From Methylocapsa palsarum (GTDB taxonomy: Bacteria > Pseudomonadota > Alphaproteobacteria > Rhizobiales > Beijerinckiaceae), in assembly GCF_900114285.1 (NCBI RefSeq), contig NZ_FOSN01000009.1:62001-126000 (forward strand): a DNA stretch of 64,000 nt, given 5' to 3'. The position numbers and the translations under genes were made by a program. The notes under the pieces were generated by a model. That model saw only the letters and a program-made list of their open reading frames with translations. It had not been told where the DNA came from and made no database searches. This document shows, piece after piece, positions 1 through 64,000 of this stretch (position 1 is the stretch's first letter; the number at the start of each line of letters is the position of its first letter).

Positions 1-518
1 AGCTCCTCATGGTCCCGCGGAGGCTCGAGTTCGAGCGGGTCGAGACGGGCGTGCAGATGGCCGCGCATGCGATAGGCCCGGATCATCATCAGGGCGCGCA
101 CGGAATCGCGCGTCGCGCGCCGCAGATCGGCGGACGACGCCGGCGCTGAGGCCTCGGCCTTGGCCGCCCGGCTTTTGATCTTCTCGCCGATTTCCTTTGC
201 GTCCGGCGGCCAATGCCCGTCGAGAGCGGAAACCAGTTCGCCATTGGCCGGGACCGGCCAGTTCTGCGCTTTCCAGGCCGGTCCGCGGGCGCTGCGTTCG
301 ATCGCGCCCCGATCGTCGTTCAGCGTGGCGAAGTAATCGCGCCATTCGGGGTCGACCGAGGCCGGGTCGCGCTCATAATCGGCGTAAAGTTGCTCTACAT
401 AGGCGGCGTTGCCGCCGTATAGAAACGACAGTTTCGCGAAGGCCGCATTCGGCGGAGAGCGTCCGGCGCTTGCGCCCCCCGATCCGTTCGCGTTTCCACT
501 GCCATCCTGGCGCGCCAT
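1..518 (-). CDS. sucA: 2-oxoglutarate dehydrogenase E1 component, N-terminal part (cut by window edge)
   Basis: This is the thiamine-diphosphate E1 subunit that decarboxylates 2-oxoglutarate and passes the succinyl group to E2 lipoyl groups in the cytosolic TCA cycle. Only the first 172 codons lie in the window. The reading frame stays open from the ATG at 516-518 to position 1. The N-terminus has a Ser/Gly/Asn-rich leader, then the E1o signature FLYGGNAAYVEQLYADY, and further on RAYRMRGHLHARLDPL, which is typical of bacterial OdhA/SucA. A second ATG lies 12 nt upstream at 530; GGAG inside that stretch sits correctly for the ATG at 518, so 518 is preferred. It lies downstream of sucC-sucD on the same strand, with a double-palindrome repeat in the gap. 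Identity is firm; the catalytic domain lies outside the window. Confidence 0.93.
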   Translation of the reverse strand, partial: MARQDGSGNANGSGGASAGRSPPNAAFAKLSFLYGGNAAYVEQLYADYERDPASVDPEWRDYFATLNDDRGAIERSARGPAWKAQNWPVPANGELVSALDGHWPPDAKEIGEKIKSRAAKAEASAPASSADLRRATRDSVRALMMIRAYRMRGHLHARLDPLELEPPRDHEE

Positions 519-578
519 CGTCGTCTCCATCGGACCAAGCTCGATCCCTGATTTCCAAGCTTGGGCGTTCGGCCCTCT

Positions 579-693
579 GGAGCGCTTTCCAATCGCATGC
601 AATCATGCGATCGAGCATAAATCGCTCCAGAATCAAAGGCTTGAGCATAGTCTTGTCGATTGGATTGATTCAATCCGATCGGAATATGCTCCA
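579..693 (+). repeat. Double-palindrome intergenic element, copy A
   Basis: This is one copy of a roughly 115-bp element seen eight times in the window. It has two hairpins: the first built on CGATCGCATG and its complement, the second on GGATTGATTCAATCC. The second hairpin is closed by an outer arm that includes GAATATGCTC. It lies between sucD and sucA, about 60 bp upstream of the sucA start, so it would be transcribed in the sucCD-sucA mRNA. In this copy the first palindrome is slightly imperfect. Confidence 0.85.
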
Positions 694-883
694 GATCCGC
701 GTCCGGACCGGCCATGTCTATCGGGCAAACCTCAAGGGAGGGAAGCGTTTAATCTCCCTCGCGCATCACCCTAAAATATTATCCTGTAACCTAACAGCAA
801 TACCGGGCCCCCGAATTCAAGCCTGCGTTATCAGACTGATCTCATATTTGACGCGCCCTCGCCCAACAAGAGACGGGCGTCTT

Positions 884-1768
884 TCACCCTTTGAGGATTT
901 CAGCGAGGGTCTTGGCGAGCCGGGCGGGCGACGGGGAGACCTTAATGCCCGCGGCCTGCATCGCGGCGATCTTGCCGTCCGCGCCGCCCTTGCCTCCCGC
1001 GATGATGGCGCCGGCGTGGCCCATCCGGCGTCCGGGCGGCGCGGTGCTGCCGGCGATAAAGCCCGCGATCGGCTTCTTGCGCCCGCGCCTGGCTTCGTCG
1101 GCGATGAACTGGGCGGCGTCTTCCTCGGCCGATCCGCCGATTTCGCCGATCATGATAATGGATTTCGTCTCGGGGTCGGCGAGAAACAATTCGAGGATCT
1201 CGATGAATTCGGCGCCTTTGACGGGATCGCCGCCGATGCCGACAGCGGTCGTCTGCCCAAGACCCTCGCAGGTCGTCTGGAAGACGGCCTCATAGGTGAG
1301 GGTTCCGGATCGCGACACGACCCCGACCGAACCCTTTTTGAAGATATTGCCGGGCATGATGCCGATCTTGCATTCGCCGGCTGTCATCACGCCGGGGCAG
1401 TTCGGGCCGATCAGCCGCGATTTCGAGCCCGAGAGCGCGCGCTTGACCTTGACCATGTCCAGGACGGGGATGCCCTCGGTGATGCAGACGATCAGCGGAA
1501 TTTCGGCGTCGATCGCTTCGCAGATGGCGTCCGCCGCCCCCGGCGGAGGGACATAGATCACGGAAGCCTCGGCGCCGGTCGCCTCGCGCGCCTCGGCGAC
1601 CGTGTCGAACACCGGAAGCCCGAGATGGGTCGCGCCGCCCTTGCCGGGCGAGACTCCGCCGACCATCCTGGTGCCGTAGGCGATCGCCTGTTCAGTGTGG
1701 AACGTGCCGTTTTTCCCGGTGAAGCCCTGGCAAATGACCTTGGTGTCGCGGCTGACGAGAATGGACAT
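884..1768 (-). CDS. sucD: Succinyl-CoA synthetase alpha subunit
   Basis: With SucC this subunit converts succinyl-CoA and ADP (or GDP) plus phosphate to succinate, CoA and ATP (or GTP) in the cytosol. The 294-residue protein has the family's usual length. It has an N-terminal CoA-binding Rossmann domain ([15 protein letters not shown]) and the ligase domain with the phosphohistidine motif GHAGAII, His251 by my count. The start at 1768 (MSILVSRD) is preferred over in-frame codons upstream because those lie inside sucC. Only 4 nt separate it from the sucC stop, so the two genes are surely co-transcribed and probably translationally coupled. sucA follows downstream on the same strand. Confidence 0.97.
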
Positions 1769-1772
1769 CGGT

Positions 1773-2969
1773 TCAGGCTTTCTTGACCGCGGCGACGATC
1801 TTCTGGGCGGCGTCGTCGAGATCGTCGGCGGAAATGACGTCGAGACCCGAGTCGGCGATGATCTTCTTGCCAAGCTCGACATTGGTGCCTTCGAGCCGCA
1901 CCACAAGAGGCACTTCGAGCCCGACGCCCTTGACCGCGGCGATGACGCCTTCGGCGATCACGTCGCATTTCATGATCCCGCCGAAGATGTTGACCAGGAT
2001 GCCTTTGACCTGCGGGTCGGCGGTGATGATCTTGAACGCGGCGGTGACCTTGTCCTTGGTCGCGCCGCCGCCGACGTCGAGGAAGTTCGCCGGCTCCGCG
2101 CCGTAATATTTGATGATGTCCATGGTGGCCATGGCGAGTCCCGCGCCGTTCACCATGCAGCCGATCGCGCCGTCGAGCGCGACATAGCTCAGATCATGTT
2201 TGGAGGCCTCGATCTCCTTTGGGTCCTCCTCGGTCTCGTCGCGCAGCGCGACGATGTCGGGATGGCGGTAGAGCGCGTTCGAGTCGAAGGAGATCTTGGC
2301 GTCGAGGCACATGATCTGCCCCTCGCCGGAAACGATCAGCGGATTGATCTCAAGCATCGCCATGTCCTTGGCGATGAACGCGGCGTACAGCTGGGCGGTC
2401 AGGGTTTCGGCCTGCTGGGCGAGGCCGCCGCTGAGGCCGAGGGCCTTGGCGATCGCCCGGCCGTGATGAGGCATGACCCCCGTCGCCGGATCGACCGAGA
2501 AGGTGACGATCTTATCCGGGGTATGGCGCGCGACCTCCTCGATGTCCATGCCGCCCTCGGTCGACACGACGAAAGCCACCCGGCTCGTCGCCCGGTCGAC
2601 GAGGAGCGAAAGATAGAATTCCTTCGCGATATTCGCGCCTTGTTCGAGATAAAGCCGATTGACCTGCTTCCCGGCCGGGCCGGTCTGCGCGGTCACGAGA
2701 GTCTTGCCGAGCATCTGGGCGGCGTAGGCTTCGACCTGCGCCACCGATTTCGCCAGCCGGACGCCGCCTTCGTCGCCGGCTTCCTTCTCGGTGAATTTGC
2801 CCTTGCCGCGCCCTCCGGCATGAATTTGCGACTTCACCACCCAGAGCGGACCGCCGAGCTCCCGCGCGGCGGCGCCTGCGTCGCTCGCCTTGAGAATCGC
2901 GACGCCGCGGGAGACGGGAACGCCGAATTCCTTCAGAACGCCCTTGGCCTGGTATTCGTGAACATTCAT
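1773..2969 (-). CDS. sucC: Succinyl-CoA synthetase beta subunit
   Basis: This is the nucleotide- and succinate-binding subunit of succinyl-CoA synthetase. The 398-residue product matches the family's usual length. It begins [19 protein letters not shown], the standard SucC opening, then the ATP-grasp fold ([10 protein letters not shown]). The C-terminal flavodoxin-like domain carries GGGATKDKV and [17 protein letters not shown]. The ATG at 2969 was chosen because homology begins there; the frame extends about 57 codons upstream without SucC-like sequence. It sits downstream of mdh, with a 272-nt gap likely to hold its own promoter, and directly upstream of sucD. Confidence 0.97.
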
Positions 2970-3241
2970 GCCGATGTCCCGTACTGACCAAGCTCCGCCG
3001 CCGGCCCCATGCCGCTGCTGAACCGGTTGCGATACAAGGCGAACCGGACGATAGCGCCGTCGGCCGGTCGAGGGAGGCACCGTCGCCTTTCTGGCGGAAC
3101 GCGATCGCCACGCAATCGGCGGCTCTGCGCCCCGCGGCAAAAGTGCGGCGCCGCGCTCATACCCTTTACTAGATCAACCTTGGAGCCCGCGCCATAGGTC
3201 ATTCGGTCGGACGGCGGGTTTTCTCCCATTCCGCCCTAGCT

Positions 3242-4451
<1,210 letters not shown>

Positions 4452-4569
4452 CTAGAGTGCTTTCCGATCGCATGAAGGCATGCGATCGACAAGAAATCGC
4501 TTCAGAGTCAAAGACTTGAGCGGAATCTTGTCGATTGGATTGATTCAATCCGATCGGAATATGCTCTAG
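4452..4569 (+). repeat. Double-palindrome intergenic element, copy B
   Basis: This copy best shows the element's ends: CTAGAGTG at the left (4452) and GCTCTAG at the right (to 4569), forming terminal inverted repeats that include CTAG at both edges. The inner palindromes are the same as in the other copies. It lies between the minus-strand genes zapE and mdh. Confidence 0.9.
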
Positions 4570-4675
4570 GCGGCGAACCGGCGGGGGTGACGCAATATCG
4601 GTCGAATTGGCCGAAAAAAGGTCATTTGCCGGACCAGATCTTATCTCCCCGCTCTTCCCTGCGCGAAAGCGGCGG

Positions 4676-5911
4676 TCAGGTCTCGACCAGTCCGCTCGCG
4701 TCGCCGGACCCGGCTGAATCGATCGAGCCATGCGGCAGCCCAAGATAGGCGGTGGAGCGCATTTCGATAAGCCGCGAGGCGGTGCGTTTGAATTCGAAGG
4801 CTTCCCGTCCCTCGGCGCTGGGATAGAGCCCCGCGGGTTCGGCTTCTGCGGACGCGACAAGCTTGACGTGGCGGTCGTAGAGCGTGTCGATCAACGTGAT
4901 GAAGCGGCGCGCTTCGTCGCGGCGCGACGCATCGAGAACCGGGATGGCGTCGAGGATCAGCGTGTGAAACTGCCGCGCGATGGCGAGAAAATCCGCCGGG
5001 CCGAGGGAAGCGCCGCAGAGGTCCGCGAACGAGCAGCGGGCGACATGGCCATGCGCCTCCGGCAGGCGCAATTCGCGGCCGAGGATGTCCAGCGTCATGG
5101 GAGCGCCGCGATCGACGCCGGTCAGCGCCTTGAAGGCCTCCGTCAGGGCCGCGGCCGACTTCGCGTCGGGCGGCACGTAATAGACGATCCGATCCGCAAG
5201 CTTTTCAAGCCGGAAGTCGGCGCGGGCGGAAAGATGCACGACCTCCATCCGGGATTCGATCAGATCGATGAACGGCAGGAACAGCGCGCGATTGAGGCCG
5301 TCCTTATAGAGTTTGGAGGGCTCGACGTTGGACGTCGCGACAATGACGGCGCCACGGGCGAACAGCGCGGCGAAAAGCCGCCCGAGGATCATCGCGTCCG
5401 TGATGTCCGTGACGCTGAACTCGTCGAAACAGAGCAGGCGGGCCTCGCCGGCGATCACATCCGCGACAAAGGCGATCGGATCGTCGCCTTTTGCGCCGGT
5501 CCGCTTCAGCTCCTGACGGCGGGCGTGAATCCTCGCGTGAACCTCCGCCATGAAGGCGTGAAAATGCACGCGGCGCTTTGGCATGGCCGGCGCCTTCTCG
5601 AAAAACAGATCCATCAGCATCGTCTTGCCGCGCCCGACAGAGCCCCAGATATAGAGGCCCCGCAGGGGAGCGGCGGGTTTGCCTTTGCCGAGGAATGCGT
5701 CAAGCAACCTGAGGCGCGGTCTGGCGCCGCGCCCGGTTGCGGCGTCGCGCAGCTCGACCCTCAGATGGTCAAGCTTGCGAAGCACGCTGTGCTGGCCGCC
5801 ATCGAGTTCGATGAGGCCGCCGCGGACTTTTTCAGCATATAGCTCGATGAGCGAACCTGGCACCGCACCCCCAAAACTGTCTTTGGCGCGGATTTTCCTC
5901 GAGGTCCGCAT
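4676..5911 (-). CDS. zapE: Cell division protein ZapE (AFG1-type ATPase)
   Basis: AFG1/ZapE family P-loop ATPase; the E. coli member acts at the FtsZ ring. The 411-residue protein shows Walker A GSVGRGKTMLMD, then HFHAFMAEVH, Walker B LLCFDEFSVTDITDAM and sensor motif VATSNVEPSKLYKDGLNR, all hallmarks of the family. It lies next to mdh, as in many alphaproteobacteria. The start is uncertain. The ATG at 5911 is immediately preceded by an 18-bp perfect palindrome that would bury its ribosome-binding region. An in-frame GTG at 5863 has GGGGGTGC just upstream and leads straight into the conserved region (PGSLIELYAEKV). Confidence 0.93.
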   Translation of the reverse strand: MRTSRKIRAKDSFGGAVPGSLIELYAEKVRGGLIELDGGQHSVLRKLDHLRVELRDAATGRGARPRLRLLDAFLGKGKPAAPLRGLYIWGSVGRGKTMLMDLFFEKAPAMPKRRVHFHAFMAEVHARIHARRQELKRTGAKGDDPIAFVADVIAGEARLLCFDEFSVTDITDAMILGRLFAALFARGAVIVATSNVEPSKLYKDGLNRALFLPFIDLIESRMEVVHLSARADFRLEKLADRIVYYVPPDAKSAAALTEAFKALTGVDRGAPMTLDILGRELRLPEAHGHVARCSFADLCGASLGPADFLAIARQFHTLILDAIPVLDASRRDEARRFITLIDTLYDRHVKLVASAEAEPAGLYPSAEGREAFEFKRTASRLIEMRSTAYLGLPHGSIDSAGSGDASGLVET

Positions 5912-5934
5912 AAGGCGAAGCTTCGCCTTTTTTT
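5912..5934 (+). terminator. Terminator-shaped palindrome with T7 tract next to the zapE start
   Basis: AAGGCGAAGCTTCGCCTT is a perfect palindrome at 5912-5929; its last two T's begin a run of seven T on the plus strand (5928-5934). In shape it is a plus-strand intrinsic terminator, but no plus-strand gene lies just upstream. On the minus strand it forms the end of the zapE leader, touching the ATG. Confidence 0.45.
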
Positions 5935-6105
5935 CTTCTCCGCTGCAATCGCTAAATTTAATTTTTGCGTCACCTTACAGATCGGCGAAGGGCAAACGCG
6001 GGCTCTGCGACGCAAGCCTCGCGCAACGATCTCGCCTTTTTCTGCTCGCATTCTAAAAATATATACGATTCGTAAGGTTGATTTTCGTAATGTCGTTAGT
6101 GAGTT

Positions 6106-6121
6106 GGCGACATTTGTCGCC
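6106..6121. promoter_or_regulatory. Perfect 7-bp inverted repeat upstream of the protease gene
   Basis: GGCGACA-TT-TGTCGCC lies about 30 bp before the protease start and after an AT-rich stretch (about 6050-6090) that may be its promoter. It could be an operator or an mRNA hairpin. The call rests on the symmetry alone. Confidence 0.3.
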
Positions 6122-6152
6122 GCTGCGTGAATGAAAGAGGGAGACCTGAGAG

Positions 6153-7031
6153 ATGATCCATAAAGGTGGGATGCGAGCTATCGCTGTTTCCGTCGCCCTT
6201 TTTGGAGTCGCGTCTCAGGTTTCGGCGGCGCCGTTTTTCGAACACAAACCCACAAAAGGCGAACCTGCCTTCGTCGGCGCGGACGTCACACCCGTCGTTG
6301 TTTTCGGCAAGAACAGCCGGCGCGGCGTCGAGGAATTCGCCGCCGAAAATCACCTTGACGCGAGCGCGCTCCAGCGGAAATTCACCGCCTCGGGGCTTAT
6401 CGAATGCGGGGCCGCGCATGGCGCGGGGCAGCTCACGCTGACCGATGATCTGGTGACGACCGCCGCGCATGTGTTCTTCGACGAAAAAGGCGCGCCCCGC
6501 GCAAAATCCTGCGTCTTCGTCATCGAATCCAACGGCGCGCAGATCCGCACGCCGATTGATCTCAATTCGATCGTCGCCGGCAGCACGGATCCTTACGCCA
6601 TCGAGGCGGTCCACGATTGGGCGGTCGCCCGTTTGACGCGGCCGATCCATGGCGTGACGCCTTATGGCCTGGCCGACGCCGCGCGGCCGAACACGCCGGC
6701 GGAATTCGTCGCGCGCGGCCATATCGATTGGGGCGACGGCCGCAGGCTTTCGATGGAGAAATGCACGCTCCATGACCAGTTGGCGGCTGGCGAGGAAGGC
6801 ACCCGTGAATTTTCGTTCGATTGCGAGACGGGCGACGGCGCTTCGGGCGGAGCGGTGCTCGCAGGCGCGGACGATCCGGTGATCGAGGCCGTTCTGGTTG
6901 GATGGCGCAGCAACAGACCTTTCCGTTCGGCGCCGTTCTCGCGCAGCCATTATAATTTCGCCGTCACGATCGAGGGGGATTTCAAGAAGGCGGTCGTTGA
7001 CGCCTCAAAGAAAGTCATGGTTTCCAAATAG
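6153..7031 (+). CDS. Exported trypsin-like serine protease
   Basis: Predicted secreted chymotrypsin-fold peptidase of 292 residues. A signal peptide covers about residues 7-26 (MRAIAVSVALFGVASQVSA, then APFF). The catalytic triad is visible as His106 in TTAAHVFFD, Asp155 in HDWAVAR and Ser231 in GDGASGGAV. Paired cysteines (85/120 and 204/224 by my count) suggest disulfides, fitting a periplasmic or extracellular site. The ATG at 6153 has GGGAGA upstream; MRAIAV at 6171 is an alternative that fits the signal peptide better. The gene is divergent from zapE and convergent with fabH. The substrate is unknown, and no PDZ domain is present, so it is not a Deg protease. Confidence 0.85.
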   Translation: MIHKGGMRAIAVSVALFGVASQVSAAPFFEHKPTKGEPAFVGADVTPVVVFGKNSRRGVEEFAAENHLDASALQRKFTASGLIECGAAHGAGQLTLTDDLVTTAAHVFFDEKGAPRAKSCVFVIESNGAQIRTPIDLNSIVAGSTDPYAIEAVHDWAVARLTRPIHGVTPYGLADAARPNTPAEFVARGHIDWGDGRRLSMEKCTLHDQLAAGEEGTREFSFDCETGDGASGGAVLAGADDPVIEAVLVGWRSNRPFRSAPFSRSHYNFAVTIEGDFKKAVVDASKKVMVSK

Positions 7032-7158
7032 CCTTTTGGCCCGATCTCAAAGCCTTGTCTGGCCAAGACAGCTGCGCGGATGAGAGGTTGACCTCACGCG
7101 GCCGCCCATTCCCGGATCGAGTTTTTGTGACCTCCCCGGCCGCCGCGCGATAGAGCGC

Positions 7159-8142
7159 CTACCACCGCATCAAGGCGCTTCCCCAGGTCATGCCGGCGCC
7201 GATCGCCATCATCGCGATGAGGTCGCCTTCCTTGAGGCGCCCGGCCCGATTGGCCTCGTCGAGAGAGATCGGCAGCGATGCGCTCGACGTGTTGCCGTAC
7301 CGCTCCAGATTCATCCAGCATTTCTCGAGAGGAACGCCGAGCCGCTCCAGCACGGATTCAACGATGCGGGCGTTGGCCTGATGCGAGACGATGTGGTCGA
7401 TGTCGTCCACGCGAAAGCCGTTGGCGTCCAGGGCCTCGAGAATGGCGGGAGGCAGAACCCTGATCGCGAATTTATAGATCTCACGGCCGTTCATCGCGAT
7501 CTTATGCATGTTCTTGGAAAGGACTTCCTCGGACTGAGGATATTGGCTGCCGCCTCCTGGGATGGTCAAAATGCCCGCAGCTGATCCATCCGAATGAAGA
7601 TGGGTGGACATTAAGCCGCGTTTCGCGTCGGGCGTCGGTCCGACGACCATCGCTCCCGCCGCATCCCCGAAAAGGACGCAGGTGTTGCGGTCGGTCCAGT
7701 CGACGAGGCGGCTTAAAAGCTCGGCGCCAATGACAAGAACGCGTTTCGCCTGTCCGGCGCGGATGAACTGATCGGCGATGCTCAATCCGAATAGCGATCC
7801 CGCGCAGGCCGCCGAAACATCGAAGGCGAAAGCGCGAACAGCTCCAAGCTTGGCTTGAACGAGGACCGCGCACGACGGAAGCGGCATGTCGGCCGAAACG
7901 GTGGCCACGATGATCATGTCGAGATCTTCGGCCCGACATCCGGCCATGGCGAGCGCCTGCCGGGCGGCGACGACCGCCATGTCCGAGGTGACTTCCCCCT
8001 CAGCGGCGATGCGGCGTTGTTTGATGCCAGTACGGTCGCTGATCCACTGGTCCGTGGTGGCGACCATTTTTTCGAGGTCCTGGTTTGTCAAAATCCGCTT
8101 TGGAGCATAGGCGCCAGTCCCGAGAATATGGGAATGTATCAA
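7159..8142 (-). CDS. fabH: 3-oxoacyl-ACP synthase III (KAS III)
   Basis: Condenses acetyl-CoA (or another acyl-CoA) with malonyl-ACP to start fatty-acid synthesis, in the cytosol. The 327-residue protein has the KAS III opening (ILGTGAYAPKRILTN), catalytic Cys in SAACAGSLFG, His in SHQANARI and Asn in YGNTSSAS. The start is a TTG at 8140-8142 with AGGGG about 8 nt upstream; no ATG fits. The gene stands alone, without the plsX and ihfA/himA neighbours that usually accompany the housekeeping fabH in this order. It may therefore be a second KAS III; the sequence alone does not tell which acyl-CoA it prefers. Confidence 0.92.
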   Translation of the reverse strand: MIHSHILGTGAYAPKRILTNQDLEKMVATTDQWISDRTGIKQRRIAAEGEVTSDMAVVAARQALAMAGCRAEDLDMIIVATVSADMPLPSCAVLVQAKLGAVRAFAFDVSAACAGSLFGLSIADQFIRAGQAKRVLVIGAELLSRLVDWTDRNTCVLFGDAAGAMVVGPTPDAKRGLMSTHLHSDGSAAGILTIPGGGSQYPQSEEVLSKNMHKIAMNGREIYKFAIRVLPPAILEALDANGFRVDDIDHIVSHQANARIVESVLERLGVPLEKCWMNLERYGNTSSASLPISLDEANRAGRLKEGDLIAMMAIGAGMTWGSALMRW

Positions 8143-8377
8143 TCCCTTGGCCCCTTTTCACCACGGTGGGCGAGCAAAGCCGCGCCGGGCGGCTGGACCT
8201 ACGGGATAAGCTGAATCGCCGTCCTCCGCCACCTGTTCCCTCCCGATCACGGGCGAGAAGCGGCTTAAAGGCTTCAATTGTCGTTAATATTTTGCAACAT
8301 ACGCCCGCCTGCGGATCGTCGGGCTTCAGGAAGAAAGGCGTGTGGCGTTTTTCCGAGCCTTGCGTGTTCCCCCAATT

Positions 8378-8650
8378 TTAACGCCGGCGCCGGGAACTGA
8401 GGAGCACGATATCGCTTGGGTTCAGCTCGTAATTTTGCTGTAGAAACTCGATGGTTCCCCGGGCGGCGCGCAACGCGTTATTATTCACCCGAGGTCTGAC
8501 GGCCGCCAAAGTCCAGTTCGCGGAGCCGGCGGCGTTTTCGCGAGGCTGCACAATGACTTCGCTCACCTGCTCGAACCCAGCGCATTTCTTCAAGGTTTGC
8601 AAGCAAACCATCTGAAGCTCTGTGCAGGATCGAACTTCTCTTGTGCGCAT
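8378..8650 (-). CDS. Small conserved-looking protein of unknown function
   Basis: Protein of about 90 residues that I do not recognise. It reads MRTREVRSCTELQMVCLQTL, then an Asn/Arg-rich middle (VRPRVNNNALRAARGT) and an acidic-hydrophobic C-terminus. The composition is normal for a folded soluble protein and unlike the shadow frames around it. No signal peptide or membrane segment is seen. The start is uncertain: ATG at 8650 lacks a ribosome-binding site, while a TTG at 8662 has GGAG 7 nt upstream. The gene is followed by CGCCGGCGCCGG, a GC-rich end. Its upstream region is unusually AT-rich and holds two inverted repeats. Confidence 0.5.
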   Translation of the reverse strand: MRTREVRSCTELQMVCLQTLKKCAGFEQVSEVIVQPRENAAGSANWTLAAVRPRVNNNALRAARGTIEFLQQNYELNPSDIVLLSSRRRR

Positions 8651-8689
8651 GTTGGTAGCCAATACGTCACTCCATTTGTTATGCTGCAA

Positions 8690-8972
8690 GATAAAAAATA
8701 TTCAAATATAGATGAAAACACATGACTTGTTTGAAGTCTTCTTATATCAAGATAAGAAGTATTATCGTCTATCGTAAATTACAAATTCCCTTGAGTATCA
8801 AGGGCGGGTGGGTACGAAGGGAGCGACGACAAGTGTTTAAGCTCGGCTTTTTCCCGACCTGATATTGCAATTAACGCAATATCAGCGCGTGAGTTCCGTT
8901 ATTGATGCGCGGGTGAGGATGTTTCGCAGCTGGCGCTAGCGCCCCCTTCCGGGATTCATCATCGCGCCTTGT
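8690..8972. promoter_or_regulatory. AT-rich divergent intergenic region with two inverted repeats
   Basis: This region lies between the small minus-strand gene and the repeat and small plus-strand gene to its right. It is much richer in A/T than its surroundings. It carries CTTCTTAT(6)ATAAGAAG at 8738-8759 and CTGATATTGC(7)GCAATATCAG at 8859-8885, both with perfect arms. These look like operator or hairpin sites. No coding frame is evident. Confidence 0.4.
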
Positions 8973-9090
8973 CGCTCTTTCCGATCGCATGAAATCATGC
9001 GATCGATCAGAAATCGCTCCAGAGTCAAAAGCTTGAGCACAATCTTCTCAATCGGATTGATTCCTTCCGATCAAGAAGACTATTCTCTAG
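8973..9090 (+). repeat. Double-palindrome intergenic element, copy C
   Basis: The first palindrome (CGATCGCATGAAATCATGCG) is intact. The second is partly decayed, with TTCCTTCCGATC replacing the usual TTCAATCCGATC. The right end is TCTCTAG, with CTAG at 9087-9090. Confidence 0.85.
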
Positions 9091-9192
9091 TCGCGCTATC
9101 CCGGCGCATGTGCTTGACCAGATGGGTATGGATTGACTACCCTTGACGAATCGTCCGGGAATCCCTTCGGACGCGGAAGGGAATGAACGTCC

Positions 9193-9366
9193 ATGATTTT
9201 TGGCGTTTTGGTTGGCATAGCGCTCACGGTAGGCGTGGCCTATGCGCTGGATTATACGCAGGGCCCCCTGGTGGGGCATCTGGTGAACTGGGATGTGGTG
9301 CAGCGCCGGTTGAAGGTTCTGTCTTCGAACATACAGGCCGGGTGGTCGAAGCTCACCAACCGCTAA
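9193..9366 (+). CDS. 57-residue membrane-anchored small protein
   Basis: A short frame, ATG to TAA, encoding one N-terminal hydrophobic helix (MIFGVLVGIALTVGVAYALD) and a basic amphipathic tail ending GWSKLTNR. GGAAGGG lies about 9 nt upstream. Small proteins with one N-terminal helix and a short soluble tail are common in Hyphomicrobiales. I infer a single-pass inner-membrane protein; its function is unknown. It is convergent with the SH3 protein gene. Confidence 0.6.
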   Translation: MIFGVLVGIALTVGVAYALDYTQGPLVGHLVNWDVVQRRLKVLSSNIQAGWSKLTNR

Positions 9367-9390
9367 GGGACAGAATCGTTCAGGGAACGC

Positions 9391-9942
9391 TCATTCGACG
9401 ACCTCGTTGGGGTAGACGCCCCAGAGGTCGGATTGCTGGATGAAGCCGTTAAACCCTTCGCCGAAGACCTTGCACCATCCCCCGTCGCAGCTGCGCACAT
9501 TGGCCAGAACATTGGGTTGAAGTTTCGCGACAGACGCTGATTGAGCGTCCGCTTTCGCATAAAGGATCGATTCGCCGCCCTTCTTCCAGGGCGTGACGAG
9601 CGCGGTGCGTCGGCCCGACAGAAGCGAATGAAGCACCCATCCTTCGGCGCCTTCCGAATCGCGGACTCTGCGCCAGATCTCGAATTCCGCGGTGATCTCG
9701 ACGGGAAGGCCCGCGCGCTGGAAGACCCATGTCGTCCGATGATCCTTGGAGGGGCCTTCACGGAGATTCACGCGGTCCGATTTCAGGCTGACATAGCGCG
9801 GGACGGGAAGGCCGCTCGCTGATCCGTGCTGCTCGGCCTTGGCCGCATCAACGCAAACGAGAAGCGCCACGGCCGCGGCGACAGGAGCCGCCGCTCTTTT
9901 GAGCGCCCGCGTCCACAAACGAAATATCCTGCTAGCGCCCAC
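9391..9942 (-). CDS. Secreted bacterial SH3-domain protein
   Basis: 183-residue protein with a signal peptide (about residues 14-36, ending DAAKAEQ) and one or two SH3b-type modules. The first is YVSLKSDRVNLREGPSKDH, the standard opening of bacterial SH3 domains; the second is around RTALVTPWKKGGESILYAKA. Such proteins are exported and are thought to bind peptidoglycan or peptides. The start is GTG at 9940-9942 with GAGGACG upstream. The gene is divergent from the 2-hydroxyacid dehydrogenase, an arrangement I recall from other Hyphomicrobiales. Confidence 0.85.
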   Translation of the reverse strand: MGASRIFRLWTRALKRAAAPVAAAVALLVCVDAAKAEQHGSASGLPVPRYVSLKSDRVNLREGPSKDHRTTWVFQRAGLPVEITAEFEIWRRVRDSEGAEGWVLHSLLSGRRTALVTPWKKGGESILYAKADAQSASVAKLQPNVLANVRSCDGGWCKVFGEGFNGFIQQSDLWGVYPNEVVE

Positions 9943-10342
9943 CGCCCGTCCTCATTCAATTCCGCCTCGTCAGGCAATTTATCTTTTCGCTTCGTCAAGG
10001 GCCGCGACGCCGCCCGGTCGAGGGCTCGCCCTGCGCCGCCCCGATCAAATGTGAAGTTCCCAACTCGACGGATAAGCTCTAGCGGTCTGAAATTCCACGC
10101 TCGGTCGAAAGTCTATCCGGCGTTCTTGTCTTTGGGTCGCCATCTGCTACAGAGGCCCAAGCAAGCGCCTCGACTCTGACGTTTTATTCTTTTGCCCCGG
10201 GTTTCCTTAAGGCGGGGTGAAGAAGGGGCGCGTTGGCCGCGCAGCCTGGAAAGGTCGGCGCTGTCATGCGCGCGCCCAAACCTGCGCGCGGGCGATATTT
10301 TCCGGACGCAGGTCCGGACGGGCCGGGAGGGACAGGCAAGGG
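9943..10342. promoter_or_regulatory. Divergent promoter region between SH3 gene and dehydrogenase
   Basis: A 400-nt gap without a credible gene; it should hold promoters for both flanking genes. A possible plus-strand promoter is TTGTCT at about 10128 with TACAGA 16 nt further on, but the match is weak. Confidence 0.35.
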
Positions 10343-11338
10343 ATGGGCCGCAAAAAACCGCTCGTCATCGTTACGCGCAAATTACCGGATGTCGTCGAAA
10401 CGCGGATGTGCGAGCTGTTCGATGCGCGGCTCAATATCGAGGACAAGCCGATGTCGCGCTCGGAGCTGGCCGAGGCCTTCCGGACCGCCGACATCGTCGT
10501 CCCGACCGTCACCGACCGGATCGATTCGGAACTGATCGGGCAGGCGGGCGAGCAAATGAAGCTTATCGCCAATTTCGGCAATGGCGTTGACAATATCGAC
10601 GTGACAGCGGCCATGAGCCGGGCGATCACCGTCACCAATACGCCCGGCGTCCTCACCGAGGACACGGCCGACATGACCATGGCGCTGATCCTTGCGGTCG
10701 CCCGCCGCATCGTTGAAGGCGCGAAAGTCATTCCGGCGGGCGAATGGAGCGGCTGGGCGCCGACCTGGATGCTCGGCAGCAAGATCACCGGAAAGCGGCT
10801 TGGAATTGTCGGCATGGGCAGGATCGGACAGGCGGTCGCGCTGCGGGCCCGGGCGTTCGGCCTGCAGATCCACTACCATAACCGGCGCCATGTCGCGTCG
10901 GCGATCGAAGAGGCGCTTGAGGCGACCTATTGGGAATCACTAGACCAGATGCTTGCCCGAATGGACATCGTTTCGGTCAATTGTCCGCACACGCCGGCGA
11001 CCTATCATGTGCTCTCGGCGCGGCGGTTGAAAGTCCTTCGGCCGCACGCCATCGTCATCAACACGGCGCGCGGCGAATTGATCGACGAGGCGGCGCTGAC
11101 CCGGATGCTGGAGCTTGGCGAACTTGCGGGAGCCGGCCTCGACGTGTTCGAGCATGAGCCGGCCGTGTCTCCCAAACTGATCCGGCTGGCGGCGGCGGGC
11201 AAGGTGACCCTTCTGCCGCACATGGGGTCGGCGACTCTCGAGGGCCGCATCGCGATGGGCGAAAAAGTGATCATCAACGTCAAGACGTTCATGGACGGCC
11301 ACCGCCCGCCGGACCGGGTGCTTCCGTCCATGCTCTGA
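10343..11338 (+). CDS. D-2-hydroxyacid dehydrogenase (glyoxylate/hydroxypyruvate reductase type)
   Basis: 331-residue NAD(P)H-dependent reductase of 2-oxoacids; GyaR/GhrB-like enzymes act on glyoxylate and hydroxypyruvate in the cytosol. It has the family fold with the Rossmann motif GIVGMGRIGQAVALRARAFG at about residue 155. The catalytic residues are Arg243 (NTARGELID), Glu272 (LDVFEHEP) and His293 (LLPHMGSAT). The ATG at 10343, preceded by GGGAGGGACAGGCAAGG, replaces an upstream in-frame ATG at 10217 that would add 42 basic, low-complexity residues. In a methylotroph this could serve serine-cycle hydroxypyruvate reduction, but no serine-cycle genes are nearby, so that is only a possibility. 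Confidence 0.9.
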   Translation: MGRKKPLVIVTRKLPDVVETRMCELFDARLNIEDKPMSRSELAEAFRTADIVVPTVTDRIDSELIGQAGEQMKLIANFGNGVDNIDVTAAMSRAITVTNTPGVLTEDTADMTMALILAVARRIVEGAKVIPAGEWSGWAPTWMLGSKITGKRLGIVGMGRIGQAVALRARAFGLQIHYHNRRHVASAIEEALEATYWESLDQMLARMDIVSVNCPHTPATYHVLSARRLKVLRPHAIVINTARGELIDEAALTRMLELGELAGAGLDVFEHEPAVSPKLIRLAAAGKVTLLPHMGSATLEGRIAMGEKVIINVKTFMDGHRPPDRVLPSML

Positions 11339-11419
11339 GTATTTGCGGAGCTTGGAGCATTTGCGGAGGGCGCCGCTCCTCTCGACGCGGCGCCTGGTTG
11401 GCCTCGCCACGGCCCATCG

Positions 11420-13459
11420 TCAATGCAGGGAATGGATATCAGGCGGCGGGGGTTTGGGCGGTTCGCGGGCGAGGATGGCGAGCTGCTTGTCAAGATTGGC
11501 GAGATCGCTCCAGCTGTCGGGATCGTCGCTCTGCTGGGACGGAATCCAGCGGGCGCGGATATATCCTGAAAAATCGATCAGGAATTCGGCGTGCTCGACC
11601 GGCACCCGGGCGCGGTCCACTTTCGCGTCGGCGAAGGTGCGGGTGAACATGCCGTAGGCGGCGAGGACGTCGTCGGGATCGTTCCTTGCGATCAGGATGC
11701 TGTTCGCGGCGAGAGCCCGCAAGGATCCGCCGGTCTTGTCCGGGGCGATCAGGACAATCTGGAGGCCGAGCTGATCGAAATGGCCGCGGGCCGCCAGCAG
11801 CTGCTCGATGCGCGGCGCGTCCTGCGGGCCGGCGCAAAAGACGAGGAGCAGGGCGGACTTTCTGCGGTAATCGCTCAAAAGGCTGACCTGGCCCTGCTGA
11901 TCGGTCACCTGGAAATCGGGCGGCGCGAGCCAGGACTGGTTCGGCGCGACCGACGCCGAAATGACGCGCGCCTGGTAGCTCACCGAAAAGGCGCCCAGCC
12001 AGTTGATGATGTCCCAGCGCTGGTCGTTCGTCAGAATATCCTTGAACGCGGGCATGCCTGAGGGCGTGATCCCGTGCGTCACCCACCAGTAGAGATCGCC
12101 GGCGGTGTGCAGCGAGGTGTGCGGCGCCGAAAAATCTGCGGGCGGGCGCGGCAGACTCTTCGCCATCGGCCCGTTGCCGAGCCCGCTGTCGCCGTGGCAG
12201 GGCGTGCAATTGTCCTCGATGTGGCGAAGGCCGGCCGCGATCGATTGCGTCGCATAGGGAATTTCGGTCGTGAGGAAGGTGTCCGGATAGGCCTGGACGG
12301 AAATCGCGGGCAGGGCGAGGGCGCAGCCCGCGATCACTGCGGCGGCGCCGCCGCCGAGCGTCGCCCGGGGCCCAAGTCCCGAGAGCCTTGAGGGCCGCAG
12401 CGTCGGCCGCCACCAGAGCGCGATGAGGCCCGCGCCGAGCGCCGTGAGGAGGACGCCGGAGACGACCATGGTCGGAACCCAGGGATTGGCCCAGGTCGAC
12501 CAGATCGAAAAGCGGAACGGGAACGGCCAAACGATGTCTTCGTGCTCAGGCGGATTGCGTTGCGCCATTTCGGACGCGACGACGACAATCAGAAACGCCA
12601 TCGCGGTTTCGATCCTCACCCGCCGCGCATAGCTCATAATGGTCGCGTCGCTGGGCTTCATCTCCAGCAGCGGCAGAAGCGTGCGCTGCAGGCCGTTGGC
12701 GATGAGCAGGACGCCGCTGAGCAGCAGCAGCTTAATGATCAGCAATTGGCCGTAGGTCGTTCCGATCGCGCTGGAAAAATTGCGCACCAGGAACCAGGTC
12801 AGCACGGCTCCGCTGGCGACGATCGCCAGCATCGCCGCCGTCGCCAGACGCGAGAACTGGCGCAAAATCGTCTGGGACAGGAAGCGGGAGTCCTCAGTGA
12901 CAGGCCCAAGGCCGATCAGGAGCAGCAGCGCGGGAAGGCCGCCCAGCCACAGGCTGAACGCCGTCCGGTGGATGACGGCGCTGACGATCCCGGCGGCCGG
13001 GGGCTCGATCGAGGTCGGATGGCTGGCGAGGGCGACGATCGAGAGGCCGATCGCGGCCGCGGCGGACGCCAGGAAAAACAATCCGTCCGAGATTTCCTTT
13101 TGGTTCAGCGTGAAGAGGGCGGCCGCGGCGAGGATCACCGCGGCTGCGGCGAACCCGAGTTCGAAGAGCGACACCCCGCCCGCCCAGGTTTTCGTCAGGA
13201 ACCGGTTCAAGATCTCGAGATCGAAGGTGAACGGCGCCGCCTGGGCGGCCGCGGCCGCCGTGCCCACGGTGAAAAGAAACGCCGCCGCCAGGGCGACCGT
13301 CGCGGACGAGACGAGCAAAATCGCGACGCGGCGGCGCCAGCGGGCCCCGCCCGGATTCGCCAGAGAGCCTCGGGCGAACCACAGCAAAAACCCGGCGCCG
13401 ATCACGATTGCGCCCCCCAGATTCGCGATGGCGCGGGCGAGGGAAAGCGGATCGAACAT
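11420..13459 (-). CDS. CopD-cytochrome c-redoxin fusion protein
   Basis: 679-residue membrane protein made of three parts. Residues about 1-390 form a CopD-like copper-resistance domain with roughly nine membrane helices and conserved histidines (HPTSIEPPA, IHRTAF). Residues about 405-495 form a class I cytochrome c with heme motif CTPCH at 418-422 and a likely methionine ligand in GMPAF. Residues about 510-660 resemble a thioredoxin/SCO-type redoxin (DFQVTDQQGQVSLLSDYR). The redoxin part has a single Cys (LLVFCAGP) where a CxxC would be expected. The gene follows copC after 9 nt. I infer copper transfer or copper-linked electron transfer at the periplasmic face. CopD alone is usually about 300 residues, so the fusion is unusual. 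Confidence 0.85.
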   Translation of the reverse strand: MFDPLSLARAIANLGGAIVIGAGFLLWFARGSLANPGGARWRRRVAILLVSSATVALAAAFLFTVGTAAAAAQAAPFTFDLEILNRFLTKTWAGGVSLFELGFAAAAVILAAAALFTLNQKEISDGLFFLASAAAAIGLSIVALASHPTSIEPPAAGIVSAVIHRTAFSLWLGGLPALLLLIGLGPVTEDSRFLSQTILRQFSRLATAAMLAIVASGAVLTWFLVRNFSSAIGTTYGQLLIIKLLLLSGVLLIANGLQRTLLPLLEMKPSDATIMSYARRVRIETAMAFLIVVVASEMAQRNPPEHEDIVWPFPFRFSIWSTWANPWVPTMVVSGVLLTALGAGLIALWWRPTLRPSRLSGLGPRATLGGGAAAVIAGCALALPAISVQAYPDTFLTTEIPYATQSIAAGLRHIEDNCTPCHGDSGLGNGPMAKSLPRPPADFSAPHTSLHTAGDLYWWVTHGITPSGMPAFKDILTNDQRWDIINWLGAFSVSYQARVISASVAPNQSWLAPPDFQVTDQQGQVSLLSDYRRKSALLLVFCAGPQDAPRIEQLLAARGHFDQLGLQIVLIAPDKTGGSLRALAANSILIARNDPDDVLAAYGMFTRTFADAKVDRARVPVEHAEFLIDFSGYIRARWIPSQQSDDPDSWSDLANLDKQLAILAREPPKPPPPDIHSLH

Positions 13460-13468
13460 CTGACTGGC

Positions 13469-13948
13469 CTAGGCTGGTTTTTGGATCGTGAAGGTAAGCT
13501 GCGACTCGACCACATGTCCGTCGACGGACAGAACATGATAGCCGATGTTCACCGCTCCGTCCGGCAGGCCGGCCGGAAGCGCGACGACGACAAGCCGCGG
13601 ATCCGAGGCCTCGCCGTGAGTCTGGAGCGGCGTCTGGGTTCCGTCAGCGCCAATGAGCCAGACCTTGGCGAAGGCCGGCTCGATCGACTCGTTGAACCAT
13701 AGCTTCACCTCCGCCGGAGCCGTGGCGAGGACGGCGCGCGCCGCAGGCTCCGACTTGACCATCCTCGAATGCGCGAGCGCCCCGGTCAGCCCGATCGAAA
13801 GGCCGGCAAGCGCCGCAAACAAAAGGATAATTCCACGGCGAAAACCGTCGCGAGAGAAGGCGAAACCGCTCCGTGAAGCGGAGTCCGCAGGAAGCCGGAG
13901 ACTCCGGAACCCGAAGAATTCGAAGCCATGAAAATACTTAACAGCCAC
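13469..13948 (-). CDS. copC: CopC-like periplasmic copper-binding protein
   Basis: 159-residue exported protein with a CopC beta-barrel domain. The hydrophobic signal segment (FRRGIILLFAALAGLS, ending TGALA) would be cut before His, giving a mature HSRMVKSEPA. A free N-terminal His is the CopC Cu(II) ligand, with the C-terminal D-G-H of SVDGHVVESQLTF supplying others. The start is inferred as GTG at 13948, with GGGAGG 9 nt upstream; an upstream TTG at 13978 is weaker. It is the first gene of the copC-copD pair. A 22-bp tandem repeat lies 57-100 bp upstream. Confidence 0.88.
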   Translation of the reverse strand: MAVKYFHGFEFFGFRSLRLPADSASRSGFAFSRDGFRRGIILLFAALAGLSIGLTGALAHSRMVKSEPAARAVLATAPAEVKLWFNESIEPAFAKVWLIGADGTQTPLQTHGEASDPRLVVVALPAGLPDGAVNIGYHVLSVDGHVVESQLTFTIQKPA

Positions 13949-14276
13949 GTCGGTTTTCCTCCCAGCAGTAGCGCTCAAGGCTGATCGCCTTCAACGGTTC
14001 GTTTGCACGTTCTCTAGCATCTTTCGGCACGTTCCCTAGCATCTTCCGGAAGGACTGTCATCGCCCTGCCCCGCGGCGAATTCGTCGCGGATCGGCGTCA
14101 ATTTCAAGCCGCGCCGCGCATCGGAAAAGCGGCGTGTTCAAGGCAAGGGATGGGCCCCGTAACATGTTGCAAATAAGTCATAGCGCCACGCTGATCGCAC
14201 CGAACGCCCTTGTAGTCGATTGACAAAAAACCGTGAAAGCGGGAACCCTAGGCCAACGAAGAAAGAGGGGAGTGTC
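13949..14276. promoter_or_regulatory. Divergent region between copC and the first OmpW-like gene
   Basis: The gap holds the 22-bp tandem repeat described separately, then sequence with no gene. TTGACA occurs at 14220-14225, 52 bp before the porin start, but I see no convincing -10 box at the right distance. Confidence 0.35.
14005..14048. repeat. 22-bp tandem direct repeat upstream of copC
   Basis: Two adjoining 22-nt copies (14005-14026 and 14027-14048) each contain GCACGTT, CTAGCATCTT and CG, and differ at two positions. The 22-nt spacing is about two helical turns, so a dimeric regulator could bind both on one face. This is a candidate control site for the copper operon. Confidence 0.5.
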
Positions 14277-15005
14277 ATGACGCCTGCCATACGATATGTT
14301 GCCGCGGCGCTGTTAACCGCGTTTTCGATAGGGAAGGTCGCCGCCGCTGATCTTACCCCCATTGAGCCGCCGCCGCCGCCGCCGCCGGCATTTTTCCTAC
14401 ATGTTGGCGCGATGGGCGCCTTCTTCAACCCCAACGCCCAATCTACAGGCGGCGGTTACTTCAACAACATCACTCCCGCGGGGCCTGACGCGCATATCTC
14501 TAACGCCGCGATCCGACCCAACTATACGCTCGGCCTTGAAGCCGGCTACATGGTGACCCCGAACTGGGCGCTTGCGATCAGCGCTGGCGTTCCGCCGCTT
14601 CTTCACGCCAAGGCGACGGGCTTCACCCTTGACAGCACCTTCGGGACCAATCTTCTCGGAAGCACGCGCTGGGGCCCCGCCATGGCGCTCCTCCAGTACC
14701 ATGCGACGCAGTTCGGGGCCTTCCAGCCCTACGCCGGCATCGGCGCTGTCTACCTGCTGAATTTCGGCAATATCTCCGACGGCATCCTGGTGAGGAACTT
14801 CGGCATCGACCAAACCTGGGGCTTCGCTCTTCAGGCGGGCGCCGACTACATGCTCACACAAAATCTCGGCGTGTATGTCGACGTGAAAAAACTGTGGCTG
14901 CAGACAACCGGCACGGGAACCGTGATCACGACCAACATCCCGATCCGGGTCCGTGTTGACCTCAATCCGTGGGTGGTCGGCACCGGCGTGACCGTCAAGT
15001 TCTGA
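14277..15005 (+). CDS. OmpW-like outer membrane protein, first of a tandem pair
   Basis: 242-residue exported beta-barrel of the OmpW type. A signal peptide (about 1-23, ending KVAAADL) is followed by a run of nine prolines, then barrel sequence with alternating hydrophobic strands, NFGNISDGILV, and a terminal Phe (VTVKF) typical of outer-membrane insertion. OmpW proteins form narrow channels for small hydrophobic molecules. The ATG at 14277 has GAGGGGAG upstream; an earlier in-frame start at 14220 has no signal-like sequence. Its neighbour at 15266 is a clear paralog. The substrate is unknown. Confidence 0.88.
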   Translation: MTPAIRYVAAALLTAFSIGKVAAADLTPIEPPPPPPPAFFLHVGAMGAFFNPNAQSTGGGYFNNITPAGPDAHISNAAIRPNYTLGLEAGYMVTPNWALAISAGVPPLLHAKATGFTLDSTFGTNLLGSTRWGPAMALLQYHATQFGAFQPYAGIGAVYLLNFGNISDGILVRNFGIDQTWGFALQAGADYMLTQNLGVYVDVKKLWLQTTGTGTVITTNIPIRVRVDLNPWVVGTGVTVKF

Positions 15006-15030
15006 GCCGCGCCTGATTTTCGGAAAACTC

Positions 15031-15056
15031 GTCCCGCCGGACACGTCCGGCGGGAC
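15031..15056. terminator. 12-bp perfect GC hairpin after the first OmpW-like gene
   Basis: GTCCCGCCGGAC-AC-GTCCGGCGGGAC begins 25 nt after the stop codon. It has no T tract, so it is a transcription barrier or mRNA-stabilising hairpin rather than a classic intrinsic terminator. It may set different expression levels for the two porins. Confidence 0.5.
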
Positions 15057-15265
15057 GCCTTGCTCAGAATGCGCCGGCCCCATGAATGGGTTTACGCAGC
15101 GGGAGATGGGCCTCCCGCCTTGAGAAAGACCTCTGAGAAAGACTTGAGATAAGACCTCGGCGGCGCCCGCCGCTCCGCGATCAAGAAGCCCAGAGACAAG
15201 AAATCCAAGAAAAGACAAGAGACCCAGAGACAGGATATGTGAAGCGCCCGCCAAAGGAGTGCGTG

Positions 15266-15973
15266 ATGACCCCGGCCATTCGGTTTTTCGCCCTGGTTCT
15301 CATCGCCGCATTTTCGATAGCGCCGCTCACCGCCGCCGATGTCGCGGCCCCCGTGGACCCGCCGCCGAGCTTCTTCATCCACGCCGGAGCCCTCGGCGTC
15401 TTTCCAGGTCCTAACGCGCAGGCGACTGGAGGCGGGATTTTCCCGATCTCGAACATCGCCATCCGGCCGAATTACACCGTTGGATTGGATGCGGGTTATT
15501 TCATCACGCCGAATTTCGCGTTGGCTCTCTCCGTTGGCGTGCCCCCCCTCGCGCACCTTAAAGCGACGGGTTTGCAAGGGGCTCTCCCCGGTTACTATCC
15601 AGGCAGCAATCTTCTGGGCAGCGTGCGCTACGGGCCCGCGATCGCGCTGATTCAGTACCACCTCACGCAATTTGGCAATATCCAGCCCTATGCGGGTGTC
15701 GGCGTCGGCTATCTCTTGAACTTCGGCAATATCAGCGACGGCATCCTCACGAATTTCAGCGAGGATCAAAATTTCGCTTTTGTGCTGCAGGGCGGGATCG
15801 ATGTGATGCTGTCGCCGAACTGGGGCGTCTATGTCGATGCGAAAAGAGTGTTCCTCAACACCAACGCGCAAGGCTTCGCCTCCGCGCCGGGACTCCCGGG
15901 GCGCATACCGGTGCGCTCTCAGATCTCCCTCGACGCCTGGCTCGCCTCGACAGGCGTCACATTCAAGTTCTAG
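15266..15973 (+). CDS. OmpW-like outer membrane protein, second of a tandem pair
   Basis: 235-residue paralog of the preceding gene with the same plan. It has a signal peptide (MTPAIRFFALVLIAAFSIAP, ending AADVAAP), a short proline-containing linker, barrel strands including YLLNFGNISDGIL, and C-terminal VTFKF. The shared opening MTPAIR and the same central motif show tandem duplication. The ATG at 15266 has AAAGGAG upstream. It is convergent with grpE. The 260-nt spacer before it contains the GC hairpin and a purine-rich stretch with short repeats. Confidence 0.88.
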   Translation: MTPAIRFFALVLIAAFSIAPLTAADVAAPVDPPPSFFIHAGALGVFPGPNAQATGGGIFPISNIAIRPNYTVGLDAGYFITPNFALALSVGVPPLAHLKATGLQGALPGYYPGSNLLGSVRYGPAIALIQYHLTQFGNIQPYAGVGVGYLLNFGNISDGILTNFSEDQNFAFVLQGGIDVMLSPNWGVYVDAKRVFLNTNAQGFASAPGLPGRIPVRSQISLDAWLASTGVTFKF

Positions 15974-16027
15974 CTAACGCCCAAGCTCTACTTTCGCCCA
16001 AGCTCTAGCTTTCGGCGGATGCGCTTT

Positions 16028-16621
16028 TCAGGCGCCCTTGGGACCGCCGCGGGAGACGCCGACCTTCGCCGGGCGCAAAACGCGCTCCCCGATCATGTAG
16101 CCGGGCTCGACGACCTGCACCACCGTGCCGCTGGGCTTTGACTCGTCAGGCACTTCGAAAAGCGCCTCCTGAGTATTCGGATCGAATTTCTGGCCTTCGG
16201 GGTCGAGCTTCTTGACTCCGAACCGCTCCAGCCGGGAGGCGAAGTCCCGCTCGGTCAGTTCCAGCCCGTCGATCAGCTTTTTCAAGGTCGGCTCGGCGCG
16301 GGCGCGGGCGTCAGTCGGAACGTTCTCGATGGCGCGGCGGAGATTGTCGGCGAAGTTCAGCATTTCGCGCGCGAACGACGACACGCCGTAGACTTTGGCG
16401 TCGGCGACCTCCCTCTCGGTCCGCCGCCGCAAGTTCTCCATGTCGGCAAGCGTGCGCAACAGCTTGTCCTTGAGGCCGGTATTTTCAAGCTGAAGGTTTT
16501 CGAGCACCACAAAGGGATCGGCTCCGCCGGTCGGCGATTGCGCCGCGGGATCCGTGAAGGCCGCCGCAACGTCCTCCGTGGTCGATTGAACCGGCTCATT
16601 AGCATTTTTTGAATCGTTCAT
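16028..16621 (-). CDS. grpE: Nucleotide exchange factor GrpE
   Basis: Co-chaperone that releases ADP from DnaK during protein folding in the cytosol. The 197-residue protein has the usual disordered acidic N-terminus, a long coiled-coil helix (NLQLENTGLKDKLLRTLADM, then ENLRRRTEREV), and the C-terminal beta domain ending GYMIGERVLRPAKVGVS, the GrpE signature. The ATG at 16621 is preferred over a TTG at 16645. It lies 181 nt downstream of glnD on the same strand, not next to hrcA as in many alphaproteobacteria. No heat-shock promoter could be assigned with confidence. Confidence 0.95.
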   Translation of the reverse strand: MNDSKNANEPVQSTTEDVAAAFTDPAAQSPTGGADPFVVLENLQLENTGLKDKLLRTLADMENLRRRTEREVADAKVYGVSSFAREMLNFADNLRRAIENVPTDARARAEPTLKKLIDGLELTERDFASRLERFGVKKLDPEGQKFDPNTQEALFEVPDESKPSGTVVQVVEPGYMIGERVLRPAKVGVSRGGPKGA

Positions 16622-16802
16622 GGTCGATCCGTTCAATAGCGACAAATCCGGGATATCGGCCGCGCCGCCGGAGAATGCAAGTTCGCCGGCTGATTCTGCG
16701 CCGCACCGCGCGCAGTCTTATGGCCTTGGCTCCAGTTTTTCAACTTTGTCGGAACTCATTTGCTCGTTTGCGGTCGAACCCGACCCTGAAAAGGGGCGGG
16801 CC

Positions 16803-19559
16803 TCACGCTCCGGCGGCGCCGATCGGATTGGCGAATGTCTCCAGCAGACGGGAGCGGATGAATTCATGTTCGATCGGCGATGTGATCTTTGCGCCGGCAA
16901 AATCAGTCACATAGAACACGTCGGCGGCTTTTTCGCCGAACGTTGCGATATGCGCCGAGCCGATGTTGAGGCCAAGCCGGGAGATCGCCGACGTCAGTTC
17001 GTAAAGCAGGCCGGGGCGGTCGAGACCGGACACTTCGACAACTGTGAAGCGACCGGACAGCGAGTTGTTGATCGAAACTTCCGGATGGACGCGGAATGAT
17101 TTTGGGATCGAGCTTGCGTAGGACGACTTCGCCGCGGCGACGATCGCGTCCATGTCGACGCCTCCCTTGAGCGCGCGCTCGATCGAATAGGCGATTCTGT
17201 CCGCTCTGCGGATTTCGTCGTCGTCATAGTCGAACGCGCGGGTTATGAAGATCGTGTTGAGCGCGACGCCGTCCGTGGTGGTGAACACCTGCGCATCGAC
17301 GATATTGGCGGACGCCGCCGCGCACGCACCCGCGATCAGCGACAACAGATGCGGATGGTCCGGCGCGATGACGGTCATCTCGGTGACGCCCCAGGACCGG
17401 TTGACCGAGACGTCGGTGACCGGGGCCGGCATCTCGACTTCGGTCATGTTGAGCAGTTTCGCGTGGAGAATTTTCTGCGGCAGATCCGCCTTGAGCCAGT
17501 AGGCTTGCGGATGGCGCGCGGCGTAGGCTTCGAAATCGAGGTCGGACCAGTTGGGCAGAGCGGAACGCAGTTCCGCGCGCGCGTCAAACACCCTTGTCTT
17601 GTGGTCGATCGTGGAATGGCCTCCGGCGAGGATGACTTCTGTCTCCCAGTAGAGCGTCCGCAAGAGGCCGCCCTTCCAGTTGTTCCAGACGCCGGGCCCG
17701 ACCGCCCGGATGTCGCAGATGGTCATGATAAAAAGCATTTTCAGGCGCTCGAGCGTCTGCACGCACTTCGCGAAAGTCGCGATCGTGGTTCGGTCGCCGA
17801 GATCGCGCCGCTGCGCCGTGTCGGACATGATCAGGTGGGTTTCGACGAGCCAGGCGACCGTCTCGGTGTCGGCGGCCGAGAGGCCGAGGCGCGGGCACAG
17901 CGCGCGCGCGACCTCCATCCCGGCGATCGAATGATCCTCCATCCGCCCCTTGGCGATGTCGTGCAGAAATAAGGCCAGCACGACCGCGGTCCGATTGCTG
18001 ATCGAGGAAACGACTTCGTTCGCAAGGGGATGTTCGTTGGGGTGGCGTTGCTTTTCGATGTCGGAGAGATTGCCGACGGCGCGCAGCAGATGTTCGTCCA
18101 CGGTGTAGTGATGGTACATATTGAACTGCATCAGCGCGACGATGCGGCCGAATTCAGGAACAAAACGGCCAAGCACGCCGGCCTCGTTCATCAGCCGCAA
18201 CACGATTTCCGGCGTGTTGCGCGACGTCAAAATCTGGAGAAAGAGCCTGTTGGCTTCAGGGTTGGCGCGCAGCCTTGCGTCAATTCGCTTCAGCGACAAC
18301 GTGACGAGTCGAGTCGCGTCCGGGTGGATCGCGAGCCCGTTTCTATCGGCGACCCAGAACAAGCGGATCAGATTGACCGGGTCGCGGGCGAAAACGTCGG
18401 GCGCCGCGACCGTCACGCGGCCATGTCCGATGGAGAAATCGCCGGTGACCGCAAACTCCTGATTGCGCGGGAAAGGCCCGAACACGCGATCGAGCATCGG
18501 GTAGGGCTTCGCCTGCTTTTCTTCCAGGGCCGCGCAGACGATCGCGGTCAGATCGCCGACGTCCTTGGCGATGAGGAAATAGTGTTTCATGAAGCGTTCG
18601 ACGCTGGCGAGGCCGTTGCGCGTCGAATATCCGAGCCGGTCGGCGATCTGGCGCTGCAGATCGAAACTCAGCCGCTCCTCGGGCCGTTCGGTGAGGAAAT
18701 GCAGGTGACAGCGCACGCGCCAGAGATATTCCTCGCAACGGCAGAACAGCCGGTATTCCGCGCGCGAGAACAGGCCGACGCCGACGAGATCTGAGGCGTC
18801 CTCCACGCGATAAACGTATTTGGCGATCCAGTAGAGGGTGTTCAGATCCCGCAGTCCGCCCTTTCCTTCCTTGACGTTCGGTTCGACAAGGTAGCGGGAG
18901 CGGCCGCGCCGCGAAATCCGGGCGTCGCGTTCGGCAAGCTTCGCCGCGACGAAGTCAGTCGCGTCGCCGCGCAGAATCTCACGGTCGAAGCGCGATTTCA
19001 TCGACTTGAAAAGACTTCTGTCGCCAAGAAGAAAGCGCGTCTCCAGAAGCGACGTCCGTATCGTCATATCGGCCTTGGCTTCGGCGACGCACTCCTCGAC
19101 CGTCCGCGTCGCGTAGCCGACTTTCTGGCCGAGGTCCCAGAGCATGTAAAGTATTGCTCCGACAACGAGTTCGCCCCGCTCGGGAGCGTCGGCGGGAATG
19201 AGGAAAAGCAGATCGATGTCCGAGCCCGGCGCAAGGGTCGCGCGGCCATAGCCCCCGACCGCCGCGATCGCGCATTCGCGAGAGGCGCCCCCGGCTGGAG
19301 CCGGATGGACGTAAGTCACGACATAATCGTGGATGGCGCGGATCAGCTCGTCTTCGATATAAGCGAGGTTGGAGGCGCACTCGAGGCCGCCGCCGTTGCT
19401 CTCCAGCGTCCGCCGCGCGATCCCCCGGCCATGGCTGAGGGACTGCCGCAGCAGCCCGAGTGCGCCCGCGCGCAAGGAATCCGTCGTCTCAGAGGGGTCA
19501 TTCTGAATTGCGTCGTGAAGCGCGGCGATTTTCGCGCGTAATGTTTCGCGGTGGAACAT
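16803..19559 (-). CDS. glnD: Bifunctional [protein-PII] uridylyltransferase / uridylyl-removing enzyme
   Basis: Senses glutamine and adds or removes UMP on PII proteins (GlnB/GlnK), the top of the nitrogen-control cascade. The 918-residue protein has the nucleotidyltransferase motif GGYGRATLAPGSDIDLLFL at about residues 102-120 (Asp114, Asp116), the C-terminal UTase region, an HD hydrolase domain with HDIAKGRMEDHS (His533-Asp534), and two ACT domains near the C-terminus that bind glutamine. The start is uncertain: ATG at 19559 is used. A TTG at 19685 with AAGGATG upstream would add 42 low-complexity residues and overlap gshB by 58 nt. It lies in the row gshB-glnD-grpE. Confidence 0.95.
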   Translation of the reverse strand: MFHRETLRAKIAALHDAIQNDPSETTDSLRAGALGLLRQSLSHGRGIARRTLESNGGGLECASNLAYIEDELIRAIHDYVVTYVHPAPAGGASRECAIAAVGGYGRATLAPGSDIDLLFLIPADAPERGELVVGAILYMLWDLGQKVGYATRTVEECVAEAKADMTIRTSLLETRFLLGDRSLFKSMKSRFDREILRGDATDFVAAKLAERDARISRRGRSRYLVEPNVKEGKGGLRDLNTLYWIAKYVYRVEDASDLVGVGLFSRAEYRLFCRCEEYLWRVRCHLHFLTERPEERLSFDLQRQIADRLGYSTRNGLASVERFMKHYFLIAKDVGDLTAIVCAALEEKQAKPYPMLDRVFGPFPRNQEFAVTGDFSIGHGRVTVAAPDVFARDPVNLIRLFWVADRNGLAIHPDATRLVTLSLKRIDARLRANPEANRLFLQILTSRNTPEIVLRLMNEAGVLGRFVPEFGRIVALMQFNMYHHYTVDEHLLRAVGNLSDIEKQRHPNEHPLANEVVSSISNRTAVVLALFLHDIAKGRMEDHSIAGMEVARALCPRLGLSAADTETVAWLVETHLIMSDTAQRRDLGDRTTIATFAKCVQTLERLKMLFIMTICDIRAVGPGVWNNWKGGLLRTLYWETEVILAGGHSTIDHKTRVFDARAELRSALPNWSDLDFEAYAARHPQAYWLKADLPQKILHAKLLNMTEVEMPAPVTDVSVNRSWGVTEMTVIAPDHPHLLSLIAGACAAASANIVDAQVFTTTDGVALNTIFITRAFDYDDDEIRRADRIAYSIERALKGGVDMDAIVAAAKSSYASSIPKSFRVHPEVSINNSLSGRFTVVEVSGLDRPGLLYELTSAISRLGLNIGSAHIATFGEKAADVFYVTDFAGAKITSPIEHEFIRSRLLETFANPIGAAGA

Positions 19560-19627
19560 GATTGCGCGGGGCGTTGGCGACCGCTTCGCTTCCCGGCGCG
19601 CCGGTTTCGCCGCCGCTTGCGCAGCGC

Positions 19628-20668
19628 TCAAAGCTTCCGCTCCTTCGTTTGCGGGCGTGCGCCACGCACCCTTCTCATGATCCAATTCGGTTTGACATCC
19701 TTTTTGCCGGGCCCCGGATGACGCGCGCTGTCGAGTTTAGCCTCGATGGCGTCCCAGGCGACGATCGCCAAATCCGGTCCGCCGAGACGCTTGATCGCTC
19801 GGATACCAGTCGGCGATGTTACGTTGATTTCGGTCAGATAGCCATCGATGACGTCGATCCCGACCAGAACAAGCCCGCGTTGTTTCAGTTCCGGTCCGAT
19901 GACCGCGCAGATTTCCTGTTCCCGGGGCGTCAGCTGGGTCGCGGCTGCGCCGCCGCCGCGCGCCATGTTCGAGCGGATGTCGTTGTCCGCGGGGACCCGG
20001 TTGACGGCTCCGGCGGCGACGCCGTCGATCAGAATGATCCTCTTGTCGCCTTCCGCGACCTGCGGCAGAAAGCGCTGGACGACCCAGGGTTCGCGGAACG
20101 TCGTCGCGAACAGGTCGTACAGCGAGCCGAAATTCGGATCCTTGCGTCCGACCTTGAACACCGCCGCGCCGCCATGGCCGTGCAGGGGCTTCATCACGAC
20201 TTCATTGTGGGCGTCGCGGAAAGCCTCGATCAGTTTTTTGTCGCGGCTGATGAGCGTTGGCGGCATCAGTTCGGGAAACTGCAGGACGAAGAGCTTTTCC
20301 GGCGCGTTGCGCACGCTCTCCGGATCATTGACGACCAGCACCTTGGGAGGGAGCATTTCAAGCAGATGCGTCGAAGTGATATAGGCGAGGTCGAACGGCG
20401 GATCCTGGCGCAGCAGAACGACGTCGAACGCGGCGAGGTCGACGGGTTTCGCCTCGCCCAGCGTAAAATGATCGCCTTCGACGTCGCGAACCGCGACCTC
20501 CGCCCCTTGCGCCACGACTCGGCCCTCATAAAGCGAAAGCTTGTCAGGGGTATAGTAGAACAGCTTGTGGCCCCGGGCCGCCGCCTCGAGCATCAGGGCG
20601 AAGGTGGAATCGCCGGCAATATTAATCTTTTCGATCGGATCCATCTGGACGGCGACGTTCAACGGCAT
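19628..20668 (-). CDS. gshB: Glutathione synthetase
   Basis: ATP-dependent joining of gamma-glutamylcysteine and glycine, the second step of glutathione synthesis in the cytosol. The 346-residue protein starts [17 protein letters not shown], the GshB opening. It contains [34 protein letters not shown] and the ATP-grasp region [15 protein letters not shown]. The end of the domain is [20 protein letters not shown]. The ATG at 20668 is where homology begins; AAGAGAG precedes it. It is upstream of glnD and downstream of the TAXI gene on the same strand. Confidence 0.96.
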
Positions 20669-20799
20669 GGGAGCTCTCTTCGGGCGGCATGCTTTAAGGG
20701 GGCCGCACCTTTTCTTGGCGCATGGAGGGTTGGTGGCGTCAAGTCCGGCCAAGGGGCACGGCGCTTTAAACTTAAGCGTTATAGAGCGAGACTTAAGCG

Positions 20800-22104
20800 T
20801 TACGGAACGGCGCCTTCCGCAATTCTCTGGCCGATGAGCCCGCGCTGGCGCGAAATCGCGCGCCGCGCATGATCAATGGCCACCGAAAAGGCGGTCGAGT
20901 CCGCCGCCCCGACCGCTTGCCCCTTCACAAACCAGGCGACGATCGCGTTCAGCTCCTCATCCATTTTCTGGAGTTCAGCGAGGCTTTGCGCCGAAATGGC
21001 CTTGTCGGCGATGCCGATCAAATGATCGATCCGCTGCAAATCGCTTTCGGATTTCTTCCGGTTGAAACGTCCGATGAGAAGCGCCGCCGCCGAGCCGCCG
21101 AGGCTCAGGGCCATGCCGCCTATGTACAGATATTGCTGAAAGGCGTCGAAGAAACTCTGTTCTCCCGTGTCGAGGTAAGCGGCCACGCCCGGATGAACCG
21201 GAAGGACAGGGTTTTTGGCGTCCGGGTCGGGTGCCTCGATCTGGTTCGCCAGCGGCGTTTTCGCCATCATCCCGGTCTTGGTGGTCAGGATCGACCTTAT
21301 GATCGCGCCGGCGACCGCGTCGAGCATCGTGTCGGGCGCGACAAAACGATACGAGACCGCGAGCGTCGACACCGAATCGTCTGGAACTGCTGGATGTCCG
21401 CGAAAGGCTCCGGCGGGAACATCGATCGATTCGAGTCCGGGAAATTGACGCCCGATCGCGTCCGCCTCGTCGATGGCGAGGAGAAGCGGCGTCTTTTTGG
21501 TCGCGGTTTTGATGGCGCTGACGGCGTCGGAGACTTCGCCAGGAGCCATTGGGCCGACCGCGAGGACCGCCGCCACGCGATGGTCGCGGACTGCGGCGCC
21601 GATTTCGGCGACAGGCAGAAACAGCCGCTTCACCGTTTCCGCCGGAACATTATAATAACCCAGGATCGTATCGAGCGTGCGCTCATTATAGCTTTGCAGC
21701 GGGCCGGTCAGAAGCCCGATGGTCTTGCCGGCGAGGGCGGAGACCTTGTCGATCGGCGATTTCGCGGGCGTGAGGAACGCGACCACGTCGCGGCGCAAGA
21801 TCGCGATCGTTTCCCCGTTCGCGGGAATCTCGGCGTCGCTCCGGACAATGCCGAGTTGCACGGCCCGGCTCTCGATCGCCTTGGCGCTCGCCGCCAGATC
21901 CCCGACTTCGACAAGTTTGACATGAACCCGGGGATGGGCGGCCTCCGTGACCGAGGCGAAAGCCGTGATGAAGCGGTACGCCGGGCTGCCGGGAGGGCCA
22001 ATCGTGACGCGAAGATCGGCGCGGGGCGAACCGAAATAAACCAGGGCCGCGACGGCCGCCGCGATCATCAGAACTCCGGCGATGACAAAGGGCGCGAGGC
22101 GCAT
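20800..22104 (-). CDS. TAXI-family TRAP solute-binding protein with C-terminal membrane helix
   Basis: 434-residue protein of the TRAP-transporter TAXI type. An N-terminal hydrophobic segment ([19 protein letters not shown]) anchors or exports it. The binding domain begins [16 protein letters not shown] and includes [17 protein letters not shown]. After about residue 320 comes a second membrane helix ([20 protein letters not shown]) and a roughly 80-residue soluble tail with heptad-like sequence. No TRAP membrane subunit lies nearby, so it may be a free-standing sensor or pair with a distant permease. The tail would be cytoplasmic if the N-terminus is an uncleaved anchor. The ligand is unknown. 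Confidence 0.85.
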
Positions 22105-22360
22105 GGCGAAACTTCCATACGAGCACAGACGGCGCCGAAGGATTTTCCGGCTGAGCGGCGCGTTCGTCTTTCAACCTCAATTCAGGCTTCAAGGCAAACC
22201 CCGCCGCCTCGATCCTCTCGTCGGCGCAGCTTCCGCCGCGAGGGCCGCAGACTTGTCTTGGCCCTTGACTTTACAGTAGAAGGTGGCGCTGGAGGCTCCG
22301 CTTCCAGATCTGGGAACGTCGGCGCAGCAAGCTGGCGCTCATATCCTAAAGGAGGAAACA

Positions 22361-22714
22361 ATGCGCAAACTTTTGCTCGCGTCCGCCATCGCGATTTCGT
22401 GCGCTCCATTCGCCCACGCGCAAACCGAACTCAACGCCTACGCCGACAAGGATGGCTATCTCGATGTTCAGGCTCTGACCTGCGCGCAGCTCGCCAACAC
22501 CTTCCAGGAAGACGCCAATTACCTGACGACCTGGTACAGCGGCTGGTACAACGGCCTCGCCAAGAAGCACTATGCGAACATTGCGCGCGGCAAGGAAGCC
22601 GAACACGAGGTTATCGTTTATTGCAAGGCCAATCCCGAGACGAAAATCATCAAGGCCATTGGCATCGTGATTGACGAAATGAGAAAGAAAAGCGGCATCG
22701 TCCTGTCGAAGTAA
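22361..22714 (+). CDS. HdeA/HdeB-like periplasmic protein
   Basis: 117-residue exported protein. The signal peptide is MRKLLLASAIAISCAPFAHA, then QTELNAY. The mature part has a conserved helix with TCAQLANTF and a second Cys in VIVYCKANPE, the two cysteines expected to form the single disulfide of HdeA/HdeB acid-stress chaperones. The ribosome-binding site (AAAGGAGGAAACA before ATG) is close to ideal, suggesting strong translation. It is followed 61 nt later by a DUF1254 gene on the same strand. An acid-protective role is inferred from the family only. Confidence 0.8.
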   Translation: MRKLLLASAIAISCAPFAHAQTELNAYADKDGYLDVQALTCAQLANTFQEDANYLTTWYSGWYNGLAKKHYANIARGKEAEHEVIVYCKANPETKIIKAIGIVIDEMRKKSGIVLSK

Positions 22715-22775
22715 CAGGCGGGCGGATTTCAATTACGGCCGGTCCAGCGCCGGCGCCGCGGCATTGGGGGGCGGG

Positions 22776-24299
22776 ATGAACAAACATTCGCTTGCGTTGA
22801 TTTTCTTGCTCTTCCATGCGGGCGCCGCCGCTCCCGCGGCGATGGCCGAGACCGCCGCTCCCCCCGCTCCGATCGCTGCGGACGAGGCTCACGCAATCGG
22901 CGTCGACGCCTATCTTTATTTCTATCCGCTGGTCACGATGGACGTGTCGCGGAAGCAATTCACCAATATCGAGCAGGGCAAGGAAATCGGGCGCGGCCCG
23001 ATGAACAGCTTCATCAACGTCCCCGAGTTTCCGGCCGCCGATTTCAGGTCCGTGGTCCGGCCAAACTTCGATACGCTCTATTCGATCGCCTGGCTCGATC
23101 TCGCCAATGAGCCGATTGTCGTTTCGGCGCCGGACACAAACGGCCGGTACTACCTGTTGCCGATGCTCGACATGTGGACCGATGTGTTCGCCTCGCCGGG
23201 CTGGCGCACCACCGGGACGCAGGCCCAGACCTTTCTTGTCGCTTCCCCAGGCTGGCGTCCCGCCCTTCGCGACAAACTGAGCGAAACCCTGAAACTGCCG
23301 AAGGGAACGCAGCGAATCGACGCGCCGACGCCCTATGTCTGGATCATCGGGCGCACGCAGACCGATGGTCCGCAGGATTATGACGCGGTTCATCAGATTC
23401 AGGCCGGCTTCAAGGTCACGCCGCTGTCGCAATGGGGCAAAAAGCCGAAACAGGCGCCCGTGAAGATCGATCCCTCGGTCGATATGAAAACGCCGCCGAA
23501 GCTGCAGGTGGACACGATGCCGGCGGCGAAATTCTACGCCTATGCGGCCGAAATCCTCAAGCTTCAGCCGCCGCATCTCACGGATCAGCCAATCCTCGCA
23601 CGGCTGAAACGGATCGGTTTCGAGGCCGGCAAGAGCTTTGATTTCGACAAGCTCGATCCGGCCGTCGCCGCAGCGCTCGCCAGCGCGCCCGCCGACGCGC
23701 AAAAACTGATGGCGTGGAAAATACCGACTATAGCGCGGGTCGTCGACGGCTGGTCCCTCAACACCGACACGATGGGCGTCTATGGCAATTATTATCTGAA
23801 GCGCGCTCTTGTCGCGCAACTCGGTCTTGGCGCGAATCTGCCCGAGGATGCCGTCTATCCGCTCAATCTTGGCGATTCCGCCGGCAAGCCTCTCGACGGA
23901 GAGAACAAATACAAGCTTCACTTCGATAAGGACTCGCTGCCGCCCGTGAACGCGTTCTGGTCGGTCACGCTCTACGACAAGGATGGGTTTCAGGTCGCCA
24001 ACCCTTTGAACCGCTTTGCTGTCAGCAGCTGGATGCCTTTCCGGAAAAATAGCGACGGTTCGCTCGATCTCTATTTTCAGAACGAAAGCCCTGGCGCCGA
24101 CGACGAGGCGAACTGGCTTCCCGCTCCCAAGGGGCCGTTCAACCTGACCATGCGCCTCTATGCGCCGAAATCCGAAGTCCTGACCGGCGTCTGGGCCCCT
24201 CCGCCCGTGACGCGGCAGGATCAGGCGGACGCCGACCCGCAGGATCAAAAAGATCAGCATTCTCCCGACGCGCAGGACGTCGAGCCCGGCGGCAAATAG
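22776..24299 (+). CDS. Exported DUF1254/DUF1214 protein
   Basis: 507-residue protein with a signal peptide (about 1-24, HSLALIFLLFHAGAAAPAAMA). The DUF1254 domain begins AHAIGVDAYLYFYPLVTMD and includes VRPNFDTLYSIAWLDL, GRYYLLPMLDMWTDVFA. The DUF1214 domain follows (PVNAFWSVTLYDKDGFQV, NPLNRFAVSS, ending in acidic DQKDQHSPDA). The family is widespread in proteobacteria; its biochemical function is not established to my knowledge. The ATG at 22776 has GGCGGG upstream. It sits downstream of the HdeA/B-like gene and is convergent with the GST gene, with a strong hairpin between. Confidence 0.88.
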   Translation: MNKHSLALIFLLFHAGAAAPAAMAETAAPPAPIAADEAHAIGVDAYLYFYPLVTMDVSRKQFTNIEQGKEIGRGPMNSFINVPEFPAADFRSVVRPNFDTLYSIAWLDLANEPIVVSAPDTNGRYYLLPMLDMWTDVFASPGWRTTGTQAQTFLVASPGWRPALRDKLSETLKLPKGTQRIDAPTPYVWIIGRTQTDGPQDYDAVHQIQAGFKVTPLSQWGKKPKQAPVKIDPSVDMKTPPKLQVDTMPAAKFYAYAAEILKLQPPHLTDQPILARLKRIGFEAGKSFDFDKLDPAVAAALASAPADAQKLMAWKIPTIARVVDGWSLNTDTMGVYGNYYLKRALVAQLGLGANLPEDAVYPLNLGDSAGKPLDGENKYKLHFDKDSLPPVNAFWSVTLYDKDGFQVANPLNRFAVSSWMPFRKNSDGSLDLYFQNESPGADDEANWLPAPKGPFNLTMRLYAPKSEVLTGVWAPPPVTRQDQADADPQDQKDQHSPDAQDVEPGGK

Positions 24300-24405
24300 T
24301 CAAACTTATGGCTCAAACTTTTGGGTCGAGCGGCGGAGCCGACCGCGCGACCGGCCGGCGGGTCTCAATCGGACCCGCGGCTGATAGGGCCAGCCGGTTC
24401 GGCTT

Positions 24406-24441
24406 GATCTTTCATGCCGGGCGCGACCGGCATGAAAGATC
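24406..24441. terminator. 15-bp perfect inverted repeat between convergent genes
   Basis: GATCTTTCATGCCGG, a 6-nt loop, and its exact complement lie between the DUF1254 stop (24299) and the GST stop (24441). The last base of the right arm is the first base of the GST stop complement. Stem length and place make a bidirectional terminator likely, although neither side has a long T tract. Confidence 0.65.
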
Positions 24442-25067
24442 TACGCCTTCGCCAATCCCTCCGCAGCCATGACGCGCTGGACGGCGGCGTCGCCGAGCAT
24501 CCGCTCCTGATGGCGCTTGATGTGGGGAAATTCGCTAAGGCCCTCCGGCAGCACCGACACGGCCCAGCGCGTCATCGGAAACAGATAGGCGTCGATGATG
24601 GTGCGCTTGTTGGCTGTGACGTAAGTGCGTTCGGATAGATGGCGCTCGAGCAAAGTCAGGTTTTTTTTCACCAGCAGCAGTCCGGCCGCGCGCACCTTGT
24701 CGAGCGCCGCCTTGTCGGTGTCGGTTGTGTAGCGGGCCGGGCTGAAAACGGGGAAGAAGGCCGGATGCAGGTCGCCGGTCAGGAAGTCCGACCAGCGCTC
24801 CAGATCGGCGGAACGGTCGAGGGTGGAATCGCTGTCGAGGCCGCAATCGGGGGCGCTGCGCGCGAGGAAACGCAAAATGGCTCCAGCCTGGGTGAGGATC
24901 ACGCCTGTTTCGATGTCGAGCGCCGGCACCGCGCCGGCCGGGTTGATCGCCCGGTAATCGGGGTCCGAGGGCTTCACCCGCTCCGTCTTGTAGGGTCGGC
25001 CGATCCATTCGAGCACGATGTGTGGGGCGAGCGAGCAGGCGCCGGGCGAATAGTAAAGCGTGTACAT
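24441..25067 (-). CDS. Glutathione S-transferase
   Basis: 208-residue cytosolic GST. The N-terminal thioredoxin-fold domain starts MYTLYYSPGACSLAPHIVLE; Ser/Cys near position 10 are of the bacterial beta-class type. GAVPALDIE provides the cis-proline loop, followed by TQAGAILRFL for glutathione binding. The C-terminal helical domain holds KRTIIDAYLFPMTRW. The ATG at 25067 follows AAGGGATGG; upstream in-frame codons lack homology. It is divergent from the coiled-coil operon, with a 20-bp direct repeat between. The substrate is unknown. Confidence 0.9.
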   Translation of the reverse strand: MYTLYYSPGACSLAPHIVLEWIGRPYKTERVKPSDPDYRAINPAGAVPALDIETGVILTQAGAILRFLARSAPDCGLDSDSTLDRSADLERWSDFLTGDLHPAFFPVFSPARYTTDTDKAALDKVRAAGLLLVKKNLTLLERHLSERTYVTANKRTIIDAYLFPMTRWAVSVLPEGLSEFPHIKRHQERMLGDAAVQRVMAAEGLAKA

Positions 25068-25376
25068 TCCATTCCATCCCTTGCTGTCGAAATCGGGAAC
25101 AGGGTTAGACCAGGGCCGGCGTCCGGTCAAAACGCGCCCGGACAACCATGAGCTCGACAATCATGAACGGGACCGGCGAGTCAGACGTATGTCGTATTTG
25201 TGCGAGTTAAGACGTATGTCGTATTTGTGAATGTAGGGCCGCATCCGACCGCGGCCGGCTCCATTTGAGGTGTTGAGGTCCGCCGCCTCCGCCCCTATGT
25301 TGCGGGGCGGCGGCGAGTCCGCTACGGGACGCTCGGATCAATAGGCCGCAATCCCGGGCGAACAGAGGAGACGAGC
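25068..25376. promoter_or_regulatory. Divergent promoter region with 20-bp direct repeats
   Basis: The region between the GST gene and the three-gene operon. It holds two copies of AGACGTATGTCGTATTTGTG at 25183-25202 and 25210-25229, 27 bp apart start to start. These are among the few AT-rich segments here and could bind a regulator of either gene set. GAGGAGACGAGC before 25377 is the ribosome-binding site of the first operon gene. Confidence 0.5.
25183..25229. repeat. Two 20-bp direct repeats
   Basis: Identical 20-mers separated by 7 bp (CGAGTTA). They lie 116 bp upstream of the GST start on one side and 148 bp upstream of the coiled-coil operon on the other. Confidence 0.8.
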
Positions 25377-26555
25377 ATGAGCGACATCGTCGTACGGACC
25401 CCGATGCAGTATCTGGACAAGGCGAATGGCGCGCTGCGCGATCTTGGCCTCCTGCCCGCGAAAACCGAAGACGCGCCGATCAACGCGCTCCTCGCCCAGA
25501 TCTCCGATCTCGAGCCGGCGAAAATCGCCGTGATCGCCAAGACGCTTGGCCAGGGCTCGCTGTTCAACGAGGTCGTCCGCGACCAGACCGCGGCGATGTC
25601 GATCGGCCAGCGGTATCAGGACATCGCCCAGAGCTTCAACTCGATCCGCGACGACGCCAAGATGATGGTCGACCAGCTCGACGACGGCAAGATCGACCTG
25701 TTCGAACGGGTGAACAATGTCTGGATGAAGATTTCGCGCGGCGACATCGCCGACCGGTTCGACAAGATCAAGGCGACCTACCTCGAAGTCACCGCGGCGA
25801 CGCGCGATCAGATCCAGCGCGAGCAGACGATCCTCAACGCCTACCGCGACTATCGCGGCGCGCTCAAGCAATCCGAGGTTCTCGCCCTCGAGGTGTTGAA
25901 GTCGGCGGAAGCGAGGCTCGAGGCCGCGAAAGCAGGCCTTAAGGAGGCCTCCGACAAGGTCGCCAACTACGCCGGAACGGAACCCGCCGAGCGCGCGGCG
26001 TTCGAACTTGAGCGCGACGAGCATTTGCGCCGTGTGCAGGACGAGGACAAGCGCTACCAGATCGCCAAGGATCTCGCCGACAATCTGACGATCGGCTACA
26101 ACACCTCTGAAGTGATCATGGCGAGGCTGATGCAGACGACCAACGCCAAGGAGCGCGTTTACGCCCAGTCGGTGAGTTTTTTCTCGACCAACGACAGCGT
26201 GTTGACCGCGCTCAAGGCGTCGTTCACGGGTCTGTTCGGCCTGCACGAGTCGACGCAGACTCTCGAGACCATGAAGGAAGGGCTATCTAAGAGCATCGAG
26301 GTTCTGGCCGAGGTCGGGGGCAAGGTGCAGGAAGCGGCGGTCAGGAGCGGCTACGGTCCGACGATCCGGGCGGATGCGGTCAAAAAACTCGTCGACAGCG
26401 TCGTCGGCTTCCAAGAGCGCTCGCTCGCGATCGTTGGCGAGATGCGCGAGATGTCGACGCGTAATTCCGAGGAGATCCGCGACGCGGTTGAGGCGGGCAA
26501 CCGCCGTATCGCCCAGCTCGTGACCGAAGGAAGGGCGCTTGGCCTCAATGGCTGA
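25377..26555 (+). CDS. Helical coiled-coil protein, remote TelA-like, operon gene 1
   Basis: 392-residue soluble, strongly helical protein with long charged coiled-coil stretches (about 130-250 and 280-385) and no signal peptide or membrane segment. Features include DDGKIDLFERVNNVWMKI and GLFGLHESTQTLETMKEGL. The second is followed by SGYGPTIRADAVKKLVDSVV. The pattern is reminiscent of tellurite-resistance TelA-like helical proteins, but the resemblance is weak and I do not claim membership. The ATG follows GAGGAGACGAGC. The last codons overlap the start of the next gene by 8 nt (ATGGCTGA), so the two are translationally coupled. I do not recognise a function. Confidence 0.75.
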   Translation: MSDIVVRTPMQYLDKANGALRDLGLLPAKTEDAPINALLAQISDLEPAKIAVIAKTLGQGSLFNEVVRDQTAAMSIGQRYQDIAQSFNSIRDDAKMMVDQLDDGKIDLFERVNNVWMKISRGDIADRFDKIKATYLEVTAATRDQIQREQTILNAYRDYRGALKQSEVLALEVLKSAEARLEAAKAGLKEASDKVANYAGTEPAERAAFELERDEHLRRVQDEDKRYQIAKDLADNLTIGYNTSEVIMARLMQTTNAKERVYAQSVSFFSTNDSVLTALKASFTGLFGLHESTQTLETMKEGLSKSIEVLAEVGGKVQEAAVRSGYGPTIRADAVKKLVDSVVGFQERSLAIVGEMREMSTRNSEEIRDAVEAGNRRIAQLVTEGRALGLNG

Positions 26556-27510
26556 CGCCGCGCTCCAGAGCCCGGCGGGAGCCTCCTCGCCGGCGCCGGC
26601 GCAATTCGACGACCTGATGCTCTCGATGGACGTCGTCGATACGCTGCGGCATCAGGAGGCTTTTGTCGCGCGCGAACTGAACGAGGATCAGCGCGAACAG
26701 GAGCTGATCGAGCGGCTGCGCAAGATCTACCGTGACCAGGGCATCGAGGTCTCCGACGAGATCATCGCGGAAGGCGTCAAGGCCCTGAAGGAGAGCCGGT
26801 TCGTTTATACGCCGCCAAAGCCGGGATTTGGCGTGTCTCTCGCAAAGCTCTGGATCGCGCGCGGGCGCATCGGGACCGGGCTCGCCGCCGTCGCCGGGGC
26901 GCTCGGCGCGCTCTGGATGGGGTATTTCTTTTTCGTCGAGCGTCCTGCCCGGATCGAGGCGCTGAGGGCGCAGATCGAAATTTCGCAGACCCTGCCGAAG
27001 GCGCTCGACGACGCGTTTTCCGCCGTCCTCGCCGAGGCCAAGACGCCTGACGCCAAGCCAAAGGCGGAGCAGTTCGCCGCCGATGGACGCGCCGCGCTGG
27101 CGCGCCAGGATGCCTCGGGCGCAAGAACCGCTCTCGCCGGACTCGATCAGCTTCGCGCTGATCTGAGGCGCAGCTATCAGATCATGATCGTGTCTCGGCC
27201 GAGCGAGCCAAGCGGGATTTATCGCAACCCGCCGCGCAATCCGGGCCAGCAGAATTATTATCTTATCGTCGAGGCGATCGGCCCGGACGGGCGGCCGATT
27301 TCGCTTCCTGTCACGAGCGAGGAAGACGGAACCACCAAAGACGTGACCAAATGGGCGATCCGCGTGAACCAGCAGGTGTTTGAATCGGTTCGCCGCGACA
27401 AGCAGGACGACGGCATCGTCCAGAATAGATTGGTCGGCCAGAAGCGGCGCGGCTATCTCGACGTAAACTATTCCATTCCGGTCAGCGGCGGCGCGATTTT
27501 CAAATGGTGA
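26548..27510 (+). CDS. Single-pass membrane protein (DUF6384-like), operon gene 2
   Basis: 320-residue protein. The N-terminal cytoplasmic part has DDLMLSMDVVDTLRHQEAFV and LIERLRKIYRDQGIEVSDEII, then VKALKESRFVYTPPKPGFG. One transmembrane helix follows (about 110-132, LAAVAGALGALWMGYFFFVE). The C-terminal domain is helical, then beta (QNYYLIVEAIGPDGRPISLP), and ends in AIFKW. I recall this layout from the DUF6384 family. The ATG at 26548 overlaps the stop of gene 1; a TTG at 26539 is possible but less likely. It probably anchors the complex formed with its two neighbours. Confidence 0.75.
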   Translation: MADAALQSPAGASSPAPAQFDDLMLSMDVVDTLRHQEAFVARELNEDQREQELIERLRKIYRDQGIEVSDEIIAEGVKALKESRFVYTPPKPGFGVSLAKLWIARGRIGTGLAAVAGALGALWMGYFFFVERPARIEALRAQIEISQTLPKALDDAFSAVLAEAKTPDAKPKAEQFAADGRAALARQDASGARTALAGLDQLRADLRRSYQIMIVSRPSEPSGIYRNPPRNPGQQNYYLIVEAIGPDGRPISLPVTSEEDGTTKDVTKWAIRVNQQVFESVRRDKQDDGIVQNRLVGQKRRGYLDVNYSIPVSGGAIFKW

Positions 27511-27514
27511 AGTC

Positions 27515-28972
27515 ATGATCAGCGGTCAGCAGGCGCTTCGCTCCATCGAACAGGCGACCGCCTCCATTCGCGGTCAGGAAAGCGAATTCGTCGCTCTCCT
27601 TCGCTCGGCGGACGAAGATCTTGCGCGGCTGCGCGCGGAGCGGACGGGTCTGTTCCGGCAGTTCGCAATCGTCCGCCTCGACGTGCTGCAGAGCGAGAAG
27701 ATCGACGTCGAGCTTGCGTCGGCCGAACGGCGGGCGCTGCAACTGATCGCCGACGGAAAATCGACGCTGGACACTTTGTCGGGACGCCTGATCGAGGCGC
27801 AGTCGGCGCGGCAAAAAGCCGAGGAGGACCGCCATTCCAAGGCGGAGGAGGTGACCCGGATCCTCGGCGAACTGGAGGATCTTCAGGCGAGGGTCGAGCC
27901 TCAGGTGCGCGGTTCAACCGAATGGATCGCACAAAAGGGGCTGGTCGATCAGGCGGAGCGGATTTTCCTCGCCGCCGATGCGAAAGCCTCGGGGGCCGAG
28001 GCGGACAGAGCGGCCAAGGGCAAGCCCTACGAGAACGATCCGCTGTTCATGTATTTGTGGACGCGCGGGTTTGGCGCGTCGAAATATTCGTCGGGATATT
28101 TCGTCCGCTTTTTCGATGAAAAAGTGGCGGCCCTTGTCGGCTATCATGGCGCGCGGGCCAATTATGCGATGCTCAACGAAATTCCGGCGCGGCTTCGCGA
28201 GCACGCCGAACGGCGTCGGTTGAAACTCGAAACCGAGCGTCACAAGCAGCTTTTGATCGAACAGGCGGGGCTGGCCGCGGCGGGAAGCGGCGAGATCGAA
28301 AAGCGGCTCGAGACCGCGCGTCTTGATCTTTTCGAGGCGGATGGTCGGCTGCGCGAGGCGGACAAATTGATCGAAACGCTCGATCGCGCGCGCGACAAGG
28401 CGCTCCAGATCGACGATCAGTCACCCTATGGACAGGCCGTGCGGATCCTCGCCGACGCCAACGCCCGGGAGCCGCTGGGCGAGCTCTACCGCAAGGCGGC
28501 GCGCACCCGCTCCGGCGATGACGACGCGATGGTGCGGCAGATCGAACTTCTCGACCAGCGGATCGGCCGGGCCGAGCAGGATCGCTCTATCCTTCGCAAG
28601 AAAACGCAGGACGTGGCGCAACGGCGCGCCGAGATCGAGGCTCAGCGGGCTCAATTCCATCGGATGGGTTATGACAATCCGATGGCGCAGTTCCGCAACG
28701 AAAACGTCATCGCCGAAGTTCTGGGCGGCATCATTCAGGGCGCCGTTCAAGGCGCAGTTCTGGGGAACGTCCTGCAGGGCGGCTATTATGAGCGCCCGAG
28801 GCGCGCCGACAGCGGATTTGGCGGCGGCGATGGTTTCGATTTCCCTTTTCCCGGCGGCGGCGGCGGATGGGTCGACCGCGGCGGCGGCGGCTTTGGCGGG
28901 GGCTTCGGCGGGGGCCTGGGAGGCGGCGGCGGGGATGGCGGAGACGGATTTACGACCGGCGGATCATTCTAG
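27515..28972 (+). CDS. Coiled-coil protein with glycine-rich tail, operon gene 3
   Basis: 485-residue protein starting 4 nt after gene 2. Residues about 1-130 form a coiled coil. A conserved-looking middle follows (NDPLFMYLWTRGFGASKYSS, YFVRFFDEKVAALVGYHGAR), then more coiled coil (about 230-390). A short Gly/Ala/Ile region (EVLGGIIQGAVQGAVLGNVL) could insert in or touch a membrane. The last 60 residues are mostly Gly, Asp and Phe (GFGGGFGGGLGGGGG), as in low-complexity assembly tails. I do not recognise a function. With genes 1 and 2 it looks like a cytoplasmic scaffold tethered to the inner membrane. Confidence 0.72.
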   Translation: MISGQQALRSIEQATASIRGQESEFVALLRSADEDLARLRAERTGLFRQFAIVRLDVLQSEKIDVELASAERRALQLIADGKSTLDTLSGRLIEAQSARQKAEEDRHSKAEEVTRILGELEDLQARVEPQVRGSTEWIAQKGLVDQAERIFLAADAKASGAEADRAAKGKPYENDPLFMYLWTRGFGASKYSSGYFVRFFDEKVAALVGYHGARANYAMLNEIPARLREHAERRRLKLETERHKQLLIEQAGLAAAGSGEIEKRLETARLDLFEADGRLREADKLIETLDRARDKALQIDDQSPYGQAVRILADANAREPLGELYRKAARTRSGDDDAMVRQIELLDQRIGRAEQDRSILRKKTQDVAQRRAEIEAQRAQFHRMGYDNPMAQFRNENVIAEVLGGIIQGAVQGAVLGNVLQGGYYERPRRADSGFGGGDGFDFPFPGGGGGWVDRGGGGFGGGFGGGLGGGGGDGGDGFTTGGSF

Positions 28973-29082
28973 AAATCGCCGATTTGAACAGTCGCGAATG
29001 CCTCGGCCGCTCAGGGTCGCGGCGAGGGCGCCGTTCAACATTCCGCGATCCGCGTAACGAAACGCCATTCCCCTTCGTATTT

Positions 29083-29200
29083 CTAGAGCATATTCCGATC
29101 GGATTGAATCAATCCAATCGACAAGAATATGCTTAAACTTTTGACTCTGGAGCGATTTCTGATCGATCGCATGACTTCATGCGATCGGAAAGCGCTCCAG
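29083..29200 (-). repeat. Double-palindrome intergenic element, copy D (reverse orientation)
   Basis: A near-consensus copy in the opposite orientation to A-C. It begins CTAGAGCATATTCC and ends GGAAAGCGCTCCAG, with both palindromes intact. It lies between the coiled-coil operon and msrB, ending 56 bp before the msrB start. Confidence 0.9.
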
Positions 29201-29256
29201 GCGCGGCGGGAATTCCGGGCCAATCGCCGGGGCGCCGCTCGGCAAGGAGACGCGTT

Positions 29257-29781
29257 ATGATCACGAGGCGGCAGGGACTTTTCGCGGGCGTCGCAGGACT
29301 TTTCGCGAGCATCGCGGGACTCGCGGCGGCGGCGTTGCGGTTTGGCTCTTTGGCGCCGGCGAGCGCCGCTGAGTCAGCGGGCGAGACGTTCGAGACCGCC
29401 CATTCCGAGGCGGAATGGAAGCAAATTCTGACCCCGGCGCAATTCGAAGTGCTTCGGCTGGAGGGCACCGAACGGGCGTTCACCAGCCCCCTCAATCATG
29501 AAAAGCGCGCCGGGACCTTCGCCTGCGCGGGCTGCGACCTGCCTCTGTTCTCCTCGAAAACCAAATTCGACAGCGGCACCGGCTGGCCAAGCTTCTGGGC
29601 TCCGCTCGACAACGCGGTCGGGATTCGGAACGACACGTCCTATGGCATGACCCGGACCTCGGTGCATTGCCGCCGCTGCGGCGGCCATCTGGGGCATGTC
29701 TTTGACGACGGGCCGAAGCCGACCGGCCTTCGATATTGCATGAACGGCGTCGCGATGGCCTTCAGGCCCGGCGAAGCGTGA
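29257..29781 (+). CDS. msrB: Exported peptide-methionine (R)-S-oxide reductase MsrB
   Basis: Reduces the R form of methionine sulfoxide in proteins. The 174-residue protein has an N-terminal export signal with twin arginines (MITRRQGLFAGVAGLFASIA), a long hydrophobic stretch and an AxA site (APASAAES), so it acts in the periplasm. The MsrB domain is complete: zinc cysteines 90/93 (CAGC) and 138/141 (CRRC), FDSGTGWPSFW, GHVFDDGP and catalytic Cys161 in RYCMNGVAM. The ATG at 29257 follows AAGGAGACG. It is 50 nt upstream of msrA. Electrons would have to be supplied across the inner membrane; an exported thioredoxin and CcdA lie 4 kb away. Confidence 0.95.
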   Translation: MITRRQGLFAGVAGLFASIAGLAAAALRFGSLAPASAAESAGETFETAHSEAEWKQILTPAQFEVLRLEGTERAFTSPLNHEKRAGTFACAGCDLPLFSSKTKFDSGTGWPSFWAPLDNAVGIRNDTSYGMTRTSVHCRRCGGHLGHVFDDGPKPTGLRYCMNGVAMAFRPGEA

Positions 29782-29831
29782 CGCCGGGCTTGCGCGTGCG
29801 CCGCCCTGCGATCGAAACAAGGACCGTATCG

Positions 29832-30551
29832 ATGAATTCTCGTTTGATATCGACCCGCCGGGGCTTGAGCGCCGGCTTTGTTTTCGCCGCGGTCTTGGCG
29901 TCGGTCGCGCCGGCCGGCGCCGCCGAACAGGCGACGCGCATTCCCGCGCCCGCATACGCCGCGTCCGCGTCTGTCGGCGCGCCTCAGACCGTCGTTCTGG
30001 CCGGGGGGTGTTTCTGGGGCGTCCAGGCGGTCTTCCAGCACGTCAATGGCGTCACAAACGTCCTGTCCGGTTATTCGGGAGGATCAAAGCGCAGCGCGGA
30101 TTATGAGGAAGTGAGCACGGGCGCGACAGGCCATGCGGAATCGGTCGAAGTCACCTTCGACCCGAAGGTGATCAGCTATGGCGAGATTCTACAGCTCTAT
30201 TTCTCGGTGGCGCATGATCCGACCGAACTCAACCGCCAGGGGCCGGACGAAGGACCGCAATACCGGTCGGCGATTTTCGTCAACGGCGACGACCAGCGCC
30301 AGGCCGCCGAAAGCTACATTGCGCAGTTGAACGCGTCAGGAGCCTACCGCCGGCCGATCGTCACGGAGGTCGCGCCGCTGATGGGTTTCTATCCGGCGGA
30401 AAACTATCATCAGAACTACGCGACACTGCATCCAAACAGTCCCTACATCGCGATCAATGACCTCCCGAAAGTCGCAAACCTGAAGCGGCTTTACCCGGAC
30501 GTCTACCGCGCGGAGCCGGTGCTCGCGCCAATCGCGGCCGCGTCGAAATGA
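29832..30551 (+). CDS. msrA: Exported peptide-methionine (S)-S-oxide reductase MsrA
   Basis: Reduces the S form of methionine sulfoxide, complementing MsrB. The 239-residue protein has an N-terminal signal (STRRGLSAGFVFAAVLASVA, ending AGAAEQ), then the MsrA domain with catalytic Cys60 in AGGCFWGVQAVF. Other motifs are GYSGGSKRSADYEEVSTGAT, the substrate-binding region HDPTELNRQGPDEGPQYRSA, and FYPAENYHQNY. There are few further cysteines, so reduction probably goes directly to an external thioredoxin. The ATG at 29832 was chosen for the signal peptide. It forms an operon with msrB and converges with the SDR gene (12-nt gap). Confidence 0.95.
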   Translation: MNSRLISTRRGLSAGFVFAAVLASVAPAGAAEQATRIPAPAYAASASVGAPQTVVLAGGCFWGVQAVFQHVNGVTNVLSGYSGGSKRSADYEEVSTGATGHAESVEVTFDPKVISYGEILQLYFSVAHDPTELNRQGPDEGPQYRSAIFVNGDDQRQAAESYIAQLNASGAYRRPIVTEVAPLMGFYPAENYHQNYATLHPNSPYIAINDLPKVANLKRLYPDVYRAEPVLAPIAAASK

Positions 30552-30563
30552 AGCTTTTTCCTT

Positions 30564-31274
30564 TCATCCGGCGCCGCGAACGGGCAGCGCCGCGCCGGTG
30601 ACCGCGCTGGCGTCGTCGCTCAAGAGAAATGCGATAGCCGTGGCGATCTGCTCCGGCCGCACCCAGGTCGCCACATCGCCGTGAGGCATGGCGGCGCGAT
30701 TTTGCGGGGTGTCGATGATGCCGGGCAGCACGGCGTTGACGCGTATATTCTCCCCCTTGAGTTCATCGGCAAAACTCTCGACGAGCCGCAGGACGGCGCT
30801 TTTCGCCGCGGCGTAGGCGGACAGGCCGGGAGGAGCCCGCAGCGCGGGCCACGCGCCGACCGCGACGAGGCTGCCGCTTCCGGCGGCGCGCATCGAGGGC
30901 AGGGCCGCGCGAAAGATATTGAGCGTCGTGATCGCGTTGAGCTGAAACATCCGCTCGAACATGTCCGGCCCGGTTTCGGCCGCGGGCGCCGCTTCGAAGC
31001 CTCCGACCGTATGCACGACGCCGTCGATCCTTTCGAACCTGTCCAGCGCTGTCGAGACGACCTGTTCGCAATCGCCCGGGTTTTTGAGGTCAAGGCCTGC
31101 GATGGTCAGATGACCGTCGGCGATTCTAAGGCCCGCCGTCGCGTCCTTCAACGCCGCGGCGTGGTGATCGACGGCCACCAGGGCGACGCCGCGAGCGGCG
31201 AGCACGGTCAGGAGGGCGCGGCCAAGATTGCCGGCGGCGCCCGTCACGATCACGACAGAAGACGTTTCGTTCAT
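30564..31274 (-). CDS. Short-chain dehydrogenase/reductase
   Basis: 236-residue NAD(P)-dependent oxidoreductase of the classical SDR family. It has the cofactor motif TGAAGNLGRAL near the N-terminus, an NAG-like position replaced by HTVGGFE, catalytic Ser-Tyr-Lys with SAYAAAKSAV, and PGIIDTPQNRAAM after the active site. The ATG at 31274 has GGGAG 8 nt upstream. It is divergent from the patatin gene and convergent with msrA. The substrate cannot be told from sequence. Confidence 0.9.
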   Translation of the reverse strand: MNETSSVVIVTGAAGNLGRALLTVLAARGVALVAVDHHAAALKDATAGLRIADGHLTIAGLDLKNPGDCEQVVSTALDRFERIDGVVHTVGGFEAAPAAETGPDMFERMFQLNAITTLNIFRAALPSMRAAGSGSLVAVGAWPALRAPPGLSAYAAAKSAVLRLVESFADELKGENIRVNAVLPGIIDTPQNRAAMPHGDVATWVRPEQIATAIAFLLSDDASAVTGAALPVRGAG

Positions 31275-31431
31275 CGCATTCTCCCAGCATGGTTCTGGTT
31301 CTGGTCCCGGCGTAGCCCGGATGGCTGCGGGGCGCCGGACGCTCGCCGGAAAAATGACTTGCACAGCCTCGCTCCGCCGGCAAGATGACCTTCGTCGATC
31401 CGACCCGGCGCCGAAGACGAGGAAGCTGCGC

Positions 31432-32583
31432 TTGACCGAGCCCCAACCACCGAAGCGGCCGTCATCCTATGACAAGAAAGTCGCGCTCGTCCTGCAAGGG
31501 GGCGGCGCCCTCGGGAGCTATCAGGCGGGCGTTTATGAGGCGCTTTCGACCTCCGAATATCAGCTTGATTGGGTTTCGGGAATCTCCATCGGGGCGATCA
31601 ACGCCGCGATCATCGCGGGCAATGCGCCGGACAAGCGCGTGGAGCAGCTGCGGACGTTCTGGGAAATGGTGACGTCGCGGACGCCGTTTCCGCTGACGCC
31701 GAATGCGATTGTCGCCCAGGATCGGCGCATTGGCTCGCTGACCTCGCTCTTTTACGGACAGCCCGGATTTTTCGCGCCGCGGGCGTTGTCGGATTGGTGC
31801 TTCGGCAATACGCCGACGAGTTTTTACGACACTCTTGCGCTGAAGGCGACGCTCGAAGGCCTTGTCGATTTCGACCGCATCAATTCTCGGGAGATCGATT
31901 TCAGCGTCGGGGCCGTCAACGTGCGGACCGGCAATTTCGCCTATTTCAATAACAGGGAAATCAGGATCAGGCCGGAACACGTCATGGCGAGCGGCGCGCT
32001 GCCGCCGGGGTTTCCTGCGGTCGAGATCGACGGCGAACATTATTGGGATGGAGGCCTCGTCTCGAATACGCCCCTGCAATATGTGCTTGAATACATTCCT
32101 CGCCGCAGCCGGCTGACCTTTCAGGTCGATCTGTTTCACGCGCGCGGGCGCGTTCCGCAAAACCTCGAGGAGGTCAGCGAGCGCGACAAGGACATCCGGT
32201 ATTCGAGCCGCACGCGCGCCGGAACCGACGCCTTCCGCGCGATGCACGACGTGAGGCACAACGTCAACACTCTTTGGAACAAGCTTCCAGACGAGCTGAA
32301 GGCGACCCCGGAAGCCCGGTTTCTCTACAACTTCGGCTGCGTGACGACGATGGACATCGTTCAGTTGATCTACCGGCCGACCGAAGAGCAGGGGCAGGCG
32401 AAGGATTATGATTTCGGTCGAGGAACGATGGAGCTGCGCTGGGCGCAGGGGCTCTCCGACGCGCGCGAGACCCTGCTCGCCTCGCCCTGGCTCGAACCCA
32501 TGCCGGAAGAAGCTGGCGCGCGCACGTTCGATGTCCTTGGCGCGCGTAAAGCCAGAGAAAAGCTGGCGGGACGTCGCGGTTAG
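31432..32583 (+). CDS. Patatin-like phospholipase
   Basis: 383-residue lipid acyl hydrolase with a Ser-Asp dyad. It shows the oxyanion loop GGGALGSYQAGVYEAL, nucleophile motif GISIG (Ser52) and catalytic Asp in YWDGGLVSNTP. After the patatin domain comes a roughly 120-residue C-terminal region (RHNVNTLWNKLPDELKATPE, MDIVQLIYRP) of the DUF3734 type. No signal peptide is present, so it is probably cytosolic or peripheral. The TTG at 31432 is preferred because GAGGAAG lies 6 nt upstream; earlier in-frame ATGs (31228, 31354) run through a divergent promoter and read as low-complexity sequence. Likely roles are membrane phospholipid turnover or polyhydroxyalkanoate-linked lipid metabolism; the sequence does not decide. 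Confidence 0.88.
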   Translation: MTEPQPPKRPSSYDKKVALVLQGGGALGSYQAGVYEALSTSEYQLDWVSGISIGAINAAIIAGNAPDKRVEQLRTFWEMVTSRTPFPLTPNAIVAQDRRIGSLTSLFYGQPGFFAPRALSDWCFGNTPTSFYDTLALKATLEGLVDFDRINSREIDFSVGAVNVRTGNFAYFNNREIRIRPEHVMASGALPPGFPAVEIDGEHYWDGGLVSNTPLQYVLEYIPRRSRLTFQVDLFHARGRVPQNLEEVSERDKDIRYSSRTRAGTDAFRAMHDVRHNVNTLWNKLPDELKATPEARFLYNFGCVTTMDIVQLIYRPTEEQGQAKDYDFGRGTMELRWAQGLSDARETLLASPWLEPMPEEAGARTFDVLGARKAREKLAGRRG

Positions 32584-32641
32584 ACGGCCAAGTCGTCGTG
32601 GACGATATTGGTTTGGCGGTGGATTTTAATGGAGGGCAACT

Positions 32642-33295
32642 TTGTTGGGAGGCGCCGGAATCAGAATCAGTTCGATCCAGGCTGGACGGATCGCGCCGCT
32701 TGGGCCAAGGGGCGTGCTAAGCGGCTTCGTCAAGGATCGCGTCGACGGGCCGATCAGCGCCGGGCTTCTCGGCCTTTCCGGCGACGAACAAGCGGATCTG
32801 ACCGTTCATGGCGGCCCGGAGAAAGCCGTCTACGGTTATGGGCTTGCAAGCTACGCTGCATGGCGCCGCGCGTTTCCTGACCACGCCGGGTTGCTCAAGC
32901 CGGGCGGTCTTGGCGAAAATTTGACCATTGACGGACAGGAGGAAACCTCTGTCTGCATTGGCGATATCGTCCGCGTCGGCGGCGCCGTCTTGCAGGTGAC
33001 GCAGCCCCGTCAGCCCTGCTTCAAACTGGCCCTGCGATTCGCCGACAATGGAATGCCGCGCGCGATGATCAGAAACGGCCTCTGCGGCTGGTATTACCGG
33101 GTGCTCGAGCCTGGAGTCTTGACCTCCGGGACCGCAATCGTACTCGAGGAGAGACCAAATCCAGAATGGTCGGTCGCCCGGTTTTTCCGATTGATCACCA
33201 CCCATCGGGTGAGCGAAGGGGAACTGGCGGAGCTCGTCGCGATGAACGGACTTGCGTCGCAATGGCGCGCCAGCGCACTCAATGGCGCCTTGTAG
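32642..33295 (+). CDS. MOSC-domain protein (YiiM type)
   Basis: 217-residue protein of the MOSC family, related to the molybdenum-cofactor sulfurase C-terminal domain; YiiM reduces N-hydroxylated compounds in E. coli. Motifs are GLSGDEQADLTVHGGPEKAV, GGLGENLTIDG, and the conserved Cys in VTQPRQPCFKLALRF. A C-terminal 3-alpha-type tail follows (TTHRVSEGELAELVAMNGL). The start is a TTG at 32642 with GGAGGG spaced 5 nt upstream; the nearby ATG at 32629 is out of frame. It follows the patatin gene after 58 nt on the same strand. Confidence 0.87.
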   Translation: MLGGAGIRISSIQAGRIAPLGPRGVLSGFVKDRVDGPISAGLLGLSGDEQADLTVHGGPEKAVYGYGLASYAAWRRAFPDHAGLLKPGGLGENLTIDGQEETSVCIGDIVRVGGAVLQVTQPRQPCFKLALRFADNGMPRAMIRNGLCGWYYRVLEPGVLTSGTAIVLEERPNPEWSVARFFRLITTHRVSEGELAELVAMNGLASQWRASALNGAL

Positions 33296-33390
33296 GCTGT
33301 TCCAAGCCTTTTGAGCGAGAACTGGAATTCAATTCCGGTCGGGCGCGCCGAAGCAAAGATGATCGCCACATTCCGTGTCTAAGAGCCGCC

Positions 33391-33420
33391 CTGTAGAGCC
33401 CTCCGCTGGCGGTTCTACAG
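33391..33420. terminator. Hairpin at the convergent MOSC / CcdA boundary
   Basis: CTGTAGA at 33391 pairs with TCTACAG at 33414-33420 around a GC-rich interior. The right arm contains the stop codon of the minus-strand ccdA-like gene. It is a possible bidirectional terminator without a T tract. Confidence 0.35.
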
Positions 33421-34128
33421 CCGGGCCGCGAATGCGATGAGCCAGCCGGGCATCGCATCGGCGAACGCCGTCTCGATGGCGCGGTCGAAGCCGGTGAGGA
33501 TCGCCGCGCCGACACCGATCAGGACGATCGCAAGCGCAATGTTTCCGATTCGCCCGGCCCGGGCGGCGGCGATCCGCGTGCGCGCCGCGATGCGCGAAAG
33601 TCCGTAACCGGCCGCGAGCAAAGCAGTCGCCGCCCCGAGCGCGAAAACCGTCATTGTGGTCATCGCCATCGGGATGGAGCCTCCGTTTGCCGCGAGGGCG
33701 AAGGCCGCGCCGAGCGTCGGCCCGGCGCAGGGCGCCCAGGCGAAGGCCAGAACGACGCCCGCTCCAGCCTGACCGGCGAGCCCCGCCTTCGGCATAAGCT
33801 TCGCCAGCGCTTCGCCCCATCGAGACAGCGGCGCCAACAGACGTTCCGCTCGCGCGCTGAAGAGTGGAAAAAGCATGACGAGACCGGCCGCGAGCATGAG
33901 CGAGGCCGCGCTCGCGCGCAGGAACGCCGAATTGCCGAATTCAATCCCCGCCGACGCAAGCGCGCCGCCCACAAGGCCAAAGGTCAGCGCGAGCCCAAGG
34001 GCCAGAGCCAAAGGGCCGCGCGGATCCTGCGCTCGCGCGCTCGCCGCGACGATCGGCGCGAGGGGGAGGATGCAGGGACTAAGGATCGCCAGGAGGCCGG
34101 CGAGGAAGGCGAGCGCGAGAATCGTCAC
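33415..34128 (-). CDS. CcdA/DsbD-type transmembrane thiol transporter
   Basis: 237-residue inner-membrane protein with about six helices, of the CcdA (DsbD membrane domain) family. These proteins carry reducing power from cytosolic thioredoxin to periplasmic thiol proteins. The two redox cysteines are present in the expected helices: Cys19 in SPCILPLAP and Cys134 in APCAGPTLG. The start is GTG at 34128. It begins 5 nt after the exported thioredoxin gene, so the two form an operon and presumably one electron path. Possible clients are c-type cytochrome maturation or the exported Msr enzymes nearby. Confidence 0.88.
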   Translation of the reverse strand: MTILALAFLAGLLAILSPCILPLAPIVAASARAQDPRGPLALALGLALTFGLVGGALASAGIEFGNSAFLRASAASLMLAAGLVMLFPLFSARAERLLAPLSRWGEALAKLMPKAGLAGQAGAGVVLAFAWAPCAGPTLGAAFALAANGGSIPMAMTTMTVFALGAATALLAAGYGLSRIAARTRIAAARAGRIGNIALAIVLIGVGAAILTGFDRAIETAFADAMPGWLIAFAARL

Positions 34129-34133
34129 GCCGG

Positions 34134-34526
34134 TCAGGACGCCGCCTGCAAAACCTTCATGACGTCCTCCTGGGACGTTCCCCAGGACATACGCGCCACT
34201 TCCTTGCCGCCCTTATAAGCGATCAGCGTCGATCGCGGCGCGCCGAGCGCATCGGCGATCGACTTCTGTCCGTCGTAATCGACCTTGAAGAATTTGACGT
34301 GGTCGAGGTGTTTGTCGCCGGCGAGTTCCGACAGAATCGAAGCCTGCGCCCGGCATTGGAGGCACCAGGGCGCATAGACATGGACGACAACGGATGCGCC
34401 GGAATTGATGGCTTTTTCCACCACCGCCTTGTCGTAGCTCTGGAAGGAAAAGGCGCCGGCGGGAACAATCGAGGCAACAACGAGAAGGGCGGCGGAAAAA
34501 GCCAGAATATTACGGCGAGAAACCAT
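34134..34526 (-). CDS. Exported thioredoxin-fold protein
   Basis: 130-residue protein with an N-terminal signal (MVSRRNILAFSAALLVVASI, ending PAGAFS) and a thioredoxin domain. The active site is WCLQC (Cys55, Cys58) rather than the common WCGPC. DYDGQKSIADALGAPRSTLI carries the cis-Pro-equivalent region. AGGAG lies 7 nt before the ATG at 34526. It is likely a periplasmic thiol reductant recharged by the CcdA-like protein encoded just downstream. Confidence 0.88.
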   Translation of the reverse strand: MVSRRNILAFSAALLVVASIVPAGAFSFQSYDKAVVEKAINSGASVVVHVYAPWCLQCRAQASILSELAGDKHLDHVKFFKVDYDGQKSIADALGAPRSTLIAYKGGKEVARMSWGTSQEDVMKVLQAAS

Positions 34527-34683
34527 GGCGCACACTCCTATGAGGACATCCAAAGTCGCTGGTTACGCTCCAGCCAGGGATTAACGCCGTCACGAAGGGC
34601 GAAATCCGGTGCTGGAATGTTCCGAGAAGACAACTGGTCGCGTCAATAACGGTTGCGACGTCGCCATGCGGAAAGGAGCACGA

Positions 34684-34950
34684 TTATTTCCCAGGGTCCT
34701 GATGAACGCGCCGCGGCGCGCCGGCGGTTCGATCGCCAGGGGAACCGGCCGGCCTGTTGCGCCAGCCGAGCACTGTGATTTCGATGGGCTCGCCAGTGGC
34801 CGCGTTGCGCCAGCCGTCCCGCTCGAAACGGCAGAGAAAGGGAAGGACGTAGGTGCCGATATGGTCCTCGCAGAGGATCTCGACGAAGGCTCCCGCGGCT
34901 GGATGCTCGGTGGCGATGAAATCCGCGATCCGGAGGTTTCGAGTGACCAT
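34684..34950 (-). CDS. Small conserved-looking protein of unknown function
   Basis: 88-residue cytosolic protein. It reads VTRNLRIADFIATEHPAAGA, then VEILCEDHIGTYVLPFLCRF and a tryptophan-containing beta segment (GWRNAATGEPIEITVLGWRN); the last 20 residues look disordered. It resembles short unannotated proteins of other Hyphomicrobiales, but I can name no family. The ATG at 34950 lies 6 nt after AAGGA; an ATG at 34953 is too close to it. A double-palindrome element begins 41 bp upstream. Confidence 0.68.
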   Translation of the reverse strand: MVTRNLRIADFIATEHPAAGAFVEILCEDHIGTYVLPFLCRFERDGWRNAATGEPIEITVLGWRNRPAGSPGDRTAGAPRRVHQDPGK

Positions 34951-34990
34951 CATGCATCCTTTGAATCAGGCAAATTCATAATGATTGATC

Positions 34991-35107
34991 TGGAGCATAT
35001 TCCGATCGGATTGAATCAATCCGATCGAGAAGAATATGCTCAAGCCTTTGAATCTGGAGCGATTTCTGATCGATCGCATGACTTCATGCGATCGGAAAGC
35101 GCTCGAG
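34991..35107 (-). repeat. Double-palindrome intergenic element, copy E (reverse orientation)
   Basis: A near-consensus copy between two small minus-strand genes, with both palindromes perfect or almost so (CGGATTGAATCAATCCGATC and CGATCGCATGACTTCATGCG). It ends 6 bp from the stop of the next gene. Confidence 0.9.
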
Positions 35108-35112
35108 GCGGC

Positions 35113-35391
35113 TCACTGCTCCGTAGGAACGCGGCGTCCGGAGGCGGGACCTGCGTCCGGGCAGTAACAGGGGGAATCGGGCGAGCCCGGAGGCGCCTCG
35201 CAGGTTATCGGCTTTGCGCCGGCGAATTCTTCGACGACGCATTGCATGGCGGACGGATTGTCGTCCTGATTGTCGTCGTCGTCCGATAAAAGACCTTGGG
35301 CGAAGGAAGGACCTGGGGCGAATAAAGGACCGGGGGCAAAAGCGCCGGCGACCAAGCAGGCGATGATCGCGATCTTGAAATGACTGGCCAT
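35113..35391 (-). CDS. Small secreted Cys-containing protein
   Basis: 92-residue exported protein. A signal peptide (MASHFKIAIIACLVAGAFAP) runs into a duplicated FAPGP segment, then an Asp/Asn-rich stretch (SDDDDNQDDN) and four cysteines in the mature part (MQCVVEEF, ITCEAPPG, PCYCPDAG). GAGAG precedes the ATG at 35391. I do not recognise the family; the acidic run suggests metal or cation binding, which is speculation. Confidence 0.6.
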   Translation of the reverse strand: MASHFKIAIIACLVAGAFAPGPLFAPGPSFAQGLLSDDDDNQDDNPSAMQCVVEEFAGAKPITCEAPPGSPDSPCYCPDAGPASGRRVPTEQ

Positions 35392-35450
35392 TCTCTCGCG
35401 CCCACGCTGAAGACACGGCCGCGACGCTGCGGCCGTGTAAATGATAAAGG

Positions 35451-36410
35451 TCAGGCCTGCTGAATCGCCGACAATGTCCAGTCGGCCGGCGCGCCGCCCG
35501 GACGGCGCGCAAAGGTCCAGATTTCCGTCGATATTTCCGGCGTCGTCGGATCGCCGGACACAACCTTGCCCGTCGCGCGATCGACCATCGTGTCGATCAG
35601 CGAAAAGCGGACGGCGACGCTCGCATAATCGCTGCCCGGCTCGCGCCAGGCCTCCGCAAGGTCGCCCTGGAGGAAGGTCACGTCGGAAATCTTGTTGACC
35701 AGTCCTTTTTTTGCCGTCGCTTCGATCTCCTCGGAGAAATAGGAGACCATCTCGGGCGTCGCCAGGCTCCGCAGCGCGGCGATGTCTTCCGCGCCATAGG
35801 CTTTCTGAACGAGGCTCAGCCGTTGTTCGAAAACATTGAAATCTGCGGGGCCGACTTCGAGCTTGGCGCTTGCGGCTGCTCCGCCGCCGAAGCCTCGAAG
35901 TCCTGAAAAGCCGGCTGCTGGCCCGGGACCGGGCGCCACGCCGCGATCGAACCCGGCCCCCTGATAGGCGGGTTGGCGCCCGCGCAGGAATCCCATCACG
36001 AATTTGAACAGCAGGAAGAGAAGACCGATCTGAAGCACGAGGCCCAGAATGGAGGTGAGGCCGCCGAGGCCGCCGCCGAATCCGTTGCCGAAGAGCATGC
36101 CGACGAGACCGGCGCCGACGAGGCCGCCGAGAAGGCCGCGTCCGAAGCCGCCGGACAGAAATCCGCCTGTGGTCGCGGCCGGAGATCTGGCGAAACCTTG
36201 CGAGAGGCCGGCCGAAGGGGAGCTCATCGAACGTTCGATCGGGGCCGCCGCGCGCGGCGCTGTCGTCGTGGACGGCGGCGCGCTGAAGGTGCGCGCTCCC
36301 CGGCTGCCGAACGAGCCGCCAAATCCGGGTTTGGCGAAGCCGTCAGCGGAGAAACCCAAAGCCAGGAGAGCGGCCAGGGAGAAAATCAAAGCTTTTTGGC
36401 GCATGGCCAT
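35451..36410 (-). CDS. Tim44-like domain protein, exported or membrane-anchored
   Basis: 319-residue protein of the bacterial Tim44-like family. A signal sequence (RQKALIFSLAALLALGFSAD) is followed by a Ser/Pro/Ala-rich linker. A Gly-rich hydrophobic region with a membrane helix follows (ILGLVLQIGLLFLLFKFVMG), then the C-terminal Tim44 domain (ADFNVFEQRLSLVQKAYGAE, ATPEMVSYFSEEIEA, TEIWTFARRPGG). The mitochondrial relative tethers Hsp70 to the import pore, but bacterial roles are not settled. The ATG at 36410 has AGGAC upstream. It is divergent from the fabA operon. Confidence 0.87.
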   Translation of the reverse strand: MAMRQKALIFSLAALLALGFSADGFAKPGFGGSFGSRGARTFSAPPSTTTAPRAAAPIERSMSSPSAGLSQGFARSPAATTGGFLSGGFGRGLLGGLVGAGLVGMLFGNGFGGGLGGLTSILGLVLQIGLLFLLFKFVMGFLRGRQPAYQGAGFDRGVAPGPGPAAGFSGLRGFGGGAAASAKLEVGPADFNVFEQRLSLVQKAYGAEDIAALRSLATPEMVSYFSEEIEATAKKGLVNKISDVTFLQGDLAEAWREPGSDYASVAVRFSLIDTMVDRATGKVVSGDPTTPEISTEIWTFARRPGGAPADWTLSAIQQA

Positions 36411-36670
36411 GGTTTTGTCCTGAGGTTGCGCGAGCGTATCGCTGCCCACGTCGCATATATGGGCGATCCTGGCGGAAGTGCAAAGTCGGCGGCGGAAATC
36501 CGATCCTTTGGTTCGGGGGCGCATCTCCTTTGGTTCGGGGGCATGACGCGGCGCACGATGAAAATCGGCAGGCGGTTATGCTTTCGGCTTTCCAATCACT
36601 GTGTTAGAAGGCCGCAAACCCCGCCAATTCCGGCATCTGGCCGCGAGCGGGGACGAGAGAGTGAAACGAA

Positions 36671-37183
36671 ATGAGCGAGCGGCGCCCGAGTTTTGAATAT
36701 GAAGACCTGATTGCTTGCGGGCGGGGCGAATTGTTCGGTCCGGGCAATCCGCAATTGCCCTTGCCCCCGCTGTTGATGTTCGATCGCATCGCTGAATTGT
36801 CCGAAACTGGCGGACCGAGCGGAAAGGGCGTCGTGCGGGCGGAATTTGCGATCAAACCGGATTTATGGTTTTTCGGCTGCCATTTCAAAGGCGATCCGGT
36901 CATGCCGGGATGTCTTGGCCTTGACGCCCTCTGGCAATTGCTGGGCTTTTATCTGGGCTGGCTTGGCCTCAACGGGCGCGGCCGCGCGCTCGGCGTCGGA
37001 GAGGTCAAATTCACCGATCAGGTCCTTCCCAGCGTCCAGCGCGTCGTTTACGGGGTGGATCTGAAGCGCGTGTTCAAAACCAAGCTGATTCTGGGCATAG
37101 CGGACGGTTGGCTCGAGGCCGACGGGACCCGTATCTATGAGGCCAAGGATCTGAAGGTGGGCCTGTTCCAGGCGCCGGTCTGA
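36671..37183 (+). CDS. fabA: 3-hydroxydecanoyl-ACP dehydratase/isomerase FabA
   Basis: Dehydrates 3-hydroxydecanoyl-ACP and isomerises trans-2 to cis-3-decenoyl-ACP, the branch point to unsaturated fatty acids. The 170-residue hot-dog enzyme has catalytic His71 ([15 protein letters not shown]) and Asp85 (LGLDALWQL), equivalent to E. coli His70/Asp84. It starts [20 protein letters not shown] at 36671. It is the first gene of fabA-fabB-fabI, the anaerobic-type unsaturated fatty-acid module typical of Hyphomicrobiales. Confidence 0.97.
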
Positions 37184-37271
37184 CTGGCGGCCGCCCTTTT
37201 CAGCTGGAATCGTTTGGCCTTTGCCGGCCGCTGCGCCTCTTCCGACGGAAGCGGCGAGACAGGAGATATTC

Positions 37272-38495
37272 ATGAGACGGGTCGTCGTCACCGGAATGGG
37301 GATCGTTTCCTCGATCGGGAACAACAGCCAGGAGGTGCTCGCCTCCTTGCGCGAAGCAAAGTCCGGCATCGTCAAGGCGGATAAATACGCCGAGCTCGGG
37401 TTTCGCAGCCAGGTCCACGGCGCCCCGACGCTCGATCCCGAAGGCATGGTCGATCGCCGCGCGATGCGCTTCCACGCCGGCGGCACCGCCTGGTGCCATG
37501 TCGCGATGGATCAGGCGATTCTGGACGCGGGCCTTTCCCCCGAGGAGATTTCGCACGAGCGCACCGGCATCATCATGGGCTCGGGCGGCCCTTCCACGCG
37601 CACGCTCGTCGAGGCCGCCGACACCGCGCGCACGAAGGGGCCCAAAAAGATCGGGCCTTTCGCGGTGCCAAAAGCCATGTCCTCGACCTCGTCGGCGACG
37701 CTCGCCACCTGGTTCAAGATCAAGGGCGTGAATTATTCGATCTCATCGGCCTGCGCGACCTCCAACCATTGCATCGGCAACGCCTATGAAATGATTCAGT
37801 ACGGCAAGCAGGACGTGATGTTCGCGGGCGGGTGCGAAGAGCTCGACTGGACGATGTCCGTCCTGTTCGACGCGATGGGGGCGATGTCGTCGTCCTACAA
37901 CGACCGTCCCTCGGTCGCCTCCCGCGCCTATGACAAGAACAGGGACGGATTCGTCATCGCCGGCGGCGCTGGCGTGCTGGTCCTCGAGGAACTGGAGCGC
38001 GCCCGCGCCCGCGGCGCCAAAATCTACGCGGAGATCGCCGGCTATGGCCTGAGTTCGGACGGGCACGACATGGTGGCTCCGTCCGGCGAAGGCGCGGTGC
38101 GCTGCATGCGCATGGCGCTTGCAAATGTTTCGACGCCGATCGACTACATCAATCCCCATGCGACCTCGACTGGCATCGGCGATCTGAAAGAGATCGAGGC
38201 GATCCGGACCGTCTTCGGCTCGGGCGAAAAATCGCCGCCGCTCTCGGCGACCAAGTCGTTGACCGGGCATTCCCTTGGCGCGACCGGCGTCCAGGAAGCG
38301 GTCTATTCGCTGTTGATGATGCAAAGCGGCTTCATCTGCGAAAGCGCCAATATCGAGGAGCTTGACCCCGCTTTCGCCGATATGGACATCGTCCGCAAGC
38401 GCCGCGACAATGTTCAGTTGCGCGGCGTGCTCTCGAATTCGTTCGGCTTTGGCGGCACCAACGCCAGCATCGTCTTCAAGCATGTCGACGCCTGA
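37272..38495 (+). CDS. fabB: 3-oxoacyl-ACP synthase I FabB
   Basis: Elongating ketosynthase that extends the cis-3-decenoyl-ACP made by FabA. The 407-residue protein has the thiolase fold with catalytic Cys161 ([12 protein letters not shown]), His in [12 protein letters not shown] and His in [10 protein letters not shown]. The glycine-rich end [14 protein letters not shown] is complete. The ATG at 37272 follows AGGAG; the frame opens 17 codons earlier without homology. It overlaps the fabI start by 14 nt. Confidence 0.97.
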
Positions 38496-39339
38496 ACCGC
38501 CGGTCGCCGGCGCCGGCCTCCTGATGGCGGGCAAGCGCGGCCTCGTCATGGGCGTCGCGAACGATCACTCGATCGCATGGGGGATCGCCAAGGCGCTCGC
38601 CGGACAGGGCGCTGGTCTCGCCTTCACCTATCAGGGTGAGGCGCTCGGCAAACGGGTCAAGCCGCTTGCGGAGAGCCTTGGCTCGAGCCTCATCATGTCC
38701 TGCGACGTCGAGGATCTCGCCTCGGTCGACGCGACCTTCGCCGCACTCGAAAAAGCCTGGGGCAGCCTCGATTTCGTCGTCCATTGTCTCGCCTATTCCG
38801 ACAAGGCGGGATTGAAGGGCCGTTACGCCGACACGACGAGGGAGAACTTTGTTCGCACCATGACGGTGTCCGCTTTCTCGTTCACGGAAGTGGCGAGCCG
38901 CGCCGCCGCCCTCATGCCCCGCGGCGGTTCGATGGTCACTTTGACCTTCGGCGGCGCGACGCGGGTGATGCCGAATTACAATGTGATGGGCGTCGCCAAG
39001 GCCGCGCTGGAGGCGAGCGTGCGCTATCTCGCCGCTGATTTCGGTCCGCAGGGCGTCCGGGTCAACGCCATCTCCGCGGGCCCCGTCCGGACTCTGGCGG
39101 GAGCCGGCATCACCGACGCCCGGTTCATGTTCAACTTCCAGAAATCGCATGCGCCGCTGCGCCGTAACGTCAACATTGTCGACGTCGGCGGTTCGGCCCT
39201 TTACCTCTTGTCCGACCTTTCGAGCGGCGTGACCGGCGAAATTCATTATGTCGACGCGGGCTACAATATTATTTCGATGCCGCATCCGGGCAATATGAAG
39301 GCGGACGCCGCGCCTGCGTCGGGAGAAGCCGCGGAATAG
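38482..39339 (+). CDS. fabI: Enoyl-ACP reductase FabI
   Basis: NADH-dependent reduction of enoyl-ACP, the last step of each fatty-acid elongation round. The 285-residue SDR-type enzyme shows [20 protein letters not shown] at the cofactor site, [15 protein letters not shown] and the Tyr-x6-Lys motif in [15 protein letters not shown]. It also has [14 protein letters not shown]. The ATG at 38482 lies inside the end of fabB (14-nt overlap), so translation is probably coupled. The last 20 residues are an Ala/Glu-rich extension beyond the usual end. Confidence 0.97.
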
Positions 39340-39365
39340 GCTCGCGCGGCGTCAAGGGCTTGTGC

Positions 39366-39394
39366 TTGTACGCGCGCTGACGTCATGCTATCTG
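39366..39394 (+). promoter_or_regulatory. Probable sigma-70-type promoter of tRNA-Ser
   Basis: TTGTAC (39366-39371), a 17-nt spacer, and TATCTG (39389-39394) match the housekeeping consensus well and lie 45 nt before the tRNA. No other gene starts nearby on this strand. Confidence 0.6.
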
Positions 39395-39438
39395 CGCCGC
39401 AGACCCATCCCGGGCGCGTCGCGCGCGCCGCGAACCAC

Positions 39439-39528
39439 GGAGAGGTGGCAGAGTGGTCGAATGCACCGCACTCGAAATGCGGCATAGGCGCAAGCCTATC
39501 GGGGGTTCGAATCCCTCCCTCTCCGCCA
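39439..39528 (+). tRNA. tRNA-Ser (anticodon CGA)
   Basis: 90-nt class II tRNA. The acceptor arms GGAGAGG and CCTCTCC pair fully, followed by G and an encoded CCA. The anticodon stem CCGCA/TGCGG holds loop CTCGAAA, giving anticodon CGA, which reads UCG. A long variable arm (TAGGCGCAAGCCTA) and the T-loop sequence GGTTCGAATCC complete the structure. It decodes serine. Confidence 0.97.
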
Positions 39529-39860
39529 TCCCCGCCATTTTCCCTCTATAGCCCTTATTCCCGCCGATTGCCGCATGACGCCAAGCGGTGCGGCGAACCG
39601 CCGATCCACGCTATTGCCCGATGCCTGCCTGTCTGAAACGGGGCTGCGGCGGCCTCTGAATTGGACAAAAGACCGCGCAAAATCGTTCGTGGCGCGCTTC
39701 CACAGAATTTCGTGGTGACTAAACGGAATTCATGTGATTTCCGACGAGGCGCAGGCTGCCAAAGCAGAACTGCCCTTTCGTCGCGATTGCCCCTTTGGTT
39801 GGCGCTCAGCTCGAAAGCGGGCATAGACGCAATGAGACAGCGGCCAAGAAAGAGGCGGAG
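39529..39860. other. Gap between tRNA-Ser and the deaminase gene
   Basis: No credible gene; frames here are short and of random composition. I see no repeated copy of the tRNA 3' end nor any integrase remnant, although base composition is lower in G+C than the upstream fab operon. Confidence 0.4.
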
Positions 39861-40379
39861 ATGCATCATACAGCGGATGATGAAGCGCTCATGCGTCGCG
39901 CAATTGCGCTTTCACAAGAGGCTATCTCCAACGCCTCCGGTCCGCCATTCGGCGCCGTCATCGCCTCCAATGGCAAGGTCATTGCGGAGGGGTTCAATTG
40001 TGTTCACGCCGATAATGATCCGACCGCGCACGCTGAGATCGTCGCCATCAGGAACGCATGCGCTGCAATGAGCAGCCCGTTTCTTGATGGTTGCGCCATC
40101 TACTCGAGTTCCGAGCCGTGCCCGATGTGTATGTCAGCGATTTATTGGTCGCGAATCTCTCGTGTCTATTTTTCGACCGATAGAGAAGCCGCCGCTGACG
40201 CCGGGTTTGACGATCGCCTTCTTTATGCCGAGCTACAAAAGCCAATCTTGATGCGTCAAGTCCGTATGCTGCGGATTATTCCACATGAGGGTCAACGCAC
40301 ATTTGATATTTGGCGGAAAAACGCGTTGATCGCTGTTCAAACAAAACTGAGCGACGAAGCTCTCCCAATCGAAGACTAG
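39861..40379 (+). CDS. Guanine-deaminase-like zinc deaminase
   Basis: 172-residue cytidine-deaminase-fold enzyme. The zinc site is complete: His57 and Glu59 in PTAHAEIVAIRNAC and Cys87/Cys90 in SSSEPCPMCMSAIYWSRI. The tail AGFDDRLLYAELQKP closely resembles Bacillus GuaD (AGFDDSFIYKEIDKP), which favours guanine deamination to xanthine over tRNA or cytidine deamination. The ATG at 39861 is preceded by AGAGGCGGAG. The stop codon TAG is formed at the very edge of double-palindrome copy F. The lower-G+C composition and place just past a tRNA hint at acquisition by transfer. Confidence 0.85.
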   Translation: MHHTADDEALMRRAIALSQEAISNASGPPFGAVIASNGKVIAEGFNCVHADNDPTAHAEIVAIRNACAAMSSPFLDGCAIYSSSEPCPMCMSAIYWSRISRVYFSTDREAAADAGFDDRLLYAELQKPILMRQVRMLRIIPHEGQRTFDIWRKNALIAVQTKLSDEALPIED

Positions 40380-40493
40380 AGCGCTTTCCGATCGCATGAA
40401 GTCATGCGATCGATCAGAAATCGCGCCAGGGTCAAAAGCTTGAGCATGTTCTTGTCGATTGGAGGGATTCAATCCCATCGGAATATGCTTTAA
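40376..40493 (+). repeat. Double-palindrome intergenic element, copy F
   Basis: The left edge is CTAGAGCGCTTTCC at 40376, where TAG is the stop codon of the deaminase gene. The first palindrome is perfect; the second has GGAGGGATTCAATCCCATCG, a changed core. The right edge is GCTTTAA, not GCTCTAG. It lies 30 bp before the amidohydrolase start. Confidence 0.88.
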
Positions 40494-40522
40494 TTCGGCT
40501 GCCGGGTCGAGGAGGCTTCACG

Positions 40523-42307
40523 ATGTGCCGCGGGTGTTTCAACCAGGTCTTTCTTCGCGACGAGTTTCATTCCGGCGGGATGGCCGGCCTGTTCGGCAAG
40601 GCGGCTGGCCTGCCCACAAGGCGCGCGTTCTTGGCCTATTCGGTCGGCGCGGCATCCGCGCTGAGCGCCCTCAACGCCGCGCCCGCGTTGGCGGCGAACG
40701 ACGGCGCAGACCTGATTCTGCGCGGCGGGACGATCCGTCCGATGGCGGGCGCGCCGACCGTCTCGGCGGTCGCAGTCAAGGACGGCAAGGTGCTTGCTGT
40801 CGGCGATGAGGGCGCCCTTGCGGGTCTCAAGACCGGCGAAACCAAAATTGTCGATCTCGCTGGCAGAACGCTGTTTCCAGGTCTCATCGACCCGCACTGC
40901 CACACGATCCTCGCGTCGCTGATCTATGGATTGCTCGACGACGTCGGCTACGCCAAATATCCGATTCGGGAAAAGCTCCTCGCGCATCTGAAGCAGGAAG
41001 CGGCCGGCGCGCCGAAAGGGCGTTGGATCGTCGGCGCCAACTTCGACAACCTTCTGCAGGGAGGGGATCTTACCCGGGCGGATCTCGATGCGATCTCGAC
41101 CGACCATCCGATCTTCATCTGCTACATCAATGGGCACGACGCCTGCGTCAACAGCGAGGCGCTGAAGATCGCGGGGATCTCCGAGGATGTCGGCGAACTG
41201 CCGGCCGGCGGCCATTTCGGCCACGGGCCCGACGGCAAGCTCAACGGCCTCGTCTACGAGGAAAGCGCGATGCTCAAATTCGCGGTCCATTTCCTCGGCA
41301 AGATCACGCCCGAGGTCGCGGCGAAGGCGATCACGGATTTCTCCCGGCACATGGCTTCCGTCGGCAACACGCTGCTGCATGAGCCCGGCACGATACGCTC
41401 GGACTGGATCGAGGCGTTCGCCAAGCTCTCGAATACGCTCGCCATCCGCACCAGCGCGAGCGTCATGTACGACGACATGAAGGGCCTTGCGCCCTTCCGC
41501 AGCCTTGGCCTCGGGCCGAAAGCCGCGAGCGTCGCCAATTCCCTCTTCTCGCTCTATGGCGTCAAGATCGTCGGCGACGGCTCCAACCAGACCGAAACCG
41601 GGGCGCAGACCAAACCCTATCTGAACTCGACCTCGAAAGGCTTTCCGAACTTCGACGCCGCCCGGATGAAACAGATGGTCGCCGACGTGAAGGCCTTCGG
41701 CATGCCGGTGCAGATCCACTGCAATGGCGACTACACGATCAATATCGCGCTCGACGCGATCGAGGCAACCTACGCGGGCTCGACCGAGCTTGGCGTCTGC
41801 CGGATCGAGCATTCGACGATGGCGCGGCCCGACCAGATTCAGCGCATGAAGCGGCTCAACGTGCAGCCGACCTTCCTGATGAACCATGTGCGCTACTACG
41901 GCGCCGCCTATCGAGACCAGATTTTCGGGCCTGAACGCGCCGCCTTCATGGACCCCGCCGGGGCTTGCGTGAAAGCGGGCCTTCCCTTCACGCTCCATAC
42001 CGATGGTCCCTGTTCGCCGCCGGGGCCGCTCGCGCTCATCAGCACGGCGATGACCCGACGCTGCATCATCGACAATTCCGTCGTCGGTCCCGATCAGGCC
42101 ATTTCGCTCGATGATGCGATCCGAGCCGTGACGATCGACGCCGCGCGCCAGCTCGGCCAGGGCGATCGCCTCGGCTCGCTGGAAAAGGGCAAGGACGCGG
42201 ATTTCACGATTCTTGAAAGCGATCCCTACACAATGAGCCCGGACGCGATCGCCAACATCAAGGTCAGCGAGACATGGGTTGCGGGGGAGCGGAAGTTCTC
42301 GGCTTGA
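40523..42307 (+). CDS. Tat-exported amidohydrolase (YtcJ-like)
   Basis: 594-residue metal-dependent hydrolase. A twin-arginine signal (PTRRAFLAYSVGAASALSAL, then NAAPALAAND) directs it to the periplasm. The amidohydrolase_3 domain shows LILRGGTIRPM, GLIDPHCHTILASL with the metal histidines, HCNGDYTINIALDAIE, RIEHSTMARPDQ, LHTDGPCSPPGPLALIS and the closing GSLEKGKDADFTILESDPY. The ATG at 40523 gives a 30-residue lead before the signal; MAGLFGKAAGLPTRR at 40580 is a plausible alternative. Substrates of this group (N-substituted or formamide compounds) vary and cannot be assigned here. Confidence 0.88.
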   Translation: MCRGCFNQVFLRDEFHSGGMAGLFGKAAGLPTRRAFLAYSVGAASALSALNAAPALAANDGADLILRGGTIRPMAGAPTVSAVAVKDGKVLAVGDEGALAGLKTGETKIVDLAGRTLFPGLIDPHCHTILASLIYGLLDDVGYAKYPIREKLLAHLKQEAAGAPKGRWIVGANFDNLLQGGDLTRADLDAISTDHPIFICYINGHDACVNSEALKIAGISEDVGELPAGGHFGHGPDGKLNGLVYEESAMLKFAVHFLGKITPEVAAKAITDFSRHMASVGNTLLHEPGTIRSDWIEAFAKLSNTLAIRTSASVMYDDMKGLAPFRSLGLGPKAASVANSLFSLYGVKIVGDGSNQTETGAQTKPYLNSTSKGFPNFDAARMKQMVADVKAFGMPVQIHCNGDYTINIALDAIEATYAGSTELGVCRIEHSTMARPDQIQRMKRLNVQPTFLMNHVRYYGAAYRDQIFGPERAAFMDPAGACVKAGLPFTLHTDGPCSPPGPLALISTAMTRRCIIDNSVVGPDQAISLDDAIRAVTIDAARQLGQGDRLGSLEKGKDADFTILESDPYTMSPDAIANIKVSETWVAGERKFSA

Positions 42308-43090
42308 GCTTGCGCGTCGAGGCGCCCGGCGTCTCTCCTCTGCGCCGAGTTGATCAAGTGCGAGCCACCGATCGGCGCAATCGCGGGTCCAAGAACTTTG
42401 GGGTCCAAGAACTTTGGGACAAACCTCTGGGGAGTTCGCGCCCGCGGCGCGGTGTTGGTGAAGGCGTAGTGTAGGCGAAGGCGCGGTCTTGGCGAAAAGT
42501 GCACCGAGACAAAAAAGAAAAAAGGCCCCGTAGCGCGAGGCTAAACGGGGCCGCTCGACTTCGACCTGCGAAGTCCTCCGGGATTTTCCAGATCTAACAG
42601 GGTGCGCATTGCGCTTGGCCTTCGCGCAACGCTTCCCGTTAGGGGTGATAGCAATGTGGCGGGTTCAGAAATCAGCGCTGATATCTTCGCCACGCCGGCG
42701 ACCTGACGAAGGTCAGAGTGTATGCCAAGGTGGAGTCATGCTCCCTCGCACGCTTCTTCCTCGAAGGGACTGGGCTGCCGCAACGACAGCTGCAGCCCCG
42801 CTCATTGCGCCTGGATTCGAGGTCCCGCTCGATCAGCTGGCCGAGACAATCAGGCGGTTCACCTGACTTCACCGCTGCAATGTAGAGCTATGCTGAACCT
42901 CCAGATCGCGTGGGTCAATCAAAAAAGAGGGCCCTGCGACAATTCGACGACTCAGAAACAGTTCTGGTATCCGTCCCCTCGAAAAACGCCGGATGATGCG
43001 TCGCCAGCGGCGCTTCAGACAATGGATCTGCGCTACATCTCATCGGCGGCCCAAAGCGCCTCGCGGCAGGGAGACCGCCGTCGCGGGCAA
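42308..43090. other. Gene-poor 780-bp stretch
   Basis: No convincing gene. It contains a minus-strand intrinsic terminator (42511-42552). Two small frames were noted. One is plus 42738-42866 (42 aa, ATG with GGTGGAG just upstream, ending QLAETIRRFT). The other is minus 42541-42609 (22 aa), whose TAG lies inside the terminator loop. A small RNA on the minus strand or a leader peptide would fit. The rest reads as random in all frames. Confidence 0.45.
42511..42552 (-). terminator. Intrinsic terminator on the minus strand
   Basis: On the minus strand GGCCCCGT, a 13-nt loop and ACGGGGCC form an 8-bp GC stem followed by TTTTTTCTTTTTT. It is the best canonical terminator in the window. No minus-strand protein gene lies directly upstream; the nearest ends at 43091. 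Confidence 0.8.
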
Positions 43091-43375
43091 TCAGCAAAGA
43101 AAGCTGGATTTGAACTGCGCCAGCTTCTCCGGGGTGTCGAGGCCGCGCTCCACCGGCCACGCGTTTTGATGAAACCAGGAGTTCACCTCGCGCGTGCGTT
43201 CCTTGCCTTGAAGAAACCAGCGTTTGGAGCCGTCAGGAGAGACAATTGCCGGCCCATCCTCGCGGTGCACAATGCCGTTATCGATCCACAGCCTCGTGTC
43301 GACGTAGAGATAAAGGCCCGCCTTTCTCGACATGTCGTCCTGGTTGATTTCGTCGACGATCGTGACGTTCGTCAT
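43091..43375 (-). CDS. Small MORN-like/HREDGPA-repeat protein
   Basis: 94-residue soluble protein carrying the motif WIDNGIVHREDGPAIVSPDG, then KRWFLQGKERTREV. This resembles one unit of the antitoxin-like or phage-associated repeat (xxHRxDGPA...W...G) seen in many mobile and phage-borne genes. A Trp-rich C-terminus follows (NSWFHQNAWPVERG). The start is placed at ATG 43375; the frame runs further upstream to 43525 without similar sequence. The ribosome-binding site is weak. Function unknown. Confidence 0.6.
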   Translation of the reverse strand: MTNVTIVDEINQDDMSRKAGLYLYVDTRLWIDNGIVHREDGPAIVSPDGSKRWFLQGKERTREVNSWFHQNAWPVERGLDTPEKLAQFKSSFLC

Positions 43376-43478
43376 GATTTCACTTTGCCTTCCCTGGTTC
43401 GCCAGCCCTTGTTCGGTAAGCTCGCCGCTGTGCATGTTGACGCGACCGCGAAACAGCATTCCGGCGCGAAATCCGGCT

Positions 43479-43796
43479 TTAATCTTCGCCGCTCGACCTT
43501 CTTTGGACGAGAGCTTTCTCAACAATAGCCCGACAGTTCAGGAGACGTCGATATTCATCGGCGTTCACCATGACCATCTCCGCGGAAGGCGCTCCCTCCA
43601 GCGGCGCCGCGGCGGCGTCGAGGGCTTCGCACAGGGCTTTTTCGAGTTGATAGATCTGCTCGCTTGCCCGCTCGAGATAGGGAACAGGATTCGAAACGAC
43701 ATTGGCCTCGTGCAAGGCGTCCAAGGTCAACAGCGATGTGAACTGGCGCACCGTTTCACGCTTTTTCTTTCCGAACTCGTGCTCGATAACGCTCAT
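43479..43796 (-). CDS. Helical small protein of unknown function
   Basis: 105-residue soluble protein beginning MSVIEHEFGKKKRETVRQFT and predicted helical throughout, with ERASEQIYQLEKALCEALD and EYRRLLNCRAIVEKALVQ. A strong ribosome-binding site (GAGAGGAGAT) precedes the ATG at 43796. I do not recognise the family. It lies 137 nt downstream of the aminotransferase-like gene on the same strand. The larger frame around it (to 44402) is a shadow. Confidence 0.6.
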   Translation of the reverse strand: MSVIEHEFGKKKRETVRQFTSLLTLDALHEANVVSNPVPYLERASEQIYQLEKALCEALDAAAAPLEGAPSAEMVMVNADEYRRLLNCRAIVEKALVQRRSSGED

Positions 43797-43933
43797 ATCT
43801 CCTCTCCATGTTCGATCCGGCGGCCGTTTTGCGCAGCGTTCCCGCGCGACATCGGCGACCGGCGCATCATTCTGCGCCGGTCCTCGCCGGACCTCAATGG
43901 CTTCCAGTCGGCGGGAGGAGGCCGGGAGCGGCG

Positions 43934-45034
43934 TCAGGCGCCCTCGCCCGCGCAGACCTCGGCGAGGATGTCGACGGCCAAATCGATGTCGCTCTCCTCG
44001 ACGCTCAGAGGCGGAAAGATGCCGAGAACGGACCCCATGACGCGCGTCAGAAGCCCCCGTTCGGCGAGTTTGGCGCGTAACGGTTCGGCCTCGCGGGCGC
44101 AGAGAAGTCCCTGCATGAGGCCGACGCCGCGCAGCCCTTTGAACATGTCGCTGCGTTGACGGACGAGCGCGCCGAGCCTGTCCTCGAGCCGCCAGGCCCG
44201 GTTCTGCACGCGTTCTTCGAATCCCGGCGCCGACAGGACGTCCATCATCGCATGCGCCGCGGCGATCGCCGCGGGATCGGCTGGCGGAAGGTTCGCTGGC
44301 GCGCCCTGCGCGACTTTTCGCGTGGCGACTAGAGCCGCCAGCGGCAAGGAGTTTCCAAGCCCACGCGTCGAGATCATCAAATCCGGGGTGACGCCGGTCC
44401 ATTCGTGAGCCCAGACCATCCCGGAGCGCCCCAGGCCGCAGAACGTTTCGTCGAAGGCGAGAACGAGCCCGTATTCGTCCGCCATTTCGCGCAGTCCCGC
44501 GAGCAATCTTCCGTCGAGCACGTCGAGGCCGTTCCCGGTCCTGACCGGCGCAATGAGAACCCCGGCCGTGTTCGGCTTGATCGCTCCGGACAAGGCGCCA
44601 AGATCGTCCGTCTGAAGGAGCGTGACCTCGTCGTCGCCCTCAAGACCCGCAGGCGCCGGGCCGGAAGCGGCGGAGGCGCCCGCGCAGACGATCAGGCGCC
44701 GCCGCTTGGGGCGCCCGGCAGCCTGGTGCGAGCGGCGGATGGCGTCGATCGCGGTCCTCCACGCCACGGCCTCGGAGGGCAGCAGGAACGCCCGGTCGCC
44801 GAAAGACAGAGCGATCAGCTTTTCGATGAGGCCTCCGGCGCTTCCTGGCGCCTCCTGATCGAGGCCGGATGAAAGGGCCGCGGCGTCGGGCGGATCAGCG
44901 GCTTGCGCCACGCTCGCCTCAACTCCGCCGAACGCGCCAGAAAAATCGAACTGGCGCGCTTCGTACGCGCCATCGTCTGAGGGCGGCTCGAGAATTTCGG
45001 CGGCCCCGGGTGGAGATGGCGATGAGCCCGACAT
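43934..45034 (-). CDS. Degenerate class III aminotransferase-like protein (PLP lysine replaced)
   Basis: 366-residue protein with the fold of ornithine/acetylornithine aminotransferases. AFDETFCGLGRSGMVWAHEW matches the family's DEVQTGxGRTG motif. In the following motif, normally K-G-L-G-N-G, the protein has STRGLGNSLPLAALVA: the PLP-binding Lys is Arg224 (codon CGT at 44363-44365 on the complement). The glycine-rich SGTEA phosphate motif is also altered (LLPSEAVAW), and the N-terminal domain is short and rich in Ala, Ser and Pro. RGVGLMQGLLC near the end is normal. I infer a pseudoenzyme or non-catalytic paralog. The ATG at 45034 has AGGA 5 nt upstream; a GTG at 45094 does not. Confidence 0.75.
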   Translation of the reverse strand: MSGSSPSPPGAAEILEPPSDDGAYEARQFDFSGAFGGVEASVAQAADPPDAAALSSGLDQEAPGSAGGLIEKLIALSFGDRAFLLPSEAVAWRTAIDAIRRSHQAAGRPKRRRLIVCAGASAASGPAPAGLEGDDEVTLLQTDDLGALSGAIKPNTAGVLIAPVRTGNGLDVLDGRLLAGLREMADEYGLVLAFDETFCGLGRSGMVWAHEWTGVTPDLMISTRGLGNSLPLAALVATRKVAQGAPANLPPADPAAIAAAHAMMDVLSAPGFEERVQNRAWRLEDRLGALVRQRSDMFKGLRGVGLMQGLLCAREAEPLRAKLAERGLLTRVMGSVLGIFPPLSVEESDIDLAVDILAEVCAGEGA

Positions 45035-45111
45035 GTTTCCTGCGGTTCCTGAGAGATTTCCCTGCGGTTCCTCGAAAGCAGCCGCCGTCAACACGAATCG
45101 AGAAAATTGCG

Positions 45112-46050
45112 CTATCCCGCTTTTCTCGACGTTCTCGGCTTTGCGGCCGGCTGCTTCGGCGCGGCGGCCTTCGGCGGTCCTTTCCCTGTGATCGGAAGCA
45201 GCATTTCGCCCTGACCTTCCATTTTCCTGCGCGGCTTTTTCGATTTTGAAGGGGGAGCCGTTTTCGGCTCGGCGGCGAGGCTGCGCTTGAGCGCCTCCAT
45301 CAAGTTGATGACGTTTGGATTTTCCGGGGAGGCGGCCTTGATTTGCTTTGCCGGCGCTCCGGCCTGTTTGGACCTCAGCATCGCGACCATGGCCTCTTCG
45401 TAGCGGTCCTTGAACTGCGAGGGTTCGAAATCAGCGGTCTTTGAGTCGAGGATGTGCTCCGCCAGTTTCAGCATGTCCGGCGGAATGACGAGATCGGGAA
45501 GATCGCCAAAATAGAGGGAGGCGTCGCGGATCTCATAGGCGAAGCGCAGCATCACGCCCAGAAGGCCTTTGTCCCAGGGCTGTAGCATCATGACGCGCTC
45601 GCGCTTGGCGAGCGTCACCCGGCCGATGGCGACCATGCCCTTGCCGCGCATGGCCTCGCGGATCACGGCAAAGGCGTCCTGTCCGACGCGGTCGTCTGGA
45701 ACGAGATAATACGGACTCTCAAGGAAGCGCTCGTCGATCTGGACGCGCGGAACGAAACTGTCAATGTCGATGGTATGGTTGCTCTCGATGGCGATCGCGT
45801 CGATGTCCTCGTCATCGACGGCGACATAGGTATTCTTGGCGATTTCAAAGCCCCGGCCTTTGTCCGCCGTCTCCACGACCTCCCCGGTTTCCTCATCGAC
45901 CATCTGCTGTTTCAGCCGGTTGCCGGTCTTCCTGTTGATCTGCTTGAACGCCACGCGCTCGGTGGAAGACGCCGCGCTATAGAGCGCGATCGGACAGGAC
46001 ACGAGCGAGAGCTTGAGATAGCCCTTCCAGTAAGGACGAGACGGGGCCAT
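45112..46050 (-). CDS. ku: Ku protein for non-homologous end joining
   Basis: Binds broken DNA ends as a homodimer and recruits ligase D. The 312-residue protein has the bacterial Ku core: MAPSRPYWKGYLKLSLVSCP, VAFKQINRKTGNRLKQQMVD, AKNTYVAVDDEDIDAIAIES, YYLVPDDRVGQDAFAVIREA and ERVMMLQPWDKGLLGVMLRF. A basic, Lys/Pro-rich C-terminal tail (KTAPPSKSKKPRRK) follows, usual for DNA and LigD contact. The start at 46050 is where homology begins. No ligD gene is in this window. Confidence 0.95.
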   Translation of the reverse strand: MAPSRPYWKGYLKLSLVSCPIALYSAASSTERVAFKQINRKTGNRLKQQMVDEETGEVVETADKGRGFEIAKNTYVAVDDEDIDAIAIESNHTIDIDSFVPRVQIDERFLESPYYLVPDDRVGQDAFAVIREAMRGKGMVAIGRVTLAKRERVMMLQPWDKGLLGVMLRFAYEIRDASLYFGDLPDLVIPPDMLKLAEHILDSKTADFEPSQFKDRYEEAMVAMLRSKQAGAPAKQIKAASPENPNVINLMEALKRSLAAEPKTAPPSKSKKPRRKMEGQGEMLLPITGKGPPKAAAPKQPAAKPRTSRKAG

Positions 46051-46463
46051 TGGGCGCTCCTGCAACGAAAGGCCGCAATAGTCTGAGCGCTTCGGCGGAA
46101 GAGTCAATCGCCTCTCCAGCGAGGGCGACAACGTTGGACTGAGGCCGTGCCGGGTTGGCTCCGGGAGCCGATCGTTACTGTCCTTGCGGACCTGAGGCCA
46201 AGCTCTATGAGCTTGAGCGTAGAAGCCAGAAACGTTGACCGCGAAATTTCGCTAAAAGGCGGCTCTCTCATCGAGCCGCTTGCGCCCGTCGGCCGCAATT
46301 CTCCGCTCGCCGGTTGCTGGGTTGAAGCGCTTCGACCGGGACCGCGCGTTCGAGGAACGACGCGCGGCGTTCGGATTCCCGTCCCGATCGTTGCACAGCT
46401 CTTTGTGTTTGCGGCGGCGCTCCTGCCGGCCGCTCCGGGCGAAAAAACAGCCTGATGTTGGTT
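46051..46463. other. Gap between Ku and DUF3597 genes
   Basis: Neither strand shows a credible gene; a plus-strand frame at 46147-46455 has the composition of a shadow and no ribosome-binding site. The first part must contain the ku promoter on the minus strand. Confidence 0.35.
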
Positions 46464-46877
46464 TCAGCTCGTCAGGTCCGCCGGGAGTTTCCCCCCGTTG
46501 GCGGCGATCTTCGCCATAACCTCCTTGTGGAGCCAGATATTCATCGACGCGGAATCGTTCGTGTCGCCGCTGTAGTGCAGTTCCGAAGCAAGCTGCTTGC
46601 GAGCGGCGAGACTGCTGTCCAGCCCCAAAAGTTTCATCAGATCGACGATTGACTTGCGCCAGTCGAGGGTCTCGGGGGTCTTCTCGTCGAGGGAATCGAG
46701 AATGGCGGCCACGTCCACCGATCCAGCGGGAACGGCGGGCGTCGCCGTTGATCCTGCCGCGGAGGATGCGGGCGCGGTCGTGGCGGCGACGGTCGTCGAA
46801 CCGGGCGCTGCAGCCGCCGCGTCGGGCGCTTTGTGAGCGCCGAAAATTTTCCCCATGATGCTTGCGAAAATGCTCAT
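46464..46877 (-). CDS. DUF3597-family protein
   Basis: 137-residue protein. The N-terminus (MSIFASIMGKIFGAHKAPDA) is amphipathic, then an Ala/Thr/Ser/Pro linker, and a conserved C-terminal domain with VDVAAILDSLDEKTPETLDW, RKSIVDLMKLLGLDSSLAAR, ELHYSGDTNDSASMNIWLHK. This is the DUF3597 signature; E. coli-type relatives are small helical proteins of unknown role. It neighbours the YidB-like gene, and both are of the small cytosolic helical kind. Confidence 0.85.
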   Translation of the reverse strand: MSIFASIMGKIFGAHKAPDAAAAAPGSTTVAATTAPASSAAGSTATPAVPAGSVDVAAILDSLDEKTPETLDWRKSIVDLMKLLGLDSSLAARKQLASELHYSGDTNDSASMNIWLHKEVMAKIAANGGKLPADLTS

Positions 46878-46951
46878 CGTCCGCTCCTTTTCTGGAATGG
46901 TCGCGTTATCTTAATCGAAACCGCCGGGCTTCGATGCGGCCCGGCGGCGCC

Positions 46952-47020
46952 TGGAGCGCGCTTTCCGGGCGAATGTGATCATTCGGTCGATCAGAAATCG
47001 CTGCGGATTCAAAAACTGTA
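46952..47020 (+). repeat. Decayed remnant of the double-palindrome element (copy G)
   Basis: The left part is recognisable (GGAGCGCGCTTTCC, then CGGTCGATCAGAAATCGCTG), but the first palindrome is degraded and the second is lost. It lies between the YidB-like and DUF3597 genes. Confidence 0.6.
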
Positions 47021-47039
47021 GGACAATGTGACGACAGCC

Positions 47040-47372
47040 TCAGGCGACCGGCGGCTTGCCGTCCGGAGTGGCCTTGTCGATGGCGGCCGGCAGATGCTGA
47101 GCCAGGTAATCAGCGGCCTTGTCGAGCGGGATCCCGGTCGACGCGGCGATTTCCTTCAGTTTCTCGGAGCCTAGCGCCTGTTTGATATCGTCGGCGCTGA
47201 TCGGCAGATTGGGGCCGGTGCTGATCCACGATTTGACCTGCTGGCCATAGCCGGTTTTCTCGAGTTCCGCGACGACTCCGTCAAAGCCGCCGTGCTTCTC
47301 GAGGTATCCCTTGACTACGGATAAAGCCTCGGCGCCGACGACGCCGCCCAGAATTCCCTGCAACCACCCCAT
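47040..47372 (-). CDS. YidB-family protein (DUF937)
   Basis: 110-residue protein starting MGWLQGILGGVVGAEALSVV. The family core is GVVAELEKTGYGQQVKSWIS, then PISADDIKQALGSEKLKEIA, ending PAAIDKATPDGKPP. YidB is a small soluble protein of unknown function conserved in proteobacteria. The ATG at 47372 follows AAGGAGAAAC; an upstream in-frame extension to 47573 has no homology. Confidence 0.88.
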   Translation of the reverse strand: MGWLQGILGGVVGAEALSVVKGYLEKHGGFDGVVAELEKTGYGQQVKSWISTGPNLPISADDIKQALGSEKLKEIAASTGIPLDKAADYLAQHLPAAIDKATPDGKPPVA

Positions 47373-47717
47373 ATGTTTCTCCTTCTTCGAAAAGAGCCGC
47401 CCGACCCTTGTAGGCTCGAACAAGCAAGGCGCCGCATCTGATCCGCAGATATCTCCAGGCCGGCGTTTCCTATAACATGAGATCCTACAACATTTGGCCA
47501 GGCCGGGATGATCAAGCGGGACGATCAAGATTGTGGTCGTCAGGCAAACCTGACCCGGGCGATGCCAGATCACACTATCCCGAAAGCGCCAATGCGCAAA
47601 GTCTTCCCGGGGTGAGCATCAGGACCGCGGCGGGCTGCAAGACGCTGGGCGCGCTGTTACGCTCACGGTTAATCCCATGGGTTTGAAGAATTTGCTGATA
47701 TGTAAAGGATTGTAGAT
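47373..47717. other. Divergent gap upstream of the L,D-transpeptidase
   Basis: No gene is seen. AATTTGCTGATATGTAAAGGA close to 47690-47710 may hold the promoter and ribosome-binding site (AAAGGATTG) of the transpeptidase gene. Confidence 0.35.
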
Positions 47718-48275
47718 ATGCGAAAATTAGTTTTTCTTATCGCCTGCGCTCACGCTTCGGTTCACGCTGCATTTGCGCCGCCCGCGAACGCGAAAGTGAT
47801 AATTTCCGTCGACCTCGACGCTCAGGAAATGACGGTCACCAAGGCCAACGGCGACAGTCTGGTCTGGAAGGTTTCGAGCGGGCGCGAGGGGTTCGAAACG
47901 CCGACGGGCTCCTTTACGGTTCAGCGGATGGACGCCAATCATTTCTCCGACGAATACGATCAATCGCCGATGCCCTATTCCATCTTCTTTTCACAAGGCG
48001 CGGCGATCCATGGCTCCAGTCATGGCGGTCTCGGCCGCGCCGCGTCGCACGGTTGCATCCGCCTGTCGGTCCCGCACGCCAGGCTGCTCTATTCGTGGGT
48101 CGAACGCTACGGGGCGACGATCGAAATCAGCGGCGCGGCGAGCCAGACCGCGAACATCGATCGAGACGATGACGGCGGTCGGGCCCCCAAGCATCGGCGC
48201 AGGAAAAGGCGCTTCTACAGCCCCTTCGGATCCCCCTCCGAATCGCCGTGGGAGACTGATTATTCGCCTCAATGA
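47718..48275 (+). CDS. L,D-transpeptidase (YkuD domain)
   Basis: Periplasmic peptidoglycan 3-3 cross-linking or protein-anchoring enzyme. The 185-residue protein has a signal peptide (MRKLVFLIACAHASVHAAFA, ending PPANAKV). The YkuD domain has TPTGSFTVQRM and the catalytic motif HGSSHGGLGRAASHGCIRLS, with His98 and nucleophile Cys113. The C-terminus is a basic then acidic disordered tail (KHRRRKRRF). The gene precedes the convergent polysaccharide locus. Confidence 0.93.
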   Translation: MRKLVFLIACAHASVHAAFAPPANAKVIISVDLDAQEMTVTKANGDSLVWKVSSGREGFETPTGSFTVQRMDANHFSDEYDQSPMPYSIFFSQGAAIHGSSHGGLGRAASHGCIRLSVPHARLLYSWVERYGATIEISGAASQTANIDRDDDGGRAPKHRRRKRRFYSPFGSPSESPWETDYSPQ

Positions 48276-48295
48276 GGCCGCGCCCGGCCTTGCCC

Positions 48296-49789
48296 TTATG
48301 GCTTCGCCGCGTCGGGAGGCGTGATAGGCTGCGGCGGCGAGCTTAACAGCGGAAGGCTCACCAGCACCGGCAGGCCAAGATCATGTTCCACTGCTTCCTG
48401 CGAGAGATAACCGCGACGGAAAACGTTTGACAGAATCGTGGCGAGGAACCCAGCAAAGCACGTCAACAAGATGCCGGCGGCGAAGACAACCAGGCGCACA
48501 TTGGTCGGGGCCACCGGCGTCTCGGCCTCCTGGATGACGCGGACGTTCGCGGTCTTCTTGGCGATGACGTCCTCCTGAAGCGCGCGATCGTCCAGCGCCT
48601 TGACCACCGAGCGGAAATTCTCGTCGACCAGCTTGCGTTTTCTGTCGAGACGCTCCAGCTCGAATTCTTTCTCTTCGAGACTTTTCAGTTCATCGTCGAG
48701 CTTGGCCAGTTGCGACACATCCGCGCCGTGGCGCGCCTTGGCGGCTTCAAGTTCCTGTTGCACGCGGCTGCGGTCCACTTCGAGGGTGTCGAGGACCACA
48801 GTGCGGGCGCGGGGCAGCACCCTCTGGACGTTTCGATATTGCACGACGTCCTTTGGCAATTTATCGAATTCTTGTTGCAGCACCGCCAGGCGCTGGGTGG
48901 CCTGCGCCAGACTGCGATCGGCCTGCTGGAGATCCTGGGAGGTGTTGCTTTTTTCGCGCAGCAGAAACTGACGCTGCGTGCCGTAATCGGATATATTGTT
49001 CTTCGCCTTGAATTCGGCGTAGTCGCGGCCCGCCTGATCGAGTTCGGCTCGCAGCGCTTCCGCCTGACCGGACAGGGCCTTCGTTTGGGTATCGCGCAAC
49101 AGCTCCTGTCGTTTGGCGAGATAGGCGCTGATCTGTTCATTCACGACTTCCGCGGCGACGACAGGGTCGGAATTGCGGAAACTCACGACGATGATATTGC
49201 CGGCCTTGTCGGGAGCGGCGGTCAAATCCTTGGCGAACTTTTGGGCGGCGATATCGAGGGGTTCGATGACGCGCGGCGGAGCGGCGCTCGAGCCGAAAAA
49301 AGCGCCGACATCGCCGGGGATTGCGGAGAGAAACCTGGAGAAGCGCGCAAGCAAACCCGGCGGTTTCAGGAAGTCAGGATAGACGCGTTCCAGTCCGACC
49401 TTTCGCAAGGTCTCCTTTTCGAGCGTCGGGCTTGTCAGGATTTCAACCTCATTCTTGAGGACGGCGTCTCGCTCCAGCACGATGGCGGCCGATTTCGCAT
49501 CGTCGCCTGCTGCGCGCGGCGAATATTCCGACGACAAAAGCACCAGCAAGGTCGCATTAGCGACGAATGTAGGTTTGATGAGTAAAATGATCGCGAGCGT
49601 GAGTCCGAGAGTCGCCGCCATGGCCAAAAGAATGCGCCGCCAACTTTTGACAAAGCCGTCGAGGATCCAGCGCAACAGGGAGGCTTCGGGCCTCAGGAAG
49701 CTCGAATCGACCATATCCTGCTGTCGGCCGGCCCTGGCCGCAGCTTGAGTGTATGAAGCAACGTCCTGCCTTCTGATCAAATCGGACAT
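48296..49789 (-). CDS. Polysaccharide chain-length determinant / GumC-type protein
   Basis: 497-residue inner-membrane protein of the Wzz/GumC (PCP-2a-like) family. It has an N-terminal membrane helix (ILLAMAATLGLTLAIILLI), a large periplasmic domain with coiled coil (about 230-400; QRQFLLREKSNTSQDLQQAD), and a second helix (VRLVVFAAGILLTCFAGFLA). The Pro-rich motif usual before it is present as AETPVAPTNVRL. The protein lacks a C-terminal kinase domain; a CpsD-like protein is encoded divergently at 50073. It likely sets chain length or export of a surface polysaccharide. Confidence 0.88.
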   Translation of the reverse strand: MSDLIRRQDVASYTQAAARAGRQQDMVDSSFLRPEASLLRWILDGFVKSWRRILLAMAATLGLTLAIILLIKPTFVANATLLVLLSSEYSPRAAGDDAKSAAIVLERDAVLKNEVEILTSPTLEKETLRKVGLERVYPDFLKPPGLLARFSRFLSAIPGDVGAFFGSSAAPPRVIEPLDIAAQKFAKDLTAAPDKAGNIIVVSFRNSDPVVAAEVVNEQISAYLAKRQELLRDTQTKALSGQAEALRAELDQAGRDYAEFKAKNNISDYGTQRQFLLREKSNTSQDLQQADRSLAQATQRLAVLQQEFDKLPKDVVQYRNVQRVLPRARTVVLDTLEVDRSRVQQELEAAKARHGADVSQLAKLDDELKSLEEKEFELERLDRKRKLVDENFRSVVKALDDRALQEDVIAKKTANVRVIQEAETPVAPTNVRLVVFAAGILLTCFAGFLATILSNVFRRGYLSQEAVEHDLGLPVLVSLPLLSSPPQPITPPDAAKP

Positions 49790-50072
49790 TGTGTATCCTT
49801 GCGCCTCGGTGAATCCTTGCGCCTCGGGGTCCCGCCGCGGCCCCTTGCAGCCTTAATCCGATGAACCCGTCGCTTTGGCCAGATCGGGGAAATACATTGA
49901 AAATGCTCCCATCTTCCGGCGGGCGACGCTCTCGACTCGCGGGTTGATGGCGGTTATATGAATGACAGATAGATATTCGTCATTAATTTATAACTCTCTT
50001 CCATAAACGTCCAGCATGACGTCGGGCTTTTGAAATGCGCTTGTCTGTCGGCTCTTTTTGGCGGCGGGACTA

Positions 50073-50771
50073 ATGATAAAAGCGGTCGAGGAAATTGGCG
50101 TCGCCGATCTTGATTCGGCAATTCTGGACAATCAGCTGGTGCCATGGAGGTCCGACGCGTCGCATCCGCAAATTTCGGAATTCGTCCAGCTGTTTCATGC
50201 GATCGATTCATTGAATACGGGGCATCAGCCCTATATTCTTCAATTCGTCGGCTCTGTTCCTGGCGAAGGCGTGAGTACGGTCGCGTCAAGCTTTGTCGAG
50301 ATAGCTGCTTCACAGGCCGGAAATCCGGTTCTTTTGATCGATTGCAATCCGAGCGCGTCCAATACGCCAGGATCGCTCTCCTTGATTGATTCCTTCCTAC
50401 AAACCGGCCGGATCAACGAAGCAATTCATGCGGCTCCAGGCCACCTCGGCATCGGGATCGCGCGACTTTCGACGACGAAGGACGCGCGATTGAACATTAA
50501 CGCCGCCAGTCTCGGCAACCTGTTCAAATTGGCCAGGAAAATCTTTCCGATCGTTGTCCTCGATTGTCCTCCCGTCAGTCTCTCTCCCGAATCTCTCGCC
50601 CTCGCCCGCTTTTGCAACTGCACGGTTCTGGTGATTGACGCGGAGACGACCTCGCGCAAGGCGGTCGCCGAAACGAAGCAGGCGATCGAGCGCTTCGATG
50701 GACAAATCGTCGGCGTCGTTTTCAATCGCTCCAAAACCTACCTTCCGCGCTGGCTGAGCGGCTGGCTCTGA
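50073..50771 (+). CDS. CpsD/CapB-like protein with degenerate P-loop
   Basis: 232-residue P-loop-fold protein of the tyrosine autokinase group that partners Wzz/GumC. It shows QFVGSVPGEGVSTVASSFVE, where the Walker A lysine of GEGKST is Val67 (GTG codon at 50271), VLLIDCNPSAS (Walker A' region) and VVLDCPPVSLSPESLALARF (Walker B). No tyrosine cluster ends the protein. This variant may be a non-catalytic partner. It begins at ATG 50073 (MIKAVEEIGV); an upstream TTG at 50058 is possible. It is divergent from the Wzz-like gene and convergent with the ligase-like gene. Confidence 0.8.
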   Translation: MIKAVEEIGVADLDSAILDNQLVPWRSDASHPQISEFVQLFHAIDSLNTGHQPYILQFVGSVPGEGVSTVASSFVEIAASQAGNPVLLIDCNPSASNTPGSLSLIDSFLQTGRINEAIHAAPGHLGIGIARLSTTKDARLNINAASLGNLFKLARKIFPIVVLDCPPVSLSPESLALARFCNCTVLVIDAETTSRKAVAETKQAIERFDGQIVGVVFNRSKTYLPRWLSGWL

Positions 50772-50811
50772 TAACGAGTTTCGCAGGACAAGCCGGGCGC
50801 CGCCGATGCGC

Positions 50812-52209
50812 TCAAGGGCGGTCTATCATCGAAACGCGGGCGTTGCGTTTGCCCGAGCCAAAAGCGTCGCCTGTCGGACCGTCTCGTTCAAGGCTGTCGG
50901 CGAGACAGGCGCCGATCCATGTGAAAAGAAACAGACAGGGCAGCGTGAGGTTGGACAGGGTCTCATACCTGCAGAAGATTGCGAGACAGAGCGCCAGCCC
51001 GAGGCCGACAAGCATGCGATCGCGGCGAGGGTCGCCGTAAGCCAGGCGCCTCAGGCGCCAGGCCAGAGCCGCCAATGTCGCGGCGAGAGCGAAGAAAAAC
51101 GCGGCGAGCGTCGGCGCTCCCCCGGTATAGGCGAGACCGTAAATCGTGGAGTGGCTTCCGATGGGGAGCACTTCTCTTTTATGAACGGATTCGCCGATCC
51201 AGCCGTGTCCGATGAGCGGCGATTGAAGAAATCCCTCCCAGCTTTTCTCATAGATCAACTCTCGGGCGAGGCTCGATCCGGCGCGGGCGCCGTTGATTTC
51301 ATCCCGCAGCAGCTTCACCGTTTCGATCGGATCAAATCCGTTAATGCTGGCGATGAAAAAGCCTACAATGGCAAGGCCGACGACGACAATGCGCCACCGC
51401 AACGGCAGTTTGAGAAAAACGAGGAGCGCCCCGACCGCCACGAGAGTCGCGATGGCGATGCGGCTCTTGCTGAACACGACTGCGACGAGCCCGCCGCCGA
51501 CGCCGACGAAACGCCGCCGCAGATCGCGTTCGAGAGCGCTGATGAATGTGATCGCGAGGCCGCCAAGGCCAAGCCCTGTGGTCCATGGGAAAAACAAAAT
51601 CAGCCGCATCGAGGCTTCGCCGAGGGTCTCCTCGGACTGAAAGACCGAGGTCACGGTGTAGAATGACACCGAAGGGCTGCTCGGAAGGATCAATCCCAGC
51701 GGCGTTGGCCACAATTCGAGTTCCCGCATCCCGAAGGCGCGAGCGACGGCGGCGATCGCGCCAAGAATGATGATATAGCCGCCGACCATGGTCATCGCCC
51801 TGATGGTCCTGGCGTCGTCGAGGCGATGAGCCGCCCCGGCTGCTATAGCCAGCGCGCCGAAGACCCAACCGAAAACGCCAAACCCGAAGGCGTTTCCAAA
51901 TCCCTTGGCGAAGTCGTCGATGGCGATCCCGTTGAGGATGGCGGCGCAGGCCGCCGAAACGCCGATAGCGATCCAGCTGTAGACGACGAGATTGACAAGG
52001 GCGCCGCGCGGCCAGCGCTCGTAGGCGAGCTTGCCGAGCATCAGCGCTCCCGCTGGCGTCAATACGCCAAGGCCCCAAAGCACGGGGATGCCGCGCAAAA
52101 ACGCATCGAACATCGTCGCGCCGCGGAGCCATTCGATCTCAAGCGGACGAAACCGCCGCCCGGCGGGGCGGGGCGGGCGGCGCGCGACGGATTCGCCGTA
52201 CCGCATCAC
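50812..52209 (-). CDS. O-antigen ligase/polymerase-family membrane protein
   Basis: 465-residue integral membrane protein with about 11 helices and the periplasmic-loop motif LIGHGWIGESVHKREVLPIG, then SHSTIYGLAYTGGAPTLAAF. This is characteristic of the Wzy_C/O-antigen ligase superfamily (H and small residues in the loop). It likely polymerises or ligates polysaccharide repeat units at the outer face of the inner membrane. It lies convergent with the CpsD-like gene in a small surface-polysaccharide locus. Donor and acceptor are unknown. Confidence 0.87.
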   Translation of the reverse strand: MMRYGESVARRPPRPAGRRFRPLEIEWLRGATMFDAFLRGIPVLWGLGVLTPAGALMLGKLAYERWPRGALVNLVVYSWIAIGVSAACAAILNGIAIDDFAKGFGNAFGFGVFGWVFGALAIAAGAAHRLDDARTIRAMTMVGGYIIILGAIAAVARAFGMRELELWPTPLGLILPSSPSVSFYTVTSVFQSEETLGEASMRLILFFPWTTGLGLGGLAITFISALERDLRRRFVGVGGGLVAVVFSKSRIAIATLVAVGALLVFLKLPLRWRIVVVGLAIVGFFIASINGFDPIETVKLLRDEINGARAGSSLARELIYEKSWEGFLQSPLIGHGWIGESVHKREVLPIGSHSTIYGLAYTGGAPTLAAFFFALAATLAALAWRLRRLAYGDPRRDRMLVGLGLALCLAIFCRYETLSNLTLPCLFLFTWIGACLADSLERDGPTGDAFGSGKRNARVSMIDRP

Positions 52210-52306
52210 TTCAGTGATCCTCCAGATGCGCGCGGGATGGCAGGTGCGCGCGGGACGGCGGCGATCAGGTCGAAGCCGCGTTCCGTGACGCGCCCTTGCG
52301 CCAAGA

Positions 52307-53176
52307 CTATTTTCCCTGTTTGACCGGCATTTGGCGGTGTTCCCTGCTCATCCGCCACCTGTTCAGACAGCTCGCGAGGGCGGTCTTGCGCGGAAAGAGT
52401 TTGCGCTCCGGCTCATCCTGAATGCTCTGCGGAACAAAATTCTCGCAATTCTCACGCGCCTTCTCTTCCGAGTCGATGGAGTTCAACCTGGACGTGCCGC
52501 ATGACAGCACGGGAATAGGTTGGCAATTGAGCGCCCCTGCTTTCGACCAGTCGCAGGAATACGATCCGGCTCCGGAGATTCCGGCGACATCGGGCTTTGT
52601 TGGCGGGCTCTGAGGCTTCAGCCCGGCGTTCGGCGCGTTATCCTCCAACTTCGGGGGAGAGGTTTGCGCGACGCCCTGATCTTCGGCGCCAACCGGTTTC
52701 GCCTGCCTCGGAGTTTCCTGCTCCGGGGGACGAGCGACATGAGTCGCAGTAGAGTTTTTTTGCGCCGCGGCGAGCCCCAGCTGGTTGCTTTTCCGCCATT
52801 TCGTCATGCAGGTTACGATGGCGTTCCTGCGGGGAAAGAGTTTCCGCCCGGGATCGTCCTTGACGCGGTCCGGTATCTGCGACTCGCAATAGAAATGCGC
52901 CATCGATTCCGAGCCTCCGCGCAAGGGAACCGGCGAACCGCACGGCAGCAGGGGCGTCGGATTGCAAGTGATCCCACCATCTTGCGTCTGATCGCAAAGA
53001 AAGGACCCAGGTTCGGCAACGCCCGTAACATGGGAGGCGTCCTGCGCGATCGGGGATTGCGTCTGTGCAAAGGCCGGCGCCGCGAACGTGAGGACCGAGG
53101 CGACGATGACAACACGCAACGCCGCATCGCCCTTAGGCACGGTTGCTGGACTTTTATCTTCAGGTGATGCGCACAT
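52307..53176 (-). CDS. Secreted protein with a duplicated five-cysteine module
   Basis: 289-residue exported protein. The signal segment is VVIVASVLTFAAPAFAQTQ, following about 20 charged residues. Two modules of about 75 residues match each other: GSFLCDQTQDGGITCNPTPL and GSYSCDWSKAGALNCQPIPV at the start, RKLFPRRNAIVTCMTKWR and RKLFPRKTALASCLNRWR at the end. Each has five cysteines at the same places. They are joined by a Pro/Thr-rich linker. I do not recognise the family. The ATG at 53176 is chosen over an upstream in-frame start at 53215. The polysaccharide genes nearby may be coincidental. Confidence 0.7.
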   Translation of the reverse strand: MCASPEDKSPATVPKGDAALRVVIVASVLTFAAPAFAQTQSPIAQDASHVTGVAEPGSFLCDQTQDGGITCNPTPLLPCGSPVPLRGGSESMAHFYCESQIPDRVKDDPGRKLFPRRNAIVTCMTKWRKSNQLGLAAAQKNSTATHVARPPEQETPRQAKPVGAEDQGVAQTSPPKLEDNAPNAGLKPQSPPTKPDVAGISGAGSYSCDWSKAGALNCQPIPVLSCGTSRLNSIDSEEKARENCENFVPQSIQDEPERKLFPRKTALASCLNRWRMSREHRQMPVKQGK

Positions 53177-53310
53177 TTCAATTTTACCGATGATCCGTTC
53201 TCCCGCAAACCGCAATCGTTTTGTTTAGTCGTCTTCACGGGCGCGTCGCCCCGGAGCGGCGGGCTTTGACCTTATAGCCGCGCCATTGGTTCTCCGAAAC
53301 ATCCTGCGGG

Positions 53311-56061
53311 TCAAACCGGCGCAACCGGGGCCATCGGCCGTTCTCCGGCCGCAATGCGGCAAAGCGTCTCGCGCATCGCCGCCGCGGGTTCTGGCTTGCC
53401 GATCAGGAAACCTTGCGCGTAGGCGCAACCGAAAGATTGCAACAGCGCGAATTGCTCTTTCGTCTCGACGCCCTCCGCGATGCAATCCATCTTCAAGATC
53501 CGGCAGACATGCAAGATAGCCTCAAAGAGGCTCCGTGACCGGAGATCCTGCGCGATTTCCTTCGTCAGACGGCGGTCGATCTTGATGTCGGCGAAGGGAA
53601 ACGAGCGTAGCGTGACGAGGCTCGAGGAGCCGGTGCCGAAACCGTCGAGAGTGAGCCCCACGCCAAGATCCCGCAGCGACGACAGGGTGGCGCTCATCCC
53701 CGGCGTATCCTCGGACAACTGGCTTTCAGCAATCTCAAGCTTCAGCCGCGACGCCGGCAATTGCGTATTGACGAGGAGATCGCGCAACTCCTGCACAATT
53801 TCGCCGCGGCGCAATTGCGGGGGAGCTATGTTCACGGACAAAGCGATGGGCGCCGGCCAGGCCGCGACTTCCCGACAGGCGGTCTCCATCACCCATTGTC
53901 CGAGTTCGACGATCAGCCCGGTCCGTTCGGCCAGGGGAATAAAGCTGTCAGGGTAGATCAGTCCCTTGACCGGATGGCGCCAGCGAACGAGCGCCTCGAC
54001 CCCCACGATCCTTTGCGCGCGCACTTCCCAGATCGGCTGATAGGCAATCTCGAACTGGCGCTCCTGCAGCGCAAACTGCAAGGAGCTTTCGAGGATCATC
54101 TCATCCTGATTCTTGACGTCCAGAACCTCGTCGTAGACGCAGCACGCGTCGCGGCCGATCGCTTTGGCGCGATACAATGCAAGGTCCGCCAGATCCAGCA
54201 GTTGATCAGGAGCGCCGGCATGGATGGGATAGCAGGCGATTCCGATCGAGACGCCGATGATCGCCTTGCCTTGCGATAGAAGGTACGGGTTGCGGACCGC
54301 TCCGCGCAGCCGCTCCGCGGTGTTTACGGCCGCCTCAAGGCTTGAAAGGTCCGGTATGACGACCGCGAATTCATCCCCGCCGACGCGGGCGAGCGTGTCG
54401 CTTGCGCGCATCTCCTGCCGCATGCGGTTTGCGACGATCTTTAAAAGTTCGTCGCCGGCAGAGTGACCCAGCGTGTCGTTGACCAGCTTGAAGCGGTCGA
54501 GGTCGAGAAATAGCACCGCGATGTGTGAGCCGGTGCGGGTCGCTTTGGCGATCGCGTCGCCGAGCCGCTCCTCGAACAATGCGCGGTTCGGCAAGCAGGT
54601 CAGAACGTCGTGATGCGCGGCGTAGATGATCTTCTCTTCCGCCTGGGAGCGTTCAGTGATGTCGGTATAGGTCTGAACAACGCCGCCGCCCTGCAACGGC
54701 ACGCTGCGCATTTCGAGGACAGTTCCGTTGGGACTGCGCAATTCGCACGAGTGTGGATGGTCGAGGCGGGCGTCCCCCCTGGGGACAGCCCTGATATTCT
54801 CGCCCGTTTCCGCGCGCTCCAGATGCTTGCGCTGATACTCGATCACGTCGTCAAAAGGCGCGCCTTCACGCACGAGCGACGAAGGCAAATCCAATAGCCG
54901 CTTGGCGCTCTCGTTGACGACGCCCACTGTGCGTTCTGGGGTCGTCATGATGAGACCCTGATCCATATTCGCCAGAGTGGTCTCCAGCATGGTGGACTTT
55001 TTTTGCAGGGCGTCCTGCACCGCTTCCAGCTTGCGGAACTGCGTCATCACCGCCCGGCCGCTCAGGATTGCGAGAACGAGGCCGATCGCGACCGCGGAAA
55101 GCGAGGCGCCAATGAGCAGTCCCCGCACCGAACGGACGCGATCCAGCATGGACGCGACGGCCGTCTGCTCCGATTTCAAAGCGCGCGCGTGCTCCACGGC
55201 GGCGGCGCCCAACGCGCTTTCGCTCGCGGCGTTCAGTTCGGTGGAGAGGCGCCGCAGATCGTCGTCCGCCCGGATCACGCTCTGAAGCGACTGATCGTAA
55301 ACGGAAAGTGGTTTTGCGAGGGTGGTCAGAAGCTGCTTGATACGATGATTTTCCCGGAGCAGGACGCCGAGTTCGTCGGCCCCTTTAGGCAAGGTCGCGA
55401 GCGCGCCCCTGGCGACGTCGAGATCTTCGGGGCTCCGCGAGGCGAGGAATCGTAAAGCCGCCCGGTCGGCCTCATGGAAGGTTGCTCCCAATCGCATTCC
55501 GCGGCGGATCTTCTCCGCATCCGTCTCGCGCTGCAACGCGTCTTCGATGGCGGAGGTGATCGAATGAATTTCCGCCCCGGCGGACTGCATGCGCTCGATG
55601 CTGGCTCGCCGCAGTTCGACGGCCGCGAAGGTGCTGTCGGCGCCGCCGCGGTAACGGCGCGCGAGTTCGACGAGGCCGCCGTCGTCGGACCGCCCTCGCG
55701 TCATCCGTTCGATCGCCGCATCAAGTCCTGTGACGCCGCCTTGAGCGGCCTTTTGATCGGCGGCGCTCGCCGACAAAGCGTATTGCGCCATAAACGCATG
55801 CGCGTCGCTGACCTGCAGGGAGACCGCGGTGGCGGCCTCGGCTCTCTCTGTGTCTTCCCGGACAAGGGTTGCGCCGACCTCGACCGGTTCGATCAGCCAG
55901 ACCGCCACACCCGCGAGCGCCACAAGGAGGATCAGGAGAACCAGGAAACCGATCGTGATCCGCCTGCGGATTGAAGACGCGAGCGCGCCGTTCGTTGCTT
56001 CCTCCATCATGTCGCTGTCATTCTTTCGAAAACTCTCGAGGCGATCCTGCGGCGATTTCAT
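53311..56061 (-). CDS. Membrane GGDEF-EAL cyclic-di-GMP regulator
   Basis: 916-residue sensor. An N-terminal helix (TIGFLVLLILLVALAGVAVW), a helical periplasmic domain (about 60-300) and a second helix (LLIGASLSAVAIGLVLAIL) are followed by a PAS-like domain (LETTLANMDQGLIMTTPERT). Next come GGDEF (RVGGDEFAVVIPDL, intact) and EAL (VGVEALVRWRHP, intact). In the EAL domain the second metal-binding motif is DGFGTG rather than DDFGTG (Gly807), so phosphodiesterase activity is doubtful, while cyclase activity looks possible. The ATG at 56061 is preceded by two tandem 20-bp copies. Confidence 0.92.
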   Translation of the reverse strand: MKSPQDRLESFRKNDSDMMEEATNGALASSIRRRITIGFLVLLILLVALAGVAVWLIEPVEVGATLVREDTERAEAATAVSLQVSDAHAFMAQYALSASAADQKAAQGGVTGLDAAIERMTRGRSDDGGLVELARRYRGGADSTFAAVELRRASIERMQSAGAEIHSITSAIEDALQRETDAEKIRRGMRLGATFHEADRAALRFLASRSPEDLDVARGALATLPKGADELGVLLRENHRIKQLLTTLAKPLSVYDQSLQSVIRADDDLRRLSTELNAASESALGAAAVEHARALKSEQTAVASMLDRVRSVRGLLIGASLSAVAIGLVLAILSGRAVMTQFRKLEAVQDALQKKSTMLETTLANMDQGLIMTTPERTVGVVNESAKRLLDLPSSLVREGAPFDDVIEYQRKHLERAETGENIRAVPRGDARLDHPHSCELRSPNGTVLEMRSVPLQGGGVVQTYTDITERSQAEEKIIYAAHHDVLTCLPNRALFEERLGDAIAKATRTGSHIAVLFLDLDRFKLVNDTLGHSAGDELLKIVANRMRQEMRASDTLARVGGDEFAVVIPDLSSLEAAVNTAERLRGAVRNPYLLSQGKAIIGVSIGIACYPIHAGAPDQLLDLADLALYRAKAIGRDACCVYDEVLDVKNQDEMILESSLQFALQERQFEIAYQPIWEVRAQRIVGVEALVRWRHPVKGLIYPDSFIPLAERTGLIVELGQWVMETACREVAAWPAPIALSVNIAPPQLRRGEIVQELRDLLVNTQLPASRLKLEIAESQLSEDTPGMSATLSSLRDLGVGLTLDGFGTGSSSLVTLRSFPFADIKIDRRLTKEIAQDLRSRSLFEAILHVCRILKMDCIAEGVETKEQFALLQSFGCAYAQGFLIGKPEPAAAMRETLCRIAAGERPMAPVAPV

Positions 56062-56740
56062 TCAATGAACCAGTCATGTGGGCAATGAACCAGTCATGTG
56101 CGTTCGGAGTCTGAAACGGGACGGTTGAGCGCGAAGCCTCTTTTAAGAAAGCAGCGGCGTCGAGATTCGGCGGCAAGCCGGCAGGCGCGGCCTGATGCCA
56201 GTCCGGCGCTGCGGCGTCGCCTGCCGTACTTGTTCTTTTATCGCCGATCCGCTTGACCGATCGCGAAGTCTCCGGCGCCTAAGCGCTTCAAATCTACCTT
56301 ATATATAGAAGAGTTTCAGACTCTCTACTGAAATCAACCCAGTAAAACTCAAGCTCTCATAAAGCCTTAATCAAGGAATTGTCTAAAATTGCTTTGCCGA
56401 TCTTTTATATAGTTTCTTACACTTGTCTCGAATGAGGCCTTGAATAATAATCAAATTATGCGAATCGTCAACATAAACTCAGGCGGCGTAACCCGGGGAA
56501 GCCGATGGCGAATCGAGGCCGTCGCTTGACGCGAGTTTCGACCGCGGAGGCCCGAAAGATCACGCCGAACGTCATCGGCGAAGCGTCGCCCTTGCCGCGA
56601 ATTCTCGCGGCGTCCGGACTCCCGCCGACGGCTGAATTGCTCTATTCGTCCGGGCGGACCCTCGCGCGAACATGTGACGGAGCCAACTCGCGCGGCGGCC
56701 GATCGGCGCCATCGGTGTTGAAATCAGGATAACGCACGGC
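56062..56740. promoter_or_regulatory. Divergent region between cyclic-di-GMP gene and DUF4239 gene
   Basis: The stretch from 56290 to 56480 is AT-rich and likely holds promoters. A 75-codon plus-strand frame at 56505-56732 ends right before the DUF4239 gene, but its composition is that of non-coding sequence. A 20-bp unit is repeated twice at 56063-56100. Confidence 0.4.
56063..56100. repeat. Tandem 20-bp direct repeat
   Basis: CAATGAACCAGTCATGTG occurs at 56063-56080 and again at 56083-56100, within 2-40 bp of the start of the GGDEF-EAL gene. Confidence 0.75.
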
Positions 56741-57526
56741 ATGCTGTACTGGATCTATGATTATCCGAGCTGGCTGATCGGCTGCCTGTTCGTTGCGGTT
56801 TTTGTGGCGACGACCTGGGCCGGAATTTTTCTGACCCGCCGGACGGTTCATTCCTGGATCCACAGGGAGCCGCGCGCGAACGAAATGGTCGGCTTCGCGC
56901 TGTCCAGTTTCTTTGTGCTGTTCGGCCTGCTCCTCGGCCTGCTTGCCGTCGCGACCTATCAGAACTACGCTACCGTCAGCGACGTCGTCGATAAGGAGGC
57001 CTCCAGCATCGCGGCTCTCCATCGCGACTTCGGCGCCTATCCGGCGCCGCTCAATGCCGAATTGCAGTCCGATCTGCGCGAATATACCCGCTACACGATC
57101 GAGGAGGGTTGGTCGCTACAGCGCAAGGGGATTGTTCCCTCGGGCGGGACCGACCGCATGAATGCGCTCGCAAAGCCTCTGTACGCCTTCGAGCCGACCA
57201 AAAAAAGCCAGGAGATCATCCACGCGGAGACGCTGCGGCAGTTCAATCATCTGATCGAAATTCGCCGGTCGCGCCTTGCGGATGTGACCGTTGGCTTGCC
57301 CGCGATCTTGTGGTGGGTCGTCGCGTTCGGCGCGCTCATGAACATCATCCTGATCTGGATGCAGGACATGGAGATTCATGTTCATCTGATTCTCGGCGCG
57401 ATTCTCGCGTCGATTCTCGGAGCCGTGATCTTCCTGACCGCGGCGTTGGACAATCCGTTTCGCGGTCTGGTTAGCGGGCCGCCCGATTCGATCGAGCTCG
57501 TGTACAACACGTTGATGAAGCCGTAG
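56741..57526 (+). CDS. DUF4239 (bestrophin-like) membrane protein
   Basis: 261-residue inner-membrane protein with two N-terminal helices (LIGCLFVAVFVATTWAGIFL and EMVGFALSSFFVLFGLLLGL) and two near the C-terminus (VGLPAILWWVVAFGALMNII and ILGAILASILGAVIFLTAAL). The middle part is polar (DKEASSIAALHRDFGAYPAP, DLREYTRYTIEEGW), and the end is LDNPFRGLVSGPPDSIEL. This is the DUF4239 pattern, remotely similar to bestrophin channels. The ATG at 56741 is the only reasonable start. Confidence 0.87.
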   Translation: MLYWIYDYPSWLIGCLFVAVFVATTWAGIFLTRRTVHSWIHREPRANEMVGFALSSFFVLFGLLLGLLAVATYQNYATVSDVVDKEASSIAALHRDFGAYPAPLNAELQSDLREYTRYTIEEGWSLQRKGIVPSGGTDRMNALAKPLYAFEPTKKSQEIIHAETLRQFNHLIEIRRSRLADVTVGLPAILWWVVAFGALMNIILIWMQDMEIHVHLILGAILASILGAVIFLTAALDNPFRGLVSGPPDSIELVYNTLMKP

Positions 57527-57680
57527 ACCATCGCCGCGCCGGCCAAGACCGCGCCCGAGATGATCAATGCAGGTTCGGCGACGGCGCCTGCGCCGTCTGA
57601 ATACAGTGAAGCGGGACAAACGAATCCGGTGAAAAGGCGATTGTTCGCGAACTCGATCGGATAATGGAAAAGGCTGGATT

Positions 57681-58475
57681 GTGGGAGCGGGCGCATTGGA
57701 CTTAGCTGGTCTTCCCTCGATCAAAGCCCTCCTGCTCGACATCGACGGCGTGATTTGCGTTGGGGGCCGAGCCTTGCCGGGTTCGATCGACGCGGTCCGC
57801 AGGCTGGGCGCATTGCGGATTCCGCTGAAATTCGTCACCAACACGACCCGCCGGCCGCGCCGCCGGATCGTCGAGGATCTTGCGCTGCTTGGGCTCGCCG
57901 CCTCGCAAGCGGACGTGCTGACTCCCTCGGCGATGGCGCGGGACTTTCTGACGAGTCGGAAACTGGCGCCTTTTCTGGTGACGCATCCGGATCTGCGGGA
58001 GGATTTCGCCGGCCTCGAGCCTGGAGCGGCCGAAGCTGTCGTCGTCGGCGACGCCGGCGAATTCTTCACTTACGATCTCCTGAACGAGGCTTATCGGAAA
58101 CTCGTTCATGGCGCCGATTTTCTCGCTCTCGCCAAAAACCGCAACTTCCTTGATCGCGATCACGAATTGAGCCTCGACGCCGGTCCGTTCGCGGCGGCGC
58201 TGGAATTTGCGTCGGGCAGAACCGCGACCGTCCTTGGCAAGCCGGCTTCGGCGTTTTTCCTGCGCGCGGTCGAAGACCTCGGATGCGCGCCGAGCGAGGC
58301 CGTGATGATTGGCGATGACGCGGAAGCCGATGTCGGAGGCGCCATGGCGGCCGGTCTCAAGGGCGTTCTCGTGCGCACCGGAAAATATCGCACGGGGCAG
58401 GAGGATCTGCTTGCGGCGAGGCCAACCTTCGTCGCCGATAACCTTGAGGCGGCGGTTGAATGGTTGTTGGGTTGA
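57681..58475 (+). CDS. HAD-IIA-family phosphatase (LHPP/NagD-like)
   Basis: 264-residue HAD hydrolase. Motif I is LLLDIDGVICVGG (Asp20, Asp22), motif II VTNTTRRPRR, motif III LGKPASAFFLRAV with Lys, and motif IV MIGDDAEADVGGAMAAGLKG, the arrangement of the HAD-IIA (NagD/LHPP) group. The C2-type cap lies between motifs II and III. The start is GTG at 57681; an ATG at 57664 is out of frame. It probably dephosphorylates a small phosphate ester or phospho-amino acid; the substrate is not evident. Confidence 0.88.
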   Translation: MGAGALDLAGLPSIKALLLDIDGVICVGGRALPGSIDAVRRLGALRIPLKFVTNTTRRPRRRIVEDLALLGLAASQADVLTPSAMARDFLTSRKLAPFLVTHPDLREDFAGLEPGAAEAVVVGDAGEFFTYDLLNEAYRKLVHGADFLALAKNRNFLDRDHELSLDAGPFAAALEFASGRTATVLGKPASAFFLRAVEDLGCAPSEAVMIGDDAEADVGGAMAAGLKGVLVRTGKYRTGQEDLLAARPTFVADNLEAAVEWLLG

Positions 58476-58571
58476 GCCCGTCGGAACGGGGCCTCGCCGC
58501 TGAAGGACGGCGCCTTCGACTTGACGCCCGGCAGTTTCGCGGCGACTTTGGATGAGCGACGGGGGCGGCCA

Positions 58572-60167
58572 GTGACGCGCACATCGACGGCGATCGGCGT
58601 TCGATCGGCCAGCGCGGCGGCCGCGCTGATGTTGGCGGCCACGATGTTTTTGCCCAAGGCGGAAGCGGCTGCGCTCACGCAAAAAAGCGTGATGGACGCC
58701 CTTCCCAAATTGGAGGCGCTCGCCAACAAGCTCGTCGAGCGTAAATCAGGACCGGGCGAATCAGGTTCGGACAAGTCCGTCCCCGGCCTTTCGGTCGCCG
58801 TCGTCTTCCAGAACAAGCTCGTCTATCTCAAGGGCTTCGGGCTTCGCGAAATTGGGAAACCGGAACGGGTCGACGCGGACACCGTCTTCCAGCTGGCGTC
58901 TTTGTCGAAGCCGATCACTTCGACGATCGTCGCCGCGATGATCGGCAAAGACATCGCCTCCTGGGATGCGAAGATCGCCGATCTCGACCCAGGCTTTCGC
59001 CTGGCCGACCCCTATCCGACGTCCGAACTGACCTTGACGGACCTCTTCGCCCATCGCAGCGGCCTGCCCGGCGATGCGGGCAACGAACTCGAAGCAATCG
59101 GCTATGACCGCGCCGAGATCCTGCGCCGACTTCGATTCGTCCCTCCGGCGAGCAGCTTTCGAGCGGGTTATTCCTATAGCAATTTCGGGTTCACCGAGGG
59201 CGGCGCCGCCGCCGCCAGGGCAGTGGGAAAACCCTGGGAAGAGGTCGCCGAGGACAAGCTGTTCAAGCCGCTTGGAATGACTTCGACCAGCGCGCGTTAC
59301 GCCGATTTTGTGAACCGCTCCAATCGCGCCGCCCTGCATATATTGGACGGCGGCCAGTGGCGGGCGGCGGTCAAAAGGCGGCCGGATGCGCAGGCGCCGG
59401 CCGGCGGCGTCAGCTCGACGGCGCGCGATCTCGCCAAATGGATGCTGCTTGAACTCGATTACGCAAACGGCCGCGCCGCCGCCATTCCCATCAATCCGGA
59501 GGCGATCGCGCGCACGCACGCGCCCCTGATCGATCGAGGCAAGAATCCGGTCACCGGGGCCGCCTCGTTTTACGGTCTCGGCTGGAACGCCGAGTTCGGC
59601 GCCCGTGGCCCCGAATGGGGTCATGCGGCCGCCTTCAGCGCGGGGGCGCGAACGCTGGTGAAACTCAGCCCCGGTGCGGACCTCGGGATCGTGGTGCTCG
59701 CGAACGCCTTTCCGACCGGCGCGCCGGAAGGGCTCGCGGATTCCTTCTTCGACCTCGTGTTCGACGGCCGCGTCGGCGAGGACTGGTTCTCGAAGTGGAA
59801 CCGGCTGTTCGCCTCGATGTTCGACCAGGGCGCCGCGGCGGGCGCCGTCTACGAGAAAGCCGCCTCTCCGCAATCGCAAGCGCTTCCTTTTTCCGCCTAC
59901 GCAGGACGCTACGCCAACGACTTTATCGGCGAGGCCGTCGTCCTGGAGGAGGGCGGCGGCCTTGTTCTGCGGCTCGGGCCAAGCCTCGATGCGAGCTTTC
60001 CGCTGACGCATTTTGATCGCGACAGCTTCTTTTTCCGCCCCGCCAAGGACACGCCGAACCTGTCGGGCGCCGCCTTCGAAATCGGCCCGGACCAAAAGGC
60101 GGGCCAGATGACCATCGGCGATTTCAACGGCTTCGGAATGGGTGTACTGAAGCGAACCGCGAAATGA
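58572..60167 (+). CDS. Exported serine beta-lactamase-family hydrolase (class C fold)
   Basis: 531-residue exported protein with the penicillin-binding/beta-lactamase fold. A signal segment (SASAAAALMLAATMFLPKAE, ending AAALTQ) precedes the catalytic domain. The SxxK motif is ASLSKPITST, Tyr-x-Asn is YSYSNFGFTEGG, and the fold closes around ARTLVKLSPGADLGIVVLAN. A roughly 130-residue C-terminal lipocalin-like domain follows (YAGRYANDFIGEAVVLEEGG), as in many D-aminopeptidase or esterase members. The start is placed at GTG 58572 (GGGGGCGG upstream); TTG at 58521 or 58548 is possible. Antibiotic hydrolysis is not implied. Confidence 0.85.
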   Translation: MTRTSTAIGVRSASAAAALMLAATMFLPKAEAAALTQKSVMDALPKLEALANKLVERKSGPGESGSDKSVPGLSVAVVFQNKLVYLKGFGLREIGKPERVDADTVFQLASLSKPITSTIVAAMIGKDIASWDAKIADLDPGFRLADPYPTSELTLTDLFAHRSGLPGDAGNELEAIGYDRAEILRRLRFVPPASSFRAGYSYSNFGFTEGGAAAARAVGKPWEEVAEDKLFKPLGMTSTSARYADFVNRSNRAALHILDGGQWRAAVKRRPDAQAPAGGVSSTARDLAKWMLLELDYANGRAAAIPINPEAIARTHAPLIDRGKNPVTGAASFYGLGWNAEFGARGPEWGHAAAFSAGARTLVKLSPGADLGIVVLANAFPTGAPEGLADSFFDLVFDGRVGEDWFSKWNRLFASMFDQGAAAGAVYEKAASPQSQALPFSAYAGRYANDFIGEAVVLEEGGGLVLRLGPSLDASFPLTHFDRDSFFFRPAKDTPNLSGAAFEIGPDQKAGQMTIGDFNGFGMGVLKRTAK

Positions 60168-60326
60168 TGAACGAGCGGCGCGAGCAAGTCGGCGAGGATT
60201 GAGCGGCGAAGACCCCGCATCCGCTGTCGTCATGCGTCGCCGGGATCGACGAATATACTTTGAGCTCAATGGATTAAGCATTTGCGGAACAGCCGGGCGG
60301 CATTATCACGCGAACAAATTTTAGCG

Positions 60327-61475
60327 ATGCCGGAAATATCGGGTAAACACACCCGCGAGAACCCCTCGCCGTCGACCGATCCGGAAACGTCAGTGACCGA
60401 AGAGCGCACCGAAACGTTCAGTTACCGTCAGTTGAACAAGTCGTTCATTGAATTGGCGGTCCACATCGGATTCATCGGTCTCCTCGTCTCATGGACTTTC
60501 GTTCTCATCCATCCGTTCATCCCGATCATCATGTGGAGCGTGGTGCTGACCGTCGCGCTTTATCCGCTGTTTGACTGGCTTGCGGCGCTGCTGAGAGGCC
60601 GGCGGGGATTGGCGGCGGCGCTGATGACCGTGCTTGGCCTCCTCGTCGTGATCGGACCCGTCACCTGGCTGGGGCTTGGGCTGATCGACGGATTGAAGTC
60701 GTTGATCGAGCAGCTCGATTCCGGGAAACTGTCGATTCCCCCGCCCTCGCAATCGGTCCGTGACTGGCCCTTCATAGGGCAGCAGGTCTATGAGTTCTGG
60801 ACGCTCGCCTCGACCAATATTCGCAGCGCGGTGACTTATCTTGTGCCGGAACTGAAGCCGCTTGGACAGATTTTGCTGGATATGGCGAGCAATGCCGGCA
60901 CCTGGACGCTGACCTTTCTCGTCGCTGTGATCATTTCGGGATTCTTGTTTTCGCCCGGACCGCTTCTCGTCGCGGCGATCAAGAAACTCGCCCACAAGAT
61001 CGACGCCGCGCATGGCGAGAGGTTCGTCAAACTGTCCGGCGCGACAATCCGGGCGGTGTCGCGCGGGGTGATCGGCACGTCGCTGCTTCAGGCGATCGTC
61101 GGCGGGATTGGAATGGCGGTCGCCGGAGTTCCCGGCGGAAGCCTTTTGACCCTCGCGATCCTGGTTCTCGGCATCATCCAGATCGGTCCCGTGATGGTTG
61201 TCGCGCCGCTTCTCGTCTGGAGCTGGACCACGATGCCGACGACGCATGCGCTCGCGTTCACGGCCTGCATGGCGGTGGTGAGTTTCATCGATAATTTTCT
61301 GAAGCCGTTCGTCCTGGCGCGCGGGCTGACGACCCCGACCCTGGTGACCCTCATCGGCGTCATCGGCGGCGTTCTCGCCCATGGAATTGTCGGCCTTTTC
61401 GTCGGCCCTGTCGTGCTCGCGGTCGCCTGGGATCTCCTGAACGCCTGGATCGGCGAGAGCAAGGCCTCGGTTTAG
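60327..61475 (+). CDS. AI-2E-family transporter (PerM-like permease)
   Basis: 382-residue membrane protein of the AI-2E transporter superfamily with about eight helices. Recognisable parts are GFIGLLVSWTFVLIHPFIPI, WSVVLTVALYPLFDWLAAL, IRAVSRGVIGTSLLQAIVGG, and GIIQIGPVMVVAPLLVWSW. The C-terminal FIDNFLKPFVLARGLTTPTL is the family's signature end. The name reflects E. coli TqsA; the solute here is unknown. The ATG at 60327 is preferred over a TTG at 60282. Copy H of the double-palindrome element lies 15 bp after the stop. Confidence 0.9.
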   Translation: MPEISGKHTRENPSPSTDPETSVTEERTETFSYRQLNKSFIELAVHIGFIGLLVSWTFVLIHPFIPIIMWSVVLTVALYPLFDWLAALLRGRRGLAAALMTVLGLLVVIGPVTWLGLGLIDGLKSLIEQLDSGKLSIPPPSQSVRDWPFIGQQVYEFWTLASTNIRSAVTYLVPELKPLGQILLDMASNAGTWTLTFLVAVIISGFLFSPGPLLVAAIKKLAHKIDAAHGERFVKLSGATIRAVSRGVIGTSLLQAIVGGIGMAVAGVPGGSLLTLAILVLGIIQIGPVMVVAPLLVWSWTTMPTTHALAFTACMAVVSFIDNFLKPFVLARGLTTPTLVTLIGVIGGVLAHGIVGLFVGPVVLAVAWDLLNAWIGESKASV

Positions 61476-61489
61476 CGCCGCCCCGGGCC

Positions 61490-61604
61490 AGAGCATATTC
61501 CGATTGGATTGAACCAATCCAATCGACAAGAATATGCTCAAGCATTTGACTCTGGAGCGATTTCTGATCGATCGCATGACTTCATGCGATCGGAAAACGC
61601 TCTA
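61490..61604 (-). repeat. Double-palindrome intergenic element, copy H (reverse orientation)
   Basis: A near-consensus copy between two convergent genes, with both palindromes intact. Its CGCTCTA edge contributes the stop codon of the minus-strand uspA gene (CTA at 61602-61604). Confidence 0.9.
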
Positions 61605-62042
61605 TTGCCGGTGAACCAGCACCGGAATCCTGGAGTGCGTCAGAACCTTGACCGTCTCGCTGCCGAGCACGAGGGCGGCGACGCCGCGACGACCATGCGA
61701 GGCCATGACGATGAGGTCGCAGCCCTTGGACGCGGCGGCGTCGATGATGCCCTGATAGGGGTGCTCATGTTCGACGTGGATCGTTTCGCAGGCGACGCCG
61801 GCCGCCTTCGCCACTTGCGCCGCGGCGGCGAGAATTTTCCCGGTGTGTTCGCGCATGCGCGCTTCATAGAGCGCGGGCGTATCCTCGACCATCTCCGCAT
61901 TGGCGGTGAAGATGCGAAACGGCGCCACGACCGTCAGCACAATCACTTTCGCCCCGATCTCCTTGGCGAAGGCGACGCCATGTTCAACAGCCTTCCCGGC
62001 GAGTTCCGATCCGTCCGTGGGAATCAGGATATTGGCGTACAT
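61602..62042 (-). CDS. Universal stress protein UspA family
   Basis: 146-residue single-domain Usp. It has MYANILIPTDGSELAGKAVE at the N-terminus and the ATP-binding motif at the end (VMASHGRRGVAALVLGSETV, then LTHSRIPVLVHRQ; GRRG-x9-GS pattern). Such proteins bind ATP and respond to starvation, redox or envelope stress. GGGGAG lies before the ATG at 62042. The stop codon TAG falls at the edge of the adjoining repeat element (copy H). Confidence 0.93.
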   Translation of the reverse strand: MYANILIPTDGSELAGKAVEHGVAFAKEIGAKVIVLTVVAPFRIFTANAEMVEDTPALYEARMREHTGKILAAAAQVAKAAGVACETIHVEHEHPYQGIIDAAASKGCDLIVMASHGRRGVAALVLGSETVKVLTHSRIPVLVHRQ

Positions 62043-62602
62043 CGTCGTCTCCCCATTCAAGGCCTCTCCCCATTAAGGGCCTGCGGTCAACTCAACGCCG
62101 ATAGAGATCGCATGTCTCGGAGGGCGGTTAAATGGGTGAATCGACCCGCGCCGGTTTTTCTTGAATGCGATCGCGAGGGCGCCCTTTCAGCGTCAGCGCC
62201 GCGCGCCAGGTTAGTGACTAAAATTGATTGACGATATTTGACTATATGTACGAATCATGACAAAACAAAAGCGCTGCGGTTCTTCCGCGGCTTTTCCTCC
62301 CAGACTTGGCCGTCGGCACTCGCGCCGGCGGCTTTTCGCTAGGAGGTTTCGCGACCGACGCGGCGACGGCTATCGAAGTTCGCGCATTCCAGCGCTGGAA
62401 AGATTATCGCCGCCAGCCCTGGATCGTAGCCGGGCCCAGCCGGCGCCGACAACTCCGTATCTTCGGCATTTCGAGACATCCGCTGCAGCAAAGCAACACT
62501 TCCCAGAAATAGTTCGCAACTCGCCGGAAAGCGCGCTGCGCTTGGCGCCCGCTCGGTATAATCATCGGCGAAGCCTTTGTTTCGACTCTGGATCGCGCCG
62601 CC
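62043..62602. promoter_or_regulatory. 560-bp divergent region before the barrel gene
   Basis: No credible gene; a long plus-strand frame (62257-62757) is a shadow of the start of the barrel gene. An AT-rich stretch at 62215-62270 contains two TTGA-boxes and TATATG and is the likeliest promoter area. Confidence 0.4.
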
Positions 62603-64000
62603 ATGAAACATGCCTTGCTCACGTCCGCCGCGCTCGTTTTGATGGAAGCCGCGGGCCAGAGTTTCGCCGCCGACTTGCCCGCCCCAATCGCGCCGCCGGT
62701 GTTCACCTGGACCGGCCTTTATGTCGGGTTCAACAGTGGTTTCTCCTGGAGGAATAGCGCGAACATTAATACCGCCACGAACAATGTGCTGGACGCCGGC
62801 CTCATTCCCGGACAATGGGGCGCCGCCTCCGCCCAAGGCGCGACGGGAATTGTCAGCAGCCGCCTCAACGGTTTCATGAGCGGCGGGCAGGCCGGGTACA
62901 ATTGGCAATTCTCTGACAAATTCGTCGCCGGGCTCGAAGCGGACATCCAGGCCGGCGGCGTGAACGGCGGGGGCGGCTTTCACAATGTGACCGCGACGGC
63001 GCTCGACTCTGCGACCGCGCAAACGAATGTTTCGGTCAATCGAAGACTCGACTATCTCGGCACGGTGCGCGCCCGCCTTGGCTACGCCCTGACGCCGGCC
63101 ACGCTCGTCTATGCGACAGGAGGCCTCGCTTATGGCGGCGTCGACCTCACCACCACCATCAGGCAGAACCTGTCTCCGTCGCTTCTGTTCTCCAAGGCCG
63201 CCAAGGGCGATCTTTACGAGAACCGCGCGGGCTGGACGGTCGGCGCGGGCCTCGAATACGCATTCGCGCCCAACCTCAGCGGCAAGATCGAATATGATTA
63301 TTATGATCTCGGGACAGCGGGTTCGAACGCCGGCCAGCTCGCCTACACCGATATCGTCACCGGCGCGGTGAGGGTCGCGGACGCGTCTTCCTCATCGACG
63401 CGATATAACGGGCACCTCATTCGAGCGGGCCTGAATTACCGGCTTGGAGGTACCGCGCCCAACGCCGCCGATTCTGGCGCGACGCCCCTCTTCGCCGCGC
63501 CGCAGTTCATCCCCGCCGCTCCGCCCGCGCCCGGCTGGCAATTCACCCTGACCCCCTATATGTGGGCGATGGGGCTCAACGGGACCACGACCACGCGGGG
63601 ACAGACGGTCGATACCAATGCCTCCTTCCTCGACATCCTGACCAAGAGCAGCTCGTTTCCGATCGCCTTCATGGGCCATTTTGAGGCGCGCAACGGCCCG
63701 ATTGCGCTTTATACGGACCTTGTCTTCGCTCAGCTGCGCTTCGCGGGCTCCATGTTGAAGCAGGCGACGCGTTTCCCCGATCTCGCTTTGTCCGTGGACG
63801 CCAATGCGCATCTGAGGGCGACGATGGGCATCGTTGAAGCCGGCGGCGCTTACGAACTGGCGCGATGGACCCAGAGCGGCGCGGGGGATTCGTTCACCGC
63901 CATCGATGCGCTCGGCGGGTTGCGTTACTGGAATGTCTCGGCGACGATGGGCTTCGACGTGACCGGCTCCGTCGATTCCGATAGTCTCGGCCTCAGCCGC
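62603..64000 (+). CDS. Two-part outer-membrane beta-barrel protein (cut by window edge)
   Basis: 466 codons are present and the frame is open at the window end. A signal peptide (about 1-22, ending SFAADLPAP) leads to a barrel of the Omp25/31 type: FTWTGLYVGFNSGFSWRNSA, GQAGYNWQFSDKFVAGLEAD, TVRARLGYALTPATLVYATG, GAGLEYAFAPNLSGKIEYDY, and GLNYRLGG at about residue 290. It then continues past a Pro-rich linker into a second barrel-like region (WQFTLTPYMWAMGLNGTTTT). A single Omp31-type protein normally ends near residue 290, so this is a fusion. The ATG at 62603 is the natural start. Confidence 0.85.
   Translation, partial: MKHALLTSAALVLMEAAGQSFAADLPAPIAPPVFTWTGLYVGFNSGFSWRNSANINTATNNVLDAGLIPGQWGAASAQGATGIVSSRLNGFMSGGQAGYNWQFSDKFVAGLEADIQAGGVNGGGGFHNVTATALDSATAQTNVSVNRRLDYLGTVRARLGYALTPATLVYATGGLAYGGVDLTTTIRQNLSPSLLFSKAAKGDLYENRAGWTVGAGLEYAFAPNLSGKIEYDYYDLGTAGSNAGQLAYTDIVTGAVRVADASSSSTRYNGHLIRAGLNYRLGGTAPNAADSGATPLFAAPQFIPAAPPAPGWQFTLTPYMWAMGLNGTTTTRGQTVDTNASFLDILTKSSSFPIAFMGHFEARNGPIALYTDLVFAQLRFAGSMLKQATRFPDLALSVDANAHLRATMGIVEAGGAYELARWTQSGAGDSFTAIDALGGLRYWNVSATMGFDVTGSVDSDSLGLSR

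Follow-up and report, generated by a model that had tools for sequence, protein, structure and literature searches.

The closest profiles to the protein described here are those of acetylornithine aminotransferase, ArgD (TIGR00707/PRK01278), a class III aminotransferase of fold type I in which PLP is held as a Schiff base on a lysine. In PLP enzymes an Asp-Glu pair holds the pyridine ring, and the SG[TA]EA motif binds the phosphate. To our knowledge, there are few fold-type I proteins that lack the lysine and have a conserved second life. One precedent is LCB1 (SPTLC1) of serine palmitoyltransferase, a lysine-less subunit working with an active partner, LCB2 (PMC3794620). In the sugar 3-dehydratases E1, ColD and SpnQ, His takes the place of the lysine and PMP is bound in a catalytic protein (PMC8987622). 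No report of a bacterial class III example without the lysine was apparent from the titles and abstract beginnings of the open-access PubMed Central papers listed on the subject.

Here we analysed a stretch of 64,000 nucleotides from Methylocapsa palsarum (the window; positions 62,001 to 126,000 of contig NZ_FOSN01000009.1). An earlier note on it had described a class III aminotransferase whose PLP lysine is replaced by arginine, and both parts of this description were confirmed. The open reading frame is present at 43934-45034 on the reverse strand, as are its sites named below, the two small genes next to it and the Ku gene, and encodes an ArgD-derived class III aminotransferase homologue of 366 amino acids without the PLP lysine. 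It scores 143.9 bits against Pfam Aminotran_3 (PF00202; curated cut-off 30.5), which is its sole Pfam match, and the place of the Schiff-base lysine is taken by Arg224 (codon CGT, 44363-44365). The best NCBIfam model is PRK01278, acetylornithine transaminase, with 197.6 bits and thus under its cut-off of 372; the score for TIGR00707 (138.2 bits) is far under the curated cut-off of 410.05. A GTG at 45094 is a possible alternative to the ATG at 45034, and in 21/22 orthologs a Met-Ser start coincides with the position of this ATG, the ortholog starts having been chosen by a script that preferred an ATG near the equivalent place. The genome (4.1 Mb, 78 contigs) contains seven further places matching class III aminotransferases, among them an intact ArgD at C26:33749-34861, which has the lysine and matches the ArgD models.

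When the 22 orthologs are aligned with ArgD-like proteins, Lys occupies the PLP-lysine column in 29/29 ArgD-like rows and in 0/22 orthologs, which have His (18), Arg (2) or Tyr (2). The ArgD-like rows comprise the genome's own ArgD plus, from each of 28 relatives, the best match that is not an ortholog; 13 of the 29, the own ArgD included, were scanned against NCBIfam, and every one hits ArgD models with 1e-100 or better. The earlier note had held that orthologs with Lys at this position would point to sequencing error or recent decay, and had proposed a search for orthologs sharing the Arg: two of the 22 have Arg and none has Lys. Its quotation of KGLGNG as the family motif was loose, the ArgD consensus being KGIGGG, and the Lys-to-Arg change itself stands. 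The alterations it had reported in the SGTEA motif and the N-terminal domain were likewise seen, with SEAVA at residues 87-91 (44762-44776) in place of SG[TA]EA and an ArgD-like character in residues 1-68 only in a short DF stretch. Within this variable N terminus, DFSG at residues 30-33 (44936-44947) is invariant in the 21 rows that have letters there.

The losses extend well beyond the lysine. In the numbering of the own ArgD, Gly96 of SG[TA]EA (replaced by Glu in 21 orthologs and Ala in 1), Phe129 (Ser 11, Ala 9, gap 2), Glu181 (Ala 21, Pro 1), Gln217 (Phe in 14), Thr272 (Pro 10, Ser 10, Leu 2) and Arg362 (Gly in 20) are gone in all 22 orthologs, and His130 is gone in 21 (Asp in 16), with one His retained. 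In this family the lost positions hold PLP and substrate, by binding the phosphate, stacking on the ring or contacting the substrate carboxylate; Phe129-His130 is the aromatic-His pair and Thr272 the Thr of the other subunit, and the substrate-binding Arg is lost too. Altogether 45 of the 125 near-invariant ArgD columns (at least 93% conserved) are kept in the orthologs. Asp195-Glu196, corresponding to Asp214-Glu215 of the own ArgD, is retained in 22/22 and lies in a block strongly conserved among the orthologs (residues 194-212, FDETFCGLGRSGMVWAHEW, 44399-44455); the GxGRxG loop, Pro-Asp and the C-terminal glycines are also retained. In addition, 44 positions that are invariant among the orthologs, for example, Trp92, Arg93, Cys117, Trp208, Trp281 and Asp285, carry a residue that is found in fewer than half of the ArgD rows, which suggests a new constraint.

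The designation as a probable pseudoenzyme is supported by these replacements of pocket residues in all or nearly all orthologs, none of which has the lysine. Very probably, it has no covalently attached PLP and is inactive in transamination. PLP binding, which the earlier note had allowed for, is unlikely because the phosphate, ring-stacking and substrate-carboxylate positions are gone as well as the lysine, though the Asp-Glu pair is kept; the invariance of this pair could nevertheless reflect continued binding of a PLP-like ligand.

The same residues bear on the possibility of a working enzyme that holds PMP non-covalently and uses His or Arg as the base, in the manner of E1, ColD and SpnQ. 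The His of 18/22 orthologs, the retained Asp195-Glu196 and the known combination of His-for-Lys with PMP in those dehydratases (PMC8987622) are in its favour. However, variation among His, Arg and Tyr would be odd for a catalytic base, the phosphate-binding and ring-stacking positions are lost, and Aminotran_3 alone was found by the Pfam scan. The combination of His-for-Lys with an intact PMP pocket that characterizes E1 and ColD is absent from the window protein, and we regard such an activity as very unlikely.

The gene is narrowly distributed. At E <= 1e-50, 20 of the 298 genomes sampled from the family have it, and these belong to 3 of the 43 genera covered; carriers make up 2/15 genomes of its own genus, 12/39 of Methylocystis and 8/10 of Methylosinus. 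Samples of the order (397 genomes) and phylum (398 genomes) yielded no carrier besides the own genome. The E limits in these searches were 1e-50 or 1e-55 and hide more distant relatives; since genomes were searched as samples, further carriers are possible. Two loci (L057 and L058) on the same contigs as others (L044 and L046) were dropped before counting. No relative was found in viral contigs scanned with two patterns. The gene pmoA is present in 21/22 carrier genomes, the exception being a draft of about 140 contigs (G260), and also in 30/42 non-carriers (p 0.025, and 0.067 in the 52 better genomes, both uncorrected for relatedness); the own genus holds both pmoA-bearing and pmoA-less species.

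In a tree with 28 ArgD rows (a truncated ArgD, L033, was counted in the alignment and excluded here), the 22 orthologs form one side of a single 100/100 branch. Their Nei-Gojobori dN/dS has a median of 0.29 and a maximum of 0.49 over 220 non-independent pairs with dS of 0.05-1.5, values up to 0.49 occurring between close pairs; for the window gene paired with L010, its nearest relative, dN is 0.24 and dS 0.87. No internal stop codon was found in any of the 22 ortholog matches. One copy, in a draft genome (L061), lacks the N terminus.

A slowly decaying, functionless copy of ArgD could account for the patchy presence (2/15, 12/39 and 8/10 genomes of the three genera), the fast evolution and the copy without an N terminus. 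The absence of internal stops in 22 matches and the median dN/dS of 0.29 speak against it, and we disfavour it as highly improbable. Because the lysine is absent from all 22 orthologs, which form one clade under purifying selection, the gene is, as judged from its sequences, an old and maintained pseudoenzyme, and reflects neither decay nor a sequencing error. Catalytic residues that are lost in common among orthologs under selection, as seen here, are a mark of a pseudoenzyme. The family is thus real, conserved in some alphaproteobacterial methanotrophs, and probably misnamed: the automatic name of a Methylosinus copy, WP_161915212.1, is "aminotransferase class III-fold pyridoxal phosphate-dependent enzyme," which is probably misleading.

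That copy belongs to Methylosinus sp. C49, where the gene lies on the 325-kb repABC plasmid pMSC49a (L119), about 9 kb from repABC; the G114 region matches pMSC49a without a difference for 20,000 bases. Plasmids may also carry several of the other Methylosinus copies, whose contigs measure 90-843 kb. The copy of one Methylocystis genome (G125, L073) clusters with Methylosinus in the tree and is located at a different place, which is probably the result of a transfer between genera. At the locus of the nearest relative (L063, G010), the ortholog adjoins genes that by eye resemble phage tail genes.

An AlphaFold2 model built from 4 rows was too poor for use (mean pLDDT 45). A model from 15 rows, of which 12 were other class III proteins, had a mean pLDDT of 76, with values below 50 at residues 1-26, 35-62, 121-125 and 225-229, the last of these segments sitting just past Arg224. 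Compared with Thermotoga maritima acetylornithine aminotransferase (Foldseek, VIA-align), this model gave a Z of 34.5 and an rmsd of 3.4 over 341 aligned residues. Because class III rows shaped the model, we read this result as compatibility rather than as an independent fold; an ArgD-type fold is likely kept.

Such a fold would suit a regulatory subunit, that is, the dead half of a dimer whose other half is the true ArgD or a different class III aminotransferase, and which alters the activity or stability of that partner. The ArgD models are the closest profiles, the modelled fold is compatible with that of ArgD, the own genome has an intact ArgD, and LCB1 offers a precedent for a lysine-less fold-type I subunit with an active partner. 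By contrast, residues 1-68 are the most altered part, and this is where class III enzymes swap segments between subunits. Moreover, a class III match was found in 60/60 relatives, ArgD-like proteins being general, whereas the pseudoenzyme is patchy. On balance a regulatory subunit of this kind seems rather unlikely.

In 20/22 orthologs, a sigma-54-type element, TGGC-N7-TTGC, lies upstream of the gene or of the gene directly upstream. It was found in 9/9 Methylosinus-type loci (eight from Methylosinus and that of G125), with its first base 50-94 nt ahead of the ATG; when these loci are aligned, all eight specified bases are invariant, and there is no invariant column upstream of them. It was also found in 11/11 Methylocystis-type loci, starting 570-949 nt before the ATG, with a gene of the AHSA1/SRPBCC family between element and pseudoenzyme gene. 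Because the element precedes the SRPBCC gene in Methylocystis, read-through into the pseudoenzyme gene is an assumption there; the leader that follows it resembles the Methylosinus leader by eye. The background, counted on both strands over 756,000 nt and with the ortholog sites included, was 68 sites (0.009 per 100 nt), and none of 29 argD genes has an element within 100 nt. The 20 elements do not represent 20 independent events because the loci are related. The element stays with the gene although neighbourhoods change, and its conservation is a further argument against decay. In the 1500 nt upstream of the window gene and of its nearest relative (L010), no TGGC-N7-TTGC was found, L010 having just two poor matches, and a search around the window gene found no sigma-70-like site.

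The RpoN motif given for Methylosinus sporium 5 is YGGCR-N6-TTGC (PMC12403871). The ortholog element has equal spacing, and its TGGC is followed by T, C or G, where that motif has R. For possible activators we considered 19 element-bearing loci, each within a region of 12-20 kb; one more (L062) joined the sigma-54 test only. A NifA site (TGT-N10/11-ACA, no more than 300 nt upstream of the -24 element) was found in 1/19 loci and not in the other 18, which is about chance given an expectation of 0.07 per 300 nt. The same scan was positive before nifH and nifB of a Methylocystis genome (G220) and before nifH of the own genome. Because the sites are at chance level, yet the scan detects known nif genes, the putative sigma-54 activator of the pseudoenzyme gene is probably not NifA. 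NtrC sites, scanned with a consensus, were found at 0/19 promoters, and no shared activator motif stood out at the 19 loci. The word aminotransferase is absent from the main text of a paper on Methylosinus nif promoters (PMC12727197). The predicted sigma-54-type promoter of the relatives is new here. Its conservation makes the expression condition directly testable in culturable Methylosinus strains.

Two small genes follow the pseudoenzyme gene downstream in the window. The first (43479-43796) encodes a protein of 105 amino acids, for which the earlier note had suggested a complex with the pseudoenzyme. Its distribution over 64 genomes (both genes in 13, pseudoenzyme only in 9, small protein only in 16, neither in 26) rules it out as a specific, dedicated partner: the two are adjacent and no strict pair, lying side by side only in the window among the compared loci, and ten Methylosinus genomes yielded no homolog of the small protein. 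Homologs of the 105-aa protein are present in 29/64 genomes; in Methylocystis they occur in nif islands, lying 4.4-5.2 kb from a nifH copy in 10 of the 17 Methylocystis genomes that have one. The second gene (43091-43375) encodes a 94-aa protein without a Pfam match, and with a homolog in a Methylocystis nif island (L101). Within the own genus, two genomes (L102 and L105) have homologs of both proteins 4-7 kb apart, the L102 homolog of the 94-aa protein again having no Pfam match; the two proteins recur together in all four genomes, from two genera, where both were seen. Because both downstream genes have nif-island homologs, the three window genes together resemble a fragment of an accessory gene set from a nif island.

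Seven Methylocystis genomes (G220, G295, G266, G300, G253, G232 and G278) have the pseudoenzyme gene itself and a nifH copy about 19-20 kb apart on one contig, and at another locus (L068) the gene is 6.6 kb from nifA. In G125, gene and nifH share a contig and are far apart, and nifH of the own genome is on a contig other than that of the window. Several Methylocystis genomes have two nifH copies about 27-30 kb apart, and in G220 (L100, L101) both copies have a sigma-54 element and upstream NifA sites. Carriage of the pseudoenzyme gene was not correlated with nifH in the 64 genomes (both in 17, pseudoenzyme only in 5, nifH only in 26, neither in 16; Fisher p 0.27). Because of this and of the 18/19 loci without a NifA site, the nitrogen link is circumstantial, and we regard it as suggestive.

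As a clue to function, a conserved operon was considered and set aside, as neighbourhoods mostly differ outside Methylocystis. Upstream in the window, with a gap of 77 nt, lies a gene for a Ku DNA-end-binding protein (45112-46131), which probably does not belong with it. A Ku homolog (39%) is found about 7 kb from the ortholog in one Methylosinus locus (L065), and homologs (54-55%) of the YidB-like protein of window 47040-47573 are found within about 9 kb of orthologs in two Methylosinus loci (L074, L080); these recurrences may be chance or remnant synteny. Downstream of the pseudoenzyme gene in Methylocystis lies a gene for a 216-aa protein (F11; L072 10505-11155) with no Pfam or NCBIfam match. 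F11 matches occur in 33/64 genomes, including 18/22 carriers and 15/42 non-carriers (p 0.0006), and none was found in the window genome or in G010.

In our opinion, the best explanation, and a reasonably probable one, is a non-catalytic ArgD paralogue that selection has kept in some alphaproteobacterial methanotrophs for a binding or regulatory role. The protein would act as an ArgD-type dimer by binding a protein or a metabolite, and in Methylosinus and Methylocystis a sigma-54 activator distinct from NifA would turn on its expression. We give this joint proposal of dimeric binding and a non-NifA switch slightly better than an even chance, and a role in a nitrogen-related response somewhat less than that. 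The first candidate for a partner would be the true ArgD of the same cell. A more specific version, in which the sigma-54-switched, lysine-less paralogue either pairs with ArgD in mixed dimers or keeps a metabolite in what was once the cofactor pocket, and thereby couples arginine or lysine synthesis to nitrogen status, is quite unlikely.

By comparison to ArgD, the pseudoenzyme shares the predicted fold, the Asp-Glu pair, the GxGRxG loop with the block after it, and the C-terminal part. It differs in lacking the PLP lysine, the SG[TA]EA motif and the substrate-binding Arg, and its N terminus is shorter and altered. With the E1/ColD/SpnQ dehydratases, 18/22 orthologs share His-for-Lys; those proteins bind PMP and are catalytic, whereas the window protein has Arg and the pocket residues of the orthologs are lost. 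The comparison with LCB1 concerns how such a protein may work: LCB1 is likewise a kept fold-type I paralogue without the PLP lysine (PMC3794620), but it comes from a different subfamily and its active partner is known. If the coupling of amino acid synthesis to nitrogen status through this protein were true, the family would offer, in the class III aminotransferase fold, a bacterial counterpart to dead regulatory subunits of the LCB1 type.
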